Below are positions 1-64,000 of a stretch of 64,000 nt of DNA, piece by piece. A program made the translations under genes and the position numbers. Within the stretch, counting starts at the first letter, position 1, and each line of letters opens with the position of its first letter. Below the pieces are notes generated by a model. That model saw only the letters and a list, made by a program, of their open reading frames with translations. It was not told the origin of the DNA and did not search any database. Location: assembly GCF_009689005.1 (NCBI RefSeq), contig NZ_AP021879.1, forward strand, positions 558,001-622,000. The letters run 5' to 3'. Source of the stretch: Desulfosarcina ovata subsp. ovata. Lineage in GTDB: Bacteria; Desulfobacterota; Desulfobacteria; Desulfobacterales; Desulfosarcinaceae.

Positions 1-1
1 G

Positions 2-2188
2 CGCTTTAGCGTGGTCACCAAATCGCCGCTTACCGGCATCATGCTCAGCGCCTCCTGTGGCGGCCCTTTCGGCATGGCTTACAAAACCGCCGGTTACGAC
101 GGCCTGCTGATTACCGGCAAGGCGACCTCGCCGGTGGTTGTGGTAGTGGATGAAGACGGGGCCAGAATCTCGAACGGCAGCCATTTGTGGGGACTGAATA
201 CCCAAGACACCCAGCAGCGGGTCAACCCGGAAGGAAAGGCCGGCGTCCTGGCCATCGGACCGGCCGGTGAGAACGGTGTGCGATTTGCCAACGTTGCCTC
301 CGGTCACCGGTTTGTGGGGCGTGGTGGCGTGGGCGCGGTGATGGGCGCCAAAAATCTCAAGGCCATCGTTGCCCGGGGCAAACATTGCAAGATCGTTCCC
401 GCCGATCCGAAACGTTTTGTCAAAGCCAAAAAACGGGCGTCCGCCTACATTGCCAGGAACCCAACGACAGCCGATGACTACCGCCATTTCGGGACGGCCA
501 GCCACGTCAAGTGGTGTAACGCCGCCGGTATTCTGCCGGTACGCAATTTCAGCCGGGGAAGCCACCCGCAGGCGGATCAGGTCTCCGGTGAAACCATGCG
601 CCAGCGCTACAACAGTCGCCCGCGGACTTGCAAACCCTGCTCGATTATGTGTGGCCACAAAGGGACCCTGCCCGACGGGACCACCTGCCAGGTTCCGGAA
701 TATGAAAGCCTCGGCCTTCTGGGGCCCAACCTGGGAATCTTCGAGCCGGATGCCATTGCTCGGCTCAACGAGCGATGCGGCCTGCTGGGCCTGGATACCA
801 TTTCAGCGGGAGCGGTCCTGGCCTGGTGTATGGAGGCCGGTGAAAAGGGGCTGATCCAAACCGAACTGAAGTTCGGCAGTGTTGACGGCCTCCACCAGGC
901 CCTGGACGACATGGCCCACCGTAACGGCTGGGGCGATCAGATGGCCGATGGCACCCGGTGCCTTGCCGAAAGGTACGGCGGCAGCGATTTTGCCATCCAT
1001 GTCAAGGGACTGGAAGTGCCGGCCTATGATCCCCGGGGCTCGTGGGGACAGGGATTGGCCTATGCCGTGGCCAATCGCGGTGCCTGCCACCTCTCTGCGG
1101 GCATGTTTGCCCTGGAGGTGACCTTTGGCCTGCTCGATCCGTATACTCCCCGCGGCAAGGCCCGATTTGTCCGATTTTTCGAAAACCTCTATGCCGCGGT
1201 CAACTCCCTGGTCACCTGCCAGTTTACCGCCTTCGCTTACACGCTGGAGCCGCCGGTGGTGAAATACACCCCTGCCTGGCTCCTTCGCTGGATCATGCGG
1301 TACCTGCCGTGGCTCGCCATCGGACTCACCGATGTCAGTGTCTATTCGGCGCTCTGGCGGTCGGTCACCGGTGAAAAACTGAACCAGTGGCAGCTTCTTT
1401 CCGCCGGTGCCCGCATCCATGTGCTGGAACGTCTGATGAATACCGGTGATGGCATTTCGCGCAAGGACGACACCCTTCCGCAACGGATGCTGACCCAGGC
1501 GCGCGGCGACGATCCCGAAGGCCGCACGGTTCCGCTGCAGTCCATGCTGGACGACTACTACCGGTTGCGCGGATACGACCTGCTGGGAATCCCGACGAAG
1601 AAAATCCTCTCACGACTGGGCATCGAGCCCAAATGGGAACGCCACACCGATTCCCGGATCGCGCATTTCAAACTGACCCGTCCCAAGGGCAAACGGCTGA
1701 AGCGGCTCTATCTGAGCGTGTTGTTCTGGTTTGTCGGCCGGGCCGTTGAGGCGGGGCCAAGGGTGGACCGTGACGTCCGCCAGATCTGTGCCGCCCTTCC
1801 CGAGGGATTGACTTTTTCCCTGGGAGTCGCGCCGGACGGCCCGGCCATGATCGTGGGCAAGGACCGGCGGGGTAAAATTCGCTACTGGGGAGGTGACACC
1901 ACCGACCGCCTCATCGACGTCAAACTGACCATCAAGAATATCGAAGCGGCCATGCTGCTCTTCACATTCCGGGAAGCCACCACCACTGCCGTGGCCCGAA
2001 ACCGCTTGATCGTTGACGGCGATATTGGTATTGCCTGCAGCGTCGTACGTATACTGGACGTGGTGGAGACCTTCCTGCTCCCCAAGGCACTGGCCCGCCT
2101 GGCGGTTCGGCGCTATCCGAATTGGTCGCCTCTTCGCAAATACGGCGGGCGCATCCTGATTTATTTGCGTGCCGTTCTGGGGGTGTAG
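2..2188 (+). CDS. Aldehyde:ferredoxin oxidoreductase (tungsten AOR family) with C-terminal SCP2-like domain, 5'-truncated
   Basis: Predicted to oxidise aldehydes to acids (or the reverse) with ferredoxin, using a tungstopterin and a 4Fe-4S cluster. The frame is open to the window edge and begins at SVVTKSPLTG, so roughly the first 80-100 residues of the AOR N domain are missing. Numbering from the GTG at 11: the AOR signature GRGGVGAVMGAKNLKAIV lies near 103-120, and the cluster motif CxxCxxxC is at Cys207, Cys210 and Cys214. A likely fourth ligand is the Cys of SLVTCQF near 400, and the late AOR motif RKDDTLP is also present. Normal AOR homology ends near residue 545. The last 160 residues or so read like an SCP2-type lipid-carrier domain (motifs DGPAMIV and VDGDIGIA). 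This tail is unusual and suggests a hydrophobic substrate. Two alcohol dehydrogenases follow. The AOR call is secure; the tail assignment is by eye. Confidence 0.9.
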   Translation, partial: RFSVVTKSPLTGIMLSASCGGPFGMAYKTAGYDGLLITGKATSPVVVVVDEDGARISNGSHLWGLNTQDTQQRVNPEGKAGVLAIGPAGENGVRFANVASGHRFVGRGGVGAVMGAKNLKAIVARGKHCKIVPADPKRFVKAKKRASAYIARNPTTADDYRHFGTASHVKWCNAAGILPVRNFSRGSHPQADQVSGETMRQRYNSRPRTCKPCSIMCGHKGTLPDGTTCQVPEYESLGLLGPNLGIFEPDAIARLNERCGLLGLDTISAGAVLAWCMEAGEKGLIQTELKFGSVDGLHQALDDMAHRNGWGDQMADGTRCLAERYGGSDFAIHVKGLEVPAYDPRGSWGQGLAYAVANRGACHLSAGMFALEVTFGLLDPYTPRGKARFVRFFENLYAAVNSLVTCQFTAFAYTLEPPVVKYTPAWLLRWIMRYLPWLAIGLTDVSVYSALWRSVTGEKLNQWQLLSAGARIHVLERLMNTGDGISRKDDTLPQRMLTQARGDDPEGRTVPLQSMLDDYYRLRGYDLLGIPTKKILSRLGIEPKWERHTDSRIAHFKLTRPKGKRLKRLYLSVLFWFVGRAVEAGPRVDRDVRQICAALPEGLTFSLGVAPDGPAMIVGKDRRGKIRYWGGDTTDRLIDVKLTIKNIEAAMLLFTFREATTTAVARNRLIVDGDIGIACSVVRILDVVETFLLPKALARLAVRRYPNWSPLRKYGGRILIYLRAVLGV

Positions 2189-2230
2189 GCCTGATCGGAA
2201 GCGTGACTTTACCAGCAAGGAGGGGACGCA

Positions 2231-3397
2231 TTGGCTGAAGCGTTTTCTTTTTTCTCTCCCCTTAAAATCAATTGCGGCAGTCATGCCTTGGACCATCTGC
2301 CCTTTGAACTGTCCGTCCATGGTGCCCGGGCACCGTTGATCCTGGCGAGCCCGGAGCAGATCGATCGGCCTCGTCTGGCCAAGGTGGTCAATGCGTTCAA
2401 GACGTCCGGCCTGACCCTGGGTATCTATGATCGACTTGCTGATCGTCCGGAAGCGGATCTGATTCCGCTTCTCACCCAAATGTTCCGTGACGGGAACTGT
2501 GACAGCCTGGTTGCCGTGGGCAGCGGAGCCGTCGTGGATGCGGCCAAATGCCTCAACCTGGTCGTACCGGCGGATCCGTTTAACGGAAAAAGGGACCGTG
2601 ACCGTCTGCGTCCATTGATGCTGGTGGCCGTACCGGGCGGTAACGGGGACGAGGCGACCGGCTACGCCAGCGACGGGAAGCAGCGCCTGGCCTCTGCGGA
2701 ACTGGTTCCATCGGTTGTTTTTATCGATCCGGAAATGATGCATCTGTCCGATGAACGCGCGATCGTCAATGCTGCGCTGGTGGCGCTGGTGCATGCTGTC
2801 GAGGCCTTCCTGGAAGATTCCATCGGACCGCCCGGCCATGCCTACGCCATTGCCGCCATTGGCTTGATCGTGGAAAACCTGCCGGTGGTGCTGCACAGCA
2901 ACGGGGCTGAGCGACGGCGTTGCCTGCAAGGGCTGGTCAACGGTCAGGTGGCGGCCGGCATTGCGTTTTATGCGGCTGAACCGGGGATTTGCCACGGCCT
3001 GAGTCTGCGTTTAAAAGCGGCGACATCACTTCCCGAAGGTTTTCTGATGGCAACCCTGCTGCCCCATCTGCTCGAAATCGCAGCGAGCGTGAAACCGCAG
3101 GCGGTTGGCCGTCTGCTCGATCCCATTGCCGGCAGTGAAGTCCACGCGCTGACAGCCGATGAATTGAAGGCGGCCCGGGCAACCGCCCGGATCTGGGAAT
3201 TTTTCGAATCCCTTAATGCCGAGATGGCCCTGCCGGTTCCCACTTCATTGGCGGATGCCGGAATCAGCGAGGCCCAACTCAATCGGATACTGTCCACCGA
3301 TAGCGCCGCACTTCAGGACGATGCCGTGAAACAGATGGTTGCTCGTGCCCAAAAAGGGATTTGTCTGGTGGATGACCCCGCAAGGATTGATGCATGA
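2231..3397 (+). CDS. Iron-type alcohol dehydrogenase homologue with degenerate active site
   Basis: A 388-residue protein of the group III (iron-containing) alcohol dehydrogenase fold. It starts at TTG 2231 behind a clear GGAGG. The family landmarks are recognisable but eroded. The NAD motif GGGSxxDTAK reads GSGAVVDAAK, and PTTAGTGSE reads VPGGNGDEA. The metal Asp of AMDALTHAIEAY is Val in ALVALVHAVEAF. In the last ligand region, the His of PHG is Glu (LPEGF) and the middle catalytic His is Leu. Only two of the expected His residues remain. It overlaps the next, canonical dehydrogenase by an ATGA, so it may be a non-catalytic partner subunit. Alternatives are a different cofactor or a decaying paralogue; the intact frame argues against simple decay. 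Confidence 0.8.
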   Translation: MAEAFSFFSPLKINCGSHALDHLPFELSVHGARAPLILASPEQIDRPRLAKVVNAFKTSGLTLGIYDRLADRPEADLIPLLTQMFRDGNCDSLVAVGSGAVVDAAKCLNLVVPADPFNGKRDRDRLRPLMLVAVPGGNGDEATGYASDGKQRLASAELVPSVVFIDPEMMHLSDERAIVNAALVALVHAVEAFLEDSIGPPGHAYAIAAIGLIVENLPVVLHSNGAERRRCLQGLVNGQVAAGIAFYAAEPGICHGLSLRLKAATSLPEGFLMATLLPHLLEIAASVKPQAVGRLLDPIAGSEVHALTADELKAARATARIWEFFESLNAEMALPVPTSLADAGISEAQLNRILSTDSAALQDDAVKQMVARAQKGICLVDDPARIDA

Positions 3398-4644
3398 CGA
3401 TACCGGGGTACTACGAATTTTTCTGTCCGGTAAGAACCGCGGCCGGTCATCAAGTCTTGGAGCAGATCCCGCAACTGCTTGGCGATCTGAATGTCAGGCG
3501 TCCGATGATCATCACCGATAAGGGCGTTACCGGAGCCGGTATTGTGGATGTGCTAAAATCCGCCATGGGACCGGCGGTGGAGATCGGGGCCATGGATGAT
3601 ACGGTCCCGCCGGATTCCGATTTGGCGGTGGTTGGGCATCTGGCCGGCGTCTACCGGGAAAACCGGTGTGATGCCATTCTGGCCGTGGGCGGGGGATCGG
3701 TAATGGACACGGCCAAAGGGGTCAATATCCTCGTTTCCGAAAATGGCGATAATCTGAAAGCCTTTGAAGGCGCCGGGAAACTGACCCGGCCACTGCGCCC
3801 CCTGATCGCCATCCCCACCACCGCCGGAACCGGCTCCGAAGCGACGCGGGTGACCATGATCAAAGATCATGTGCAGAAACGGGAAATCATCTTCAATTCA
3901 CCGTTTTTGCTGCCGGATGTGGCGATTCTTGATCCGCGGATGACCCTGAGCCTGCCGCCGGCAATCACGGCGGCCACGGCCATGGATGCCCTGAGCCATG
4001 CCGTGGAGGCCTATATCTGCCTGGCCAAAAACCCCCTTAGCGACGCCCATGCATTGATGGCCATTGAATTGATTGGCCAGAATCTTCTGCCCGTGGTAGA
4101 CCAGCCGGACAATGCGGACGGTCGCCTGGCCCTGGCCCTGGGCGCCCACCTGGCCGGTATGGCCTTCTCCAATTCCATGGTGGGGATGGTGCACACCCTG
4201 GGCCATGCGGTCGGCGCTGTCTGCGGGGTACCCCACGGCACCTGTATGGCGATCCTGCTTCCCTATGGGCTGGAATACAACATGCACAAATGCGCTCACT
4301 GGATCGCTGAACTCCTTTTTCCACTGGCCGGCGCGCAGGTGGTGGCCCGGACACCGGTGCATCTTCGGGAAAGGCAGGTGGTGGCGGCCATCCGGCAGTT
4401 GAACCAGCGGCTGCACCGGAAAACCGGTGGCCGTCACGCCCGCTGTTTCAAGGAAGTGACCGGTCCGGACGGCAGTGCCCAGGTACCGATCGAACGGCTA
4501 TCGGATATCGCCGACAACGCATTGAACGATGGCTCCATTTTTTACAATCCCGAAGAACTGGACCGTGAAGATCTGCTGATGGTCATGTCTCACGCCTGGG
4601 AGGGTACCCCTTTGGATCAAAACCGAGTCATCAAAGGAAATTGA
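3394..4644 (+). CDS. Iron-containing alcohol dehydrogenase
   Basis: A 416-residue group III alcohol dehydrogenase, expected to interconvert an alcohol and an aldehyde with NAD(P). All hallmarks are intact: [11 protein letters not shown] for dinucleotide binding, [11 protein letters not shown], the metal Asp and His in [12 protein letters not shown], and the His residues in [10 protein letters not shown] and VPHG. An insertion near residues 310-360 (rich in Arg, His and Gly) is longer than in FucO-like enzymes of about 385 residues. The ATG overlaps the stop of the degenerate paralogue (ATGA), which implies translational coupling. With the upstream AOR the set can be read as alcohol to aldehyde to acid conversion. 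Substrate specificity cannot be read from the sequence. Confidence 0.92.
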
Positions 4645-4652
4645 ACCATACC

Positions 4653-5144
4653 ATGACCGACGCGACAAAAAATGTTTACCACCGCACCTATCCCATCTCT
4701 TGGGAACAGCTGCACCGTGACGCCCGCGCACTGTCCTGGCGTCTGCATGAAATGGGCCCCTGGCAGGGAATCATCGCCATTACCCGGGGAGGGCTCGTCC
4801 CGGCCGCCATCATCGCCCGAGAACTGGAAATCCGACTGGTTGACACGATCTGTATCGCGAGCTACGCTGGTCGCGATCAGGGAGAAATCCAGGTGCTCAA
4901 ACCCACTTCCGGTGATGGTACAGGCTGGCTATTGGTCGATGATCTGGTGGATACGGGCAAAACCGCCCGACTGGTTCGCAAAATGGTTCCCAAGGCCCAT
5001 TTCGCCACGATTTACGCCAAACCGGCCGGTCGTCCACTGGTGGACACCTTCATGACCGAGGTGAGTCAGGACACCTGGATTCTGTTTCCCTGGGATTCGG
5101 AAATTCAGTTTGTACAACCCATTGTTGAACGGAACAATACATAA
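4653..5144 (+). CDS. gpt: Xanthine-guanine phosphoribosyltransferase
   Basis: A purine-salvage enzyme that transfers phosphoribose from PRPP to xanthine or guanine. The 163-residue protein aligns along its length with E. coli Gpt: SRGGLVP-like [19 protein letters not shown], the PRPP loop [13 protein letters not shown], and the Gpt-specific [19 protein letters not shown] and [12 protein letters not shown] 4653 was chosen. A TTG at 4641 that overlaps the upstream stop would add four residues and cannot be excluded, because AGGA lies only a few bases before it. The gene is probably co-transcribed with the dehydrogenases, although the functional link is unclear. Confidence 0.92.
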
Positions 5145-5188
5145 TTTTAAGAAATACTCCGACGGGAGAAATGAAGGAGGGTCGTGCC

Positions 5189-6148
5189 ATGCGAATCGGG
5201 GTAATGACTTGTGCTATCGTCGTCATTCTGATGGGATGCGCCCATCTGGAAATCAAGAAAAATGTGGACGGGCTCAACACCATCCAAGCCGGGGATACAC
5301 TTGAATCGATTTTGAAACGGTTGGGGCCGCCGGATTTCAGCCATGATATCAGCAATGAGCGCAAAGTGGTATATTACCAGACCCAATCGTCCGGATTGTC
5401 CGGTGCGCCATTGACGGAAGCCCTTTGTACGGCCGTGGCATTAGAAAATGGACGGGTCGTGGCCGTTGGCGAGGACCCGAGCGCACGCTGGACAAGCGAG
5501 GAAAACGAGCGCAAACGCCTGTCCGAGGAGGCCGAGCGGGACCGGCTTGAAAAGGAGCGGACCGCCGCTGCCGCGCAAAAGGCGGAGGCTGAGAGAAGAG
5601 AAAAAATCATTGCGCTCGAGAAAGCGGTAAAACCGGTTCCCGCCGCAAATGCCGCGCTGAACTTGAAACTGTACCGCCAATTGCTTGATTTGGACCCGCA
5701 GAATGCCCGTTACCAGAAAAAAGTGGCCTACTACAATAATCGAATGGCCAGACAGGCAAAAACCAGGCATGTGCGTGCCCGACTATCCGCAAAGGAAAAA
5801 CAACGCATCGCCTGGGAGAAATCCCGCGAGAAGCGAAATAAAATGCTTCGGCAATACACCGGTAACGGCATTGCGGAGATGGCCGTGCATGATATGGGCG
5901 GCGGCGCACTATATGTCTGGGTAAAAAACATCAGCCAGCAGATTATTACCACCCATCCCGACCATTTCACGCTGATTGACCGGTCGGGCCAGCGGATCCC
6001 CTGCCACAGCAGCGAAACCCTGGACAGTGTGCTGGAACCGGGAAGTATCTCCCATGGCAAAATCGAATACGATCAAAAGCGGGTACCCAAGACACTGATT
6101 TTCGAAAACGGCGAGTCGGGACGCGTCGCCAAATCATTTGACGGATGA
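5189..6148 (+). CDS. Putative lipoprotein with SmpA/BamE-like N-terminus and charged coiled-coil
   Basis: A 319-residue lipoprotein. ATG 5189 has GGAGG upstream and gives a signal peptide ending in a lipobox, LMGC-A. Residues 35-85 resemble the SmpA/BamE fold (IQAGDTLESILKRLGPPDF). Residues 105-145 are a highly charged helix rich in Glu, Arg and Lys. A basic segment follows, and then a C-terminal beta-rich region (VWVKNISQQIITTHPDHFTL) that resembles a DUF4352-type immunoglobulin-like domain. It probably sits in an envelope membrane. No enzymatic motif is seen and the specific role is unknown. A strong hairpin terminator follows. Confidence 0.7.
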   Translation: MRIGVMTCAIVVILMGCAHLEIKKNVDGLNTIQAGDTLESILKRLGPPDFSHDISNERKVVYYQTQSSGLSGAPLTEALCTAVALENGRVVAVGEDPSARWTSEENERKRLSEEAERDRLEKERTAAAAQKAEAERREKIIALEKAVKPVPAANAALNLKLYRQLLDLDPQNARYQKKVAYYNNRMARQAKTRHVRARLSAKEKQRIAWEKSREKRNKMLRQYTGNGIAEMAVHDMGGGALYVWVKNISQQIITTHPDHFTLIDRSGQRIPCHSSETLDSVLEPGSISHGKIEYDQKRVPKTLIFENGESGRVAKSFDG

Positions 6149-6173
6149 TTCGTTTTTTACCGAGCACATACAA

Positions 6174-6208
6174 AGCGACCGGTTGATGGATCAACCGAAC
6201 GCTTTTTT
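6174..6208. terminator. Rho-independent terminator between convergent genes
   Basis: The inverted repeat has arms CGGTTGAT and ATCAACCG around a GG loop, extended by AGCG and CGCT, and is followed on the plus strand by six T. It lies between the lipoprotein gene and the convergently transcribed dctM, and the T-run overlaps the dctM stop codon. It should end the plus-strand operon and could work weakly in the other direction. Confidence 0.8.
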
Positions 6209-7511
6209 ATTTCATCAATCCCGGCAGGAAAAGCGCAATCTGGGGGAAGGGGATCATGATCCCCACACCAAGGATCAGGGCCACCAGCATGGGGATAACG
6301 CCTTTAAAAATGGTTTCCAGGGGGACTGTGCGCGCCACCCCGCTGACCACGTATACATTGACGCCGACCGGCGGGGTAATGACACCGATCTGAGTGACCA
6401 GAACAATAATTACGCCAAACCACATGGGATCGAATCCCATGGAAACGATCACCGGATAGAAAATAGGAACGGTCAGCATGATAAGGGCCAGGGAATCGAT
6501 AAAGCACCCGCCCAGCAGGTAGACGACAATGATCAAAGCCATCACGACAGAGGCGGGCAGGTTGAAACCGGTAACCCAGTTGGCCACGTCGAAAGGGATT
6601 CGCGTAATGGCCAGAAAATGGCCGAAGATTGTGGCACCGGCCACAATGACCAGCACCATGCATGAGATCCGTGTGGTTTCGGAAAGGGCCTGGATAAGCC
6701 CCCGAAAGGTAATGTTGCGCCTGACAGCGGCGATGATAAGGGTACCCATGGCACCGATGGCACCGGCTTCGGTCGGCGTAAAAATCCCGAAAAAAAGTCC
6801 GCCCATGACCATGGCGAAGAGCAGCAGGGTTTCCAGGAGTCCGGAAAGGGAGGCCATTTTCTCTTTGAGGGTGGTCCGGGGGCCCCTGGGGGCCAGTTCC
6901 GGTTTCAGGCTGGACCAGATCACCACCGCCAGAACAAACAGCACCGTCAGCAGGATCCCCGGAACAATACCGGCCATGAACAGCTCCCCGATGGATTGTT
7001 CGGTCATGATCCCATAAATAATGAACACCACGCTGGGCGGAATGAGGATGCCCAGGCTGCCACCGGCCGCCACCACACCCGTGGCCAGGCTGTCGTGGTA
7101 GTGATATTTTTTCATTTCCGGCAGGGTTACCGCCGCCATGGTTGCCGCCGTGGCATTGGTGGAACCGCAGATGGCCGAAAAACCGGTGCAGGCACCCAGA
7201 GTGGCAACGGCCATCCCACCGGGCCAATGACCGATGAAGGTGTAAGCCACCTTGAACAGCCGGCTGCTGATCCCGGAATGGAAGGCGATTTGGCCCATGA
7301 GGATAAAAAGCGGAATCACCGTCAGGTTGTAGGATCCGAAAACATCGAGCAGGTCCTTGGCCGCGAGACTGAGCGCCGCGTCAGCGGATACCAGATAACC
7401 AAAACCGCTGACGCCCAGAAGGGCCATCAGAAAACCGACGGGCATTTTTGTGAAAATCAGGACGAACAACAAAACGAGGCCGGCAATGCCGGCCATGGTG
7501 GGGCTCATCAT
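6207..7511 (-). CDS. dctM: TRAP transporter large permease
   Basis: A 434-residue DctM/SiaM-type integral membrane subunit of a tripartite ATP-independent periplasmic transporter, which drives uptake with a sodium or proton gradient. About 12 hydrophobic segments are visible. Family landmarks include FTKMPVGFLMALLG near the N-terminus, FSAICGSTNATAATMAAVTLPEM, AGGSLGILIPPSVVFIIYG, and PTEAGAIGA in the second half. AAAAGGAG lies just upstream of the start. It is the last gene of the dctP-dctQ-dctM operon. The substrate (an organic acid or similar) cannot be inferred from the permease. Confidence 0.95.
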   Translation of the reverse strand: MMSPTMAGIAGLVLLFVLIFTKMPVGFLMALLGVSGFGYLVSADAALSLAAKDLLDVFGSYNLTVIPLFILMGQIAFHSGISSRLFKVAYTFIGHWPGGMAVATLGACTGFSAICGSTNATAATMAAVTLPEMKKYHYHDSLATGVVAAGGSLGILIPPSVVFIIYGIMTEQSIGELFMAGIVPGILLTVLFVLAVVIWSSLKPELAPRGPRTTLKEKMASLSGLLETLLLFAMVMGGLFFGIFTPTEAGAIGAMGTLIIAAVRRNITFRGLIQALSETTRISCMVLVIVAGATIFGHFLAITRIPFDVANWVTGFNLPASVVMALIIVVYLLGGCFIDSLALIMLTVPIFYPVIVSMGFDPMWFGVIIVLVTQIGVITPPVGVNVYVVSGVARTVPLETIFKGVIPMLVALILGVGIMIPFPQIALFLPGLMK

Positions 7512-7565
7512 GCGCTCCTTTTGTGGGTCACAGCGGGGCTGCCAACAAGCAGGGCGGGGCTGCGG

Positions 7566-8078
7566 TTAGGTGCACTCAGGATTCCTTGCCGTAACAGGAT
7601 TTATCGCTTTAAGGGACCAGACCGCACAATTCACGTAAAGGACGATCGCCAGCATGGCACATCCCGCGGCGATCCCATAAACAAACGGATGAACCGGCAT
7701 CTGCAGGGTCATGGAGACTTCCCCGCTGGCCTTCAGGTCCCGGGCGAAAAGGATGCATTGGCGGCAGATCACCGAAAAAAGCAGGGCGCAGATACCGGCG
7801 TTGAGGGCTTCAACCGCATAACGTAGTCTGCGGGAGAGCCGTTGGACGAGAAAATCAACCGCGATATGCCCCTGATCCACAGAAGTCCGCGCCAGGGAGA
7901 AGGAGATAAAAATCGCCCCCAGCATGCCCACCACTTCGTAGGCCCCCGGAATGGGGTGACGGAAAAGGCGCAACAGCACATCCAGACAGGTCAGTGTCAT
8001 CATCGCCACCACGGCGATCATGGCGATGCCATTGAAAAAAGCGGCCAGCCGTTCTACCACCTGTTCAATCCGGTTCAC
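7566..8078 (-). CDS. dctQ: TRAP transporter small permease
   Basis: The small membrane subunit (170 residues) that pairs with DctM. Four hydrophobic segments are visible, with family motifs DVLLRLFRHPIPGAYEVVG and DQGHIAVDF. GTG 8078 was chosen because AAGGA sits seven bases upstream. An in-frame GTG at 8093 lies on top of that ribosome-binding site and is less likely. It lies between dctP and dctM. Confidence 0.92.
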   Translation of the reverse strand: MNRIEQVVERLAAFFNGIAMIAVVAMMTLTCLDVLLRLFRHPIPGAYEVVGMLGAIFISFSLARTSVDQGHIAVDFLVQRLSRRLRYAVEALNAGICALLFSVICRQCILFARDLKASGEVSMTLQMPVHPFVYGIAAGCAMLAIVLYVNCAVWSLKAINPVTARNPECT

Positions 8079-8110
8079 GAAACCATCCTTCACCGATTTT
8101 TTCCTCGATA

Positions 8111-9130
8111 TCAGTTCTGACCCCCGACCGCCTTTGTCAGCATCTCGACATACATGCGACCATCCAGGCCTTTGTCCGTTGCAGCAACGATGTAATCATC
8201 GATAATGGGGCGTACTTTTTCTTTCCAGGCATGGCTCTCTTCCTTGCTTAGGGGCAGGACCGCGTTGCCCAGGCTGACCGAATAATCACGGCCTTCCTGA
8301 TCATTCTGGTCCCAGCGTTTTCCATGCACATCGATCCATTTCCGGCTGGTAGTGTCGAAAATATTCTGAATTTCCGGATCCAGGGAATCCCATTTGGATC
8401 GGTTCATGACGACAAACATGGCGGTGGTATAGCCCACGTTATGGCAGTCGGTGGTATACTTGATCACTTCGGCCTGGCGCCAGCCCTTGAGAACCTCGAT
8501 GGGGCCGAATGTTCCTTCAACCACGCCTTTCTGAAGGGATTCATAGGTGGCGCCCTGGGGCATGGCCACGGGAACGCCGCCAAGGGCTTCAACGACTTTC
8601 GCGCTGAGGCCTGTGGAGCGAATTTTCAAACTGGACAGATCGGCCAGGGTGCTGACCGGCTTGCGGGTATGCAGCAAGCCGGGACCGTGGGCGTGAAGAT
8701 AAAGGACCTTGACGTCATCCATTTCGTTTGGTTTGAACTGGTTGTAAAACGTATTGGCCACACGTGTGGCGGTCATGCCGTCTGGATATCCCAACGGCAG
8801 GTCCAGCGCTTCCATTACCAGGAATCGTCCGCGGGTATAGGCGAAACAGGACATGCCGATATCGGAAATCCCCTTGACCACACCATCATAACATTGATTG
8901 GCCTTGGTGAGCGTGCCTCCCGGAAAAACGGTGATTTTGACCTTACCGCCGGTAAGGCGTTCGATCTCTTCGGCCCACGCCATTCCAGCCAGACATTGAC
9001 CATGGGTAGACGGAAAGAAAATACTGTACGTCAAATGGATCGATTTTGCCGCATTGGCAGCCGAAAGCATGCCGAGGGAGGCAAGGAAAGACAACATCAG
9101 GCTCAGGACGAACAGGCGAAAGGGATTCAT
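8111..9130 (-). CDS. dctP: TRAP transporter periplasmic substrate-binding protein
   Basis: A DctP-family solute receptor of 339 residues. ATG 9130 is preceded by AAAAGGAG and gives a classical signal peptide ending near SAANAA. Family features are visible: LTGGKVKITVFPGGTL, GISDIGMSCFAYTRGRF, LSSLKIRSTGLSAKVVEALGG, and VPVAMPQGATYESLQKGVVEG. The conserved Arg of KIRSTG would bind a ligand carboxylate. It delivers substrate to DctQM. The first gene of the operon, it is probably controlled by the TyrR-like activator at 10.2-11.7 kb, though that link rests on proximity only. Confidence 0.93.
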   Translation of the reverse strand: MNPFRLFVLSLMLSFLASLGMLSAANAAKSIHLTYSIFFPSTHGQCLAGMAWAEEIERLTGGKVKITVFPGGTLTKANQCYDGVVKGISDIGMSCFAYTRGRFLVMEALDLPLGYPDGMTATRVANTFYNQFKPNEMDDVKVLYLHAHGPGLLHTRKPVSTLADLSSLKIRSTGLSAKVVEALGGVPVAMPQGATYESLQKGVVEGTFGPIEVLKGWRQAEVIKYTTDCHNVGYTTAMFVVMNRSKWDSLDPEIQNIFDTTSRKWIDVHGKRWDQNDQEGRDYSVSLGNAVLPLSKEESHAWKEKVRPIIDDYIVAATDKGLDGRMYVEMLTKAVGGQN

Positions 9131-9159
9131 GGATGCTCCTTTTGGGCTACTGTTGAACT

Positions 9160-9176
9160 GCAAATTCAGGTGCCAA
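9160..9176 (-). promoter_or_regulatory. Possible sigma54-like promoter for dctPQM (spacing one base too long)
   Basis: On the minus strand, TGGCAC and TTTGCA stand 30-46 bases upstream of the dctP start. This resembles the -24/-12 sigma54 consensus TGGCAC-N5-TTGC, but there are 11 rather than 10 bases between GG and GC. That spacing normally abolishes activity. It is noted because a sigma54 activator is encoded nearby. Confidence 0.25.
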
Positions 9177-9208
9177 CTTGGAATCAACGATGCACTGATA
9201 ACTGATTA

Positions 9209-9314
9209 TATAGCATTCAAGATAATGTTTTTGGGCTGCGTTATCGGTCGTCGCAGTATTACAATACGACTTCCTCCCTCTGGCCTTGCCAAAAACATTA
9301 TCTTAAATACTATA
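9209..9314. repeat. MITE/REPIN-like element, copy 1
   Basis: Perfect 16-base terminal inverted repeats, AAGATAATGTTTTTGG at 9219-9234 and its complement at 9289-9304. They extend outward with about 80% pairing to 9209 and 9314. The core contains CTGCG and CGCAG around TTATCGGTCGT. The core matches copy 2 with only about three differences. It encodes no protein. Confidence 0.75.
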
Positions 9315-9472
9315 GAGAAAAACCGGATCGGCAAAACCATCCGGATTTTGTTGATCGCAAAACGTTCGCAACTTGATATAAAATGGTACTTGCTGTCAAC
9401 TGTTTTTGCTGGCAAAGTAAAAGCTTCGTTGATACCGACTATTGTCAATGACGTCCCCTTTGCTTTATAGAC

Positions 9473-9572
9473 AGACTTTAAGATAATGTTTTTGGACTGC
9501 GTTATCGGTCGTCGCAGTATTACCATACGGCTTCCTCCCTCTGGCCTTGCCAAAAATATTATCTTAAAGTCT
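9473..9572. repeat. MITE/REPIN-like element, copy 2
   Basis: Same orientation and almost the same core as copy 1. Left arm is 9480-9495 and right arm is 9550-9565, with one mismatch between arms. Flanking AGACTTT is also inverted at the two ends. It is immediately followed by another solitary left end at 9572-9590. Confidence 0.75.
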
Positions 9573-9687
9573 ATAGCATTCAAGATAATGCTTGAGTTGC
9601 CGAAAAAGCAGTGAACGCCACACCGCCCGGTTACCCGTTGGAACCTCATATTGGATTTTGGTCCTTTGCACAACGAAAAGGAAACGC

Positions 9688-10116
9688 ATGTCACCAGCCG
9701 ATCTGGACGAATTCAAAACCATCAGCCGACGTGTCAGTCTCAATATCCCGCAAAATTGCCCCTGGCGCTGGGACAAAGAGTTCAATCTGGCCTTGACCGT
9801 TATTGACAGCAAAGATGAAATCATGGTCGAATTGCCCTTGGCGTTGGAGTTTGCCAATAAGTGGGATTTTTCCACCATTTATGAGGCCGAGGCGCCCCTT
9901 CGCGATTTTTTCCAGGCCGGTTTCGGTATCATTCCAGGACAAAAAGTGTTCACCACCGATCCGATCGACGGGATAGTTCTCTATGTGGCGTGGTGGCCAT
10001 GGGGTGACGAAGAGAGGATTTCGCTACGATTGGGACTGATGTCAATATCGGGCAATAAACTGGATCATACCGAGATGAAAAAACGGGTCTGCCACTGGCT
10101 TGGGCTTGAACAATAG
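9688..10116 (+). CDS. Conserved hypothetical protein
   Basis: A 142-residue soluble protein. ATG 9688 was chosen because AAAGGAA precedes it; the open frame extends further upstream but into repeat DNA. The composition is normal for a folded alpha/beta protein, with a Trp-rich patch VLYVAWWPWGDEER near residues 99-112. No signal peptide, membrane segment or known motif is seen. It lies alone between repeats and the convergent sigma54 activator. The function is unknown. Confidence 0.6.
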   Translation: MSPADLDEFKTISRRVSLNIPQNCPWRWDKEFNLALTVIDSKDEIMVELPLALEFANKWDFSTIYEAEAPLRDFFQAGFGIIPGQKVFTTDPIDGIVLYVAWWPWGDEERISLRLGLMSISGNKLDHTEMKKRVCHWLGLEQ

Positions 10117-10157
10117 GCGCTCCGGCCCGTGGCGTGACCTGTGACCGCCGCCCAACT

Positions 10158-11735
10158 TCAGAGGCCGTGTTTTCTGATCTTGTTACGCAGGGCGGTGTGG
10201 GAGATTCCCAGCCGGATCGCAGCTTGACGAATACTTTTTGCCGAAGCCAGGGCGTTTTTGATGATCCGTCGTTCCAGGTCCGCCAGCTGACGGGACAGAT
10301 GGCCGCTGCCGACAGAGGATGCCATACCATCGACGGTAGCGGCCGGATGCACCGCCAACTCAAATCCGAAAAGAATCGATTCCGTACCGATCACCGACTG
10401 GTCGCACAAAATGGCGGCCCGTTCGATCACGTTTTTCAGTTCTCTGACATTGCCCGGCCAGTGGTGATGGACCAGTTTCTGTATCGCATCTTCAGATAGT
10501 CGCTGGAGGGCGCCGCCCAGTTTGCAGTTGATTTGAAAGAGAAAGTGTTCGGCCAGAATCGGAATATCGTCAGGCCGGTTTTTCAGTGGCGGCAAATGGA
10601 TGGGCAAAACGTTGATGCGATAGTAAAGATCCTGCCGGAATGCCCCCTTTTCCACCAGTTGCTCAAGGTTGCGGTTGGTGGCGGTGATGATGCGAGCATC
10701 GACATCGATCTGGTTTGTCCCCCCGATCCGGCGGATCTGCTTTTCCTGAATGGCACGCAGGATTTTGGCTTGCGGGCCTGGCGGAAGTTCACCGATCTCA
10801 TCGAGAAACAGGGTGCCGCCGCTGGCCTGTTCGAACAGACCGGTTCGGCCGTTTTTTTCCGCACCGGTAAAGGCACCGCTTTCATAACCGAACAACTCGC
10901 TTTCCAGCAGTGTGTCGGGAATGGCCGCGCAGTTGACGGGGATAAAAGGGCCGCTACGCATGCTTTCGGTATGGATTGCCCGGGCGAACAGTTCCTTGCC
11001 GGTACCACTTTCGCCACGGATGGATACGATGGAATCGGTGGAAGCGATTTTCCGGGCAAAGGCGATGACCTGCTTGACCGAAACGGTGTTGCCCACGAAG
11101 GCGTCAAAGGATATCTTTTCCGGTTGGACGACCTCTTCCACCATGGCCTTGATCGCTTTGAGGTCTTTCATGATTTCCACCGCACCAATAATTCGGCCGC
11201 TGGAATCGACGATCGGGCGGGCACTGGTGAAAAATTCGAATTTCCCTTTATCTGTGGAGACGCTTCGCCTGAGGCGGGTATACGGTTTTCCGTCCAGGCA
11301 TTGCAGCAGTGCCGTTTCTGTACCCACCGCGGCATCGAATCGCCGGCCGATCAAATCTTTGTCTCCACAGTTTAATATGGTGCGGGCCAATTGATTGATG
11401 GTGGTGATTCTGCCGTGCTCGTCAATGGAAACGATGCCGTCACTGATGTTGTCCAGTACCGTATGGAAAGTGTTCTGGCGGTTTTCGTTGGGCAGGGTCT
11501 GAATGGCTCGAATGGATTGCAGACCGTCCAGACCGGAAAGGGTTTCCAGGATATCCTGACTGGAGATGGCACAAGAACCCGGATCCACCTCCAGGTAAAT
11601 ATCGGCCAGCTCGTTTTTCCGTTCCACCTCCATGGAAACGATGTTCATCGCTCGATCGGCGAGACGACTGGAGATATCGGCCACGACACCGACACGATCC
11701 TGAAAAAGCAGATTCAGTTTGCAAGACGGATTCAA
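10158..11735 (-). CDS. TyrR-like sigma54-dependent transcriptional activator (ACT-PAS-AAA+-HTH)
   Basis: A 525-residue enhancer-binding protein. TTG 11735 was chosen; GGAG lies 9 bases upstream and the ACT domain begins right after it. Order: ACT domain (about 5-75, [20 protein letters not shown]), PAS (about 85-195), AAA+ domain (about 215-450) with Walker A GESGTGKE, the sigma54 contact motif GAFTGA and Walker [13 protein letters not shown], then a Fis/TyrR-type HTH at the C-terminus ([19 protein letters not shown]). TyrR-type proteins sense small ligands through ACT and PAS. It is convergent with the 9688 gene and divergent from mltD, and it is a candidate regulator of dctPQM. Confidence 0.92.
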
Positions 11736-11921
11736 AAGGAAATCTCCGCAAAAGAACAAGGGGGTAACGAATTGGGAAACTATAAAAATTCCATCCTGGA
11801 TTGACAAGCGGCAAATGGTGCACACTGATTATATTTGAAATGTGCCGCTTGCCACCTGTTTTTTTGCCGAATAGTTTTACCACATCATGGTGGTGCAAAC
11901 CTGAAGAATGGGAAAACAACG

Positions 11922-13055
11922 ATGCATCGTCTTTTTATTTTGTGTGCCCTGACCCTGATCGGGTTGCCTTTTTTATCCGCCGGCGTGGCGGCACAGGAGG
12001 AATCGGAGCCACTGCTGAGTGCGCTGTTACTGGAAACGCCGGTCATGCTTTGCGGCGAACCGGTTCCGGTGGAGGACCCGCAGGTGGTCGAGCGCTACGA
12101 AAAAGAGAAGCTCCTTTCGGTGGGGGACCGCGCTCAGGTGATCCTTTGGCTGAAACGCACCGGGCGGTACTTCCCCCACATCGAGACGGTTCTCAAAGAA
12201 AAAGGACTTCCCGATGACATCAAGTATCTGGCCATTGTGGAAAGTGCCCTGCGGGTGCATGCCGGGTCGAGCAAAGGGGCCATGGGCGTCTGGCAGTTGA
12301 TGCCACAGACCGCCAGGAAATACGGATTGACGGTCAATTCGCGGTTCGATGAGCGCAGAAATTTCTACCGGAGCACGGAGGCGGCCCTGGACTACCTGAA
12401 GGCGCTTTACGAACGGTTTGGCTCCTGGAGTCTCTCCCTGGCGGCTTACAACATGGGGGAGGAAGGGTTGGAGGCCCAGATTCTGGAGCAGGGTACGAGT
12501 GACTATTACCGGCTCTACCTGCCGTTGGAAACCCAGCGTTTTGTGTTTCGTCTCCTGGCCATCAAACATATCGTCGAGGCGCCGGAAAAATACGGTTTTC
12601 ACCTGTCGGCAAACGATTATTACCCGCCGGAGATTTTTTCGGTGGTAACGGTGCAGGCCATGGGGGATCTGCCCGTACGTCTTATCGCCAAGGCCGCCCA
12701 AACGGATTTTAAAACCATCAAAGACCTGAATCCGGAGTTGAGGGGATATTATCTGGCCGCCGGGACACGCCGGTTTCATGTTCCCGAAAACGGGAAAGCC
12801 GGGTTTAACGACCGGCTGGCCCGTTTGATCGAAGCGGATAAAAAGGTTTACGACCAGCGCATTTACATGGTCCGCAAAGGTGACAGTCTTTCGGGGATCG
12901 CCGAAAAGTTCGACGTCCCTTTGGCGGCCTTGCTGATCTGGAACCGCATCGGTCTGCGCGATGTCATCCATCCCGGGCAGCACCTGGTCATTTCTCCCCC
13001 GACAGACGTCTCCAGGCCCGCCTCCGGTGGTGCTGACGCCGAGGAGAAGGAATGA
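11922..13055 (+). CDS. mltD: Membrane-bound lytic murein transglycosylase with LysM
   Basis: Cleaves peptidoglycan glycan strands in the periplasm. The 377-residue protein begins at ATG 11922 with a signal peptide ending near GVAAQ. The SLT/GH23 domain carries the catalytic Glu in AIVESALRVHAGSSKGAMG, followed by VWQLMPQTARKYGL and SLAAYNMGEEGL. One LysM module ends the protein (YMVRKGDSLSGIAEKFDVP). It is shorter than E. coli MltD, which has two LysM modules, and no lipobox Cys is present. A perfect TTGACA lies at 11801-11806 but no well-spaced -10 follows. It overlaps the next gene by ATGA. Confidence 0.9.
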   Translation: MHRLFILCALTLIGLPFLSAGVAAQEESEPLLSALLLETPVMLCGEPVPVEDPQVVERYEKEKLLSVGDRAQVILWLKRTGRYFPHIETVLKEKGLPDDIKYLAIVESALRVHAGSSKGAMGVWQLMPQTARKYGLTVNSRFDERRNFYRSTEAALDYLKALYERFGSWSLSLAAYNMGEEGLEAQILEQGTSDYYRLYLPLETQRFVFRLLAIKHIVEAPEKYGFHLSANDYYPPEIFSVVTVQAMGDLPVRLIAKAAQTDFKTIKDLNPELRGYYLAAGTRRFHVPENGKAGFNDRLARLIEADKKVYDQRIYMVRKGDSLSGIAEKFDVPLAALLIWNRIGLRDVIHPGQHLVISPPTDVSRPASGGADAEEKE

Positions 13056-13864
13056 TTGAGAAAATTATCGCCGATGGACAGCCGGGTGCCGGTGCGGCAG
13101 CACTGGACATTGCCATCAAAGTGGGACTGGCACATGGCGGCTGGTGTCTGGAAAGCGATGCCATTGATGCCAGATTCGCACTTACCCCCCTGGTTGACGG
13201 CACGGCCGCCTTGATCCTTGAAAAGGCCGTGGACGCGGCGGATGGTTCACTCTATTTCACGACAGGGTTGAAAAACACGATTGCGGCAGAAGCCATCCGC
13301 AAAGCCGCCCACCGGCTTGGAAAGCCCCATTTTGTTGTTGCGTTGCCCCATGGCCATATCAGTGCCTTTACCGCATCCCGGGAAATCGCCGAGTGGGTGG
13401 TCGAACAACGGATCAAGACCCTGCATGTGGATGGTGATGGGCGATCGGCTGATTTTTGCGCCAAAGTGGGCGGTATCCTGGAAGCCGCTTTTTTTCTGGC
13501 CATGATGGGAACCGGCATCTCGTCGCCGCTTGCATCAATGATCGAAAATGAACGCATACCAATGCCGATCGTACCACCACGAACCCTGGACGCGGCCTTG
13601 GATCACCTTGAACGAACACTGTCCCTGAAGGACAAAACCACAATCGCCAATATGGTTGCCAGTGAGTTGGTATCCCTGCATTTTACCCTTGGGGATTATA
13701 TCAATCGCCATTTTGGTCTCTATTCTGGTGATAGTGAACTGCTGACCGATTGCCAACGGCGGTCCGGCCGGTGGACGCTTGCGCCTGAAGATGCCGTTGC
13801 CGTGATTGTCCGTTTTCTGTGGGAACGTTTCCGGGAAAATTACCGCATCCGGATTATCAAGTGA
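13052..13864 (+). CDS. SLOG-fold (YpsA/molybdenum-carrier-like) protein with DUF6794-like C-terminus
   Basis: A 270-residue protein coupled to mltD by ATGA. Residues 1-150 resemble the circularly permuted YpsA branch of SLOG nucleotide- or molybdate-binding proteins. The signature IxxGGQxGxDxAALDxA reads IIADGQPGAGAAALDIAIK, followed by GLAHGGWC, then DGTAALIL and GKPHFVVAL. Residues 170-270 form a helical domain with SLHFTLGDYINRHFGLYSGD, resembling DUF6794. The biochemical role is unknown. The Gly-to-Asp change in the GGQ motif may alter ligand binding. Confidence 0.7.
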   Translation: MIEKIIADGQPGAGAAALDIAIKVGLAHGGWCLESDAIDARFALTPLVDGTAALILEKAVDAADGSLYFTTGLKNTIAAEAIRKAAHRLGKPHFVVALPHGHISAFTASREIAEWVVEQRIKTLHVDGDGRSADFCAKVGGILEAAFFLAMMGTGISSPLASMIENERIPMPIVPPRTLDAALDHLERTLSLKDKTTIANMVASELVSLHFTLGDYINRHFGLYSGDSELLTDCQRRSGRWTLAPEDAVAVIVRFLWERFRENYRIRIIK

Positions 13865-13878
13865 GTTCTGGTATACCA

Positions 13879-14712
13879 ATGGATTCTGCCATGCCATCAT
13901 TGCCCGACGATACCGATTCTTTCCTTCGTCTGATACGAAGCCGACTTTTCCAGCACCCCCCGGAAAAATTTAATTTCAATACCAACGGGGACCTGCGGCG
14001 GATTTCCGCGGTGCTTTTCCTGTTGGGAAAAGCGAGCCGGGGCGGTGAGCCCTTTATTATCCTTAACAAACGCTCGCAACACGTACGTCAGCCAGGAGAC
14101 CTGTGCTGTCCCGGTGGGGGGATCTCGCCACCTTTTGATTTTCTGCTGACCCACGGGCTGAGTTTACCGGTTACCCCGCTGGCCCGCTGGCCGCACATGC
14201 GCTGGTGGCGCCACAGCCGCCCCGCAGATTATTCAAAACTTTCCCTGCTCCTGGCCACCGCCCTGCGGGAAGGTTTCGAGGAGATGCGACTCAACCCCTT
14301 TGGGGTAACCTTTTTGGGTCCCATGCCGGCTCAGGATCTGGTGATGTTCAAACGCTCCATCTATCCGATGGTCGCCTGGGTCAATCGCCAGCAGCGCTTT
14401 ACCCCCAACTGGGAAGTCGAAAAGATCGTACGGATTCCAATCCCTAATTTGTTCAATCCCGCCAATTATGCCCGTTACCGCATCTCATACAAACCAACCG
14501 CCCCCGGTGCGGACCAACTGAGCGGCCGGGAAATGCCCTGTTTTGTCCATCACGGGAATCAGGGGGAAGAGCTGCTCTGGGGCGCGACCTACCGGATTAC
14601 CGAACATTTCCTTAAAACCACTTTTGGTTTTACGCCACCGCCCATTTCGAGGCTGCCGGTCATCAACAGGCGATTGGATCGGACCTACCTTCAGGGATCA
14701 ATATTGCCGTAA
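13879..14712 (+). CDS. Nudix hydrolase, CoA-pyrophosphatase-like, with interrupted Nudix box
   Basis: A 277-residue protein. ATG 13879 was chosen; a GTG at 13861 overlapping the previous stop is an alternative, and neither has a strong ribosome-binding site. The CoA pyrophosphatase-like region RSQHVRQPGDLCCPGGG is followed by ATALREGFEEMRL, which supplies the metal-binding REXXEE of the Nudix box. Between the two halves lies an insert of about 40 residues rich in Trp, Pro and Leu, where normal Nudix boxes have only a few residues. Later motifs include VNRQQRFTPNWEVEKIVRIP and ELLWGATYRIT, as in NUDT7-type enzymes. The substrate is probably a CoA or nucleoside diphosphate derivative, but the insert lowers certainty. 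Confidence 0.72.
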   Translation: MDSAMPSLPDDTDSFLRLIRSRLFQHPPEKFNFNTNGDLRRISAVLFLLGKASRGGEPFIILNKRSQHVRQPGDLCCPGGGISPPFDFLLTHGLSLPVTPLARWPHMRWWRHSRPADYSKLSLLLATALREGFEEMRLNPFGVTFLGPMPAQDLVMFKRSIYPMVAWVNRQQRFTPNWEVEKIVRIPIPNLFNPANYARYRISYKPTAPGADQLSGREMPCFVHHGNQGEELLWGATYRITEHFLKTTFGFTPPPISRLPVINRRLDRTYLQGSILP

Positions 14713-14828
14713 CTGTTTGCTGATGTAATCGCCGGATGGTTGATTTTCACCGTCCGGTGGTGTACAAAAGCGGCTCCATTGATTTTACACCCATTGATTG
14801 ATCACCCATATCTGACGGAACCCATGCC

Positions 14829-15068
14829 ATGGTCGCAAAAAAAGTCAGCATTCAAACCATCGGCCGTAGCGACACCCAGGCACCCGTATCACTGGTTCTA
14901 AAGAAATACGCCGATGGGTGGAGCTACGAAGTTCAGGATTTACCCAGTGGCCCTTTACCGATGCCATGGCGGGTGGAGACCCGGCAGGCTGCGGAAAAGC
15001 GACTCAGGGAAAGCTATGACGAGACCGTATGGGCGATTTGTGTGGTAGAGGAGGCCGAGCCGTTCTAA
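14829..15068 (+). CDS. Small conserved hypothetical protein
   Basis: A 79-residue protein with a compact, protein-like composition. A basic N-terminus is followed by LKKYADGWSYEVQDLP and a C-terminal VWAICVVEEAEPF. It has no signal or membrane segment. It lies between the Nudix gene and the next small gene, all plus strand. A weak 9-base inverted repeat stands at 14732-14757 upstream. No function is recognised. Confidence 0.5.
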   Translation: MVAKKVSIQTIGRSDTQAPVSLVLKKYADGWSYEVQDLPSGPLPMPWRVETRQAAEKRLRESYDETVWAICVVEEAEPF

Positions 15069-15172
15069 TAGACGGCATGCGCTTGTCGATCATCCAAATC
15101 CCATTTTCAGAGGGGCCGCATAACGAAATGCTTTCGCCCACCGAAAAATTCGATCATACAAGGACTGCAGGC

Positions 15173-15589
15173 ATGTCTGTTTCCACATACGCAAAGCTTT
15201 TTCCGCAACATGTGCTGGATGAAATTTTCTCTCCACAGCGCGCCGACCGTTTTTTTGAGGCCCTGTTTGGCGATGTGAATGAGGGGGCTTACGATATTCG
15301 GCTGGCTTACCGCCGCGAGTCGGAGGATCGGATCGAATTTGAATTCCAGCTGATCCAGAGGCCCGGACGCTGCCTGGCCTGCAATCTGACCCATGGGCTT
15401 CCGAACGTGTTCATGCGCCACCCGGTGATCGATATTAACGGTGTGGTCGCGCAGATCGGTTCCCGCATGACCAACGGGATGCGTTGCGGCAAATGGCAGC
15501 TGGGACGAACCCGGGAAGTGTCGACCCAAGTGCATGTGATGCCTCTTCAAATCAGCCTGGTGCCCGCTACGCCGTCTGGTGACAACTAA
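15173..15589 (+). CDS. Conserved hypothetical protein
   Basis: A 138-residue protein. ATG 15173 was chosen because AAGGA lies 9 bases upstream. The sequence starts with FPQHVLDEIFSPQRADRFFE and has a central segment GRCLACNLTHGLPNVFMRHP with two Cys three residues apart (CLAC). It feels like a small conserved family seen in sulfate reducers, but this is recollection rather than a search. No catalytic motif is evident. It faces the 3' end of the hybrid kinase. Confidence 0.65.
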   Translation: MSVSTYAKLFPQHVLDEIFSPQRADRFFEALFGDVNEGAYDIRLAYRRESEDRIEFEFQLIQRPGRCLACNLTHGLPNVFMRHPVIDINGVVAQIGSRMTNGMRCGKWQLGRTREVSTQVHVMPLQISLVPATPSGDN

Positions 15590-15669
15590 GGCTGGCGGAT
15601 GGTCTTCCGCATGGGTGGGACTGTGGGTAAGCCCGGCCACTGCTCTGCTTCAGTTCCAGAAATAAGCAA

Positions 15670-18600
15670 TCACCGCGGCGCAGCCGTGTGCAGGACGTCG
15701 TTCAGAATTGTTGCCAACTCCTGAATCTGGTAAGGCTTCTGGATAAAACCGTCTCCCGCGGCGTTAGGTTCTTCTTCACTCAAGCCATCTAGGCTGTACC
15801 CGCTGGAAAGAATGACTTTTATCGACGGGCGGATGGCTTTCAATGCATCGAGCACCTGCCTGCCGTTCAGATCGGGCATGATCATATCCAGCAGCACGCC
15901 GTCGATGCAGTGCTGCTCTTTCTGAAACAGATCGATGGCCTCCTTGCCACTACCGGCGGTGATTACCTCATATCCCAAATCCTGCAAGATAAAACCCAAC
16001 GCCTTCAGAACATAGGGTTCATCGTCCACCAGCAGCAACGTCTCGGAACCCGGCTCGATGGGAACGGTCACCGAGTCGGACGACGGGGCGTTTTCCGGTT
16101 TTAGAGGAAATGCGGCGGGCAGATAGATGGTGAAAGTTGTCCCCTGGTTCACCTGGCTTTGGACATCAATGATCCCACCATGGTTTTTTATGATGCCAAA
16201 GGCGGATGCCAACCCCAGACCTGTTCCGCGGCCCATCTTTTTGGTGGTAAAAAAAGGCTCGAAAATACGTTTTCTAATTTCCGGCTCGATCCCTTTTCCC
16301 CGGTCTTTGACGCGAATGGCCGCATACGGTCCTGGTTTGGCACCAAAAGGGGTCGTGAAACCGGCATCCAGAACAACGTTGGCTGTCGAAAGCTGCAGGG
16401 TCATGTCCGTTGTCATGGCGTGCCAGGCGTTGACATACAGGTTGAGCAGCACCTGGTCGATCTGCCCCTGGTCGGCTTCCACCAGATGGACCTCTTCATC
16501 GAAATCATAGAGAATATGCACTTCCTTTTTCGTGCGCCCGAACATGTCTGCGGTACGTTGAATCGTTTCGTTCAAATTGACCGGTGTTACCCGATATTTG
16601 CCTCCACGGGCATAACCGAGAAGCTGGCGGGTCAGGTTGGCCCCGCTTTCCACACACTGTTCGATGGCCTTCAAGTGTTCGGACAATGAACGGTCCGGGT
16701 CCAATTTTGTTTCCAAGAGAGAGACGTTACCCATGATGCCCATTAAGAGATTGTTAAAATCATGGGCGATGCCCCCGGCCAGGGTACCGACCGACTCCAT
16801 TCGTTGCGCTTGATTGAGCTGCCCCTGGAGCTTCTCCTTTTCCCGCTGGGCGATAATTTGGGACGTCATGTCACGGGCCAGTCCGCGAAATCCAATCGTC
16901 TTTCCCGAAGTGTCGTGAATCAGGGCTGCGCTCAGGTCCAGAATTTTGCTTTCCCCGTTTTTCGTGGTCACCGGATAGGTGATCACGCGAACGGGCTCGC
17001 CCGACCGAACCATTCGATCAAAGGACAGCATGATTTCCCGTGTGGGCCGATGGTCGGAAAAGTGTCTGAAGTGCATGCCGAGCAACTCCTCTCTAGAGTA
17101 ACCCATGATGTGTCCGGCGGCATCGTTGATAAAGGTGAGGGTGCCACGCAGATCCATCTCAAAATAGGCCTCTTCGATGGTTTCCAGGATCGTCCGGTAT
17201 TTCTCTTCACTGGCGCGCAGCTGTTTTTCGGTGTCCCGACGGCGTTCGATCTGGCCAACCAGACCGTCATTGGCTTTCTGCAGTTCAATGGTCCTGGCCT
17301 GAACCAACGCCTCCAGTTTTTTCTTGTAGGTGAGCAGTTGCTCTTCGGCCGCTTTGCGGTCGTTGATGTCACGCAGCGAGCCAATGATACGATAGGGTTT
17401 CCCCGATCGGGTGTGCAGAATACTGGAATTTAGCGCACAGTGAACCAGGCGGCCATCCTTGTCTTTGAAAACCACTTCATGGTCGTGAATCTGCCCCTTC
17501 TTCTTGAGGACGTCAACAATTCCGCTTCTCTGGTTGGGATTGGCATATATTTTCAATGTGGTGGCGCCGATCAAGTCCTCACGCCGGTATTGGGATATTT
17601 TCGCGATGGAAGGGCTGATTTCGACCAGGGTACCGTTGAGCGAAGATTCCCAATAGACATCCTGAATGTTGTTGAAGATGCCCAGATATTTTTTATGGCT
17701 GCGTTCAACGGCGGTTTTCATCTCTCCAAATGCGTTGGCCGTCTCCTGGATTTCGGTATACACGGAACGGATCGGTGGGAGTGGCACGGCCTGGCCCAGT
17801 TTCATTTTGCGGGAGCTTTTTTCGAGTAGGGCGATGGGGCGAATCACCCCCCGGGCCAGAAGCAAGCCGATACCGGCGGCAAACAGGGAGATTACCATAG
17901 TGACCCAAATGTTGTACTGGCGATTGGCCTTGATGGCGCCGAGGTAATCCGCCTCGGGCAAGTAGACACCGATGATCCAGGGCCATTGGGAATTTGAAAA
18001 CGGTGTGAACATGGCCAGATACGTCTGACCGTCGTTTTCAAAGCGCGAAAAGCGAGGCGTATCCATGACCAGCATGCCGGCAGTGTCGGTTTCAATCCTG
18101 GCAGCGGCAAAGGCTTTACGACAGTGTGGATCGTCCAGTTCCTGGATTTTTACCAGACGCGTGCTACCGGCTTGGGCCTGATCTTCAATCTTCAATTTGT
18201 CGAGGTCACCAAAGGCCACCACATCGGCGTTGCGGTTAATCATGAAGGCTTTGCCGTGCTTGCCGATTTTCAGGTTGCCGATGAAAATCGAGAGCTGATC
18301 GATTTCAATATCCACGCCGACCACACCCATCAAACGGCCGTCTGGATCAAAAAAAGGGCCGGCGATGGTGATGCCCGGTTTCTGGGATGTGTAAAAAATG
18401 TATGGATCGGTCCAGACAATGCGGTTTTCGGCCACTGCCTTCTGATACCACGGCCGCAACCGGGGGTCATAGGGGTCCGAATCGCTCTGGGACATGGACT
18501 GGAGGCGAAAACGGGCGTCCCGATAGGATAGTTGCACCTGTCGCCCCTTGTCTGCATTCAGGATCACTTTGGTTCGGAATCCCTCCTTGCCGAGGACTTC

Positions 18601-18966
18601 AAAATGACGGACATCATAAAAATCGCCATTTGGGGTGCCCACGTAAATCCCGGCAAAATGCGGGTTCACCGAAAGCTGGTCGTACAGGTAACGTTCAAGG
18701 CCGGCAACCTGATTGGCCTGGCTGCTGACCACGTTGGCAGCCAACAGCCGCCGGGTCAAGGCGGCTGCTCCGTGGGCATGCAGCAAATGACGCTGGGACT
18801 GTTCCATGGCCAGTTCGGCGATGTTTTTCATGATATCTCCGGCGTGCTGGCGAAGCACCTCCTGAGATGTAAGGTAGGATGAAGTCGTGGTAATCAGATG
18901 GGTGCCCCATATCAAACCCAAAAAACCGGCGATCAGGGCCCAGCGAATGGATATTTTGATCTGCAT
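15670..18966 (-). CDS. Hybrid sensor histidine kinase (dCache-HAMP-PAS-PAS-HisKA-HATPase-REC)
   Basis: A 1,098-residue membrane sensor. A transmembrane helix near 10-30 is followed by a dCache periplasmic domain (about 40-330), a second membrane helix near 355 and a HAMP-like linker. Then come two PAS domains (about 425-545 and 600-720), a HisKA box with the phospho-accepting His in GGIAHDFNNLLMGI near 740, a HATPase with GRGTGLGLASAFGI, and a C-terminal receiver (about 975-1095) with the phospho-acceptor in GVLLDMIMPDLNG. HDFNN-type kinases of this kind are common in deltaproteobacteria. The stimulus is unknown. A dedicated output protein is not adjacent; the stand-alone receiver at 22.3 kb could be one. 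Confidence 0.93.
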   Translation of the reverse strand: MQIKISIRWALIAGFLGLIWGTHLITTTSSYLTSQEVLRQHAGDIMKNIAELAMEQSQRHLLHAHGAAALTRRLLAANVVSSQANQVAGLERYLYDQLSVNPHFAGIYVGTPNGDFYDVRHFEVLGKEGFRTKVILNADKGRQVQLSYRDARFRLQSMSQSDSDPYDPRLRPWYQKAVAENRIVWTDPYIFYTSQKPGITIAGPFFDPDGRLMGVVGVDIEIDQLSIFIGNLKIGKHGKAFMINRNADVVAFGDLDKLKIEDQAQAGSTRLVKIQELDDPHCRKAFAAARIETDTAGMLVMDTPRFSRFENDGQTYLAMFTPFSNSQWPWIIGVYLPEADYLGAIKANRQYNIWVTMVISLFAAGIGLLLARGVIRPIALLEKSSRKMKLGQAVPLPPIRSVYTEIQETANAFGEMKTAVERSHKKYLGIFNNIQDVYWESSLNGTLVEISPSIAKISQYRREDLIGATTLKIYANPNQRSGIVDVLKKKGQIHDHEVVFKDKDGRLVHCALNSSILHTRSGKPYRIIGSLRDINDRKAAEEQLLTYKKKLEALVQARTIELQKANDGLVGQIERRRDTEKQLRASEEKYRTILETIEEAYFEMDLRGTLTFINDAAGHIMGYSREELLGMHFRHFSDHRPTREIMLSFDRMVRSGEPVRVITYPVTTKNGESKILDLSAALIHDTSGKTIGFRGLARDMTSQIIAQREKEKLQGQLNQAQRMESVGTLAGGIAHDFNNLLMGIMGNVSLLETKLDPDRSLSEHLKAIEQCVESGANLTRQLLGYARGGKYRVTPVNLNETIQRTADMFGRTKKEVHILYDFDEEVHLVEADQGQIDQVLLNLYVNAWHAMTTDMTLQLSTANVVLDAGFTTPFGAKPGPYAAIRVKDRGKGIEPEIRKRIFEPFFTTKKMGRGTGLGLASAFGIIKNHGGIIDVQSQVNQGTTFTIYLPAAFPLKPENAPSSDSVTVPIEPGSETLLLVDDEPYVLKALGFILQDLGYEVITAGSGKEAIDLFQKEQHCIDGVLLDMIMPDLNGRQVLDALKAIRPSIKVILSSGYSLDGLSEEEPNAAGDGFIQKPYQIQELATILNDVLHTAAPR

Positions 18967-19301
18967 ATCGGTATAACCTCTATCGATGCGATGGCGAATC
19001 CGTCAAGCTTGAAGGACCACCTGGTTTATACAGCCGACTTCCAGGTTTCAAGAAAAAAAATGCCCGTGTCAGGCCGCTTTTTCGCATTGGAATTTATAAT
19101 CGATAGGATTCTTCATTGGATTTTACCATTTGGCATTGATTGAATCAGGGCGCTGGGTTTGCGATCACGCCACCGACCAGAATACATCCAAATACGATTG
19201 CCTGATCTGGCTGTGCTGTCCCCTTGATCGATCCGACCATTAAGGCTATATGCTCCGAAGTTGACCATTCATTTTTCTCATCCCATATGAAGGGACCGTT
19301 G
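18967..19301. other. Divergent intergenic region, 335 bases
   Basis: It separates the minus-strand hybrid kinase from the plus-strand radical SAM gene, so it must contain divergent promoters. A perfect TATAAT stands at 19095-19100 on the plus strand, but no good -35 box lies 16-18 bases before it. No RNA gene, repeat or credible small gene is seen. Confidence 0.4.
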
Positions 19302-21173
19302 ATGACCGTGGCAACCAACGCTGTTCAGAATGAAAAATTGCGCATCCTTCTGGTGTCGGCACCATGGCCGCTGTTCAACCGGCCGTCACTGCCAGTAGGG
19401 GCCTTGAAGGCCTATCTTGGCGAACAGATCCCCCATTTGGAGGTCGTTGCCAGCCACCTCTTTCTGGATGTGGCCCAGGCGCTGGGATACGCGCGTTACC
19501 AGGCGATCTCCAGTCGCGTCTGGCGGGCCGAATCGGTTTTTTCGGCACTGCTCTACCCAAGGCAGGCTTCCCGCGCCGAATCGCTTTACCGCGGTACGCT
19601 CAAACGGAACGACGATGCTCCCAGGGATTTTGCCGATATTGTCCGCACGGTCAAAACAGCGTCGGCGCAGTGGTTGGGGAAAATTGATTGGCACGCCCTG
19701 GATCTGGTCGGGTTTTCAATCTCTTTTTGTCAGACAACGGCCTCTCTTTATCTCATTTCAAGGATAAAATCCATCCGTCCGGATCTTCCTGTGGTCGTCG
19801 GCGGATCTTCTTTTTCAGGCCAGGCGGCATCCTCTCTGCTGCCGGTCTTTCCCCAGATCGATTACGTGGTCGTGGGCGAGGGGGAAAAGCCGATGGCTGG
19901 CCTGGTGAATCATCTGCAGGCCGTCCGTAAGGGACGATCCCCATCGCTTCCCCCGGGCATTTTGCATGCCGGGAACCCACACGCTCCATTGCCGCCTTTC
20001 AACCAGTTGGATCGGATGGATCGACTGCCCGTGCCGGACTATGACGACTATTTCAATCGGTTAGGTCAACTGCCACCCGGAGAGCGGTTTTTCGCCACCC
20101 TGCCGATCGAGGCATCACGTGGGTGCTGGTGGAATCAAAAGGAGAGTGGCGGGCATTTCAACGGCTGTGCCTTCTGCAACCTCAATCTGCAATGGCGCGG
20201 TTATCGGACGAAATCGCCGACGCAACTGGCCAGGGAGGTGGACCTTTTGGTGCAGCGCTATCAGGTGCTCTCCCTGGCGTTTGCCGACAACGCCCTGCCT
20301 CCCAAAAAGGCGGAGGCAATGATGGATGTCTTGGGCAATTTGGGTCATGAGCTTTCCATTTTTGCCGAATTGCGGGCCAAGACGCCGCCGGCCACGCTCC
20401 ATAAAATGCGGATGACGGGTGTGGATGCGGTACAGGTCGGCATCGAAGCCCTGTCCAGCCGGCTGCTAAAAAAAATGAACAAGGGAACCCGCGCCATTGA
20501 CAACCTGAACATGATGAAACAGTGCGAGGGACGCGGAATCATCAACCTGTCCAATCTGATCGTGCATTTCCCGTCCAGTGACGAAAAGGATGTCGGCGAA
20601 ACCCTTCGTGTGCTCGACTTTGTGATTTGGTATCGTCCCCTTAAAATTGTCCGGTTCTGGTTGGGGTTAGACAGCCCGATCCACCGTTTTGCAAGACAAT
20701 TCAACGTCCGGGCCGTGTTCAATCACCCCAATTTGAGAAAATTGTTTCCAGCTGCGGTGGCTGACGGCATGCGCTTCATGATCCAGGGGTATCGAGGCGA
20801 CCGTCAACGGCAGCGTCGATTGTGGCGACCGGTAGAAATCAAAGTGCGCCAGTGGGTTAAGGCATACGCCCAGTTGCAGCAACAAACCGGTGGGGGACCG
20901 GCGATCCTCAGCCGTGAAGGGGGACAATTCCTGATAATTGACCAGCACTGGCCGGATCGGCCTACGGACAAACACCGCCTCACCGGCGTTTCGGCCGGGA
21001 TCTACCGTCATTGTCAGGTCCCCCACAGCCTCGACCAAATAGTCGAGGCGTTTCCTTCGCATGGCCGGGAAACCATCGAGCGGTTTCTCCAATCCCTGGT
21101 GGCCAAACGTCTGATGTTCGCTGAGAACGATCATTATCTGAGTCTGGCCGTACCGGTTTCCTGGCGATCCTGA
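19302..21173 (+). CDS. B12-binding radical SAM protein (RiPP-maturase-like)
   Basis: A 623-residue enzyme. ATG 19302 is preceded by AAGGGA. The N-terminal region (about 10-215) reads as a cobalamin-binding Rossmann domain (RILLVSAPWPLFNRPSLPVG, LDLVGFSISF, VVVGGSSFSG, YVVVGEGE). The radical SAM barrel follows with SRGCWW and GCAFCNLN. The three cluster Cys are spaced C-X13-C-X2-C rather than the C-X7-C-X2-C of related RiPP-maturase enzymes. Mid-barrel features include ELRAKTPP and GIEALSSRLLKKMNKGT. The C-terminus resembles a winged-helix tail. The likely reaction is a methyl transfer to an unactivated carbon. No precursor peptide gene was found nearby. It ends two bases before the dus gene. 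Confidence 0.8.
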   Translation: MTVATNAVQNEKLRILLVSAPWPLFNRPSLPVGALKAYLGEQIPHLEVVASHLFLDVAQALGYARYQAISSRVWRAESVFSALLYPRQASRAESLYRGTLKRNDDAPRDFADIVRTVKTASAQWLGKIDWHALDLVGFSISFCQTTASLYLISRIKSIRPDLPVVVGGSSFSGQAASSLLPVFPQIDYVVVGEGEKPMAGLVNHLQAVRKGRSPSLPPGILHAGNPHAPLPPFNQLDRMDRLPVPDYDDYFNRLGQLPPGERFFATLPIEASRGCWWNQKESGGHFNGCAFCNLNLQWRGYRTKSPTQLAREVDLLVQRYQVLSLAFADNALPPKKAEAMMDVLGNLGHELSIFAELRAKTPPATLHKMRMTGVDAVQVGIEALSSRLLKKMNKGTRAIDNLNMMKQCEGRGIINLSNLIVHFPSSDEKDVGETLRVLDFVIWYRPLKIVRFWLGLDSPIHRFARQFNVRAVFNHPNLRKLFPAAVADGMRFMIQGYRGDRQRQRRLWRPVEIKVRQWVKAYAQLQQQTGGGPAILSREGGQFLIIDQHWPDRPTDKHRLTGVSAGIYRHCQVPHSLDQIVEAFPSHGRETIERFLQSLVAKRLMFAENDHYLSLAVPVSWRS

Positions 21174-21175
21174 CC

Positions 21176-22144
21176 ATGCACCTGATTCTTGCCCCCTTGC
21201 GCGGTTTCACCGACGTGGTTTTCCGAAATGCATTCGCGCGCCATTTCAACGGCATTGACGAGGCCGTGGCGCCCTTTGTCACCTCAACCAAAGGGCGACG
21301 CATCAAACCGTCCCATTTGGCGGACCTGGTCCAGGCGGAAAACAGTCATTTGCCGGTGGTACCTCAAATTCTCAGTAACAACAGCGCCGAGTTCCTCTGC
21401 CTGGCCAACACGCTGGTCGATCTGGGATACGGCGAGATCAACTGGAATTTAGGCTGCCCATATCCCATGGTGGCCAAAAAAAAACGGGGTTCCGGGCTGC
21501 TCCCTTTTCCTGACGAGATCGACCGGCTGCTTGAACGGGTGCTGCGTGATTTTGCCGGCCAGCTTTCCATCAAAACCCGTCTGGGGCGTTATTCGGCTGA
21601 TGAAATCAATGCGCTTGTTCCGGTATTTAACCGTTATCCCGTAAAGCGGATCATCATCCACCCACGTACCGGGGTACAGATGTATACGGGCAGCGTTGAT
21701 CTGGCGGCATTTGGACGATGTCTGCCAAAACTGGTTCATCCGGTGGTGTACAACGGCGACATCAATCGGCTGGAGACCCTCCGGTCACTCTCGGACAGAT
21801 TCCCCTCCGTCTCCACATGGATGCTGGGGCGGGGACTTGTGGCCAATCCTTTTTTGGCGGAGACGATCCGGATCGGTAGTCCGCAAATCGAAAACCGCTG
21901 GCAGCGGTTCGCCGATTTTCATGACGCCCTGATCGACGGATATACCCGGCGTTTTTCAGGTCCCGGTCATGTCCTGGCCCGCATGAAAGGTTTCTGGGGG
22001 TATTTTGCCGATGAATTTGTCGATGGGCGGCGGATATTAAAAAAGATCCGCAAAACAACCCGGCTGGAAAATTACCGGGTGTTTGTGGACGGGTTGCTCG
22101 ACCCGCGGGTATCGCAAGGCAAAACCGATTGTGAGCGGCTTTGA
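21176..22144 (+). CDS. tRNA-dihydrouridine synthase family protein
   Basis: A 322-residue FMN enzyme that reduces uridine to dihydrouridine in tRNA, most like the DusC branch. It starts APLRGFTDVVFRNAF, with VPQILSNNS and the catalytic Cys in NWNLGCPYPMVAKKKRGSGLL. Further motifs are LSIKTRLGRYS, IIIHPRTGVQMYTG, VVYNGDIN and LGRGLVANPFL. It sits directly behind the radical SAM gene with two bases between, so the two are probably co-transcribed. Length matches the family. Confidence 0.9.
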   Translation: MHLILAPLRGFTDVVFRNAFARHFNGIDEAVAPFVTSTKGRRIKPSHLADLVQAENSHLPVVPQILSNNSAEFLCLANTLVDLGYGEINWNLGCPYPMVAKKKRGSGLLPFPDEIDRLLERVLRDFAGQLSIKTRLGRYSADEINALVPVFNRYPVKRIIIHPRTGVQMYTGSVDLAAFGRCLPKLVHPVVYNGDINRLETLRSLSDRFPSVSTWMLGRGLVANPFLAETIRIGSPQIENRWQRFADFHDALIDGYTRRFSGPGHVLARMKGFWGYFADEFVDGRRILKKIRKTTRLENYRVFVDGLLDPRVSQGKTDCERL

Positions 22145-22255
22145 AATACACTATACTGATGGCTACATCGCCGTCCTGACGGAATCGGACATCACCTGTG
22201 CTTCGTGTTTTGCGCTTGTGGCTGCAAGAACCGTTTCATTTTCGGGAGCCCACCC

Positions 22256-22639
22256 ATGCAACAAAAAACCATTTTGATCGTGGACGACGAATTAAGCATC
22301 CTGGTGCCACTACAGTATCTGATGGAAAAAGAGGGCTACATTCCCAAACTGGCCCAAAGCGGCAAAGAAGCCATCGAAAAGATAGCCGAATTTCATCCGG
22401 CACTGATCCTGCTGGATATCATGCTGCCGGATCTGGATGGCTATGAAATCTATCAGATCATTCGCCAGCAGCCGAAATGGAATACCATCCGGATTATTTT
22501 TCTTACGGCCAAGAATCGCGATGCCGACATCGCCAAAGGTCTTGCCATGGGCGCCGATGACTATATTACCAAACCGTTTTCCAATCATCAGTTGATGGAA
22601 AAAATCCATGCGCTCATCGGACCGGCAGCGACGCCTTGA
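22256..22639 (+). CDS. Single-domain response regulator
   Basis: A 127-residue stand-alone receiver (CheY-like). ATG 22256 has GGGAG upstream. Acidic pocket IVDDE, phospho-acceptor Asp in ILLDIMLPDLDG, switch Thr in FLTAKN and Lys in YITKPFS are all present. There is no output domain. It may act with one of the hybrid kinases nearby (15.7-19.0 kb) or with the GAF-LuxR regulator that faces it. The partner is not determined. Confidence 0.92.
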   Translation: MQQKTILIVDDELSILVPLQYLMEKEGYIPKLAQSGKEAIEKIAEFHPALILLDIMLPDLDGYEIYQIIRQQPKWNTIRIIFLTAKNRDADIAKGLAMGADDYITKPFSNHQLMEKIHALIGPAATP

Positions 22640-22696
22640 CCGTCCGGAACCACTGCAAGTTTTCTGGATCGATTGCCTGACTGCCGACCAGTCATT

Positions 22697-23812
22697 TTAT
22701 ACGAGTGTCATCAGGTAATCCCGCAGCTGAATTGGCTGATTGGTCAAGCCCAGTTTTTTACGCAGGCGGTTGCGGTGGGCCTCAATGGTTTTTGCTGACG
22801 TATTTAAAAGGGCGGCAATTTCTTTGGTGGTTTTGTTTTTGCGAACCAGGTCGGCAATCTGGATTTCTGCGGGGGTCAGATCGAAAAATTTCATGGGAAT
22901 CTGGCGCATGAACGGTGACACGATGTTGCTGATATTGGTCTGAATGATTTCCACATAAACCGCCTGCTTTTCGTCCAGCTGGCTGCGGCTCAGCTTCTCA
23001 AGAAAGGGATTGACCAGATCCTTGACATTGGCCACGATAACCGCCTCCATCTGGAGTTGGTCCTCCTCCCTGCTCTTAAGCAGCACATTCAGCGCCGTAT
23101 TGACCTCTTCAAGGGCGTTGCCCTTTTCTTTAAGTTCCTTTTCACTTGCCTTAAGCTTTTTTTCAGCCCTTTTGCGCTCGGCAATTTCACGATTGGCTCG
23201 CTTAAACAGTTGCGCATTTTCGATTGCCGTGGCGGATGCGTCGGATAAGGCCTCGAGAACGTCGACATGGGATTCATCGAAACGGCCCACCTGTTTGTCA
23301 ACCACCTGCAGGGCGCCAATCACAGCGCCTTTGACGCGCATGGGGACGCTGATCAGTGAACGCAGTTCCACCTGCATGGTGTCGGCCACTTGACGAAAAT
23401 GACGCATGTCCTTCCGGGTATCGGGCAGGATCACCCGTTCGCCATAGGAGCTGACCCAACCGGCAATGCCTTCTCCGGGGGACAGGCGCCAACCCTTGAC
23501 GACATTGCGCTGGAAACCGGCCGCCTGCTGGCAGACCACTTCTCCACTTTTTGGATCTTTCAGCCAGATGGAACTGCCGACAGCGCCAAACAAGGCCCGG
23601 ATCACTTCCAGAATGGTGGCCAATACACGGTCCAAATCAAGACTGGAATTGATGGACAGAAAGGACTGACAGATTAACTCCAATTCATGGTTCCGGCGCG
23701 TAAGCATTTCGTTTTTTTGTTTCAGCGCACGGTTTTCAGTCTGCAGCCGCTTGGCAGTAAGTGTTTTCGTGGCAACTTTCGGGGATGAAGATGGGGGTTG
23801 GGCTTTAGGCAT
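22697..23812 (-). CDS. GAF-domain LuxR-type transcriptional regulator
   Basis: A 371-residue cytoplasmic regulator. A short coiled segment (about 20-50) precedes a GAF domain (about 55-205, with GEGIAGWVSSYGERVILPD). A long Lys/Glu-rich coiled coil follows (about 208-270). The C-terminal LuxR-type HTH has LTPAEIQIADLVRKNKTTKEIA and SAKTIEAHRNRLRKKLGL. There is no receiver domain, so the signal probably comes through GAF. It converges with the single receiver gene. The targets are unknown. Confidence 0.9.
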   Translation of the reverse strand: MPKAQPPSSSPKVATKTLTAKRLQTENRALKQKNEMLTRRNHELELICQSFLSINSSLDLDRVLATILEVIRALFGAVGSSIWLKDPKSGEVVCQQAAGFQRNVVKGWRLSPGEGIAGWVSSYGERVILPDTRKDMRHFRQVADTMQVELRSLISVPMRVKGAVIGALQVVDKQVGRFDESHVDVLEALSDASATAIENAQLFKRANREIAERKRAEKKLKASEKELKEKGNALEEVNTALNVLLKSREEDQLQMEAVIVANVKDLVNPFLEKLSRSQLDEKQAVYVEIIQTNISNIVSPFMRQIPMKFFDLTPAEIQIADLVRKNKTTKEIAALLNTSAKTIEAHRNRLRKKLGLTNQPIQLRDYLMTLV

Positions 23813-23945
23813 TATCAGGGCCTGTGCGTCTGCTGCATGTGTCCACTTGAGTAATGGAGATCATTATGATGCCTGAATGCCAGAATAGGCCACCATCCAG
23901 GGCAAAAGTCAATTAAAATGTCTTTGCTTCTCGCTCATGTATCGA

Positions 23946-23974
23946 TTGTCTTTACAATTCATTTGCGGTAAAAT
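23946..23974 (+). promoter_or_regulatory. Candidate sigma70 promoter
   Basis: TTGTCT at 23946-23951 and TAAAAT at 23969-23974 are separated by exactly 17 bases (four of six and five of six matches to consensus). They lie in the AT-rich gap before the lipoprotein gene that starts at 24065. Confidence 0.35.
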
Positions 23975-24064
23975 TATTTCTATTTGATTTAATCACTAAT
24001 AGTGGATACTTGGCATCTTGCCCCAATGGTACTGACACCTAATCGAAAAAGGAGTTCAAATTTG

Positions 24065-24481
24065 ATGAAAAAGACGGTTTGGCTGCTGATGGCAATCGCT
24101 GGCGTTTTCCTGTTGGTATCCTGTGGCGGAAAATATGACGACGCCGAGGCGGTGCTGAGCGACTATGCAGATGCCATGGAGGCTTATGTGGCAGAGATGG
24201 AAAATGTTGGCAGTGCCGACGATGTGGCCAAAGCGATGACCGCATACACCGAAAAACTGACTGCGCTGACACCGCGATTACAGAACGTTTACGAAACCCT
24301 CCCTGAACTTAAATCGGGTAAGGATTTTCCTGAAGAGCTGGAAAGTGTTGCCAAGCGGATGGAAACCGTGGCCGGGAAATTGCAGTCAAGCATGATGAAA
24401 ACCATGCAGTATATGATGGACCCCGCAGTTCAGCAAGCCATGACCGCCCAGGCCCAGGCCATGGCCAAAACGGGTCAGTAA
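24065..24481 (+). CDS. Small lipoprotein
   Basis: A 138-residue protein with a type II signal peptide. MKKTVWLLMAIAGVFLLVSC ends in the lipobox, and AAAGGAG lies upstream. The mature part is predicted helical, acidic at first and Met/Gln/Ala-rich at the end (TMQYMMDPAVQQAMTAQAQA). No family is recognised. Possibly an envelope helical-bundle protein. The next gene starts one base after its stop. Confidence 0.75.
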   Translation: MKKTVWLLMAIAGVFLLVSCGGKYDDAEAVLSDYADAMEAYVAEMENVGSADDVAKAMTAYTEKLTALTPRLQNVYETLPELKSGKDFPEELESVAKRMETVAGKLQSSMMKTMQYMMDPAVQQAMTAQAQAMAKTGQ

Positions 24482-24482
24482 C

Positions 24483-25232
24483 GTGGCGGCTTCCCGGCAT
24501 CTTCCCCGGGTCAAAAAAATCTCAGAGCTAACCGACCAATTGATCGGATCACTTCGTCACCTGCGGTTTTCCGCTCCGGTGACGCACATTTACAACCCGC
24601 TGGTCTATGCCCGCGACGGGTATGAGCGCTATCTCCGCCGCTTTGGCAGCACCACCAAAGCGGTGGTGCTGGTGGGCATGAATCCAGGCCCATTTGGTAT
24701 GGCCCAGACAGGGGTGCCGTTTGGCGATGTCGAGATGGTTACCGGATGGATGGGCATTCATGCGTCGGTTGAACAGCCGCGGGCCCCCCATCCCAAACGA
24801 CCCGTTTTGGGCTTTGCCTGTAGGCGCAGTGAGGTCAGCGGCCGGCGTCTATGGGGCTGGGCCAGGCAACGATTCGGGACAGCCGATAATTTTTTCAGCC
24901 GTTTTTTTGTGCTGAATTACTGCCCCTTGGTGTTCATGGAAGAGAGCGGACGGAATCGTACTCCGGACAAACTCCCGGCATCAGAAAAGAAGGGACTGTT
25001 CGCCATTTGTGATCACGCACTGCAGCAGGCCATTGAAATATATCGACCGCAATGGGTGATCGGTATTGGCGGCTTCGCAGAAAAGCGGGCAGTGGCGGCC
25101 CTAGTGGATATGGAGATTCGTATCGGCCGAATCAGCCACCCCAGCCCGGCAAATCCCCGGGCCAACAAGGGGTGGGCCAATTTGGTGGAAACGGAACTCT
25201 CAGCCATGGGGGTCGACTGGTTATCTGAATAG
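24483..25232 (+). CDS. SMUG1-like uracil-DNA glycosylase
   Basis: A 249-residue base-excision repair enzyme that removes uracil from DNA. The active-site motif GMNPGPFGMAQTGVPFG matches the SMUG1 branch (GMNPGPxGMxQTGVPFG), and the second motif HPSPANPRANKGW is also present. Length fits bacterial SMUG1 relatives. A GTG start at 24483, one base after the lipoprotein stop, gives the longest reading. The true start could be slightly further in. Confidence 0.9.
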   Translation: MAASRHLPRVKKISELTDQLIGSLRHLRFSAPVTHIYNPLVYARDGYERYLRRFGSTTKAVVLVGMNPGPFGMAQTGVPFGDVEMVTGWMGIHASVEQPRAPHPKRPVLGFACRRSEVSGRRLWGWARQRFGTADNFFSRFFVLNYCPLVFMEESGRNRTPDKLPASEKKGLFAICDHALQQAIEIYRPQWVIGIGGFAEKRAVAALVDMEIRIGRISHPSPANPRANKGWANLVETELSAMGVDWLSE

Positions 25233-25305
25233 GTAAACCGTACCCATCATACCAGGCCCGGTCACCGTTTTTTCGTCCGGACCGGACGATGCAAAATCAG
25301 ATGCC

Positions 25306-25515
25306 TCAACCACCGGCAGACGGTTTACAGGCCGGTGGGGCGAACCCCCCCGATCCGGTAGGGATTCCATTGGGCCGGACCGATCCGACCGACATCAGCT
25401 TCTGGACATCCGCGCACTGGCATACCGGGCAGACCGGCATTTCTTCGTCTGAAGAGAAAACCAATTGTTCAAATTGATGGCAGCAGGCTTTGCACTGGTA
25501 CTCGAAAATGGGCAT
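25306..25515 (-). CDS. FmdB-type zinc-ribbon protein
   Basis: A 69-residue protein starting MPIFEYQCKACCHQFEQLV. It has paired CxxC motifs, CKAC and CPVC, that would bind one zinc. A Gly/Pro-rich tail follows. This is the FmdB putative regulatory family. AGGAGCC lies upstream of the start. It stands alone between the glycosylase and the aro leader. Confidence 0.88.
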   Translation of the reverse strand: MPIFEYQCKACCHQFEQLVFSSDEEMPVCPVCQCADVQKLMSVGSVRPNGIPTGSGGFAPPACKPSAGG

Positions 25516-25727
25516 TATTCAGGCTCCTTAAAAATTTTTCCAAAACATAATCGTCGCCAGCCCCAAGTCAAGTGTTTCGATATGCATCAACACAAATAAG
25601 AAAGCAAGCGTGGGTTCATTTGCCACCCGTCTGTAGCATGCTAAAAAGCAGTTGACAATATCCGGGATGAGTATGATATGAACAACAGTTCATGCAAAAC
25701 AGGAAATGATTGAAGACGGATTTACAG
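25516..25727. other. Untranslated region upstream of the aro leader
   Basis: Together with the leader and attenuator this makes a gap of 425 bases between the zinc-ribbon gene and the DAHP synthase. The first 130 bases show nothing recognisable. A candidate promoter follows at 25652-25680. Confidence 0.5.
25652..25680 (+). promoter_or_regulatory. Candidate promoter of the DAHP synthase leader
   Basis: A perfect TTGACA at 25652-25657 is followed 14-17 bases later by TATGATATG. The best -10 (TATGAT, 25672-25677) has a short 14-base spacer, while GATATG at 25675-25680 has 17. Transcription would start about 40 bases before the leader ORF. Confidence 0.45.
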
Positions 25728-25811
25728 ATGATGGTTTCAGCAAACGGGAAAATTCGGTTCTGGTGGTGGTGCTCCCTTAATGGGTGTGCCTGCTGGATCC
25801 CCTTTGCGTGA
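25728..25811 (+). CDS. Trp-rich leader peptide of the aro attenuator
   Basis: A 27-codon ORF (ATG 25728 or 25731, stop TGA 25809-25811) that includes KIRFWWWCSL: three consecutive Trp codons TGG at 25761-25769, plus another at 25794. The Trp run just before a terminator hairpin and a DAHP synthase is the layout of trp-type transcription attenuation, as in WWW-containing leaders of other bacteria. The ribosome-binding site is weak (GACGGA about 10 bases upstream). Confidence 0.72.
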   Translation: MMVSANGKIRFWWWCSLNGCACWIPFA

Positions 25812-25880
25812 AACCAAACCGGTTTCAAAAACAAACAAACGGACCTTCGGGCAAGCGCCCCGCGGTCCGTTTTTATTTTC
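25787..25880 (+). promoter_or_regulatory. Transcription attenuator: antiterminator and terminator hairpins
   Basis: Terminator: arms ACGGACC (25839-25845) and GGTCCGT (25864-25870), with an inner GC-rich stem, followed by a T-rich run to 25879. Antiterminator: TGCCTGCTGGATCC (25787-25800) can pair, with a bulge and two mismatches, to GGACCTTCGGGCA (25841-25853), which would block the terminator's 5' arm. A ribosome stalled on the Trp codons at 25761-25769 leaves the antiterminator arm free; one that reaches the stop at 25811 covers it. Expected outcome: low Trp-tRNA allows DAHP synthase transcription. Confidence 0.68.
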
Positions 25881-25940
25881 ATAGGGCCGTAAAAAGTGCC
25901 ACGCCATTTTAAGGTCCAACCCCCTTAAAGGAGGCAAACA

Positions 25941-26960
25941 ATGCTGGTCGTCATGGATGTTTCCGCTACACCGCAGCAAATCGAACAGGTGGTCAAGGTC
26001 ATTGAATCAAGAGGATGTACGGCGCGGCCCATTCCGGGCGGTGACCGGGTCTCCATTGGCGTATTGAACAACAGGGGACCTGTGGATGCGTCCATGTTCA
26101 TCGGTCTGCCCGGCGTCAAGGATGCGGTGCCCATCACCAAACCCTACAAACTGGTCAGCCGTGAAACCAAGGCAGGCGACACATTGATTCAGGTGGGCGA
26201 GGTGACCATCGGAAATGGTCATTTAACCATCATCGCCGGACCGTGTGCCATCGAGAGCGAGACACAGGCCATCACGATCGCCGGATATGTGAAAAAGGCC
26301 GGCGCACACCTGTTCCGTGGCGGGGCCTTCAAACCGCGTACATCGCCGTACTCTTTTCAAGGGCTTGGTGAGGAGGGACTCAAGATTCTGGCCAAGGTTC
26401 GCGAACGGACCGGAATGCCGGTGGTCACGGAAGTGATGGATTTTCCGACCTTTGATCAGGTGGAGCATTATTCTGATGTGCTTCAGATCGGAACCCGCAA
26501 CATGCAGAATTTCAGCCTGCTCAAACGGGCCGGCGAGTCCTACCGACCGATCCTGCTTAAACGGGGTATGGCCGCCACCATTGAGGAGTGGCTCATGGCC
26601 GCCGAATATATCATGGCCCAGGGTAACCATCAGGTGATCCTGTGCGAGCGCGGCGTGCGAACCTTTGTTCACCACAGCCGCAACACCCTGGACCTTTCCG
26701 CCGTGCCGGTGGTCAGGAAAGAGAGCCACCTGCCCATCATCGTCGACCCCAGTCATGCAGCCGGCCGGCGGGATCAGGTGCTGCCGTTGTCCCGGGCGGC
26801 GGTGGCGGCCAATGCCCATGGCCTCATGGTCGAGGTCCACCACCAGCCGGAAAAAGCGCTCAGTGACGGCGCCCAAAGCCTCTATCCGGACCAGTTCGAT
26901 ATCCTTTGCCGGCAGGTGACGGACATTTTTGCTGTTTCCGGCGGCCAGGAGCCGTTTTAG
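25941..26960 (+). CDS. aroF: 3-deoxy-7-phosphoheptulonate (DAHP) synthase, type I beta with regulatory N-domain
   Basis: Condenses phosphoenolpyruvate and erythrose 4-phosphate in the first step of aromatic amino-acid synthesis. The 339-residue protein has an N-terminal ferredoxin-like regulatory domain (1-70, MLVVMDVSATPQQIEQVVKV) as in Thermotoga and other type I beta enzymes. The barrel follows with TIIAGPCAIESE, GGAFKPRTSPYSFQG, QIGTRNMQNF, LLKRGM and the metal/PEP site IIVDPSHAAGRRD. The start has AAAGGAGG. It is preceded by a Trp-codon attenuator, so expression probably follows Trp-tRNA charging. A long inverted repeat follows its stop. Confidence 0.95.
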   Translation: MLVVMDVSATPQQIEQVVKVIESRGCTARPIPGGDRVSIGVLNNRGPVDASMFIGLPGVKDAVPITKPYKLVSRETKAGDTLIQVGEVTIGNGHLTIIAGPCAIESETQAITIAGYVKKAGAHLFRGGAFKPRTSPYSFQGLGEEGLKILAKVRERTGMPVVTEVMDFPTFDQVEHYSDVLQIGTRNMQNFSLLKRAGESYRPILLKRGMAATIEEWLMAAEYIMAQGNHQVILCERGVRTFVHHSRNTLDLSAVPVVRKESHLPIIVDPSHAAGRRDQVLPLSRAAVAANAHGLMVEVHHQPEKALSDGAQSLYPDQFDILCRQVTDIFAVSGGQEPF

Positions 26961-26969
26961 GCGGGTATC

Positions 26970-27011
26970 AACGTGCCCCGATGGATTCAATGATCCATGG
27001 CGGGGCACGTT
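26970..27011. terminator. Long inverted repeat between aroF and typA
   Basis: Arms AACGTGCCCCGATGGAT and ATCCAT-GG-CGGGGCACGTT pair over nearly their whole length around TCAATG. It lies between the convergent aroF and typA genes. There is no T-run directly next to the stem, so termination efficiency is uncertain. Confidence 0.55.
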
Positions 27012-27024
27012 GAGCGCTGCGGTC

Positions 27025-28851
27025 CTATTTTTTTGATCCCCGTTGCACGTAGCGAGCCTTGGCCCCCAAGGTTACTTTTCTCAAGCGGACCGATTTGGGG
27101 GTGACTTCCACGCGCTCATCGTCACGGATGAAATTGATGGCCTGTTCCAGAGTCATGGGACGAATCGGCGCCAGGATGACGTTTTCATCTTTTCCCGATG
27201 CACGCATATTGGTGAGCTTTTTCTCTTTTGTGGGATTGACGTTGATATCCGATTCGCGGTTGTGCTCGCCAATGATCATGCCTTCGTAAACCGGATCTCC
27301 GGGCTGGAGGAAAAGGCGGCCCCGCGGTTCAAGGTTGTACAGGGCATAGGGAACGGCATTGCCTGACCGGTCCGATACAATGGATCCGGTAAAGCGGCTG
27401 GGAAAATCCCCCCGGTAGGTTTCGTATCCCAGGAAATAGGAACTCATGATCCCGGTTCCCCGCGTGTCGGTCAGAAATTCGTCACGGTATCCGATCAATG
27501 CCCGCGAAGGAATCGAAAATTCGATGCGCACCCGTCCGGTACCGGTGTTGGAAAGGTTCATCATCTTGCCTTTGCGCACGGATAGTTTCTCCGTTACCAC
27601 CCCCATGAACGCCTCATCACAATCCACGAAAAGCCGTTCGATGGGCTCCTTGACCACTCCGTCTTCTTTTTTTAGAATCACCTCGGGCCGTCCCACGCAG
27701 AATTCAAAATCTTCCCGGCGCATGGTCTCGATGAGGATGGCCAGCTGAAACTCACCGCGGCCTTTGACCAGTATGGAGTCCCGGTCACTAACCGTTTCCA
27801 CCTGAATGGCCACATTGAGCAACGTCTCCTTTTTCAACCGTTCGCGGATTTTGGCGGATTGGACATAGCGACCCTCCCTGCCGGACAGCGGTCCGTCATT
27901 AATGGTAAAGAGCATGGAGACCGTCGGCGGATCCACGGTGATCCGAGGCAGTGAAAATGGGGCGTCATCGGTACAGATGGTATCCCCGATGGTCACTTCG
28001 TCAATCCCGGAGAGGATGGCGATTTCTCCGGCGGTTACCGTTTCGACGGGGGTAATGTCCATTCCTTCGTATACTTGCAGGCGGGTCACTTTCAGGGGGC
28101 GATGGCTGCCGTCGGCATCGATGCAGATCAGACGGTGTCTGGATTCGGCCTTCCCGCCGACCACCCGGCCGACGGCCAGGCGTCCCAGGTAATCGGAATA
28201 ACCAAGATCGGAGACGAGCATTTGAAACGGTGCGTCGGTTTTGAACCGGGGTGGGGGGACCTCAGCGAGAATGGCGTCGAACAGAAGATGCAGATCATCG
28301 GCCAGCCGATCGGGGGCGGTGCCGGCCACCCCATCACGTCCAATGGCGTAATACAAAGGGAATTCCAGTTGGTCTTCGTCGGCGCCCAGATCGATAAGGA
28401 GGTCATACACCTGGTCCAGTACCGCCGCCGCACGGGCATCCTTGCGGTCGATCTTATTGATCACCACAATGATTTTCAATTTTGCCTGAAGCGCCTTTTG
28501 CAGCACGAAGCGGGTTTGCGGCAACGGTCCTTCGGATGCGTCCACCAGCAGGATGGCCCCATCCACCATGGAAAGGGCGCGCTCGACCTCACCGCCGAAA
28601 TCGGCATGGCCCGGTGTATCCACAATGTTGATTTTAATCCCCTGGTAAACCACGGAACAGTTTTTGGCAGCAATGGTGATGCCCCGTTCACGCTCCAGGT
28701 CCATGCGATCCATGACGCGTTCATCCATCTGCTGGCCCTGTCGGAAAAGGCCACTTTGGCGGAACATGGCATCCACCAGAGTGGTTTTGCCGTGGTCGAC
28801 GTGAGCAATAATGGCAATATTGCGAATCTTGTCGTTGGTAGAAAAAGACAT
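27025..28851 (-). CDS. typA: Ribosome-associated GTPase TypA/BipA
   Basis: A 608-residue translational GTPase involved in ribosome assembly and stress adaptation. ATG 28851 gives [20 protein letters not shown] with G1 AHVDHGKTT, the switch region [11 protein letters not shown]3 [14 protein letters not shown] and G4 NKIDRKDAR. The BipA-specific C-terminal region includes [20 protein letters not shown] and [20 protein letters not shown]. Length fits the family. A slightly longer reading from ATG 28866 is possible. It ends a minus-strand run of genes. Confidence 0.96.
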
Positions 28852-29039
28852 GCGTGCTCGTTTCATGAGATTGGCAGCAAGCCGCCGGTTTTTGGTTAAA
28901 TGGGCAATATATCCATTCGCGGACAGAATACAAGATATCGCCCGCATGATATTTTACCGGACCATGGGAAATCTTTCTGGCTGCGTTCGGATGGAAACAG
29001 ATGATTGGATGGGAAGAAGGTGCTGTTGACCGGATCGGG

Positions 29040-29723
29040 TCAGGGTCGTTTCAAACGGCAAACACCCTTGGGCTGGTGGCTGGGAAGCCTGACGTCCAAA
29101 TTGTCCTTCAGGGACGGACTCACAGCCGGTCGGGGCCCGTCATCTTTCTGAAAGGCGATCCGTTCGCGCTGCTCGGCCATCAGGAGCGGGGGGGCAATGG
29201 TGCAGTGAAGCCGCAGAACCGTTTTCCGATTGGTTTGCCGGGCCACAACACCGTTGATCGGCGTACTGCGGCCGCTGGCAAAAATAATTTCGCCCTGCAC
29301 GGTCTGCCCCGGGGAATACACACCCACGTAGCCCAGGCTGACACCGGTTTCCGAAACATCCAGTACCGGGCAGGTGAACGCCGGTGCCGATTGAGGTCCC
29401 CCACTGTTCTCGATGAAGACCGGATGCGGTGGATGGTCAAACTGAATGCGATACTCGCTACGCTTTTCCTTTATGTGCGCTGCTTTGGTGCCGTTAACCG
29501 CTTCACCGGGCCGTCGCCACAGGGACCGGATCAACCGTGAAAGGGTGATCAGTGCAAGGATGACGCTGATCAGCATGATGGCTGCAAAATAATAGCGACC
29601 ATGCACGGAGGTGGTAAGAAAAGATGATTCACGGGCGACCAGCACCGCTACGGCCACTGCCGAACTGAGTATCAGGGTGATCAGGTTTGTTTTCATTTTA
29701 AATTCTATTTTAATTGCCTTCAT
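29040..29723 (-). CDS. Membrane-anchored PilZ-like domain protein
   Basis: A 227-residue protein with two N-terminal membrane helices (about 12-30 and 42-65) and a cytoplasmic PilZ-like domain. The c-di-GMP signature appears as RSEYRIQF (an RxxxR variant) and LDVSETGVSLGYVG (the D/NxSxxG motif). The start at 29723 overlaps the end of the upstream channel gene, but ATG 29696 (MKTNLITLIL) is equally plausible. Context suggests co-expression with the K+ channel-receiver protein. The first Arg pair is not a perfect RxxxR, so c-di-GMP binding is uncertain. Confidence 0.7.
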   Translation of the reverse strand: MKAIKIEFKMKTNLITLILSSAVAVAVLVARESSFLTTSVHGRYYFAAIMLISVILALITLSRLIRSLWRRPGEAVNGTKAAHIKEKRSEYRIQFDHPPHPVFIENSGGPQSAPAFTCPVLDVSETGVSLGYVGVYSPGQTVQGEIIFASGRSTPINGVVARQTNRKTVLRLHCTIAPPLLMAEQRERIAFQKDDGPRPAVSPSLKDNLDVRLPSHQPKGVCRLKRP

Positions 29724-31080
29724 CAACTGGCGGTAAATTTTCCGAAATGGTTTGAACCACTGTGTTGATTACTTCTTGAGCATCTGCACTTTTAACCACC
29801 ACAGCATCGGCACCGGCAGAAAGCGCTCGCTGACGGGTTGCTGCATTATCGTCTGCAGTAAACAGGATCAGCCGCGTCCTGTTCAGTTCAGGCGTTTGAC
29901 GCACTTTCTCACAGATTTCTATTCCGGAAAAAACCGGCAACATAAAATCGATCACGGCGGCAGCAGGCCGCAGACGAAGGATCAACTTAAGGCCGGCAGT
30001 ACCGTTGGCCGCGGTGTGGGGAACAAAGCCGGCCTTTTGGAACAGACGTGTGTAGAGTTTGACGATAACCGGATTGTCATCGACGATTACCACATTGCGG
30101 ATTGGCGCAGGTTCCTTCGACGGCTTGTTGCCCGGCTCTTGGTCCGCTTGTATCACCAGCAGCACATCGCCATCCTTTAAGACCTCGTTTTCCCCGGGTA
30201 AAAGGCAGTCTCGATTCCCTCGACGCAACCCGAGAACGGCCCCTCCCAGTTGGTGAGCCGCGTGGGAAATGGATGTATCGATAAGTGGGTTGTCAGTTCC
30301 CAGGGAGATCCAGCGGGGGGTATGGACAACGTCAGCGAAAGCGCACACATCGTCGTGTTGACCGGTGGCCAGGAGCATTTCATGGGCAATCTGAGTGCCG
30401 GCTGTGGTAAACGGCGAGATCACCTTGTCGGCACCGGCTTTAAGGAGTTTGTTTTCCACATTGGGATCGTTGGCTCTGGCGATAATGCGCAGGGTGGGGT
30501 TCAGTTCCCGGGCCGTCAGCACCAGAAAAACGTTTTCCGGATCAGAGCCCAATAACGCCAGCAGTCCGCGGGCCTCCTTAATACCGGCGTCCAACAATAT
30601 TTGTTCCCGGGTAGCATCCCCTTCAAGATACAATTGACCATCAACGCCCACTTCCGCTCCCGGCGCCTGATCCACAATTACAAAATCGGACCTTGCGGCA
30701 ACAAACTGAGAAGCCGCTGCGTGGCCAACCCGGCCAAAACCGCAAATGATCTGATGCCCTTTGAGGCTCTGAATCCGTCGATGCATTTTTCGTTTCTCCG
30801 CCCGGCCGCTCCACGTATTTTCCAGTAGTGATTCTCCAAGAGCCCGGCCGGCAAATGCAAGGCCAATAATGCTTGAAAATATCAATGCAATGGAAAATCC
30901 CTGCCCCTTGGGTGAAAGCGGTATGATTTCACCATATCCGACCGTTGAAATGGTGATCACGGACATGTAGAGTCCCTGGAAGAACGTGTATCTTTCCAGT
31001 TGCATATAGCCAAACGTGCCACCCAAAACGATGCTGATCAGGATTATGGTAGCGGCGATGATTTTTTTTCTGGAACTCAT
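29710..31080 (-). CDS. Two-TM potassium channel with TrkA (RCK) domains fused to a receiver domain
   Basis: A 456-residue protein. ATG 31080 was chosen because it starts directly before the first membrane helix; the open frame upstream overlaps the PocR gene and is not credible. Order: helix, pore loop with K+ selectivity filter STVGYGE near 45, second helix, TrkA-N (about 105-225, GHQIICGFGRVGHAAASQFV), TrkA-C (about 240-315). Then a complete receiver domain from about 335: acidic pocket IVDDN, phospho-Asp in AVIDFMLPVFSG, switch Thr in LFTADD, Lys in VVVKS. Gating by phosphorylation is an inference; channel-TrkA proteins normally end after TrkA-C. A PilZ-like gene overlaps its 3' end. Confidence 0.88.
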   Translation of the reverse strand: MSSRKKIIAATIILISIVLGGTFGYMQLERYTFFQGLYMSVITISTVGYGEIIPLSPKGQGFSIALIFSSIIGLAFAGRALGESLLENTWSGRAEKRKMHRRIQSLKGHQIICGFGRVGHAAASQFVAARSDFVIVDQAPGAEVGVDGQLYLEGDATREQILLDAGIKEARGLLALLGSDPENVFLVLTARELNPTLRIIARANDPNVENKLLKAGADKVISPFTTAGTQIAHEMLLATGQHDDVCAFADVVHTPRWISLGTDNPLIDTSISHAAHQLGGAVLGLRRGNRDCLLPGENEVLKDGDVLLVIQADQEPGNKPSKEPAPIRNVVIVDDNPVIVKLYTRLFQKAGFVPHTAANGTAGLKLILRLRPAAAVIDFMLPVFSGIEICEKVRQTPELNRTRLILFTADDNAATRQRALSAGADAVVVKSADAQEVINTVVQTISENLPPVDEGN

Positions 31081-31247
31081 TTGACGGCCCGCTTCTGGCA
31101 ATTTTCCTGTTTTGATCACTATCGGCAGAACCGCGAAATCTCTTGAGGCAAGGGGAGGTAGTGGCGTCACCAGCCGGCAATTGCCCGTGGCGCCACCGTT
31201 GGGGGTATAATGATTATGATCGGCTACCGTCCGCCAATTATGGTCGA

Positions 31248-31751
31248 CTATGTTTCGGCAACGATGGCCTCGATTTTTTCCCAAATGAACTGGGCCACTT
31301 CTTCGGCCGAATTGGTTTCGATCACCGCCAGGTCTTCGCAGAGTTCGGAAACGGTTTCCTCATCGATTTCGGTGATTCTATTGATCAGGAAATTATCCAC
31401 CTCACCGCCGGCGGGAAGCAGGCCGCAGGCCCCGATGGCACCAATGAACTGCCCGTCCACAGAAATTGGCACCACGATTTTCATTAGCCCGGCATCGCAT
31501 TCCTCGATAACCGGCCTGCCCTCTTCCCTGGCCTGATTGGCCAGATTCATGTGTGCCACGGCACAAATAAACGCCTGACCCTTGTCCGTGGCTTTGATTG
31601 CCGGGCAGAGGCGGTTGACCCACACCTTATTGTCGGTAATGCGGATTCCGTCGGTATTGAAAACATTGGATTCCAGGCCCGAACGGGCGTGGATCTCATT
31701 TTCCAGTTCAACCCATTTTTCCAGGGGCAGCAAATCGGTCAGTTGCACCAT
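31248..31751 (-). CDS. PocR sensory-domain protein
   Basis: A 167-residue stand-alone PocR domain (a PAS-like small-molecule sensor family that binds ligands such as small hydrocarbon derivatives). It starts with LTDLLPLEKWVELENEIHAR and has RLCPAIK, FICAVAH and the typical GLMKIVVPISVDGQFIGAIG. Two Cys in the LCP and ICA motifs match conserved positions. AAGGAG lies upstream. No DNA-binding domain is present. It begins 57 bases after oleD and could report on cluster products, but that is conjecture. Confidence 0.85.
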   Translation of the reverse strand: MVQLTDLLPLEKWVELENEIHARSGLESNVFNTDGIRITDNKVWVNRLCPAIKATDKGQAFICAVAHMNLANQAREEGRPVIEECDAGLMKIVVPISVDGQFIGAIGACGLLPAGGEVDNFLINRITEIDEETVSELCEDLAVIETNSAEEVAQFIWEKIEAIVAET

Positions 31752-31808
31752 TTGACTCCTTGTTTGATTTTGTCGGACATGCTTCGCGTCCGCTGTAGCA
31801 ACATTTTT

Positions 31809-32852
31809 TCATTGGGCAGGAAAAGCGCTTTCCGCCAGCCACGCTTTCAGGCGCTGCATGCCGGTGTCAATGGAGATGTCGGCCGAGTAGCCCAAATCCC
31901 GTTTGGCCGCGGATATATCAAACCAGTGGGCGGTGGCCAGTTCACGGGCCACGAAGCGGGTCATGGGTGGTTCATTTTTGATGCCGAAAAAACGATACCC
32001 CCACTCTAAGAGCGTTGCCATGACGTAGGCCATTTTGGATGAAACCCTGCGCTTGACCGCAGGTTTACCGCCCGCCACCAGAATGCGGTTAATCATATCC
32101 CACAACCGGATGGGGGCGTCATCACTGATAAAATAGACCTGACCGGACAGCGCCGGATTGTTTTCCAGCGCCTCCATGGCCAGAACGTGGGCCTTTGCTG
32201 CGTTGTCAATGTAAATGGTATCCACCCGGTTACGACCATCACCCACCTGACGCAGACGGTCGGCCCGGGCGGTGATTCGCGGAACCAGGTGGTTGTCCCC
32301 CGGCCCCCAGATAAGATGGGGGCGCAGGGTGATGGTCCGAAGATTTTCATCGGCGGCCGCCCGCACCGCCCGCTCGGCCTTGGCTTTGGTCCACGGATAC
32401 GGCGCGTGGTATCGGGGCGGGTAGGGGACCGACTCATCCACTCCCTGCATGTCGCCGCCGTCAAACACCACGCTGGGGCTGCTGGTGTAGATCAGCATGG
32501 GCACCCGGCAGGAACTGCAGCCGGTAATCACATGGCGGGTACCGGTTACATTGATACGAAAATATTCCTTAGCAGCGCCCCAGACACCAGCCTTGGCGGC
32601 CACATGAAAAACAGCGTCCTGACCGCGAACCGCATCTTTTACCGCACCGGCATTGCCGATATCGCCGCGCAGCTGTTTCACTCCAAGGGTATCCAGATGG
32701 GGATAGCGCTGGCGAGAAAAGCTGGTTACCCGGTGTCCTTTGGCGACCAGTAGGCGCACAATGGCACTGCCCAAAAAGCCACCGCCGCCGGTAACCAGGA
32801 TGTTTTTGCCGGGATGGTTTCCGGCAGACGTGTTGGTTTGCGGGGATCTCAT
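31809..32852 (-). CDS. oleD: OleD-like NAD(P)-dependent 2-alkyl-3-ketoacid reductase
   Basis: A 347-residue extended short-chain dehydrogenase of the 3-beta-HSD type. In known ole pathways OleD reduces the beta-keto acid made by OleA to a beta-hydroxy acid. The nucleotide motif NILVTGGGGFLGSAIVRLL is at 17-35; VFHVAAKAGVWG follows. The catalytic Ser of YTSSPSVVF is near 124 and the YxxxK pair is Tyr152 and Lys156 (PYPWTKAKAE). Its ATG overlaps the stop of oleC (ATGA), so the two are translationally coupled. Sequence features and the oleB-oleC-oleD order together support OleD over other SDR functions. Confidence 0.87.
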   Translation of the reverse strand: MRSPQTNTSAGNHPGKNILVTGGGGFLGSAIVRLLVAKGHRVTSFSRQRYPHLDTLGVKQLRGDIGNAGAVKDAVRGQDAVFHVAAKAGVWGAAKEYFRINVTGTRHVITGCSSCRVPMLIYTSSPSVVFDGGDMQGVDESVPYPPRYHAPYPWTKAKAERAVRAAADENLRTITLRPHLIWGPGDNHLVPRITARADRLRQVGDGRNRVDTIYIDNAAKAHVLAMEALENNPALSGQVYFISDDAPIRLWDMINRILVAGGKPAVKRRVSSKMAYVMATLLEWGYRFFGIKNEPPMTRFVARELATAHWFDISAAKRDLGYSADISIDTGMQRLKAWLAESAFPAQ

Positions 32853-34537
32853 TGGGAAGACTCCATTTTCAACTGTTTTGCCGCCCAGACGGCAAGTTTT
32901 TCCCTGAAAATTTTCGAGTTGTGACGGATGTCCACCGGAAACGCACGGTGAAAAAGGATAGTATCGATATCCTCGGTAATGGGACTGGTCCGGGCCAGTT
33001 CCAAGAGCTCAGTTTTCAATCCCGCTTTATCCTTGCCGCGATCACCGGATTCCAGTTCAATACAAATCACGGCATGCTTGTGTCCCTTGGGGCCGACGCC
33101 GACCAGGGCACTGCGGAACACCCGGGGATGATTGTTGAAAATGGCTTCGCAGGGAATCGTGAAAAGGGTGCCTTTTTCGGTCGTCACCCGGTGGCTTTTG
33201 CGTCCGCAAAACCAGATGCGGCCCTTTTTGTCCATCCAGCCCAGATCGCCCATGCGGTGCCAGACGGTGTCGCCGTCATGGATTTTGGCCAGGCGGTCAT
33301 CCCTGGGGCGTTCGTAATAGCCGCGCGTGACCTGCTCACCACGAACGACGATTTCCCCGGTTTCTCCCTCCGGCATGACCAGATCATCGGTCCAGATCGC
33401 GATCGGTCCATCGCTGATCTGGATAATGCGCACATCCACACCGGTGATGGGGCGACCCACACACATGCCGAACCCCTGTTCGCTGAGTTTACGGGTTTTA
33501 TTCAGGATCTCATCACTGCCAAAGGCGCTGACCGGCATGGCTTCGGTGGCGCCATAGCCGGTATGGATCCGGGCGTCTTCCACGAGCAGGCCGGAGAATT
33601 GTTCGATATTGGCCGGCGTGGCCGGTGCACCGGCGGTGATGATCCGTTTCAGGGGCGGCAGCTTGATACCTTTATCCGTACCGTAAAGGCCTACCCGATT
33701 GAGCAGTGCCGGTGAGGCAAACATGTTGGTCACACCGTGATTGACGATGGCCTCGATAATTTTTTCAGGGTTGACCCGGGCCGGTTTGGTGGGATCCATA
33801 TCTGGTATAATGGCGGTCATGCCCAACGCCGGGTCGAACAGGGCGAAAAGGGGAAAGGTGGGCAGATCGATCTCGCCAGGGCCGATGCCGAACTGATCAC
33901 GGATATTGCGGACTTGGGCATCGAAAACACCGTGGGTGTAAAAGACGCCTTTGGCCGGACCGGTGCTCCCGGTGGTAAACAGAATGGCGGCGATCTCATC
34001 TGCCGTTGTCTGGGCCATGGGGTAGGGATCCCACTGTTTTTTGCGCACCTGACGGAGGGTGGGGCCACTCCAGAACCAGCGGGGACCCACGGTGACGGCG
34101 GTCGTTATGGTAGTAAAATATTTCGGTGCCAATGTGCGCAGCAGATGCGCCCGGGGGATGCCGATCAATGCCTGGGCCCGGCTCTCCTTAAGGCAGCCCA
34201 GCATCCGCATTACCCCCATGCCCGGATCGACCACCACCGGAACGGCGCCGACTTTAAACAGGGCGAAAACCAGGGCGAAAAAATCAAGGCTGGGTTTGAC
34301 CATCAAAATGGTGCGCACCCCGCGACTGATGCCGATACCGTCCAGTCCCTGGGCCATGCAGTCCGATTCGATGTCCAGCTGGCGAAAAGTGAGGTGGGTA
34401 TAGGCGATCCGTCCCTGGCGGTCCTTGGCATACGGATAGACGACCGCGCGTTGATAAGGCTGGCTGCGGGCCATCTTGCGCAGATAGGTGGCCACGTTGA
34501 CAACGCGGCGATCGGTATTTTCCGTTGCTGAATACAT
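32849..34537 (-). CDS. oleC: OleC-like beta-lactone synthetase (ANL superfamily)
   Basis: A 562-residue AMP-forming enzyme. OleC uses ATP to activate a beta-hydroxy acid and closes it to a beta-lactone. Visible motifs: A3 P-loop AAILFTTGSTGPAKGVFYTH, A5 IHTGYGATEAMPVS, A7 MGDLGWMDKKGRIWFCGR and A8 KSHRVTT. Near the N-terminus, VDPGMGVMRMLGCLKESRAQALIG is typical of the OleC branch, as is the absence of a normal acyl-CoA-ligase A10 Lys context. It is separated from oleB by a 78-base AT-rich gap and overlaps oleD. A plain acyl-CoA or acyl-ACP ligase is the alternative, but the neighbours favour OleC. Confidence 0.87.
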   Translation of the reverse strand: MYSATENTDRRVVNVATYLRKMARSQPYQRAVVYPYAKDRQGRIAYTHLTFRQLDIESDCMAQGLDGIGISRGVRTILMVKPSLDFFALVFALFKVGAVPVVVDPGMGVMRMLGCLKESRAQALIGIPRAHLLRTLAPKYFTTITTAVTVGPRWFWSGPTLRQVRKKQWDPYPMAQTTADEIAAILFTTGSTGPAKGVFYTHGVFDAQVRNIRDQFGIGPGEIDLPTFPLFALFDPALGMTAIIPDMDPTKPARVNPEKIIEAIVNHGVTNMFASPALLNRVGLYGTDKGIKLPPLKRIITAGAPATPANIEQFSGLLVEDARIHTGYGATEAMPVSAFGSDEILNKTRKLSEQGFGMCVGRPITGVDVRIIQISDGPIAIWTDDLVMPEGETGEIVVRGEQVTRGYYERPRDDRLAKIHDGDTVWHRMGDLGWMDKKGRIWFCGRKSHRVTTEKGTLFTIPCEAIFNNHPRVFRSALVGVGPKGHKHAVICIELESGDRGKDKAGLKTELLELARTSPITEDIDTILFHRAFPVDIRHNSKIFREKLAVWAAKQLKMESSQ

Positions 34538-34615
34538 AGTTAATTAAATGGGTTGTGTTTATAAAATTAATAAAATGGTTTAAAATTATGGTTACGCGTT
34601 GCCTTTTCCTATGGA
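34538..34615. other. AT-rich gap between oleB and oleC
   Basis: A 78-base spacer much richer in A and T than its surroundings (tracts such as TTTAAACC and TTATTAATTTTATAAA on the minus strand). It could hold an internal promoter for oleCD or an RNA-processing site; no well-spaced promoter was identified. Confidence 0.4.
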
Positions 34616-35527
34616 TCACACGGGGTGCCGCACCAGAAAATCCTTGATCAGCGAAGCGATCCGTTCGGGCACATCTTCCAGCAGATAGTGACCGGCGTCA
34701 TCGAAAAGATGGTTTTCGGCATCGGGAAACCGCCGGCACCAGGCCTGGTAGTAATCCAGATCAAAAACAAAATCGTGGCGTCCCCACAAAATCAGCATGG
34801 GCCTCTGACGCAGACCGGACAATTGCCGCTGGGTCCGGTCAACGATGTCAAACCCGGGATCGCCCGGCAGCAGGGGGATGTCCTGCACAAAGCGAAGCGT
34901 GGCCAGCCGGTTCTGCGGGCTGTTGTAAGGCGCCAGCAGCCCCCGTTTGACATCAGCGGACAGCCTTTTGTGGGGCGCCATATACAGCGCCCCGCGGGCG
35001 AACAGGTTGCCATACAGTACGGCCGGTGTCGACAGGTGTTTCAAATTGCGGATAAGCCAGAGACGTAGCGGGATGCCTTTGCTGCCCGGCGGGAAAAAAG
35101 CGGCTGTGTTGGTGACAATCAAACGGGCTACCCGCTGGGGATGGGCCACGGCCCAGGCCATGCCAATCATGCCGCCCCAGTCGTGGACCATCAGGGTCAC
35201 CCGGTCCAGCCCCAGGTGATCCATCAGGGCGCCAAAATCCGCCACACGGCTTTCCAGAGAAAAATTGTACTGCCGATCATCGGGCTTGTCAGACAGGCCG
35301 CATCCCATGTGATCCGGGGCAATGGTTCGATGGGTTCCCGACAGGGCCTGGATGATGTGTCGAAAATAGAAAGACCAGGTGGGGTTGCCGTGCACCATGA
35401 CCACCGGGTCGCCTTGCCCCTGGTCCACATAGTGATAACGCAGGCCGCCGCGATCGATAAAACGGGACTGAAACGGATAAAGATCCTGATAATCACGCGG
35501 ATCGACCGGTTTTCCAGAGATGTTCAT
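34616..35527 (-). CDS. oleB: OleB-like alpha/beta hydrolase (beta-lactone decarboxylase)
   Basis: A 303-residue protein of the haloalkane-dehalogenase-like alpha/beta-hydrolase group. OleB decarboxylates a cis-beta-lactone to a cis-alkene and CO2. HGNPTWSFYFRHI forms the oxyanion region, the nucleophile is Asp116 in VHDWGGMIGMA, the acid is in LWGRHDFVFD and the His is in DDAGHYLLED. ATG 35527 overlaps the stop of the megasynthase (ATGA). A frame reading further upstream would run inside the megasynthase gene and is not likely. A dehalogenase or epoxide hydrolase reading is possible in isolation, but oleC and oleD follow. Confidence 0.88.
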   Translation of the reverse strand: MNISGKPVDPRDYQDLYPFQSRFIDRGGLRYHYVDQGQGDPVVMVHGNPTWSFYFRHIIQALSGTHRTIAPDHMGCGLSDKPDDRQYNFSLESRVADFGALMDHLGLDRVTLMVHDWGGMIGMAWAVAHPQRVARLIVTNTAAFFPPGSKGIPLRLWLIRNLKHLSTPAVLYGNLFARGALYMAPHKRLSADVKRGLLAPYNSPQNRLATLRFVQDIPLLPGDPGFDIVDRTQRQLSGLRQRPMLILWGRHDFVFDLDYYQAWCRRFPDAENHLFDDAGHYLLEDVPERIASLIKDFLVRHPV

Positions 35528-38500
35528 GACGTTGTTGCCCCAGTCGCCGGAACCAGCGCCAAATCGAAGTTTTCCATTTTGTAAATGGCCAGGCCGTCTA
35601 CCCAGAGCAGACCATCGGCGCGAATCACCGGTGCGGGGCCGTCCTTGATTTGGGTGACGCTGGCTTCGACCACAACGGTTTTGTTTTTGGGGATAATCTG
35701 GCCGCGATAGCTCCAGCTGTGGCGACTGCCGTCCAGCAGACGAAATCGATGGCTGTTGGTCAATTCCGGCCATCGTCGGATAGCAAATGTTTTCAGGAGC
35801 TGAAGGAACGATTCCAGCCCAAGCGATCCGGGGCAGACCGGATCCTGGTAAAAGTGGGCCTTAAAAAACCATTCGTCCGGGTCGACCCGTTTGCTGCCGC
35901 GAATATACCCCAGGCCCGCATGGCCGCCATCGGGCAGATAGCAATCAATCCGGTCGATCATCAACAGCGCCTTGCCCGGCAGCGCCAGGTGGTCGATGTG
36001 CGGCGGCATACCCTCGGCGTCCGCCGGTGTCAGGGGAAAGTCAACCGGCAGCCGTTCGGTCTCCTGATCATGGCCGGCAAAAGGGGACAGTGTTTTGACC
36101 AATGGATCGGCCATTCCCAGGCCCTTTTGCTGGGTCAGGGCCGGGGCCGAAAAAAAGCCGAAATAGGTGTCGCCAGTATACACGGGCTGCCCCCCGCCCA
36201 GCACTTCAAAATCGAAATTCTCGATGATCATCTCGGCCGCTTCACTCACTTTGGTCATGCGGCAACGCATGGTCAGGGTGCCGCTGTCAGGGGTGACCTG
36301 GCGGTGCCAGACGGCGCTTCCGCCCAGGTTGCGGAATTTCAGGTCCTGCTGACTGTGCAGGGCCGAGCCGGCATAGGCGGCCAGCCAGCCGCAGGGCTGC
36401 AGGGCGATTTCCAGCAGCACGCAAAAAGGCATCACGCCGCTGCGGTCGGCAGCAAAGTACCACGCGGCCGTCGGGATGTCATACTCGGCCGTCACCCAGC
36501 CGTCCGCCTTGAGTTCCCAGGCAGGCGGCTCCACCCGAACCACGCGATCCATGAAACAGTACGGCGGGCCGGGCAGGCGGGCAATGGTGCGCTGGCTGTC
36601 GAACACGCGGTAAGGCTCACCAAAGGCCTCGGATGGCTTGCCCACGGCAAAGGAGAGGATGGACGCGCGGTCGTAAAGCGGCGTGTGCGTTTTTTGCTCA
36701 AGCGCACCCCGTTGCCGCCAGGCGTCCTCGATCTCCTGGCCGGTCACCCCGGTCATTTTCATGGACATATCTTTGAAAAAGACGATCGGACGACCATCGG
36801 CAAACATGTGAGCATCGGCAATCACATACGGTTCCGGTCCATAGCCGATCTCGCTGATCTGGATTTCATAGTGCACGTGGGCCGTTTTCGGCGTTACCGG
36901 TCCGCGGCATTTCAGCTGCGCCGCGTTGCCGACGACCGGTTCGTAGCACACACCCGGCTTGTCCGTGATCCAGCCCATGCGTTGGAGAAATACCCGCAGG
37001 GCATGGGCACAGCATTCGTACATGAGCGTTCCCGGCATGACCATGTCATCCACAAAGTGGCAGGTCAGGAACCAGTCGTCCGGATGGACGTCGGCCTCGG
37101 CCCGGATCAGTCCCAGACCGTAGCGCCCGCCGGCGGGATCCAGATCGATAATGCGGTGGATCAGGCGCATGCGGCCGTCGGGCAGCCACAGGGATTGCGC
37201 CAGTTGGACGCCGGCAAAGCGCTCGCCGAAACAGCCGGCCAGATCACCGCGCCGCAACGCCTCCACCTGGGCGTCGGTAAAGGATTCACGCTCCATGGGC
37301 ACGGGGGATTGCCAGCCCGGCGGACATTTTCCCGCTGTCGGTTGTCGTTCCCGCTCGGTGAGGATGATGCCGCCGGAATTTTCCACCTCGGCCTCGGTAA
37401 AAAAACCGGCACAGCCATCCCGCATGGTGATCAGATGGTCGTTTCCGATATAGCCTTCGAAACGGAAAAAAAACATCCACGTTTCGCCCTGGCGCACGAA
37501 ACGGTCAATGGCGATCTCGTAGCGAATCGTATCTCCGGGCCGGGGCAGCCCCCGGTGAAAGGTGATCACCGCATCCAGCAGGCGGTAAGCGCGCTGGCCT
37601 TTGACCTGGTGGTCGATGCCCAGATAGGCGCCCAAGAAAAGATCGGCCTGCCCGGCCTCGACGCTGATGCATACCGGTGCACGCTCACCGTCCAGATACC
37701 AGGCACCGGGCCGCACATCGTGCTCGGTCACCACCCGGCCAGCACCCATGGAGAGCATCTCGCCCTCCACGCTGAGGATGCGGTCGACCAGCATCAGCGG
37801 CTCGTCGGGCAAACGCACCCGGACCCGGTGAGTATCCACAACGTCAAAGGCCGGCCCCAGCATACGGCCCACGCTGCCGATGGCAAACTCCATGCACATG
37901 TCGCGATCGAAGGCCACCACGGATTGATCCGGCGTGGCTGGCCTGTCGCCCTTTGCCTCAACCGGTACCCGGGGGCTCGCTGGCGATGGGTCGACGGTGT
38001 TATCGTTCTGCACACGAGCACCCATCCCTAACAATCGATTCTGCAGATCAAAGGCGTCGGCAAAACTTTGCGTCAACTGCTCTGACAACTGCAGAAACTG
38101 TTCGTGGGCAGCGGCCGTGGAGGCCATGGTTTGCTGGGCGGTATCCATCAATGCGGTCCAGGGGTTGCCTGATTGTTCGGGAGAAGGGGCTTCTGCCGAC
38201 GCCGGTGGTGGCGGTGCCGGATTCTGAACAGGGGTAACCTCGGATGCTTCCGCGGATTCAGGCGACGCGGCAGGCATCATTTTCCTTTTTGGCGGTTTTG
38301 TCGGGGCCGGCAGTCTGGGGTTGAGCATCTGACCGCCGACGTTTACCGTTACCGTGGATTTTTTTACCGGTGTCATCTGATCCTCCCCGGATTCAACGAT
38401 GCCTTCATAAAGGGGGTTCAGGTCCAGGGGGATACGTTCCACCACCAGTCGGCCCAGACAGCGAAGCAGGGCCGCGATTTCGCTTTCACCGCTGTGGTTG

Positions 38501-41500
38501 GCGGCCACCGCCAGATGATCCTGGCCATCCAGGATACGGTCGATCATGCGCGTACACGAGGCCCGGGGTCCGGCTTCAACAAAAATACGAATTCCATCCC
38601 CATAGGCCCGCTTAATCGTACGCGTGAAGTCAAAACCGTCAACGGCTTGTTTTTCTATTGAATCAGCAATTTTGTCAGCCGTTACCGCATAGGGTGCGGC
38701 CCAGCTGCAACTGTAAACCGACAGGCCGGAACGGGGTGTGGTGGGGAAATGATGCAGGTCCCGATACTCCCTGGCCACGGGAAGGGCCGCATCGCAATGA
38801 ACGGTCACCACGCCATCCAGAAAAATCGCCTGGCAGCCCAGGGCCCCGATGGCCGTTTCAATCGCCGGACGAAGACCTCCGATCACGCATTCGTCAGGCG
38901 AGTTGACGATCAAGAGGCGCACGTTGGCCATGGCGTCGATTGTGGCACGGACCTGGTCAGCCGGGCGGTTGACCACGGCCACCTGCCAGTCCACCGGGGT
39001 CTCGTCGGGTATCTTCCAGGCCTGGCGCAGGGCGCGGCAGGGGCCGGCCAGTTGGGTGGAAAAAAGATCGGTGGCCTGCATGCGGGCCAGCATATCCCCA
39101 CGATCGGCCCACACATCATGGGCGAACAGGGCCGCGGATTCTCCCAGGCTGTAGCCGATAAGGGCGTCGGTGGGCACGGCAAATCGTTTGAGGATGCGGG
39201 TCATCAGACCACCGTAAACCACCTGGGCAAAGATCATGTTCAGGATATCGGCCTTGAGCCTAAGATTTGCTTCCTGCTGCCAGCCTGCGGACCAGTCTTG
39301 ACCCCATGGCATCAGGTGCCAGGGACGCATCTGGGTTTTCAAGCGCTTTGTATCGCGATCCATTCCATCCAGGATGTCGGGGAAGCGCAGGGCTAGGTCG
39401 CGGCCCATTTCCAGGTAATGGTTGCCCGATCCCGGATAGATCATGGCGATGGGGGTCTGCTTTCCCATGGGCTGGCTGCGGTAAAAGACCCTTTTTGAGC
39501 GTGGATCGGATGCTCCGTTGTCAACGGCCTGGCGGGCCTGGGCAATGATTTCGGGACCGTTGCCGTCAGGACCGATGATCAGCGCAATGGCCAGTTTGTG
39601 GTCGCTGTCCGGTGGGTGGGTGTCCAGCCAGCGGGCAGCGGCAATTTCAAGGCGCCCCTGGCTGGCGGTTTCAAGATGCGTGTTCAGATCGGAAAGACCG
39701 GCGATCAGTTTGTTCGGCGCATCTCCGGTGACCACAAACAACCCCGGCAGTGCGTTGCCCATGGGTATGGGATGGCTGCGATGCATTTCCGGAAGGATGC
39801 TTTCCTCTTCCTGCAGAAGCACATGGCTGCAAGTGCCGTCCACGGTCATGGTGCAGCTGATCGCAGTCCGCGGTCCCTGATCCCGGTTCCGATACCAGGG
39901 CTGGCAATGCCGGGGAATATGAAACGGGATCGCCGGGTCGATTGAATCCGGCAGGCGGGTAAATCCGGGCAAAGGCGGCAGGGTGCGGCGGTACAGGCAA
40001 AGGGCGGTCTTGGCCAGGGCCAGGAGGCCGTCGGCCGCACCAGTATGCCCGCAGACCGGTTTTGTGGCGCCAAGGGCGATGGCGTTTTCAGGCCCGGCGG
40101 CGACGTGGCCGTTAAAAAAACGGCTCAGGGCGTTGAGCTCGATCTGGTCCTGATCGGGAAGGCCGGCGCCGTGGGCCTCCACATAGGAGAGCTGCTCGGG
40201 CCGAACCGGACTGTTGGCGAAACAGTGTTCAAGGCTACGGGAGTAAACCTTCCCGTCAACCCGGCCGGTGGCCGGATTATTTCCAGCGGCGCTGCCAATG
40301 CCACGGATGACCGCGTAGATGCGGTCTTTTTGGGCACGGGCCAGGGAGAGCGGTTTGAGCACCAGGGCCACACCGCCGTCGCCGGGCAGGGTGCCGTCGG
40401 CATCCGCATCAAAAGGTCGGATACGATTGCTGCGCGAGAGCGGCAGCACAGAATCCATGCGCACCACACTGCGTCCTTCGGCAAACAGATCCACAGCCCC
40501 CACCAGCATGGCATCGGCTTCCCCCTGCTGCAGCCGGTCGACAGCCACCCGGAGGGCCTTGATGCCCGAGGCGGTATCGGCGGAAACCACAAAACTGGGA
40601 CCACCGAAGCGGAATTCGCGGGCCATGCGGCTGGCCACGATACCACCCAGAGCGCCCATCACGCGCGGTGCGGTCAGGGGCGGGCCGCACCCGTCACGCA
40701 GCGCGGAGAGATACGAATCCATATCTTGATCGTCGATCGCGATCCCAAATTGGGTACGCCAGCGCTGCAGGGCCGAGAAAAGCTGCCAGCGCAGGTGGAA
40801 ATTGGTGGATTCGAAATCAAAGTTGATTCCAACCACCACCCCCATGCGCGTTCGCGATTCGCGTAAGGGGAGGCCGGCATCGCCCAACGCGGCCGCCCCG
40901 GTTTTCAGGGCCAGAAGTTGCTGGGGCAGGATGGCATCGATCTCGTTGGGGGGAATCTGGAACTCGCCGATGCCGACATCAACCTGCCCAAGATACGCCC
41001 CATGGGGATCGAAGTCGTTCAATGCGGCGGCATAGACCGCATCGGCCCCTTTCCAGCGTCCGGCGGGTCGCTGGCCGATGGCGCTGAGGCCATTGAAAAT
41101 GGCTGCTTCGAATGCGCTTACCCTGTCCAGCGAACCGGCATGCACCCCCATTCCCACGATGGCCACCGGCTCAAGTGGTTTTGGCGCCATCCGGGCATGC
41201 TCCACGCTGGATTGATCCCTGACCTGATCCTGCGGTTGACGGTTTTCCGGCCATTCCTCGAAAAGAATATGGGCATTGATACCGCCGAAACCAAAGGCAC
41301 TCACCGCAGCCCGGCGTGGAATTCCGTTCTTCGGTGTTTCCCAGGCGGCTGCTTCGCTCTGCACCCGGAACGGACTGCCGGCCAGCGGGCTGTCCGGCGG
41401 GGCCGCTTCGAAATGGATCGAGGGCGGCAGCATGCGATGCCTGATGGCCAGAAGGATTTTGATCATCCCGGCAGCGCCGGCAGCGGTAAGCAGATGCCCG

Positions 41501-42594
41501 ATCATCGATTTGACCGAACCGATGGCGCAGGTGCCGGCAGTTGCCGACTGCCCCTTCCACAGGGCCATCAGGCTTTCTATCTCAGTGGTGTCGCCGGCGC
41601 GGGTGCCGGTGCCGTGGCATTCGATCAGGTTCACGTCCGATGGTTGCCATCCGGCGGCAGCATAGGCCGCCTGCATGGCACGGAGCTGGCCCTGGCGTTC
41701 GGGTGCCAGCAGGTTGCCACGCATGTCATTGGACAGGCCAATGCCGTGGATCACCCCTAAAATGGTGTCACCATGGGTCAGTGCGTCGGTCAGGCGCTTC
41801 AACACCAAAATACCGACTCCCTCGCCGACCACCAATCCGTCCGCCCGGTGATCAAAGGGGGCACAGCGGCCCGATGCGGACAGGGCCTGGAGCTGACTGA
41901 AGCCGGTCTGGGTATAGAGGCATTCGGGACGGGAGACCCCACCGGTGACGACCATGTCCGTGCGTCCGGCAACCAGTGCATCACAGGCCAGCTTGACGGC
42001 GTAAATGGACGACGCACAGGCCGCATCGAGGGTGAAGCTGTCACCGCCGAACCCCATTTCAGCAGCCAGTAGAGCCGCCGGCAGGCCGTCCACGCGACTG
42101 GCCAGCGTTTCGGCACGGGAGAAATGGAACGGTTTGGCTGTGGTCTGAGGAAACAGCCGCCGCTCAATGGCCCTGCCCAGCAATTGCCGGGAGTAAGCGG
42201 ACGCTCCATCCGTGGGCAGGGCGATGGCGGCCAGAATTGTATCGACCCGGCTGAAATCAACCTTGCCGGTCTGGCATCCGCCTACCGCCCGCTTTCCGGC
42301 CGTCAGGGTCAGCTGATGAACCGGATCCAGATGTCGCGTCAGATCCGGATCAAGAGAAAACCCATCGGGCTCGAAATGAAAATCATCAATCAGGCAGGCG
42401 TGGCGGGAGTAGGGACGATCCGGGGTGGTTGTTGATCTGAGGCGATCTTCAACCGGAGCGATCCAGCGTGACGGTGGGGCCGGACGAGACTGGTCGACAC
42501 CACCGATGATGTTCTGCCAAAATATGTCCAGGTTCAGGGCGCCCGGAAAAATTCCGTCCATCCCGACCACGGCAATCAAGGACGTGCGATCCAT
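35524..42594 (-). CDS. PUFA-synthase-like megasynthase (KS-CLF-AT-DH-DH), PfaB/PfaC-like
   Basis: A 2,356-residue iterative type I synthase resembling Pfa secondary-lipid synthases. Ketosynthase at about 5-455 with Cys193 in DAACASS, ECHGTGT and GSVKSMIGH. Chain-length-factor-like KS at about 475-930, with the active Cys replaced by Thr (SADTASG) and HGAG. Acyltransferase at about 1040-1375 with GYSLGES. Pro/Ala-rich linker at about 1415-1555 where an acyl-carrier array might be expected. Then two FabA/PfaC-like dehydratase units at about 1560-2340, each a pseudo-hotdog plus an active one (His in LTCHFVDDMVMPG near 1840 and FKAHFYQDPVCPG near 2245). No carrier, ketoreductase or enoylreductase domain is seen, so partners must act in trans. 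ATG 42594 was chosen; TTG 42600 is an alternative. It overlaps oleB (ATGA). Confidence 0.9.
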   Translation of the reverse strand: MDRTSLIAVVGMDGIFPGALNLDIFWQNIIGGVDQSRPAPPSRWIAPVEDRLRSTTTPDRPYSRHACLIDDFHFEPDGFSLDPDLTRHLDPVHQLTLTAGKRAVGGCQTGKVDFSRVDTILAAIALPTDGASAYSRQLLGRAIERRLFPQTTAKPFHFSRAETLASRVDGLPAALLAAEMGFGGDSFTLDAACASSIYAVKLACDALVAGRTDMVVTGGVSRPECLYTQTGFSQLQALSASGRCAPFDHRADGLVVGEGVGILVLKRLTDALTHGDTILGVIHGIGLSNDMRGNLLAPERQGQLRAMQAAYAAAGWQPSDVNLIECHGTGTRAGDTTEIESLMALWKGQSATAGTCAIGSVKSMIGHLLTAAGAAGMIKILLAIRHRMLPPSIHFEAAPPDSPLAGSPFRVQSEAAAWETPKNGIPRRAAVSAFGFGGINAHILFEEWPENRQPQDQVRDQSSVEHARMAPKPLEPVAIVGMGVHAGSLDRVSAFEAAIFNGLSAIGQRPAGRWKGADAVYAAALNDFDPHGAYLGQVDVGIGEFQIPPNEIDAILPQQLLALKTGAAALGDAGLPLRESRTRMGVVVGINFDFESTNFHLRWQLFSALQRWRTQFGIAIDDQDMDSYLSALRDGCGPPLTAPRVMGALGGIVASRMAREFRFGGPSFVVSADTASGIKALRVAVDRLQQGEADAMLVGAVDLFAEGRSVVRMDSVLPLSRSNRIRPFDADADGTLPGDGGVALVLKPLSLARAQKDRIYAVIRGIGSAAGNNPATGRVDGKVYSRSLEHCFANSPVRPEQLSYVEAHGAGLPDQDQIELNALSRFFNGHVAAGPENAIALGATKPVCGHTGAADGLLALAKTALCLYRRTLPPLPGFTRLPDSIDPAIPFHIPRHCQPWYRNRDQGPRTAISCTMTVDGTCSHVLLQEEESILPEMHRSHPIPMGNALPGLFVVTGDAPNKLIAGLSDLNTHLETASQGRLEIAAARWLDTHPPDSDHKLAIALIIGPDGNGPEIIAQARQAVDNGASDPRSKRVFYRSQPMGKQTPIAMIYPGSGNHYLEMGRDLALRFPDILDGMDRDTKRLKTQMRPWHLMPWGQDWSAGWQQEANLRLKADILNMIFAQVVYGGLMTRILKRFAVPTDALIGYSLGESAALFAHDVWADRGDMLARMQATDLFSTQLAGPCRALRQAWKIPDETPVDWQVAVVNRPADQVRATIDAMANVRLLIVNSPDECVIGGLRPAIETAIGALGCQAIFLDGVVTVHCDAALPVAREYRDLHHFPTTPRSGLSVYSCSWAAPYAVTADKIADSIEKQAVDGFDFTRTIKRAYGDGIRIFVEAGPRASCTRMIDRILDGQDHLAVAANHSGESEIAALLRCLGRLVVERIPLDLNPLYEGIVESGEDQMTPVKKSTVTVNVGGQMLNPRLPAPTKPPKRKMMPAASPESAEASEVTPVQNPAPPPPASAEAPSPEQSGNPWTALMDTAQQTMASTAAAHEQFLQLSEQLTQSFADAFDLQNRLLGMGARVQNDNTVDPSPASPRVPVEAKGDRPATPDQSVVAFDRDMCMEFAIGSVGRMLGPAFDVVDTHRVRVRLPDEPLMLVDRILSVEGEMLSMGAGRVVTEHDVRPGAWYLDGERAPVCISVEAGQADLFLGAYLGIDHQVKGQRAYRLLDAVITFHRGLPRPGDTIRYEIAIDRFVRQGETWMFFFRFEGYIGNDHLITMRDGCAGFFTEAEVENSGGIILTERERQPTAGKCPPGWQSPVPMERESFTDAQVEALRRGDLAGCFGERFAGVQLAQSLWLPDGRMRLIHRIIDLDPAGGRYGLGLIRAEADVHPDDWFLTCHFVDDMVMPGTLMYECCAHALRVFLQRMGWITDKPGVCYEPVVGNAAQLKCRGPVTPKTAHVHYEIQISEIGYGPEPYVIADAHMFADGRPIVFFKDMSMKMTGVTGQEIEDAWRQRGALEQKTHTPLYDRASILSFAVGKPSEAFGEPYRVFDSQRTIARLPGPPYCFMDRVVRVEPPAWELKADGWVTAEYDIPTAAWYFAADRSGVMPFCVLLEIALQPCGWLAAYAGSALHSQQDLKFRNLGGSAVWHRQVTPDSGTLTMRCRMTKVSEAAEMIIENFDFEVLGGGQPVYTGDTYFGFFSAPALTQQKGLGMADPLVKTLSPFAGHDQETERLPVDFPLTPADAEGMPPHIDHLALPGKALLMIDRIDCYLPDGGHAGLGYIRGSKRVDPDEWFFKAHFYQDPVCPGSLGLESFLQLLKTFAIRRWPELTNSHRFRLLDGSRHSWSYRGQIIPKNKTVVVEASVTQIKDGPAPVIRADGLLWVDGLAIYKMENFDLALVPATGATTS

Positions 42595-42788
42595 ATACAA
42601 AGCAACTTAAGGCGTTTCCCAAAGGCGGTTATATGACCTTGGGGGTTGTTGGTAAACGATCACTGGCCAAAAACATAATTACATACCCGCTTCCCGGACT
42701 TAACGCAATAACGAATACCAATTTTTACAGCGGGATATGCGATCGAATGGTATCGTTCACCGACCGGACCGGCTCCACTGGATTTACT

Positions 42789-42817
42789 TTGACAGCCACA
42801 CCGGCTGGCGATATTCT
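42789..42817 (+). promoter_or_regulatory. Sigma70-type promoter of the universal stress protein gene
   Basis: TTGACA at 42789-42794 and TATTCT at 42812-42817 are exactly 17 bases apart. The expected start near 42824 leaves a short leader containing the ribosome-binding site AAAGGAGGG before ATG 42848. The rest of the 42595-42847 gap must also hold the promoter of the divergent megasynthase operon, which was not identified. Confidence 0.6.
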
Positions 42818-42847
42818 CAATATGATACCTGAAAAAGGAGGGTAAGC

Positions 42848-43753
42848 ATGAAAATTCATTTCAAACGCATTCTTTGTGCCACCGATCTTTCCGATTTTTC
42901 GAATCTGGCGGTGGCCCAGGCCATTGAAATGGCCAAGGAATTTGGTGCGCGGCTTTATATCTGTCACGTCATCGATCTGCCCATGGTCAGTATGCATGGT
43001 GCCGCCTTTGTCTATCCGGACAATCAGATCGAAGAGATGAAAACCGGCGCCATGGAGCAAATTAAAAGACTGGTGGGCGATAACGACTTGTCATGGGAGG
43101 CGATTGTCGAAACCGGCCCGGTATCCACGACCCTCTGCCGGCTGGCCGCAGACAGGCATGCCGATCTGGCCATTGTTTCCACCCACGGACGAACCGGAAT
43201 CAAGCGGTTGTTCCTGGGGTCGGTCACCGAACGGTTGCTGCGCACCGTCGCCTGTCCGTTGTTGGTGGTCACGCCACCGGAAAAAGCCAGCGGTGGAGAG
43301 CAGCCATTCAAAGGATTTGGCTTTAAACAGATCCTGGTGGGCTGTGATTTTTCCAATGATTCGCAAAATGCGGTGGATTATGGATTCAGCCTGGCCCAAG
43401 AGTTCGAAGCAGCCATCCACTTGGTGCATGTGGTGGAACCGTTTGTCTATCGGGATACCATGCTGCCGGACAACACGGAAATTGAAACGCTGGATGCAGT
43501 CAGTGCGGGATCCCAGAAGCGTCTGGAAACACTGGTTCCCGAGGATGCTCACAACTGGTGCGAGGTCCATATTGCCAGTGAATCGGGAAAACCGTTCATG
43601 GCATTGAAGGCCTATGCCGACACCCATCAGATTGACCTGATCGTCCTTGGTGTGCGGGGCCACAGCCTGGTCGAGACCATGCTCCTGGGCTCCACGACCG
43701 ACCGGGTCATCCGCGGTGTGGCCTGTCCGGTCCTGTCCGTTTGCCCCTTATAG
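42848..43753 (+). CDS. Tandem-domain universal stress protein
   Basis: A 301-residue protein with two UspA folds (about 1-142 and 155-300). Each begins with the usual strand (KRILCATDLSDFS; KQILVGCDFSNDS). Each ends with the ATP-binding pattern GxxG-X9-G(S/T): STHGRTGIKRLFLGSVTERL in the first, VRGHSLVETMLLGSTTDRV in the second. Nucleotide binding by both halves is expected. It is divergent from the megasynthase operon and has its own strong-looking promoter. The role is stress adaptation by family knowledge; no specific signal is known. Confidence 0.93.
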   Translation: MKIHFKRILCATDLSDFSNLAVAQAIEMAKEFGARLYICHVIDLPMVSMHGAAFVYPDNQIEEMKTGAMEQIKRLVGDNDLSWEAIVETGPVSTTLCRLAADRHADLAIVSTHGRTGIKRLFLGSVTERLLRTVACPLLVVTPPEKASGGEQPFKGFGFKQILVGCDFSNDSQNAVDYGFSLAQEFEAAIHLVHVVEPFVYRDTMLPDNTEIETLDAVSAGSQKRLETLVPEDAHNWCEVHIASESGKPFMALKAYADTHQIDLIVLGVRGHSLVETMLLGSTTDRVIRGVACPVLSVCPL

Positions 43754-43845
43754 ATTTCCCTGAAATTATGTTATCAGCTGATGGAAAACCCTTTCCCCAT
43801 CCATTTGTCGGCTGCAAAAACAGATCGCTAACCGGCCGGTATTGT

Positions 43846-45039
43846 TCATTCTGACTTAAAGGAATTATAGGCCCGGTCCGCTCCGCTGGCCAGCTGCCGA
43901 TCATCGGGCAACCGGAAGACAAAAGGCAACCCACTGAAACCGATGACAGCGAAAATGACGAAGGTCTTTTCCAAACCGATCAGATCGGCGGCGATGCCCA
44001 CGATGACCACCACCGCCGAGCGGGCCAGAAATGAAATCATCATGAACAGCCCGTTGGCCGCCGAGGGGCTTTCCACGGCACTCTCCTGAATCAGAGCCAG
44101 CATTACCGGTGTTGTGGAGAGCAGGGTGAAACCGGTCAACACCAGCATGACATAGGCGATCCACCCGTCCACCCAGACAAATGTCAGCAGGGATATGGGT
44201 GCCCCCAGAAGGGAAAACGTCAACATGCGCCGCCGCCCCATACGGTCGCTGAGGGTTCCGGCCACCATGACTCCCACAACACCGGCAATTTCGTAAATGG
44301 TCAGGCCGGCACCGGCCAGCCACAGGTTGCCGGTATGCATCACGATAAATGTCGGCAGAAAAGAGGCCATGCAACCGTGCATGAAGCCCCGGGCGACCAG
44401 GATGCCGGTTATCGGTTTGAGCACGGGGGCCATGTCGCGCCAGGTTTGCAGGAGCGGCACCGGAGTTCTGGATGCGGTGGTTACCGGCAGATCCCGCGTA
44501 TTGAGGTACAGGATGAACGAACAGATAAAACTGATGCCCATGACCGGATAGAAACCGTCCAGCCCCATCAGGGCGACCGCACTGACCGCCGCCATGGGGC
44601 CTGCCGCCCGGGCCGCTTCCCCTCCCACCATGAAAAAGGACATTCCCATCCCTTTGCGGTTGCCGGCCATGCGGGCCACCACCACTGGCGCGGGCACATG
44701 GAAAATGGAGACACTGATTCCGGCAAAGACCATAAGGATCAGCAACATCCCGAAGGACGGGGCAACACCGATCAGGCTCATGGGAACGGCGGTAAGCGAC
44801 GGGGCCAGAACAAGAAACCAGCGCACACTGATCCGGTCGGCCAATGATCCGATCCAGGGGTTGAACAGGGCGGGCAGCTGCATCACCGTCGAAAGCAGCC
44901 CGGCCTGGGTGAGGCTCAGGGAGAGCTTCTCGATGAGCAGCGGAAGCAGCGGTGCCAGAAAAGCCGAATAGATGTCGTGAATAAAATGGCCGATGGAGAC
45001 GGCCAGAACACCCGGCAGGTTGAAGCGATTGATCGGCAT
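43846..45039 (-). CDS. MFS transporter, fosmidomycin-resistance-like
   Basis: A 397-residue major-facilitator protein with 12 hydrophobic segments. The N-terminus GHFIHDIYSAFLAPLLPLLI and the region SLTQAGLLSTVMQLPALFNP resemble Fsr-type exporters, as do LADRISVRWFLVL and MSFFMVGGEAARAAGP. The second half has GTLSDRMGRRRMLTFSLLG. ATG 45039 was chosen; GTG 45072 would add 11 residues. It converges with the stress protein gene. The substrate is unknown and a drug-efflux role is only a family association. Confidence 0.82.
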   Translation of the reverse strand: MPINRFNLPGVLAVSIGHFIHDIYSAFLAPLLPLLIEKLSLSLTQAGLLSTVMQLPALFNPWIGSLADRISVRWFLVLAPSLTAVPMSLIGVAPSFGMLLILMVFAGISVSIFHVPAPVVVARMAGNRKGMGMSFFMVGGEAARAAGPMAAVSAVALMGLDGFYPVMGISFICSFILYLNTRDLPVTTASRTPVPLLQTWRDMAPVLKPITGILVARGFMHGCMASFLPTFIVMHTGNLWLAGAGLTIYEIAGVVGVMVAGTLSDRMGRRRMLTFSLLGAPISLLTFVWVDGWIAYVMLVLTGFTLLSTTPVMLALIQESAVESPSAANGLFMMISFLARSAVVVIVGIAADLIGLEKTFVIFAVIGFSGLPFVFRLPDDRQLASGADRAYNSFKSE

Positions 45040-45404
45040 TTCAGTTTTGGTGGAGGCAGGATCGGATTTCACGGTGTCGAAATGACCTATACTGGGGTTG
45101 AGGGTTTCTGAATCGGTTGCCCTTTTTCACGAATATCCAACGCTTGGCCGTTGGACAATGACGGAACGGACAATATTGTTGCTCCAACCTGTTTTCAGGG
45201 GACGTACCGGTTCCTGAGCGGGAGCCCCTTATACCTGCCCGTTCCGCTCGGGTCAAGGCGAGAGAAGGTGGTTGTCACTCCCCATACGATTGTTTTTTTC
45301 GGCAAAGCGGTTATGTTAACGGTTGCGTATGCGCGTCGTACTCGAACTTGGATGCGCAGCAGACAGATGCCCCACCATTTAATCGAAGACGAGGAATCGC
45401 ACCC
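45040..45404. other. Intergenic region of 365 bases with a short dyad
   Basis: It lies between the divergent MFS and J-domain genes and must hold both promoters. The only clear structure is a perfect dyad TCCAACG-N6-CGTTGGA at 45136-45155, the size of a regulator operator. No RNA gene or credible ORF is seen. Confidence 0.4.
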
Positions 45405-46403
45405 ATGTATCTTGCCTGTCTGATGGACAACCGCCATGGCCGCCGCTTTCTGATCCGCCACTCCTTTGACGATGGGGATTGCTATCGCAGTCGCGACCTT
45501 TTCGATCTGGGAACGGATCCCGCCCGATTTATTCACTACCCCGGCGGCAATGGGTTTTACATTGATTCTCGGGTCGAGGAGGGCATTGCCGCCAAAGGCC
45601 TCACTGTTTCACAGGATGACCTCGAACCCATTTTCATGCCGTTTCTGGATCCGCATATCCGGCGGGTCATCGACGGGTTTGACCGGCGGGCAAGCAATGG
45701 CAACGCCCGGACCGAATGTGGCTCCAGTGCTGAGGTTCACCTTTTTGACCGCTACCGGCTGCACTACCTGAAACTGGGGCGCATCGAACGCCGCAGCATG
45801 GGATGCATGCCACGGCATTTTTATCGTGGTCTCCAAGAGAAATCGAGAGATGAGATCGAATATGACTTCATTGACGCGGAACAGATACTAAAGCCCCATG
45901 AACTGGCCCGCTACACCTATCAGATCTTTGACCTTCAGGTTTGCTTCAGCGAGTCATTTGCGCGCAGTCATCCAGAAGGCCTTGACCAGACGCAGATGGA
46001 CCGCTTTTTTGTCGATCGCCTCTGCCGGCTGAACCGCGACACCTCCTTTTGGGCAGGATGCCCGTCGGAATCCGGGCTCAGATATCATTTGATCCGGTAC
46101 GCGGTGATGTATTTTGACAATGCCTTTCCCACCCGTGATCCGTTTCACGATTACCTGCGTGACTTCATGAATCGCCACCGGGTTTATCGTCCACCGCAAA
46201 GTGTCCAAATCAGTCTGGCCGAATCCGCCAAGCTTTTGGATGTGAGCGTGGACATGCTAAAAAAGATGGACTGCCGCACGCTGACCCGTCAATACCGCAA
46301 GCTGGCCATGCAGCATCATCCGGACAAAGGGGGCGATCAGGATCATTTTGTAAGGCTTAATGCCGCTTACCACAAACTGTTGAACCGGAAATCGAGAAGC
46401 TGA
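45405..46403 (+). CDS. Protein with C-terminal J domain
   Basis: A 332-residue protein. ATG 45405 was chosen as the start of the conserved-looking part (MYLACLMDNRHGRRFLIRHS). The first 260 residues match no family recognised here. They are rich in charged and aromatic residues and include GNGFYIDSRVEEG and LDPHIRRVIDGFDRR. The last 70 residues form a J domain: LTRQYRKLAMQHHPDKGGDQ contains the HPD that stimulates DnaK, followed by HFVRLNAAYHKLL. J domains usually sit at the N-terminus, so the order is unusual. Probably a specialised DnaK co-chaperone. Confidence 0.8.
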   Translation: MYLACLMDNRHGRRFLIRHSFDDGDCYRSRDLFDLGTDPARFIHYPGGNGFYIDSRVEEGIAAKGLTVSQDDLEPIFMPFLDPHIRRVIDGFDRRASNGNARTECGSSAEVHLFDRYRLHYLKLGRIERRSMGCMPRHFYRGLQEKSRDEIEYDFIDAEQILKPHELARYTYQIFDLQVCFSESFARSHPEGLDQTQMDRFFVDRLCRLNRDTSFWAGCPSESGLRYHLIRYAVMYFDNAFPTRDPFHDYLRDFMNRHRVYRPPQSVQISLAESAKLLDVSVDMLKKMDCRTLTRQYRKLAMQHHPDKGGDQDHFVRLNAAYHKLLNRKSRS

Positions 46404-46423
46404 TCTGAAAAGGGCGTAAAAAA

Positions 46424-46449
46424 GGCGTCGGTTGATGGACCGACGCCTG
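46424..46449 (-). terminator. Rho-independent terminator
   Basis: AGGCGTCGGT (46424-46433) and ACCGACGCCT (46440-46449) form a perfect 10-base stem with a TGATGG loop. Read on the minus strand it is followed by a run of T, so it terminates the membrane-protein gene at 46474-47055. It may serve the plus-strand J-domain gene weakly. Confidence 0.8.
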
Positions 46450-46473
46450 GGCAATCCCGCTTGATTGACAGGA

Positions 46474-47055
46474 TCAGGACTGCGGCGGGGCGGCGGGTGG
46501 GGCCACCCGGGTCCGTTCCTCATAGGTGGAGAGCAGAAAGAGGGTGGCCAGCGGTTGGGTGAAAAGCACACCGATAAAAACCGTTCCACCGATAGTCGTG
46601 ATGGCCAGGTAAATGATGACGATAACTATATGATCCACCAGTTCACCCTGCCGGCTCATGGCGTAACTCTCTTTGATGGCATCCATGATTCCCAGATTCC
46701 GGTCGGTCATCAGCGGCAGCATGTAGATACAGCAAAAGGTCACCGCAACGACGAAAATGAGACCGGGTATAAAGAAAAGCATGAAGCCGATGGAACTGAG
46801 CACAAAAACGGCAACGCCGAATCCGAGCAAAGGAAGAAACAGCTTCATGTGGGTGAAAAGATCCTGCATTTTTGGCTCCCGGCCGTTACGAACCAACAGA
46901 AGCAGGCTTTGGGTGTAACCGGCCAGGGTTACCGGTGCCAAAATGCCCAGCGTCAGTGCACTGATGCCCACAAAGACCAGGGTTAACAGGATCAGTGATA
47001 CAATGTTTCCAAGGGTCAGATTCCAGGCGGTTTCAATATGACGCTTAAAATCCAT
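46474..47055 (-). CDS. Multi-pass membrane protein
   Basis: A 193-residue integral membrane protein. CAGGAG lies upstream of the start. Four or five hydrophobic segments are visible, at about 18-45, 75-115 and 140-175. The pattern GIMDAIKESYAMSRQG between helices recalls DUF975 or glycerophosphodiesterase-associated membrane domains. It has a Pro/Ala-rich tail. No transport or catalytic motif is identified. It stands alone with its own terminator. Confidence 0.75.
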   Translation of the reverse strand: MDFKRHIETAWNLTLGNIVSLILLTLVFVGISALTLGILAPVTLAGYTQSLLLLVRNGREPKMQDLFTHMKLFLPLLGFGVAVFVLSSIGFMLFFIPGLIFVVAVTFCCIYMLPLMTDRNLGIMDAIKESYAMSRQGELVDHIVIVIIYLAITTIGGTVFIGVLFTQPLATLFLLSTYEERTRVAPPAAPPQS

Positions 47056-47406
47056 GGGGTCTCCTGAAAGGGTAAAGGTTAATCATAAGATCGATCCAAA
47101 CGCCCTTAGGATCGGGAATTTTATTAATTGAACAAAATTGCTTGTTCTTGCGCCCGTCTTCCGCGTTGCATCAACGGCCACATACTCCCAGTATGCAACC
47201 GTTGATGCGCCTTGAAGACGAACACAAGCCCGGCGCAATTACGTTCAATTAATTTCATCCCCGATCCTTAGCCGAATTTAACTCATGCCGCTTGATGGGA
47301 GATTGTTTGCCGTGGAACAGATGCTGGGATATAGCCGGTTTAAACGGAGGTTGTCAACCTTGACAGATTCGCAAACCGCCCATAACGGGTCGCCTCTGCT
47401 GTCAGT
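47056..47406. other. Intergenic region of 351 bases dominated by a palindrome
   Basis: Between two minus-strand genes. Nearly half of it is the 167-base inverted repeat listed next. No protein-coding or RNA gene is credible here. Confidence 0.6.
47105..47271. repeat. 167-base near-palindromic repeat element
   Basis: The two halves are imperfect inverted copies centred on CATACTCCCAGTATG (47181-47195). Outer ends are CTTAGGATCGGG and CCGATCCTTAG; inner arms include ATTAATTGAAC, GTCTTC and GCATCAACGG with their complements. The centre of symmetry at 47188 is exactly midway between the ends. It looks like a MITE-like or large REP-type element and could fold as a long hairpin in RNA or single-stranded DNA. 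Confidence 0.75.
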
Positions 47407-47586
47407 TCAGCGGTCCAGTTGTCCATCAAGGATGCGCTTGACCTGGTCACGTTCATTTTTTGCCTGGGCCAGTTTCAATTTGAGCGCGTCACTTCTATTT
47501 GGCGGACAGTCTGAAAGGGCTTTATCCAACCGGTCAACCACCTGCTGAAGTCGGTACAGATCCTTTGCGATCATTCGCAGGGACAT
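47407..47586 (-). CDS. Small coiled-coil protein downstream of DUF177
   Basis: A 59-residue ORF found by reading the minus strand. It starts MSLRMIAKDLYRLQQVVDRL and ends QVKRILDGQLDR, with AAGGAG just upstream. It starts two bases after the stop of the DUF177 gene, so the two are probably translated together. It is rich in Leu, Lys, Asp and Gln with heptad-like spacing. DUF177 genes are usually followed by rpmF (ribosomal protein L32); this protein has none of the L32 Cys residues and is not L32. Confidence 0.6.
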   Translation of the reverse strand: MSLRMIAKDLYRLQQVVDRLDKALSDCPPNRSDALKLKLAQAKNERDQVKRILDGQLDR

Positions 47587-47588
47587 GG

Positions 47589-48149
47589 CTACTCCTTTTT
47601 AGCGGGCAGGTTGAGGGATTTAAGCACGGCAAAGGGACTGTTTTGCATACCCGACCGGCAACTGCAGGTCTCCTTGTTGAGGTTGACGCCACACTGGTTG
47701 CACAATCCCCTGCAATTGTCGTCACAGATTGGCTTGAAGGGCAGGGCCATAATCATCTGCTGGGCGATTTCCTCGCCAAGATCGATACTTTCACCGGTGT
47801 AGGGGATCACATCCATGTCATCCGCGCGCAATTCGATCTCTTCCCGGGATTCCGAATCCAATGAAATTGAATGGCTTGGAACCGCGGTGGCGCTAAAATC
47901 GGTCTCCATCTCAAACTCAAACGGTTCCAGGCAGCGACTGCAGATCAGGCGGGCGCAGGTATCCAGTGATCCCTCGATCAGTATCGCATTCCCGGTGGGC
48001 ACCGCGTGGATGCGGACATGAAGCGGACGGCTAAAATCGACCTGGCCGTCCCGGATGAGTGCATGGACAAGCGGCAAGGCAGCGGCCTCGGTCCGTTCGT
48101 CCATGTCCCATCCTGAAGGGGGTATGGAGTCAATAAAAAGTCGTAACAT
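47589..48149 (-). CDS. DUF177 (YceD-like) protein
   Basis: A 186-residue protein of the DUF177 family, linked to 23S rRNA and ribosome or large-subunit biogenesis. ATG 48149 has GGTAGGGA upstream. The key features are LICSRCLEPFEFEM with a CxxC and the C-terminal cluster CDDNCRGLCNQCGVNLN, which together could bind zinc. The final SPFAVLKSLNL is typical of the family. Neighbours are a small hypothetical gene upstream and the 59-residue coiled-coil gene downstream. Confidence 0.85.
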   Translation of the reverse strand: MLRLFIDSIPPSGWDMDERTEAAALPLVHALIRDGQVDFSRPLHVRIHAVPTGNAILIEGSLDTCARLICSRCLEPFEFEMETDFSATAVPSHSISLDSESREEIELRADDMDVIPYTGESIDLGEEIAQQMIMALPFKPICDDNCRGLCNQCGVNLNKETCSCRSGMQNSPFAVLKSLNLPAKKE

Positions 48150-48162
48150 GCATGTGAGATCC

Positions 48163-48519
48163 CTACCGGCCGGGAACAATAATTCGTGAATCGTTCTGTT
48201 TCTTTTGTTGCTCTTCGGCCTGCATTCGTTTGATCTGTTCGATGACCTGCACCATTTCCTGTTCCATGGCCTGGGGAAAGGCCGCAATGGCTTCCGTCAG
48301 GTTGTTGGCCATTAACCGGGCCTGCAGTGGCAGCGCCCCCTGGGGAGTCATAATTTGGGTATGACCGTAAAAAATCGGTGACCGACTGGAATCATCCGCT
48401 CCGTCGGCAGTGATCGGAATCATGCGTCGAATGGAGGCCACTTTCAGGTCGGTGATGGCATCCTCACGGTAGAGGTTATTTGTATCGACTGTAAAATCAA
48501 TCTGTTCTTGTCCTGGCAT
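48163..48519 (-). CDS. Conserved hypothetical cytoplasmic protein
   Basis: A 118-residue soluble protein. It starts MPGQEQIDFTVDTNNLYRED and includes DLKVASIRRMIPITADGADD and FYGHTQIMTPQGALPLQARL. A C-terminal helical, Gln/Lys-rich segment (QAMEQEMVQVIEQIKRMQAE) follows. It lies 13 bases upstream of the DUF177 gene and is presumably in the same operon. No family function is recognised. Confidence 0.7.
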   Translation of the reverse strand: MPGQEQIDFTVDTNNLYREDAITDLKVASIRRMIPITADGADDSSRSPIFYGHTQIMTPQGALPLQARLMANNLTEAIAAFPQAMEQEMVQVIEQIKRMQAEEQQKKQNDSRIIVPGR

Positions 48520-48682
48520 GAAAGCGCTCCATTCGTTTTGGATGATTGGTGTGGAAAATTGAATCAGGCAATTACCTACCTGATTTGCGTCCCGGTGTCA
48601 CGAATTTTATCGGATTTGCCGGCACTCCAAGCGATCACAGATGGTTGAAGTTTTTAGATATCGGGCATATAATCACTTCACC

Positions 48683-49756
48683 ATGAGAACCCAATCCGAT
48701 CCGAAGCCTTTCATCAGCATCCAGTTCAAACGGCGCATGCGGGCCATCACCAGTTCCTTGATTGTTGCCACCGGGCTCATGGCCGCGAAATTTTACAGCT
48801 ATCATCTGACCCACTCTTCAGCGGTTCTTTCCGATGCATTGGAGTCCATTATCAATGTGGTGGCGGCGGCCTTTGCCATGGTGAGCATCTGGATGGCCGC
48901 CCAGCCCCCCGATCCTGAGCATCCTTATGGCCATGGCAAAATCGAATATTTTTCGGCCGGATTTGAAGGGGCGTTGATTATTCTGGCGGCCATCGGTATT
49001 TTTAAAACCGGTATCGATCAACTCATGTTTCCCCATCCACTGGCCAATCTGAATGCCGGGTTGCTGGTTTTGGTTGCCGCGTCGGCAGCCAACTTGGGAC
49101 TTGGTATCATCTTGATACGGATTGGAAACCGGGTCCAGTCCCTGACCCTGGTGGCCGACGGGAAGCATGTCCTTACCGATGTCTATACCTCCGGGGGCGT
49201 TGTCGCCGGTCTGATTCTGGTCCAGTGGACGGGGTGGATGTGGCTGGACGGATCGATCGCCTGTCTGGTGGGCGTCAATATTCTGCTGACCGGCACCCGT
49301 CTGGTGGGACAGAGCTTCTCGGCCCTGATGGATGCTTCCGATCCGATGCTGCTTGACAGGATAACCCAGTTGATTATAACCCACCGCCATCCACACTGGA
49401 TCGATATTCATCAATTGCGAGCATGGCGCAGCGGTAATTTTGTGCATATCGACTTGCACCTTGTTCTTCCCCGTCAGTACCAGATCGATGACGCCCATGC
49501 CGATGCCAAGGTATTGGAACAGATGCTGATCGACCATTTTGACGGCAATGCCGGTGTCCTGGTCCACATCGACCCCTGTCAGGAGGACGACTGTCCGGTA
49601 TGCCGCAAGTACCGTTGTGAACAGCGCAAAAAACCCTTCAACAACACCCGTGCCTGGGACCGGGAATCGCTTACCGCCAACAAATCCGACGGGTTGGCGT
49701 CGCCACCAGAAAAAACGGCGCCTGACACCGGGGAAAAGGGAAATGGTGACGTTTAG
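48683..49756 (+). CDS. Cation diffusion facilitator (CDF) metal exporter
   Basis: A 357-residue member of the CDF family, which exports divalent metals such as zinc, iron or manganese in exchange for protons. ATG 48683 was chosen; ATG 48641 would add 14 residues. About six membrane helices are seen. Metal-site motifs are SSAVLSDALESI, HPYGHGKIEYFSAG and ADGKHVLTDVYTS. The cytoplasmic C-terminal domain includes HIDLHLVLPRQYQIDDAHA. It ends in a Cys-rich motif, DPCQEDDCPVCRKYRC, and a disordered polar tail. Metal specificity is not clear. Confidence 0.92.
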   Translation: MRTQSDPKPFISIQFKRRMRAITSSLIVATGLMAAKFYSYHLTHSSAVLSDALESIINVVAAAFAMVSIWMAAQPPDPEHPYGHGKIEYFSAGFEGALIILAAIGIFKTGIDQLMFPHPLANLNAGLLVLVAASAANLGLGIILIRIGNRVQSLTLVADGKHVLTDVYTSGGVVAGLILVQWTGWMWLDGSIACLVGVNILLTGTRLVGQSFSALMDASDPMLLDRITQLIITHRHPHWIDIHQLRAWRSGNFVHIDLHLVLPRQYQIDDAHADAKVLEQMLIDHFDGNAGVLVHIDPCQEDDCPVCRKYRCEQRKKPFNNTRAWDRESLTANKSDGLASPPEKTAPDTGEKGNGDV

Positions 49757-49763
49757 CGCCCCG

Positions 49764-52505
49764 TCAGTCCCGTTTTGGTGAAGAACTGATTGGGGAACGA
49801 TCGAGCGGCAGGGTGAAATAGAAAGTGGCGCCTTTTCCCGGCTCACTTTTCACATTCAGCTCACCATGGTGATATTCGATGATCTGGCGGGTAATGGCCA
49901 GGCCCAGACCGGTGCCGGCCGGCCGGCCGCGCGACGGATCAACGACCTGCTGAAATTTATCAAATATCTGTTTTTGGTCACTCTCACGGATGCCGATCCC
50001 ATTGTCGGTGACCGCCAGAGTCAGCTGCTGATCGCCATATTTCAAGCTGATGTCGATGCGACCCTGATCAGGGTCGCAGAATTTGACCGCATTGGAGATC
50101 AGATTGATCAGGGCCTGGATCAGTTTGTCCCGGTCTCCGTCGACCGGTCGCGAGGCGTGGGGCAGGTGAAGCCTGAGGTCGATTTTTTTGTCGGCCACCA
50201 ACTGACCCGTGGCGCTGACAGCATCTTCCACAACCTCCTTTAAATCCACACGGGTGATCTGCCAGCGGGAGCGACCGGATTCCAGCTTCTGGAAATCGAG
50301 CACCTGGGTGATCAGACGGGTGAGCCTTTGGGTTTCGCTGATGATGATTCCGGAGAATTCATGTTGTCGGTCGGGCGGTGTTTCCGGATAGTCGCGTAAG
50401 ATCTCCGCCAGCGACTGGATAGCGGTCAAGGGCGTTCGCAATTCATGGGAAACGGTCGAAATGAAGTCGTCCTTCATTCGATCCAGCTCCTGCAGACGCT
50501 GGTTGGCGGCCCGCAGTTCCGCCGTGGTACGCTCCAGTTCCTGACTATAGATGATTGTCTGACGGGTTTCATCCAGGATATCCATCACCTCTTCGAGCCC
50601 CAAGGGTTCTTCCTTCACCAATGAAGCAACCATTACCCGCGCCGCGGCCGAACCGATGGCGCCGGCCAACATACGTTCAATGTGATTGACCAGTCCCGGG
50701 TCCCGGGTCAGGGCCTGCTCCCGATCAATCCCATGGGACATGGCATAACTGTCCAGTGACGCTTCGGTTCGCTCACGTCCCAGAAACCGCTCCAGCATGA
50801 GGACTAGGTCAGGCAGATAGGCGGTTCCCCGCCAGAACGAAGAGTCGTGCACCCGGCCCACATAACGGTAGACATCCACGAACATGGCCGCCTGGGTATG
50901 TTCAATGGCCGACGGTCGGCTGAATAACGAGCCCGACAGATAGCATCCGATATTGGCCAGCATACTCCAGAATACGGCGTGGGTAATGCGATCGAATACA
51001 TTCAGCCCGAAAAGTTCAAAGGGCTTGAGCATGGCAATGCCATAAGGACCGTTGGCCAGAAAGTCCTTGGGGATCAATCCGGCACTGGCCAGCGTGGGCA
51101 GAAACAGGGTGTATGCCCATACCGAGAACCCGGCAACCAGACCCAACAGGGCGCCGGTTTTTGTGCCCCCTTTCCAGAAAATGCCGATCAGCATGGCCGG
51201 AGCGAACTGGGCCACTGCGGCAAAGGAGACCAGACCGATGGAAACCAGGGTGTAATATTCTCCGGCAAAGTGAAAGTAGGCGTACCCCATGAGCAGGACC
51301 AGAACAATGCTCAGACGGCGGATGGAGAGCAAAATGGAACTTAAATCCTTACGCTGGGCCAGTTTCAGAAACGGCAGATGAAGCAGTGCCGGCATGACCA
51401 GATCGTTGCAGATCATGGTGGAAAGGGCCACGGTTTCCAGGATCACCATCCCCGTGGCCGCCGACATGCCGCCAATGAAAACCAGCAGCCCCAGCGATAG
51501 CTGGCCGTTGGCCATGGGCAGGGCCAGGACGAACATGTCCGGATCATGTTGTAACGCACCAAAGGTCAGAAGCCCGGCAAAGGCGACGGGCAGAACAAAG
51601 AGGTTGATGGCCAGGAGGTAGAGGGGGAACATCCAGATGGCCTTGGTCAGATGGGTTTCGTTGACGTTTTCCACCACCATTACCTGGAACTGGCGGGGAA
51701 GAAAGACAATCGCCATCATGGAGAGAAAGATGTGCGCCAGCCAGCTCGAAAACGCACCCACGTTTTCCGGCAGGGTCATCAACAAACGAAGCTCGGGAAA
51801 AGCCATGGCCCTGGTGGCGATATCCCTGAATCCGTCGAAAATAAAGTAGGTGATGAAAATCCCCACCGCCAGAAATGCCACCAGCTTAACGATGGATTCA
51901 AAGGCAATGGCTGCCACCAGGCCTTCATGACGCTCAGCGGCCTCGAGATTGCGGGTCCCGAAGAGGGTGGCAAAAATCGCCAACAGGAGGGCGACATAAA
52001 AAGTGGTGTCGCTCAAAACGCTGATGCTGACCGGGTGGGTATAAGGTTTCAGTGACGGGTACTGGTGAATCAGCAGAAAGGAAGTGGATATGGCTTTAAG
52101 CTGAAGCGAGATGTAAGGAACGATGCCCAAAACGGCAATTACGGTCACCAAACCGCCGAGGGTCATGCTTTTTCCATAGCGGGATCCGATAAAATCGGCA
52201 ATGGAGGTGATTCGATGGGTTTTGGATATACGGATGATTTTTTTCAGAACCAGCCAGCCCAGGGTCGTCATCAAGGTCGGGCCGAGATAAATGGTCAGAA
52301 AGGAGGGGCCGGCAGATGTCGCGCGGCCAACGCTGCCGTAAAACGTCCAGGCCGTGCAATACACCGCCAGGGAGAGGGCATAGGTATATGGATTGCTGAT
52401 GATACTGCGACCGGCATCGGCGCGCATGTCGCCATAATAAGCGATACCGAACAACACGCCGATGTAACACAAGGAGACGAAAATGATCGTTTCCGTGGCC
52501 AGCAC
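49764..52505 (-). CDS. Sodium:solute symporter-histidine kinase fusion (CbrA-like)
   Basis: A 913-residue protein. Residues 1-510 form an SSF symporter domain of about 13 helices, for example YCTAWTFYGSVGRATSAGPS and RQFQVMVVENVNETHL. A linker (about 530-640) follows, then HisKA with FISTVSHELRTPLTAIQSLA near 685, and a HATPase (about 790-905) with NAVKFCDPDQG, VTDNGIGIRE and GTGLGLAITRQI. There is no receiver domain. CbrA-type proteins couple substrate transport to signalling in carbon and nitrogen control. GTG 52505 is the start. A small membrane protein precedes it. No response regulator is adjacent. Confidence 0.93.
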   Translation of the reverse strand: MLATETIIFVSLCYIGVLFGIAYYGDMRADAGRSIISNPYTYALSLAVYCTAWTFYGSVGRATSAGPSFLTIYLGPTLMTTLGWLVLKKIIRISKTHRITSIADFIGSRYGKSMTLGGLVTVIAVLGIVPYISLQLKAISTSFLLIHQYPSLKPYTHPVSISVLSDTTFYVALLLAIFATLFGTRNLEAAERHEGLVAAIAFESIVKLVAFLAVGIFITYFIFDGFRDIATRAMAFPELRLLMTLPENVGAFSSWLAHIFLSMMAIVFLPRQFQVMVVENVNETHLTKAIWMFPLYLLAINLFVLPVAFAGLLTFGALQHDPDMFVLALPMANGQLSLGLLVFIGGMSAATGMVILETVALSTMICNDLVMPALLHLPFLKLAQRKDLSSILLSIRRLSIVLVLLMGYAYFHFAGEYYTLVSIGLVSFAAVAQFAPAMLIGIFWKGGTKTGALLGLVAGFSVWAYTLFLPTLASAGLIPKDFLANGPYGIAMLKPFELFGLNVFDRITHAVFWSMLANIGCYLSGSLFSRPSAIEHTQAAMFVDVYRYVGRVHDSSFWRGTAYLPDLVLMLERFLGRERTEASLDSYAMSHGIDREQALTRDPGLVNHIERMLAGAIGSAAARVMVASLVKEEPLGLEEVMDILDETRQTIIYSQELERTTAELRAANQRLQELDRMKDDFISTVSHELRTPLTAIQSLAEILRDYPETPPDRQHEFSGIIISETQRLTRLITQVLDFQKLESGRSRWQITRVDLKEVVEDAVSATGQLVADKKIDLRLHLPHASRPVDGDRDKLIQALINLISNAVKFCDPDQGRIDISLKYGDQQLTLAVTDNGIGIRESDQKQIFDKFQQVVDPSRGRPAGTGLGLAITRQIIEYHHGELNVKSEPGKGATFYFTLPLDRSPISSSPKRD

Positions 52506-52517
52506 CCTTGATCCCTT

Positions 52518-52742
52518 TCAGTCGTGGTCATCGGCAATCGGTCGGCCAGGCGTTGACCTGCTGATGACCATCATCAGCAGAATCAGCAGCGCCCAGACGC
52601 CAAACAGGTAAAGATAGAGGGCAGGCAGCCCCATGATTAGTGAATGCTGATTGAAAAGGCAGAGCAGGGGAAAATTGAACAACAGAAATCCCAGTAAAAA
52701 AAGTCCGACCAGCCGTCTTCCGTTGATCTTCTCACGAGTCAT
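52518..52742 (-). CDS. Small two-helix membrane protein associated with the symporter-kinase
   Basis: A 74-residue protein with two hydrophobic segments (RLVGLFLLGFLLFNFPLLCL and LYLYLFGVWALLILLMMVI). It lies 12 bases before the symporter-kinase start, as do small accessory subunits of other SSF transporters. The link is positional. Confidence 0.72.
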   Translation of the reverse strand: MTREKINGRRLVGLFLLGFLLFNFPLLCLFNQHSLIMGLPALYLYLFGVWALLILLMMVISRSTPGRPIADDHD

Positions 52743-52747
52743 CGGTG

Positions 52748-53449
52748 TTATTGCACTTCAACTTCTGCCGGGGCAATGATATTCGGGTTTTCCACTTCAG
52801 ACAGATCGGGTAATGCAAATGTCCGCAGCTGCCACCCCCGATGTCGCAATACCCCCTTGAAGGGCGGTTCACCCACCACATTGCCCACCAGTTTGATGGC
52901 ATGGGCGTCGAACCCGGCGTCAATTTCAACAGTCTCGCCTTCGGCCTGCGACATGACCGGTTCGGGTTTCAGATAACGCTCCACGGTTTTCCGACAATTC
53001 TCATGGATGCCACGTACGGCAGCCCCGATCTGCCCATCTTCATACAGGGAGAGATCTTCCTGGAAAAAATCCATCAACCGGCCTTCACGCTGAAGCACGG
53101 AGAACAGGTGCACAAAAAGCCGTTTTTCATGACTTTTGCGTTTGTTGCGATCCGCCTCGCTCTCTTTGGGGGCGGAATCTGCGGATTTTTCAGGTTTTTT
53201 CCGGGTTACCGGTTCCAATTTAGTGGAGACGAGGCGGGCAAGGATGTTCTTCTGAAACAACCATTGCAGAACGCCGAAAAAAATGATGAAGACAAATACA
53301 TAAGCGTAATCTTGAATGTCGATGGACGTTCCCAGCTTCTGGTATTGCCACAGAAAACAGGCACCCACCACCGATAAAAGCAACGAAAAAACAAGTGACA
53401 GCAGAAAAGACCGTCGATAATACGATTTCAGTACCGAAGAAACGTTCAT
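52748..53449 (-). CDS. DUF2760 domain protein
   Basis: A 233-residue protein. ATG 53449 was chosen because the first membrane helix starts soon after; ATG 53485 would add 12 residues. Two membrane helices (SFLLSLVFSLLLSVVGACFL and YAYVFVFIIFFGVLQWLF) are followed by a basic, charged linker and a C-terminal DUF2760 domain (LMDFFQEDLSLYEDGQIGAA, RGIHENCRKTVERYL). The domain is of unknown function; a DnaK-associated role is sometimes proposed. It lies directly upstream of the small membrane gene, so the three genes may form one operon. Confidence 0.75.
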   Translation of the reverse strand: MNVSSVLKSYYRRSFLLSLVFSLLLSVVGACFLWQYQKLGTSIDIQDYAYVFVFIIFFGVLQWLFQKNILARLVSTKLEPVTRKKPEKSADSAPKESEADRNKRKSHEKRLFVHLFSVLQREGRLMDFFQEDLSLYEDGQIGAAVRGIHENCRKTVERYLKPEPVMSQAEGETVEIDAGFDAHAIKLVGNVVGEPPFKGVLRHRGWQLRTFALPDLSEVENPNIIAPAEVEVQ

Positions 53450-53821
53450 CTCTGTTTTTACCCGTTTGGTTGGTGTTGATGGCATGGAATTCGTCGGCAA
53501 TCTAAAGGCAAACCGGTAGTCGTGTCAAGAGGGTCGATGGCCCCGGGCAGGAGAACCGCTTCAAGCAATTGACATTTGGCATCATCCATAAGAAAGTAAG
53601 GAGTGCCGATAACGATATTAAAATGCCAAATTTAAAAATCCAAATGCCAATTGACTGAAAGTTAAGTGCGGTTACCCTGCCGTTGTTCCGGATTTGCCTT
53701 GTACCGGACAACGGGTTATGATAATCAAGATTACACAATAATCACAGAGCATGCGATCCGGATTGATTTAACCAACAGGGGCGCCATTGGCAGATGAATA
53801 GGAAGCTTTTACTGATTCCCC
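53450..53821. other. Intergenic region of 372 bases
   Basis: Between the DUF2760 gene and the small Cys-rich gene. It contains inverted ATTTGGCAT (53574-53582) and ATGCCAAAT (53623-53631), and a nearby AAATGCCAATTGAC. These may be an operator or repeat remnant. Open frames here are not protein-like. Confidence 0.4.
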
Positions 53822-54043
53822 ATGACAAACAAATACAGACACCGTTTCGATTTTGATATCGGTTACCTGGTGAAAAGCCCCTGCCGGGAGTGCCTCGACC
53901 GTGACCTTTTCCCCAATTGCATGGATACCTGCATGCCACTGGACCGGATTCGGACGGTGTTGGCCAATAGTGTTTCTTGTTCACGTTCCCACGGCTCCAT
54001 GGAATCCCACGCCATCTTTCAGGAATCCGGGGAAAAAAAATAA
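53822..54043 (+). CDS. Small Cys-rich hypothetical protein
   Basis: A 73-residue protein. It contains CRECLDRDLFPNCMDTCMPL, with Cys spacing CxxC and CxxxC, and a further Cys near residue 53. Such spacing could bind a metal or an iron-sulfur cluster. The composition looks real, but the ribosome-binding site is weak. It precedes pgi. No function is recognised. Confidence 0.5.
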   Translation: MTNKYRHRFDFDIGYLVKSPCRECLDRDLFPNCMDTCMPLDRIRTVLANSVSCSRSHGSMESHAIFQESGEKK

Positions 54044-54157
54044 CCGCACCTGACTTTCAGTTTTACCCACCGCAGCGATTTTTCTATTAACCTAGTGAAC
54101 CACTTCAATGTACCGGTCCAATTAGCAAGTAAAGGCCGGGCAGAGGAGGAGGCGAGT

Positions 54158-55786
54158 ATGGCAGAATATCGTTTTGATGAACATGAATTGCACGGGCAAC
54201 TGGTCATTCAGGCCCGTAAAATGTCTGACAATTCGACCCATCTTAAAAACCTGATTGCCGATGAAAGCCGTTTGGCCTCTTTCAGCGTCAATGGTGGTGG
54301 TCTTTTTTTTGATTACTCCCGTCAGCGGATGGACAAGGCGGGCATGCAACTGCTTTTTGAACTGGCCGAGGCATCCGGCGCAAGGAATCGTTTTGCCAGG
54401 ATGGCCGCCGGCGAGAAAGTCAATATCACTGAAAATCGGGCGGTGCTGCATATGGCTGCGCGAAGTTTTGCAGATGTTCCGATCATGCTGGATGGCCGGG
54501 ATGCCAGAGCCGAGCTTATGGCCGTACTGGATAAAATACGGACGTTTACCAATGCGGTTCATAGCGGAGAGGTCAACGGCAGCGACGGACAAAAATTCAA
54601 GCATGTCGTCGTGGTGGGTATCGGCGGAAGTTACCTGGGCACCGAGTTTGTCGCCAGAGCCCTCGAAGCATTTGCCGACCGAGACATCCAACTGGATTTT
54701 TTAGCCAATGTGGATATACACAATTTTGGCGCGATCTGGACACGTATCGATCCCCAGCGGACATTATGGATTATCATATCAAAAAGCTACACCACCGCCG
54801 AGACCATGGCCAACGAAGACCTGATTCGCCGCTATATGATCGATTGCGGCCTGGACCCGGCCAAACACATCGTGACGGTCACCAGCAAAGGCAGTCCCGG
54901 TGATCAGGGGGGCGGACGGGAGATCGCCGCGTTTCATATGTTTGATTTTATTGGCGGCCGATACAGTGTCACCTCGGCTGTGGGTGGCGTCCCTTTAAGT
55001 CTCTACCTAGGTTACGATCGCTTCGAACGTTTTCTCAAAGGGGCCGAAATGATGGATCGACATGCCATCAATGCTCCGGCCGAGCAAAACCTGCCGCTCA
55101 TCGCCGCCCTGCTGACCGTCTGGAACACCAGCTTCCTGGGGTACCCGCAGGGTGCGATCATCCCTTATGCTTCGCCCTTAAGCAAACTGGCGCCGCATGT
55201 GCAGCAACTGAATATGGAGAGCAACGGAAAGTCCGTGGATGCCACGGGACGATTTCTGGCTGAGCCCGCCGGAACAGTCATCTTCGGTGAACCCGGCACC
55301 AATGCCCAGCACTCCTTTTTTCAATTGGCCCACCAGGGGAAACCGTTTCCCGTTGAATTTATCGGCGTGCTGAATCCGCAATACCGGATGGATGAAGGGT
55401 GCTGTAAGGGCGTGGGGCATCAGCAGGAGTTGTGGGCCAATCTGCTTGCCCAGGCCACCGCTTTGGCCATGGGACGGGAAAATGACGATCCGGCCAAGTA
55501 TTTTTCCGGCAACCGCCCCTCATCGATCCTTGTTATAGAGGATCTGGAGCCGGAGAGTGTCGGCCGGCTATTGGCTTTTTACGAGGCCAAGACCGTTTAT
55601 GAAGCCTTCATCTGGGGTATCAACCCCTTTGACCAGTTTGGTGTCGAACTGGGCAAGGTAACGGCCGGCACCCTGCGAAAAGCCATGGCCGTCCACAATG
55701 ATAACCCGGCTGACAATTTCAGTGGGCTGGATCCGATCAACCGGCGCTATCTGCAGATGTTATCCAGTGGCAAGCTGATCGATTAA
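54158..55786 (+). CDS. pgi: Glucose-6-phosphate isomerase
   Basis: Interconverts glucose 6-phosphate and fructose 6-phosphate in glycolysis and gluconeogenesis. The 542-residue protein begins at ATG 54158 behind GAGGAGG. Signatures are VVVGIGGSYLGTEFVARAL, SKSYTTAETMAN, GGRYSVTSAVGGVPLSLYLG, the Glu/His region NMESNGKSVDATG, and the C-terminal TVYEAFIWGINPFDQFGVELGK. Length fits the large bacterial form. There is no visible operon partner. Confidence 0.96.
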   Translation: MAEYRFDEHELHGQLVIQARKMSDNSTHLKNLIADESRLASFSVNGGGLFFDYSRQRMDKAGMQLLFELAEASGARNRFARMAAGEKVNITENRAVLHMAARSFADVPIMLDGRDARAELMAVLDKIRTFTNAVHSGEVNGSDGQKFKHVVVVGIGGSYLGTEFVARALEAFADRDIQLDFLANVDIHNFGAIWTRIDPQRTLWIIISKSYTTAETMANEDLIRRYMIDCGLDPAKHIVTVTSKGSPGDQGGGREIAAFHMFDFIGGRYSVTSAVGGVPLSLYLGYDRFERFLKGAEMMDRHAINAPAEQNLPLIAALLTVWNTSFLGYPQGAIIPYASPLSKLAPHVQQLNMESNGKSVDATGRFLAEPAGTVIFGEPGTNAQHSFFQLAHQGKPFPVEFIGVLNPQYRMDEGCCKGVGHQQELWANLLAQATALAMGRENDDPAKYFSGNRPSSILVIEDLEPESVGRLLAFYEAKTVYEAFIWGINPFDQFGVELGKVTAGTLRKAMAVHNDNPADNFSGLDPINRRYLQMLSSGKLID

Positions 55787-55810
55787 TCTGTCGACGCCCA
55801 ATCATAAATT

Positions 55811-55855
55811 GTGCCCATCCATAAATAAACAAATGGGTCATTTATGGTTGGGCAC
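55811..55855. repeat. Inverted repeat downstream of pgi
   Basis: Arms GTGCCCATCCATAAAT and ATTTATGGTTGGGCAC pair with one mismatch around a 13-base loop. No T-run follows, so it is not a classical terminator. It may end pgi transcripts or be a small repeat. Confidence 0.5.
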
Positions 55856-56057
55856 CCATTCGCCTCCCCCTACCGAACCCCAGGAACATACCGTCCCACT
55901 GAATATTAAGGTGGCGACAATAATCATAAAGTTTGCAACCTACCCGTCGATATCTGGAATGTAGCCGTAAAACCGATCCTGCATCCCCGTATGGGGAAAT
56001 AGTGTTGTCCATTGGGTTCGTTGGAAAAATAATGAAGATGACATCGAGTCGCCGCGA

Positions 56058-58472
56058 ATGAAGGAAAAAACAGAAAAATCTTTTGAAAAGAACAGTTCAT
56101 CTGCCAGTAACAGCGATGAGGGAAACACCCCTGCGAGCACCAACATGCACGAGGAAAATGACTCGGATACCTTGAGCGACGATGAACTGGAAGTATTTAA
56201 AAAAATCATGGGAGAGATTGAGGGGGAGGAAGACGGGGAGGCCAAACCATCGGATGATGCTTCCTCGTCTGCGGACGGGAACCCGATACTGAGCGAAAAT
56301 GAGCAGCGTGAAATCGAAGCGGTAATCGATTCAATTGGCGATGAGCCGGCCGAAGACACAGATACAGACAAGGCCGATGATCTTGACGAAGATCAGCAGA
56401 AGGCCTTTGACAGTATCATGGCTCAGATTGAAAGCGGTGAGGGCGCTGATGCCGTAGCCGAGGAAAAAGAACCGGAGGAGAAGAAACCGGAAGAAACTCC
56501 CGACGAACCGGACAATGACGACGATTTTGCCGCCGAACTGGAAAAAGTAGCCCGGGCGGCTGACCCGGACGATGATAATCCGGCCGAAGACGCAGATGTC
56601 GACAAAACCGATGATCTTGACGAAGATCAGCAGGCCGCCTTTGACAGTATCATGGCCCAGATTGAAAGCGGTGAGGGCGCTGATGCCGTAGCCGAGGAAA
56701 AAGAACCGGAGGAAAAGAAACCGGAAGAAACTCCCGACGGACCGGACAATGACGACGATTTTGCCGCCGAACTGGAAAAGGTTGCCCGGGCGGCCGACTC
56801 TGACGATGATGAGCCGGCCGAAGACGCAGATGCCGACGATGCCGATAATCTTGACGAAGATCAGCAGGCCGCCTTTGACAGTATCATGGCTCAGATTGAA
56901 AGCGGTGAGGGCGTTGAGGAAGAGTCACCAAAAACCTCTGAAGCGATTGTGAACCCGGCTGAAGTTAAAGTGCCCGACGTCACAGACGCAACCGTAGTGG
57001 CCGACAAGAAAAAAAATAGCCGTCCATCAGCGACCACAAAGCAAGACGTTACAGCCGAAGCTGTCGAACGCAAAGCGGGGCCAGAGCCCACACCCATCAA
57101 AAAGGAAGCCGATGCCCCCATCGCATCAAGCGGTGATGAAAATGACGGGCAGCCCGCACTGCCATCCAATGAGGCAACCAACTCGGTTCAGCCGGTTGAT
57201 GAGGATGCGAAGCCATCCTCTTCTGCAGCTGTTCCAGTTCCCGAGAAAAAGGCAACGCAAGCCCCCCAGGAGAAGAAACCCATCTCCCGAAACAGAAAAA
57301 AATGGTTTTGGGCGGCCGCCGTTATTTTTTCGATCATCCTGCCATTGACTGGATACGTTCTCTGGCCCCATCGCCAATCTGAACCGACCGATTCCAAGCC
57401 ACTGGTTGCGCAACCATCGGCTTCGGTGGAAGCGACTACGCCATCCCCGACGGCGGCCGCCCCCCCACCCGAAAAGGAGGAACCGGCAGAACTGCCTGCG
57501 GTGGCACAGTTGAAAGCAATCGCTACAGCCCTTGACCAACTGCGCAATGAACTACTCGCAAAACAGGTCGAAATAGAAGAACTGCGGGGCTATTATCAAT
57601 CCGGAATCGATGCGGAAATCGCCGGGATCCTCGATTCAATCCGCAAGTCCGGGAAAAGGACCATCTCTCTGAAAACGGCAATGGCGGATGCCCATATCAG
57701 TTTGGGGCTCTCTGCCATTCAGCGCCGGAATGCATACATCCGTCGACTGAAAATTCCAGCCAATGCCCTTACCAGAGACAGTGAAGAACTGCTTTATCTG
57801 ACCCGCAAAGCGGAACTGCTCGCCTCTATGGCTGAAAAATCGAGTGGAATCGATGTCGACGGATTCGTTCAGGAGTCTGGTGAGGTTATGGATGTCCACC
57901 GCCAGCGCCTCAACCAGCTCAATATCGATGCTGTTGACGTTATCCCGCTCCCCATGGAATCCCTTTGGCAGGATATTTCCCGGCGGCTGCCGGTAAAACC
58001 GGCCTCGGACAAGCAACCGCCGGCGGCTGTCCGGGCCGACAACGCAGTTATCTGGAAAGCGATCTGTGAAGGCGATTTCTCCCGAAATGACCAGCTGAGT
58101 ATGTTGTCCATTGAGGCCGCGCGCTGTCTTTCAGCATGGAAGGGAAAGGATCTGTTCCTCAATGCGCTCACGGATCTTCCTCCCGATATTGCCCGTGAAC
58201 TGGTCAAGTGGGAGGGCGACTGGCTGGGACTCAACGGACTTACCGAATTGACGCCCGAAGTCGCCAGCCACCTGGCCCGGTGGAAAGGCAGGATCATTTC
58301 CCTGAACGGACTTTCACGACTTTCTCCCCAAGTGGTGGCAATCCTGTCCGAGTGGCGGGGAGAGCAGATCGAACTGATCAATGTCAAACACATGCCGAAC
58401 TGGGATACGCCCCGTATTCGACTCTTTTTTTCAGAAGATCTGCAGCGCAGGCATGAATCCACAAGGAAATAA
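56058..58472 (+). CDS. Acidic repeat protein with single membrane helix and LRR-like C-terminus
   Basis: An 804-residue protein. Residues 1-290 are strongly acidic and carry a 78-residue repeat (2.3 copies; DEDQQxAFDSIMAQIESGEG, then EEKEPEEKKPEETPD, then DDDFAAELEKVARAAD). A disordered Pro/Lys segment follows, then one membrane helix near 415-435 (WFWAAAVIFSIILPLTGYVL) preceded by basic residues. The region after it is Pro-rich, then a coiled coil (about 475-520), then about 100 residues with repeats of 22-24 residues such as LTPEVASHLARWKGRIISLN, like an LRR-type solenoid. It is probably anchored in the inner membrane with the acidic part in the cytoplasm. A secreted helical protein follows 3 bases later. 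Confidence 0.8.
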   Translation: MKEKTEKSFEKNSSSASNSDEGNTPASTNMHEENDSDTLSDDELEVFKKIMGEIEGEEDGEAKPSDDASSSADGNPILSENEQREIEAVIDSIGDEPAEDTDTDKADDLDEDQQKAFDSIMAQIESGEGADAVAEEKEPEEKKPEETPDEPDNDDDFAAELEKVARAADPDDDNPAEDADVDKTDDLDEDQQAAFDSIMAQIESGEGADAVAEEKEPEEKKPEETPDGPDNDDDFAAELEKVARAADSDDDEPAEDADADDADNLDEDQQAAFDSIMAQIESGEGVEEESPKTSEAIVNPAEVKVPDVTDATVVADKKKNSRPSATTKQDVTAEAVERKAGPEPTPIKKEADAPIASSGDENDGQPALPSNEATNSVQPVDEDAKPSSSAAVPVPEKKATQAPQEKKPISRNRKKWFWAAAVIFSIILPLTGYVLWPHRQSEPTDSKPLVAQPSASVEATTPSPTAAAPPPEKEEPAELPAVAQLKAIATALDQLRNELLAKQVEIEELRGYYQSGIDAEIAGILDSIRKSGKRTISLKTAMADAHISLGLSAIQRRNAYIRRLKIPANALTRDSEELLYLTRKAELLASMAEKSSGIDVDGFVQESGEVMDVHRQRLNQLNIDAVDVIPLPMESLWQDISRRLPVKPASDKQPPAAVRADNAVIWKAICEGDFSRNDQLSMLSIEAARCLSAWKGKDLFLNALTDLPPDIARELVKWEGDWLGLNGLTELTPEVASHLARWKGRIISLNGLSRLSPQVVAILSEWRGEQIELINVKHMPNWDTPRIRLFFSEDLQRRHESTRK
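56376..56912 (+). repeat. 234-base in-frame tandem repeat
   Basis: Units begin at 56376, 56610 and 56844 (the third is partial). They are exactly 234 bases apart and nearly identical in DNA, including synonymous positions, which points to recent duplication or ongoing length variation within the acidic domain of the gene. Confidence 0.85.
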
Positions 58473-58475
58473 ATC

Positions 58476-59054
58476 GTGAAGCGACCGGTAGTCATCCATT
58501 GGATCGGCAACATCGTCATTTTACTGCTCCTGTTTTTCGCTCCGCAAATGGTTTCGGCCAGCGACAAGGACGAACAACTACGCCAGACCATGGCGGATAT
58601 CGCCTTGCTGAACCGTCAGATGGCCCAGCGAAAGGCCGATGCGACTGACATCCGCGATCGGTTGGGCCTCCGGCGAAAAGCGATCGAAGAGGAGATCCAT
58701 CAGGAAATCCAGGCAAAAGGAATTGACAGTCAATCGGAAGCCCTGGAAAATCCAAGGGTCTTTTATGACCTGATCCTGATGGCCGAACTGCGTGCTTACA
58801 TTGGTCGTTACACACAAAAGATCGGATATTACCGGGTGGCTTGTGACCGTCTGGGATACCTCTATCAGCAGGCGGACGACGATCTGAAAATCATCCACAC
58901 CCTCTCGGACCTGAAGATCGAAGCCTTGATCGGCCAGGTGGAAAAAGTCCTCGACGGCTACCTTGCCGATGCCCAGACCCTGATCATTAAAACCGATACC
59001 CTCGAAATCGACCCGCCGGAAAAGATCTGGGCAAGTTTCAAAGCGGACCGATAG
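58476..59054 (+). CDS. Secreted helical protein paired with the acidic repeat protein
   Basis: A 192-residue protein with a GTG start at 58476 and an N-terminal hydrophobic signal (WIGNIVILLLLFFAPQMVSA). The mature part is almost all helix and rich in Lys, Asp and Leu (EEIHQEIQAKGIDSQSEALE, VEKVLDGYLADAQTLII). It starts 3 bases after the acidic protein's stop, so the two probably act together in the envelope. No family is recognised. Confidence 0.75.
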   Translation: MKRPVVIHWIGNIVILLLLFFAPQMVSASDKDEQLRQTMADIALLNRQMAQRKADATDIRDRLGLRRKAIEEEIHQEIQAKGIDSQSEALENPRVFYDLILMAELRAYIGRYTQKIGYYRVACDRLGYLYQQADDDLKIIHTLSDLKIEALIGQVEKVLDGYLADAQTLIIKTDTLEIDPPEKIWASFKADR

Positions 59055-59241
59055 GCCACCAAACCCGGCCGGTCAGCGCGTTGCGTGTCAACCAATCGTG
59101 GGTATCAAGGCCCAACGAATCACCGGGTGCGGCCTTTCGGAAATGCGATCTAGGCAGACAATGCCGCTGTTTTGCAGCTTGAACAGTAGTTGCTCCGGAT
59201 CGTTGCATACCAACAGACCGATCAGTTGTTCCAGAAGGCGC

Positions 59242-60507
59242 TTAGATCATCAGATTCATCAGCTTTTTGTGAAGTACGCTGTAAGAATAGAATTGTTTCG
59301 CAAGGCGGTAATTGTTCTCCACCATTTTCTGCCGCATGGACGCTGTTTGCAGCAGCGCCTGGGTTTGCGCAACCGCATCCTCGGTCACATACCCGTCAAT
59401 TTCAACTGCCTGAAAGCCTTTGGGCTTGATATCGAAGGTATAGATGGAATAGCGATTGACCATGATCGGTTTGCGGAAATAGACCGCCTCCAGAAAGGCA
59501 TTGCCAAACCCCTCGACGGTGGAGGGGTAGGTAATGAAATCGGCGTGATGATAGATGTCGTTCAGGGTGTAAATTTTACGGCCGTCCGCAGTGGTTCCGC
59601 GCTGGTCGTTGATGATGTCCGAAACGAACAGCGTGTCAACCCCCATCCGCCGGGAATAATCGATGACCCGCTGTTCGTAATCATGCCCCTCGTCACCGGA
59701 TGCGTGGGAAATCACCAGACGGGATTTGATACCCAGACGGCTGACCAGTTCGATGGCATTTTCGATACCTTTGCGTTTGACGACCCGTGTGGGTTGGAGA
59801 ATCAGTTTTTCATCCGCCGCCAGTCCCAGGGCCTGACGCACATCATCGGTATACTCATCGGGCGGCGCCGGCGGGTTCTCAAAATCCATCACGTTGGGGA
59901 TAATGGTGGATGAAATACCGGTCCTCAGCGAGAGCTGGTTGCTGGCGGAAGAGCTGATGACCACATGCCGAATGGTGGGCAAGTGGGGTGGAAACGCCAT
60001 ATTGAGATAGTCCCAGACCGAATTGGCTTTGAACTGCTGGCGTTCCCAGAAAAAATCGTGGTGGTGGGCAATGCAGGGCAATCCGGTTTCGGCAATCAGT
60101 TCGGTAATGGCAAGCCCCAGAGGAATATTGAGCGGAATGGTCAGGGCATTTTCGGGAACAAGCAGATCAATATTGAACTTGGCGATGAAATCGTATAATT
60201 GATCTTTAAGCAAGTCCTTGATGGTGTGGATTTGGGTGGTTAACGCACGATCACGCACCCCGTATGTGTCGACCCCGAACGCCGTGTTGAAGATTGTCCT
60301 GATTTCCGGTTCCATGAAATGGGCTTTGGGTGACAGGAACGAACAGCTCGGGTCCCGGTCCAACTCACCGGCAAAATAGAAGCATTTAAACCTCTCTTTT
60401 TCGAAGACGCGCGCCCATTTCTCCGTTTCCAGCGAAACGCCGTCAGTTCCGGCAAAGCGGGTGGAAATAAAGCCAATATGATGAACCGTGTCAAAGGGAA
60501 TGTACAT
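59242..60507 (-). CDS. GT4-type glycosyltransferase
   Basis: A 421-residue retaining glycosyltransferase with two Rossmann halves. The N-terminal half has CIAHHHDFFWERQQF; the donor-binding half has LILQPTRVVKRKGIENAIEL and the nucleotide-sugar loop TYPSTVEGFGNAFLEAVYF with the E-X7-E-type pattern. It is divergent from the GH13 phosphorylase by about 100 bases. In other bacteria, such a GT beside a GH13_18 phosphorylase makes or recycles glucosylglycerate-type solutes. That is the favoured but unproven role. Confidence 0.82.
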   Translation of the reverse strand: MYIPFDTVHHIGFISTRFAGTDGVSLETEKWARVFEKERFKCFYFAGELDRDPSCSFLSPKAHFMEPEIRTIFNTAFGVDTYGVRDRALTTQIHTIKDLLKDQLYDFIAKFNIDLLVPENALTIPLNIPLGLAITELIAETGLPCIAHHHDFFWERQQFKANSVWDYLNMAFPPHLPTIRHVVISSSASNQLSLRTGISSTIIPNVMDFENPPAPPDEYTDDVRQALGLAADEKLILQPTRVVKRKGIENAIELVSRLGIKSRLVISHASGDEGHDYEQRVIDYSRRMGVDTLFVSDIINDQRGTTADGRKIYTLNDIYHHADFITYPSTVEGFGNAFLEAVYFRKPIMVNRYSIYTFDIKPKGFQAVEIDGYVTEDAVAQTQALLQTASMRQKMVENNYRLAKQFYSYSVLHKKLMNLMI

Positions 60508-60603
60508 ATTTTCGCCTCATTGGATTGAGAAGGAAGCCAATTTTCGTCCCTCTTTTTAGAAGACATCAAAACGCGACGGGTGTCAACGCTGAAGGAGGAT
60601 AAA

Positions 60604-62325
60604 ATGAAATCGATTCTGCAGCGGATTTACGGGCCTCTCAAAGGCGATGCCGCGTTCGCCAGGTTGACCGCCATTTTGGATCGCTCCCGGAACGTGCCGC
60701 CCCCGCCCGTGGATTCAATATTCACTCAGGCCGATGCGATCCTGATCACTTACGCGGATACCCTGCGCCGGCCAGCCGAGCGTCCGCTGAAGGTCCTCCA
60801 CAGCTTCTGTGACACTCTCAAGGGCGCCGTATCGGGCATCCATATCCTGCCGTTTTTCCCATTTTCTTCTGACGACGGTTTTTCGGTGACCGACTTTATG
60901 GCGGTGCGATCCGATTTGGGCAGTTGGTCCGACATCGAGGCCATCGGCCGCGATTTCAAACTGATGGTCGATCTGGTGGCCAACCATGTCTCGGCTCGAA
61001 GCCACTGGTTTGAATCCTATCTGGCCGAGCGTCAAGGGTTCGCCCAACTGGCCATTGAGGTCGATCCGGCGACCGACCTGTCCGCTGTCACCAGGCCCCG
61101 GACCTTACCGCTGTTGACGGTTTTCGAGAAGCGATCCGGCTGCCGGGTATCGGTCTGGACCACCTTCAGTCCCGACCAGGTGGATCTGAACTATGCAAGT
61201 CTGGATGTACTCGAAATGATGGTTCGAACATTGCTTCTGTACGTCTCCAAAGGGGCCCGCCTCATCCGCCTGGACGCCATCGCCTACTTGTGGAAAACCA
61301 TCGGGACCACATGCATCCATCTGCCCCAGACCCACGACATGGTGCGGTTGTTTAGAAAGATACTGGACCTCCAGGCCCCCGAGGTGGCCCTGGTTACGGA
61401 AACCAACGTTCCCCACGCAGAAAACGTCAGCTATTTCGGCAATGGAAGCGACGAAGCCCAGATGGTTTACAACTTTACCCTGCCACCGCTGCTGCTCCAC
61501 GCCCTGTGCACGGGAAGCGCGAAACGGTTTTGCCAGTGGGTCAAAACACTTAAAACCCCTTCCGTGCGTACGACATTTTTCAATTTCACGGCTTCCCATG
61601 ACGGCATCGGCGTGCGCCCGCTGGAGGGGATTCTGCCGCCATCGGAAATCAGCTGGCTGGCAGACCGGGTCCGCCAAAATGGCGGCAAGGTTTCCGAAAA
61701 GACCAATCCCGACGGGTCGACCAGCCCCTATGAACTCAATATTACCTATCTGAGCGCCCTGAAAGATCCTTCACGATCCACCGATCCCCTGCACATTCCC
61801 CGCTTTCTGGCATCCCAGGCCGTTGCCCTGGCCTTTCCCGGGGTGCCCGGGATTTACGTGCACAGTTTATTGGGAAGCCCCAACTGGCTGGAAGGGGTGC
61901 GCATGAGCGGGCGGGCGAGATCTATCAACCGGGCTCACCTGGAGATGGATGCGGTGCTTGGCGAACTGGCCGATCCGAGCCATCCACGGGCCCGTATTTT
62001 TCATCCCTACCTGAAAATGCTGCGCGTCCGCGCGGATCAGCCGGCGTTTCACCCCCAGGCGGACATGGAGGTTCTCGATCTGGATCCACGGATTTTTGGG
62101 GTAAGGCGGCGCTGTAAGGCCCAGACCATATCTGCATTGACCAATTTCTCGGGTGATACCGTAACCGTTGCCCTGCCCGGCGAGAATGGCGAAAGCAGGC
62201 TGATTGATCGGCTGAGCGGCAAGCCGATGCAGGCCGGTCAACTTGTTATGCCCGCCTATGCCACGGTCTGGCTGGACAGTTATAGGGCTGAATCGTCCCA
62301 CAGAAATGACGGACAGCCTTGTTGA
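60604..62325 (+). CDS. GH13 sugar phosphorylase (sucrose/glucosylglycerate phosphorylase-like)
   Basis: A 573-residue enzyme of the GH13_18 subfamily that splits a glucoside with phosphate. ATG 60604 has AAGGAGG upstream. The barrel motifs are FFPFSSDDGFSVTDF, DLVANHVSARSHWF, the nucleophile Asp in GARLIRLDAIAYLWK, the acid/base Glu in VTETNVPHAENV and the third carboxylate in FTASHDGIGVRPLEG. VWTTFSPDQVDLNY near residue 195 is diagnostic of the subfamily. The substrate is uncertain: sucrose, sucrose 6-phosphate and glucosylglycerate are candidates. Glycosyltransferases lie on both sides. Confidence 0.88.
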   Translation: MKSILQRIYGPLKGDAAFARLTAILDRSRNVPPPPVDSIFTQADAILITYADTLRRPAERPLKVLHSFCDTLKGAVSGIHILPFFPFSSDDGFSVTDFMAVRSDLGSWSDIEAIGRDFKLMVDLVANHVSARSHWFESYLAERQGFAQLAIEVDPATDLSAVTRPRTLPLLTVFEKRSGCRVSVWTTFSPDQVDLNYASLDVLEMMVRTLLLYVSKGARLIRLDAIAYLWKTIGTTCIHLPQTHDMVRLFRKILDLQAPEVALVTETNVPHAENVSYFGNGSDEAQMVYNFTLPPLLLHALCTGSAKRFCQWVKTLKTPSVRTTFFNFTASHDGIGVRPLEGILPPSEISWLADRVRQNGGKVSEKTNPDGSTSPYELNITYLSALKDPSRSTDPLHIPRFLASQAVALAFPGVPGIYVHSLLGSPNWLEGVRMSGRARSINRAHLEMDAVLGELADPSHPRARIFHPYLKMLRVRADQPAFHPQADMEVLDLDPRIFGVRRRCKAQTISALTNFSGDTVTVALPGENGESRLIDRLSGKPMQAGQLVMPAYATVWLDSYRAESSHRNDGQPC

Positions 62326-62430
62326 TGGTTGGCAGCAGTTGACAAAAGGAAACATTTTTTCAATACTTGAGACGTTCAGCCTGCCCGTTCAATACATCAC
62401 GGCGGATTTTTCTCGACCGGCCGAAACGCC

Positions 62431-63834
62431 ATGAAGATCGCCTTCGTTCACTATCACCTGAAGACCGGCGGTGTGACCACCGTTCTGAAAAACCAAGTCT
62501 CCGCTCTTCAGGGGCGCTGTGAAACCCTTGTGCTGACGGGCGATCGGGCCGGAACCCGAATGGCCTGCCCGGTGGTGGAAATCCCTGGCTTGGGGTACGA
62601 CCGGCCGGACATGGATACCGTGCCGCCGGAAGCCGTTGCCGAAATGGTCCAACAGGCCATTTGCGAGGTCTGGCCGGAAGGCTGTGACCTCATCCATGTT
62701 CATAATCCAACGCTGGCCAAAAACCGTCGATTTCTGCGGATCATTAAACGGCTGCAACAATTAGGGGTCAAGTTCTTTCTGCAGATTCATGATTTTGCCG
62801 AAGATGGCCGTCCCGATGCCTACTTTGATGAAAGCTACCCGGCGGACTGCCATTATGGTGTGATCAACCGCCGCGATGCAGATATTCTTATAAAGGCTGG
62901 GCTGAAGGCCCAGGGACTGCACCTTCTTCCCAACGCCGTTACGCCCCTGCCCGTATCGCCAGGCCAGGGGAAAAAAGAGCTGATTCTTTACCCGGTCAGG
63001 GCCATCCGGCGCAAAAACATCGGAGAGGCGATTCTGCTCTCCCTGTTTTTAGAGAATGGGCTTCGGCTCGCCATCACCCAGCCGCCCAACAGCCCGGCGG
63101 ATATTTACCGGTATCGGGAATGGGTCGATTGGGCAAAGGGGCACCCATTGCCCGTGGATTTCGCCGCCGGCCAAAAAACGGATTTTGCCGTTTTGGTGGG
63201 GGCGGCGCAGTCGATGATCACCACCAGCATTGCCGAGGGATTCGGATTCGCCTATCTCGAACCCTGGACCGCCGGTAAATTCGTGTGGGGTCGTAGACTG
63301 AAAGCCATTTGCAGGGATTTTGAAAAACAGGGGATTCATCTGGAAGGACTCTACGACCGTCTTGATGTTCCGTTGGCCTGGATCGATGCGGAGACGTTTG
63401 CGGACCAATGGCAGGCGACTGTTTTGCGAGCGGCCATGACGTTCGGATTTCCCTTGGACAAAACAGGTGTCCGTACCGCCTATGACTGGTTGACCGTGCG
63501 GGGGCAGGTCGATTTCGGCATACTGAACGAACCGTTTCAGCGCCAGGTTCTTGAAAAAGTGCTGCATGATCCTTCATGCAAGCGGACCCTGAGATCCCTG
63601 AACCCATGGCTGGCGGCAATTGGTGTCCCGTCGAACCCGGCAGCCATCATCACTCACAACCGTCGTGCCGTGGCCCGGCATTACGCCATTCATGCCTGCG
63701 GCGAACGGCTCATGGAAATCTACCGGCTGGTCGTCAGTAAACCGGTCTGCCATCGGATCGACAAGACGGCCCTGCTATCCGCGTTTTTTGATCTGGAGCG
63801 GTTTTCACTGCTTAAATGGAATGCCAGTGCATAA
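62431..63834 (+). CDS. Glycosyltransferase, GT4-like
   Basis: A 467-residue protein beginning with the typical GT4 sequence KIAFVHYHLKTGGVTTVLKN. Other features are DLIHVHNPTLAKN, FFLQIHDFAEDGRPDA, LHLLPNAV, LYPVRAIRRKNIGEAILLSL and SIAEGFGFAYLEPWTAGKFV, which carries the donor-binding E-X7-E region. The acceptor and sugar cannot be read from the sequence. It starts 105 bases after the phosphorylase gene and overlaps the following HAD gene. Possibly part of solute or polysaccharide synthesis. Confidence 0.82.
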   Translation: MKIAFVHYHLKTGGVTTVLKNQVSALQGRCETLVLTGDRAGTRMACPVVEIPGLGYDRPDMDTVPPEAVAEMVQQAICEVWPEGCDLIHVHNPTLAKNRRFLRIIKRLQQLGVKFFLQIHDFAEDGRPDAYFDESYPADCHYGVINRRDADILIKAGLKAQGLHLLPNAVTPLPVSPGQGKKELILYPVRAIRRKNIGEAILLSLFLENGLRLAITQPPNSPADIYRYREWVDWAKGHPLPVDFAAGQKTDFAVLVGAAQSMITTSIAEGFGFAYLEPWTAGKFVWGRRLKAICRDFEKQGIHLEGLYDRLDVPLAWIDAETFADQWQATVLRAAMTFGFPLDKTGVRTAYDWLTVRGQVDFGILNEPFQRQVLEKVLHDPSCKRTLRSLNPWLAAIGVPSNPAAIITHNRRAVARHYAIHACGERLMEIYRLVVSKPVCHRIDKTALLSAFFDLERFSLLKWNASA

Positions 63835-64000
63835 CCTGAAAACGATTTTGAGACAGTATATCCACCCGATGGCACCGGTTCCAACGGGCGTCGAACCGGT
63901 GCTGGACAAGCTGAGACCGTTTTCAGCCCTTTTTTTCGATGTCTATGGTACGCTGCTGATCAGCGGGGCAGGTGAGATTGGCATCGATCAGAACCCCGCG
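63821..64000 (+). CDS. HAD-superfamily hydrolase, truncated by the window end
   Basis: The first 60 codons only, starting at ATG 63821 and overlapping the end of the glycosyltransferase (GTG 63827 is an alternative start). The motif I sequence ALFFDVYGTLLISG contains the HAD DxYGT nucleophile loop, so a phosphatase or related hydrolase is likely. In this context it could be a sugar phosphatase. The rest lies outside the window. Confidence 0.72.
   Translation, partial: MPVHNLKTILRQYIHPMAPVPTGVEPVLDKLRPFSALFFDVYGTLLISGAGEIGIDQNPA

Follow-up and report, generated by a model that had tools for sequence, protein, structure and literature searches.

Does tryptophan supply govern a DAHP synthase gene of Desulfosarcina ovata subsp. 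ovata through a translated leader, and if so, is the whole shikimate pathway metered in this way or only one of its branches? The question is raised by a short region ahead of such a gene in the 64,000-nucleotide stretch of DNA analysed here (the window). The original prediction, made from the letters alone, was a Trp-codon attenuator through which tryptophan would control entry to the entire pathway. Judging from the anatomy of the region, its conservation, the covariation of its terminator and the gene contexts of its relatives, the feature is very probably a ribosome-mediated Trp-codon attenuator of the classical trp-leader type, controlling a Trp-branch isozyme of DAHP synthase.

The leader and its gene

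The gene behind the leader encodes a type I-beta DAHP synthase, as had been predicted. The catalytic domain was found to match TIGR01361 at 395.6 bits (cut-off 267.75), NF006421 and PF00793 were also matched above cut-off, and the N-terminal ferredoxin-like domain matched PF18152 at 39.7 bits (cut-off 27). The next gene, typA/bipA, lies convergently on the opposite strand, so the DAHP synthase gene looks like a one-gene unit. The genome is a single contig of 7.63 Mb; it had been described as deltaproteobacterial in type, and rightly so, the nearest named relatives of the enzyme among the best 80 of 540 candidate loci being Desulfosarcina. When the genome was searched with the window protein, KdsA was the one further match, which had made the window enzyme appear to be the sole DAHP synthase; this was overturned by a PF00793 search, which located two type I-alpha DAHP synthases in addition to KdsA and the window gene, four places in all. 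No other type I-beta copy came up in the window-protein search, and neither a type II DAHP synthase nor an archaeal-type DHQ synthase was found in the genome.

The leader itself is a 27-codon ORF at 25728-25811 on the plus strand, with the translation MMVSANGKIRFWWWCSLNGCACWIPFA and its stop at 25809-25811. The three successive TGG codons of the original prediction are present at 25761, 25764 and 25767, and a fourth was observed at 25794. Just 5' of this ORF no clear Shine-Dalgarno sequence was seen, which counts against the attenuator reading; an alternative start in the same frame is the TTG at 25710, with AGGA at 25701. Features of the region are collected in Table 1.

Table 1. Features of the leader region and its gene, in window coordinates
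Feature	Position	Strand	Details and basis
Sigma-70-like promoter, TTGACA-17-GATATG	25652-25680	+	Motif position across leaders
Leader peptide ORF	25728-25811	+	27 codons, or more if translation begins at the in-frame TTG at 25710; leaders of relatives
Segments 1:2, pause/anti-antiterminator hairpin	25756-25800	+	Fold only
Three Trp codons, presumed sensing codons (fourth at 25794-25796)	25761-25769	+	
Segment 2, antiterminator 5' strand	25787-25800	+	Masked fold; 2:3 pairing in 60/61 nascent folds
T1, intrinsic terminator (segments 3:4)	25837-25879	+	Hairpin 25837-25872, U-tract 25870-25879; covariation in 36 aligned leaders
Segment 3, antiterminator 3' strand and terminator 5' arm	25841-25853	+	Window fold; folds of relatives
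Segment 4, core of T1 3' arm (gcggtcc)	25862-25868	+	Pairs with segment 5 at -13.1 kcal/mol
Segment 5 (gggccgt), complementary to segment 4	25884-25890	+	Similar pairing in relatives
T2, second hairpin, remnant without U-run in the window	25884-25917	+	Full terminator in L003, L004, L005, L007 and L008
Shine-Dalgarno GGAGG of the DAHP synthase gene	25930-25934	+	
Type I-beta DAHP synthase gene (ferredoxin-like and catalytic domains)	25941-26960	+	TIGR01361, NF006421, PF00793, PF18152

The promoter motif is widespread: TTGACA or TTGACT occurs within 190 nt 5' of the Trp codons in 52 of the 61 leaders described below, mostly at 79-119 nt. In the window, the palindrome ATGAAC-AACA-GTTCAT at 25678-25693 spans the -10 and start region and is a possible operator. 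The genome also contains a TrpR-like ORF (L210), so the promoter may be regulated too.

Folding had been proposed as a check, and RNA 25720-25890 was found to fold at -65.6 kcal/mol, more stably than its shuffles (z -3.92 against 200 of them). The 1:2 pause hairpin, computed for the window only, folds at -20.5 kcal/mol over 25755-25812. When the Trp codons were masked, which mimics a stalled ribosome, and the nascent RNA was ended at 25853, the fold consisted of exactly 25787-25800 paired with 25841-25853, reproducing the antiterminator originally drawn. The GC-rich terminator with a T-run, first placed at 25839-25879, was recovered as the intrinsic terminator T1 at 25837-25879. By itself the window's antiterminator is unexceptional (z -1.14, p 0.15), and conservation therefore carries the case for an attenuator. 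Once T1 is complete in the masked window RNA, the terminator is a better fold than the antiterminator, so the antiterminator must form first, as in the classical model. Addition of the second hairpin to the masked RNA moves the best fold from the terminator to the antiterminator plus a 4:5 pairing. Segment 5 is made after the polymerase has passed T1 and thus can hardly affect T1 in the window, where it is read as a remnant.

Ribosome stalling and the response to tryptophan, which we infer from this anatomy, would proceed along classical lines. Transcription would start near 25687, and a ribosome would translate the leader peptide behind RNA polymerase. With Trp-tRNA in short supply, the ribosome would stall at 25761-25769 and cover segment 1, whereupon the 2:3 antiterminator would form, T1 would be blocked and the gene would be transcribed. 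With Trp-tRNA plentiful, the ribosome would reach the stop codon and cover segment 2, so that T1 could form and transcription would end at about 25879.

Conservation and the branch probably under control

The comparison of leaders covered 92 upstream regions, made up of those of the best 80 of 540 candidate loci that include the gene start (L077 and L079 do not), the window, and 13 further loci from a second search. A Trp-containing leader with a terminator was counted in 61 of the 92, with anchors placed by hand after reading in 20 of these 61. The regions without a counted leader include Chloroflexi and Acidobacteria loci, four loci with trp genes upstream of the gene (L011, L015, L024 and L078) and three with too little sequence (L040, L046 and L050). 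The whole leader is absent in Desulfosarcina widdelii (L009) and a near relative (L095). In another Desulfosarcina assembly, the promoter at L006 (on the same contig as L091) runs straight into T2, with no leader or T1 in between, as though both had been deleted.

Codon runs and terminator pairing were each compared with controls. A blind count of short ORFs with at least three Trp codons in five, taken over the upstream regions of at least 270 nt, gave 43 of 89; the reverse strand gave 1, and 20 shuffled sets averaged 0.5, none of them exceeding 2. In a structural alignment of 36 of the 61 leaders, from which the rest, chiefly outliers, were left out, 91.4% of T1 cells were paired versus 22-53% when the arms were slid, and 30 cells had changed on both sides versus 8.3 in shuffles. 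Segments 2 and 3 were observed to pair, with at least five pairs, in 60 of 61 nascent folds with masked Trp codons; the 2:3 duplex surpassed the mean of its shuffles in 60 of 61, with p 0.05 reached in only 33 of 61, the window not among them. Tested in a fixed register, the antiterminator showed no significant covariation (70.0% paired versus 68.5% in shuffles, with 47 of 500 shuffles as high), and the register seems to shift between clades. Overall, the comparison of leaders that the original prediction had called for found the Trp codons and terminator kept in many relatives and T1 covarying, and Trp-codon attenuation of the window gene appears well supported on this comparative sequence basis.

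A covariance model of the leader (R1) was searched against 60 relatives. On the same strand and within 500 nt upstream, it matched at least 27 of 38 orthologues, these being places with at least 71% identity, or fragments thereof, that include the gene start, with the G010 fragment left out. The other 11 have no match just upstream among the matches listed. G018 and G028 among them show a weak leader by eye, G048 (L015) lies in a trp operon, and no leader was seen in seven, namely G002, G003, G005, G023, G035, G040 and G050, D. widdelii (L009) being included. G015 (L241) shows, by eye, hairpins and a short ORF in which one Trp codon occurs; this may be a leader in decay.

Where else does such a leader occur? 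Forty other R1 places were fetched among the matches listed, of which 31 precede trpE, four precede trpD and one a trpC-trpF stretch; L184 ends early, L194 matched no reference gene, and L198 and L199 are doubtful. The trp operon of the window's own genome (trpE, G, D, C and F, assigned by BLAST references and by eye) has the leader MQYRTKPHMEYRRPPQSWRWRNWCRFSVCRI. The gene itself was also found beside trp genes in the 80 loci, in counts that are minima, as flanks reached up to 3 kb and many were shorter: it is first in a unit continuing with trpE in at least 12 (L041, L044, L049, L051, L054 and L057-L063), divergent to trpE in at least 10 (L014, L017, L026, L030, L033, L037, L038, L042, L056 and L071) and downstream of trp genes in at least the four named above. 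The window's lone gene and its leader may be what is left of a former trp unit.

What, then, does the leader control, and by which means? The window enzyme catalyzes the first step of the common pathway and is the sole type I-beta copy found, in a genome where neither of the alternative enzymes searched for was found, all of which would suit the idea that tryptophan supply controls entry to the whole shikimate pathway. This part of the original prediction fails on the two additional type I-alpha DAHP synthases, one of which has its own Tyr/Phe leader, and on the ties of the gene to trp operons in relatives; control of the whole pathway is thus improbable. The same ties make the enzyme look like a Trp-branch isozyme, and from the genomic contexts the arrangement is best read as one in which tryptophan would govern a Trp-branch isozyme, whose gene several relatives carry within the trp operon or divergently to it. 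The leader could also or mainly act in trans, its terminated RNA or its peptide regulating other messages, as is reported for peTrpL of Sinorhizobium meliloti in the available text of PMC7298713. Residues after the Trp run are indeed similar within clades (GCACRIP, GCADRF, GGARLTG); however, this stretch is also antiterminator segment 2, which would explain its conservation, and action in trans is quite improbable here. Regulation by TrpR at the promoter, with the leader as a relic, would draw on the TrpR-like ORF of the genome, but many relatives retain the leader with its terminator and Trp codons, which makes this reading highly improbable.

Tandem terminators and leaders of other DAHP synthases

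The reading of the window leader as a Trp-codon attenuator extends, in many relatives, to a second terminator. A second hairpin with a U-run (T2) was found 2-14 nt behind T1 in 35 of the 61 leaders, eight T1 and five T2 hairpins of this tandem set having been placed by eye. Segment 4, on the 3' side of T1, is able to base-pair with segment 5, on the 5' side of T2. Duplication of a terminator would by itself predict a 3:6 pairing as strong as 4:5, and 3:6 therefore serves as the control. The 4:5 pairing was the stronger in 31 of 35 DAHP synthase (aroF) leaders, in 24 of 29 tandem trp leaders (36 scanned; L167, with a wrong hairpin pair, counted against) and in 6 of 8 tandem I-alpha leaders (L218, with a wrong first hairpin, counted against; L233 was read in the wrong frame in the I-alpha scan), all of these being counts over related, not independent, sequences in a test chosen after the pattern had been seen. 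Pairing in cis (-17.0 kcal/mol) exceeded pairing in trans (-15.0 kcal/mol) only weakly, a third of the trans partners being better.

Could T1 and T2 simply be a duplicated strong terminator, with the 4:5 complementarity as a by-product? For the tandem form, this is possible though on balance unlikely. The arms of T1 and T2 are often similar in sequence, the advantage of cis over trans pairing is only modest, and 3:6 is stronger or nearly equal in five loci, stronger in L058, L059, L060 and L070. Against duplication alone stand the excess of 4:5 over 3:6 in 31/35 and 24/29 leaders, and the observation that T2 still matches a T1 of unlike sequence (-12.8 versus -11.4 in L016). On the preferred reading, one ribosome-controlled switch could open both terminators. 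In relatives with T2, formation of 2:3 would free segment 4 to pair with segment 5, blocking T2 as well, whereas formation of T1 would leave T2 free to catch leak-through. This would be a six-segment chain resembling the his type, 2:3 plus 4:5 against 3:4 plus 5:6, of which the window has the 4:5 complementarity, without a U-run on the second hairpin; T2 would have decayed in the window's genome, with only the 4:5 pairing left. The role assigned to 4:5 is what we infer from these pairing strengths.

Similar designs with Tyr/Phe codons appear to serve the other DAHP synthases of these bacteria. One of the two I-alpha genes in the window's genome (L207, genome 4483000-4486500) was found to have a terminator and a Tyr/Phe-codon leader, MLQAAAPRTSYYGFYFYYCRGAPVDC, the ORF ending in YYGFYFYYCRGAPVDC and a stop; upstream of the second (L208) no leader was visible. 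Among relatives (L211-L240), a short ORF in which four or more of eight codons are aromatic was found at 27 of 30 I-alpha loci, a count without a shuffle control, and the runs of 26 I-alpha leaders contain TAT 81, TAC 28, TTT 47, TTC 20 and TGG 5 times. The model R1 also matched upstream of at least five I-alpha genes. A second, fused DAHP synthase of about 620 aa has a Phe-rich leader, such as FFSGCFFFSFRSIHPVV, in seven of nine loci (L120 and L123-L128), with a shorter aromatic-rich ORF in L121 and none in L122; its prephenate dehydratase domain was confirmed in L120, and the other fused loci were assigned by length and similar C-termini. A further DAHP synthase (L129, in G034) has the Tyr-rich leader CYYFYYSYEATRPLAFDP.

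The window's genome also contains an aroQ-pheA cluster (L209), with a chorismate mutase-prephenate dehydratase followed by aroE-, aroA- and aroC-like ORFs; these ORFs were named by eye and the PDT domain was taken from a domain search. Upstream of position 2163 of L209, the cluster has the Phe/Tyr leader MFHFFTGSYFCFYYFSKGLPGAR and two terminator-like hairpins.

These observations lead to a broader proposal, to which we give about even chances: that one order of sulfate reducers divides the first aromatic step by codon-coded attenuators, with Trp codons for the type I-beta enzyme and the trp operons, Tyr/Phe codons for the type I-alpha enzymes and the pheA cluster, and Phe codons for the DAHP synthase-prephenate dehydratase fusion. 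The full form of such an attenuator would be the six-segment chain, in which one ribosome-controlled decision serves two successive terminators.

Relation to known systems

In E. coli, TyrR, TrpR and allostery link each of the isozymes AroF, AroG and AroH to a single aromatic amino acid; here, codon-specific leaders seem to make that link. The leader of the his operon has six segments, A-F, that form a chain of alternative hairpins in which only E:F is a terminator, whereas here, in relatives, both 3:4 and 5:6 carry U-runs. The E. coli trpL leader combines a short ORF and adjacent Trp codons with alternative 1:2, 2:3 and 3:4 pairings and an intrinsic terminator. The window leader shares the short ORF, the adjacent Trp codons and the intrinsic terminator with the trpL attenuators of Proteobacteria and Actinobacteria, and would probably share their alternative pairings. 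Unlike in trpL, its target is a DAHP synthase gene, and relatives often have a second terminator linked by 4:5.

Leader attenuators of trp genes in Actinobacteria are described in the available text of PMC1262725. For Shewanella, structured elements are predicted before the Trp-sensitive aroH ('possible transcription termination') and before aroF ('attenuator sensing tyr-tRNA') in the available text of PMC2659441, in which no Trp-codon leader is shown for the aroH element; the lineage also differs from that of the window. In Corynebacterium glutamicum, again of a different lineage, a putative attenuator leader peptide containing Phe-Tyr-Phe precedes the DAHP synthase gene aroF, so far as the accessible part of PMC4046766 goes, and would sense Phe/Tyr where the window leader would sense Trp. 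Tandem terminators with a potential antiterminator occur in the rimP leader as well, which has no leader-peptide sensor in the portion of PMC2965389 at hand. A search of Rfam gave nothing at gathering score in the window; relaxing the threshold to E 10 brought up only four matches at 25640-25945, all unrelated and at chance level, with no trp leader family among them. The literature searched turned up no DAHP synthase gene preceded by a Trp-codon leader, though older comparative work may report one. The mechanism is known; the Trp target, the division of isozymes between leaders of different codons and the chain of two terminators look new within that literature, with the Shewanella and C. glutamicum cases reserved.

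What do these leaders mean for the biology of the group? They are an example of a trp leader staying with a gene apart from the operon, and they constitute a natural codon-swap experiment, since similar leaders with different sensing codons precede genes whose enzymes catalyze the same reaction within one cell. The design in which one antiterminator would disarm two terminators is testable. Overall, these leaders suggest how RNA can meter a branched pathway for which E. coli relies on repressors and allostery.
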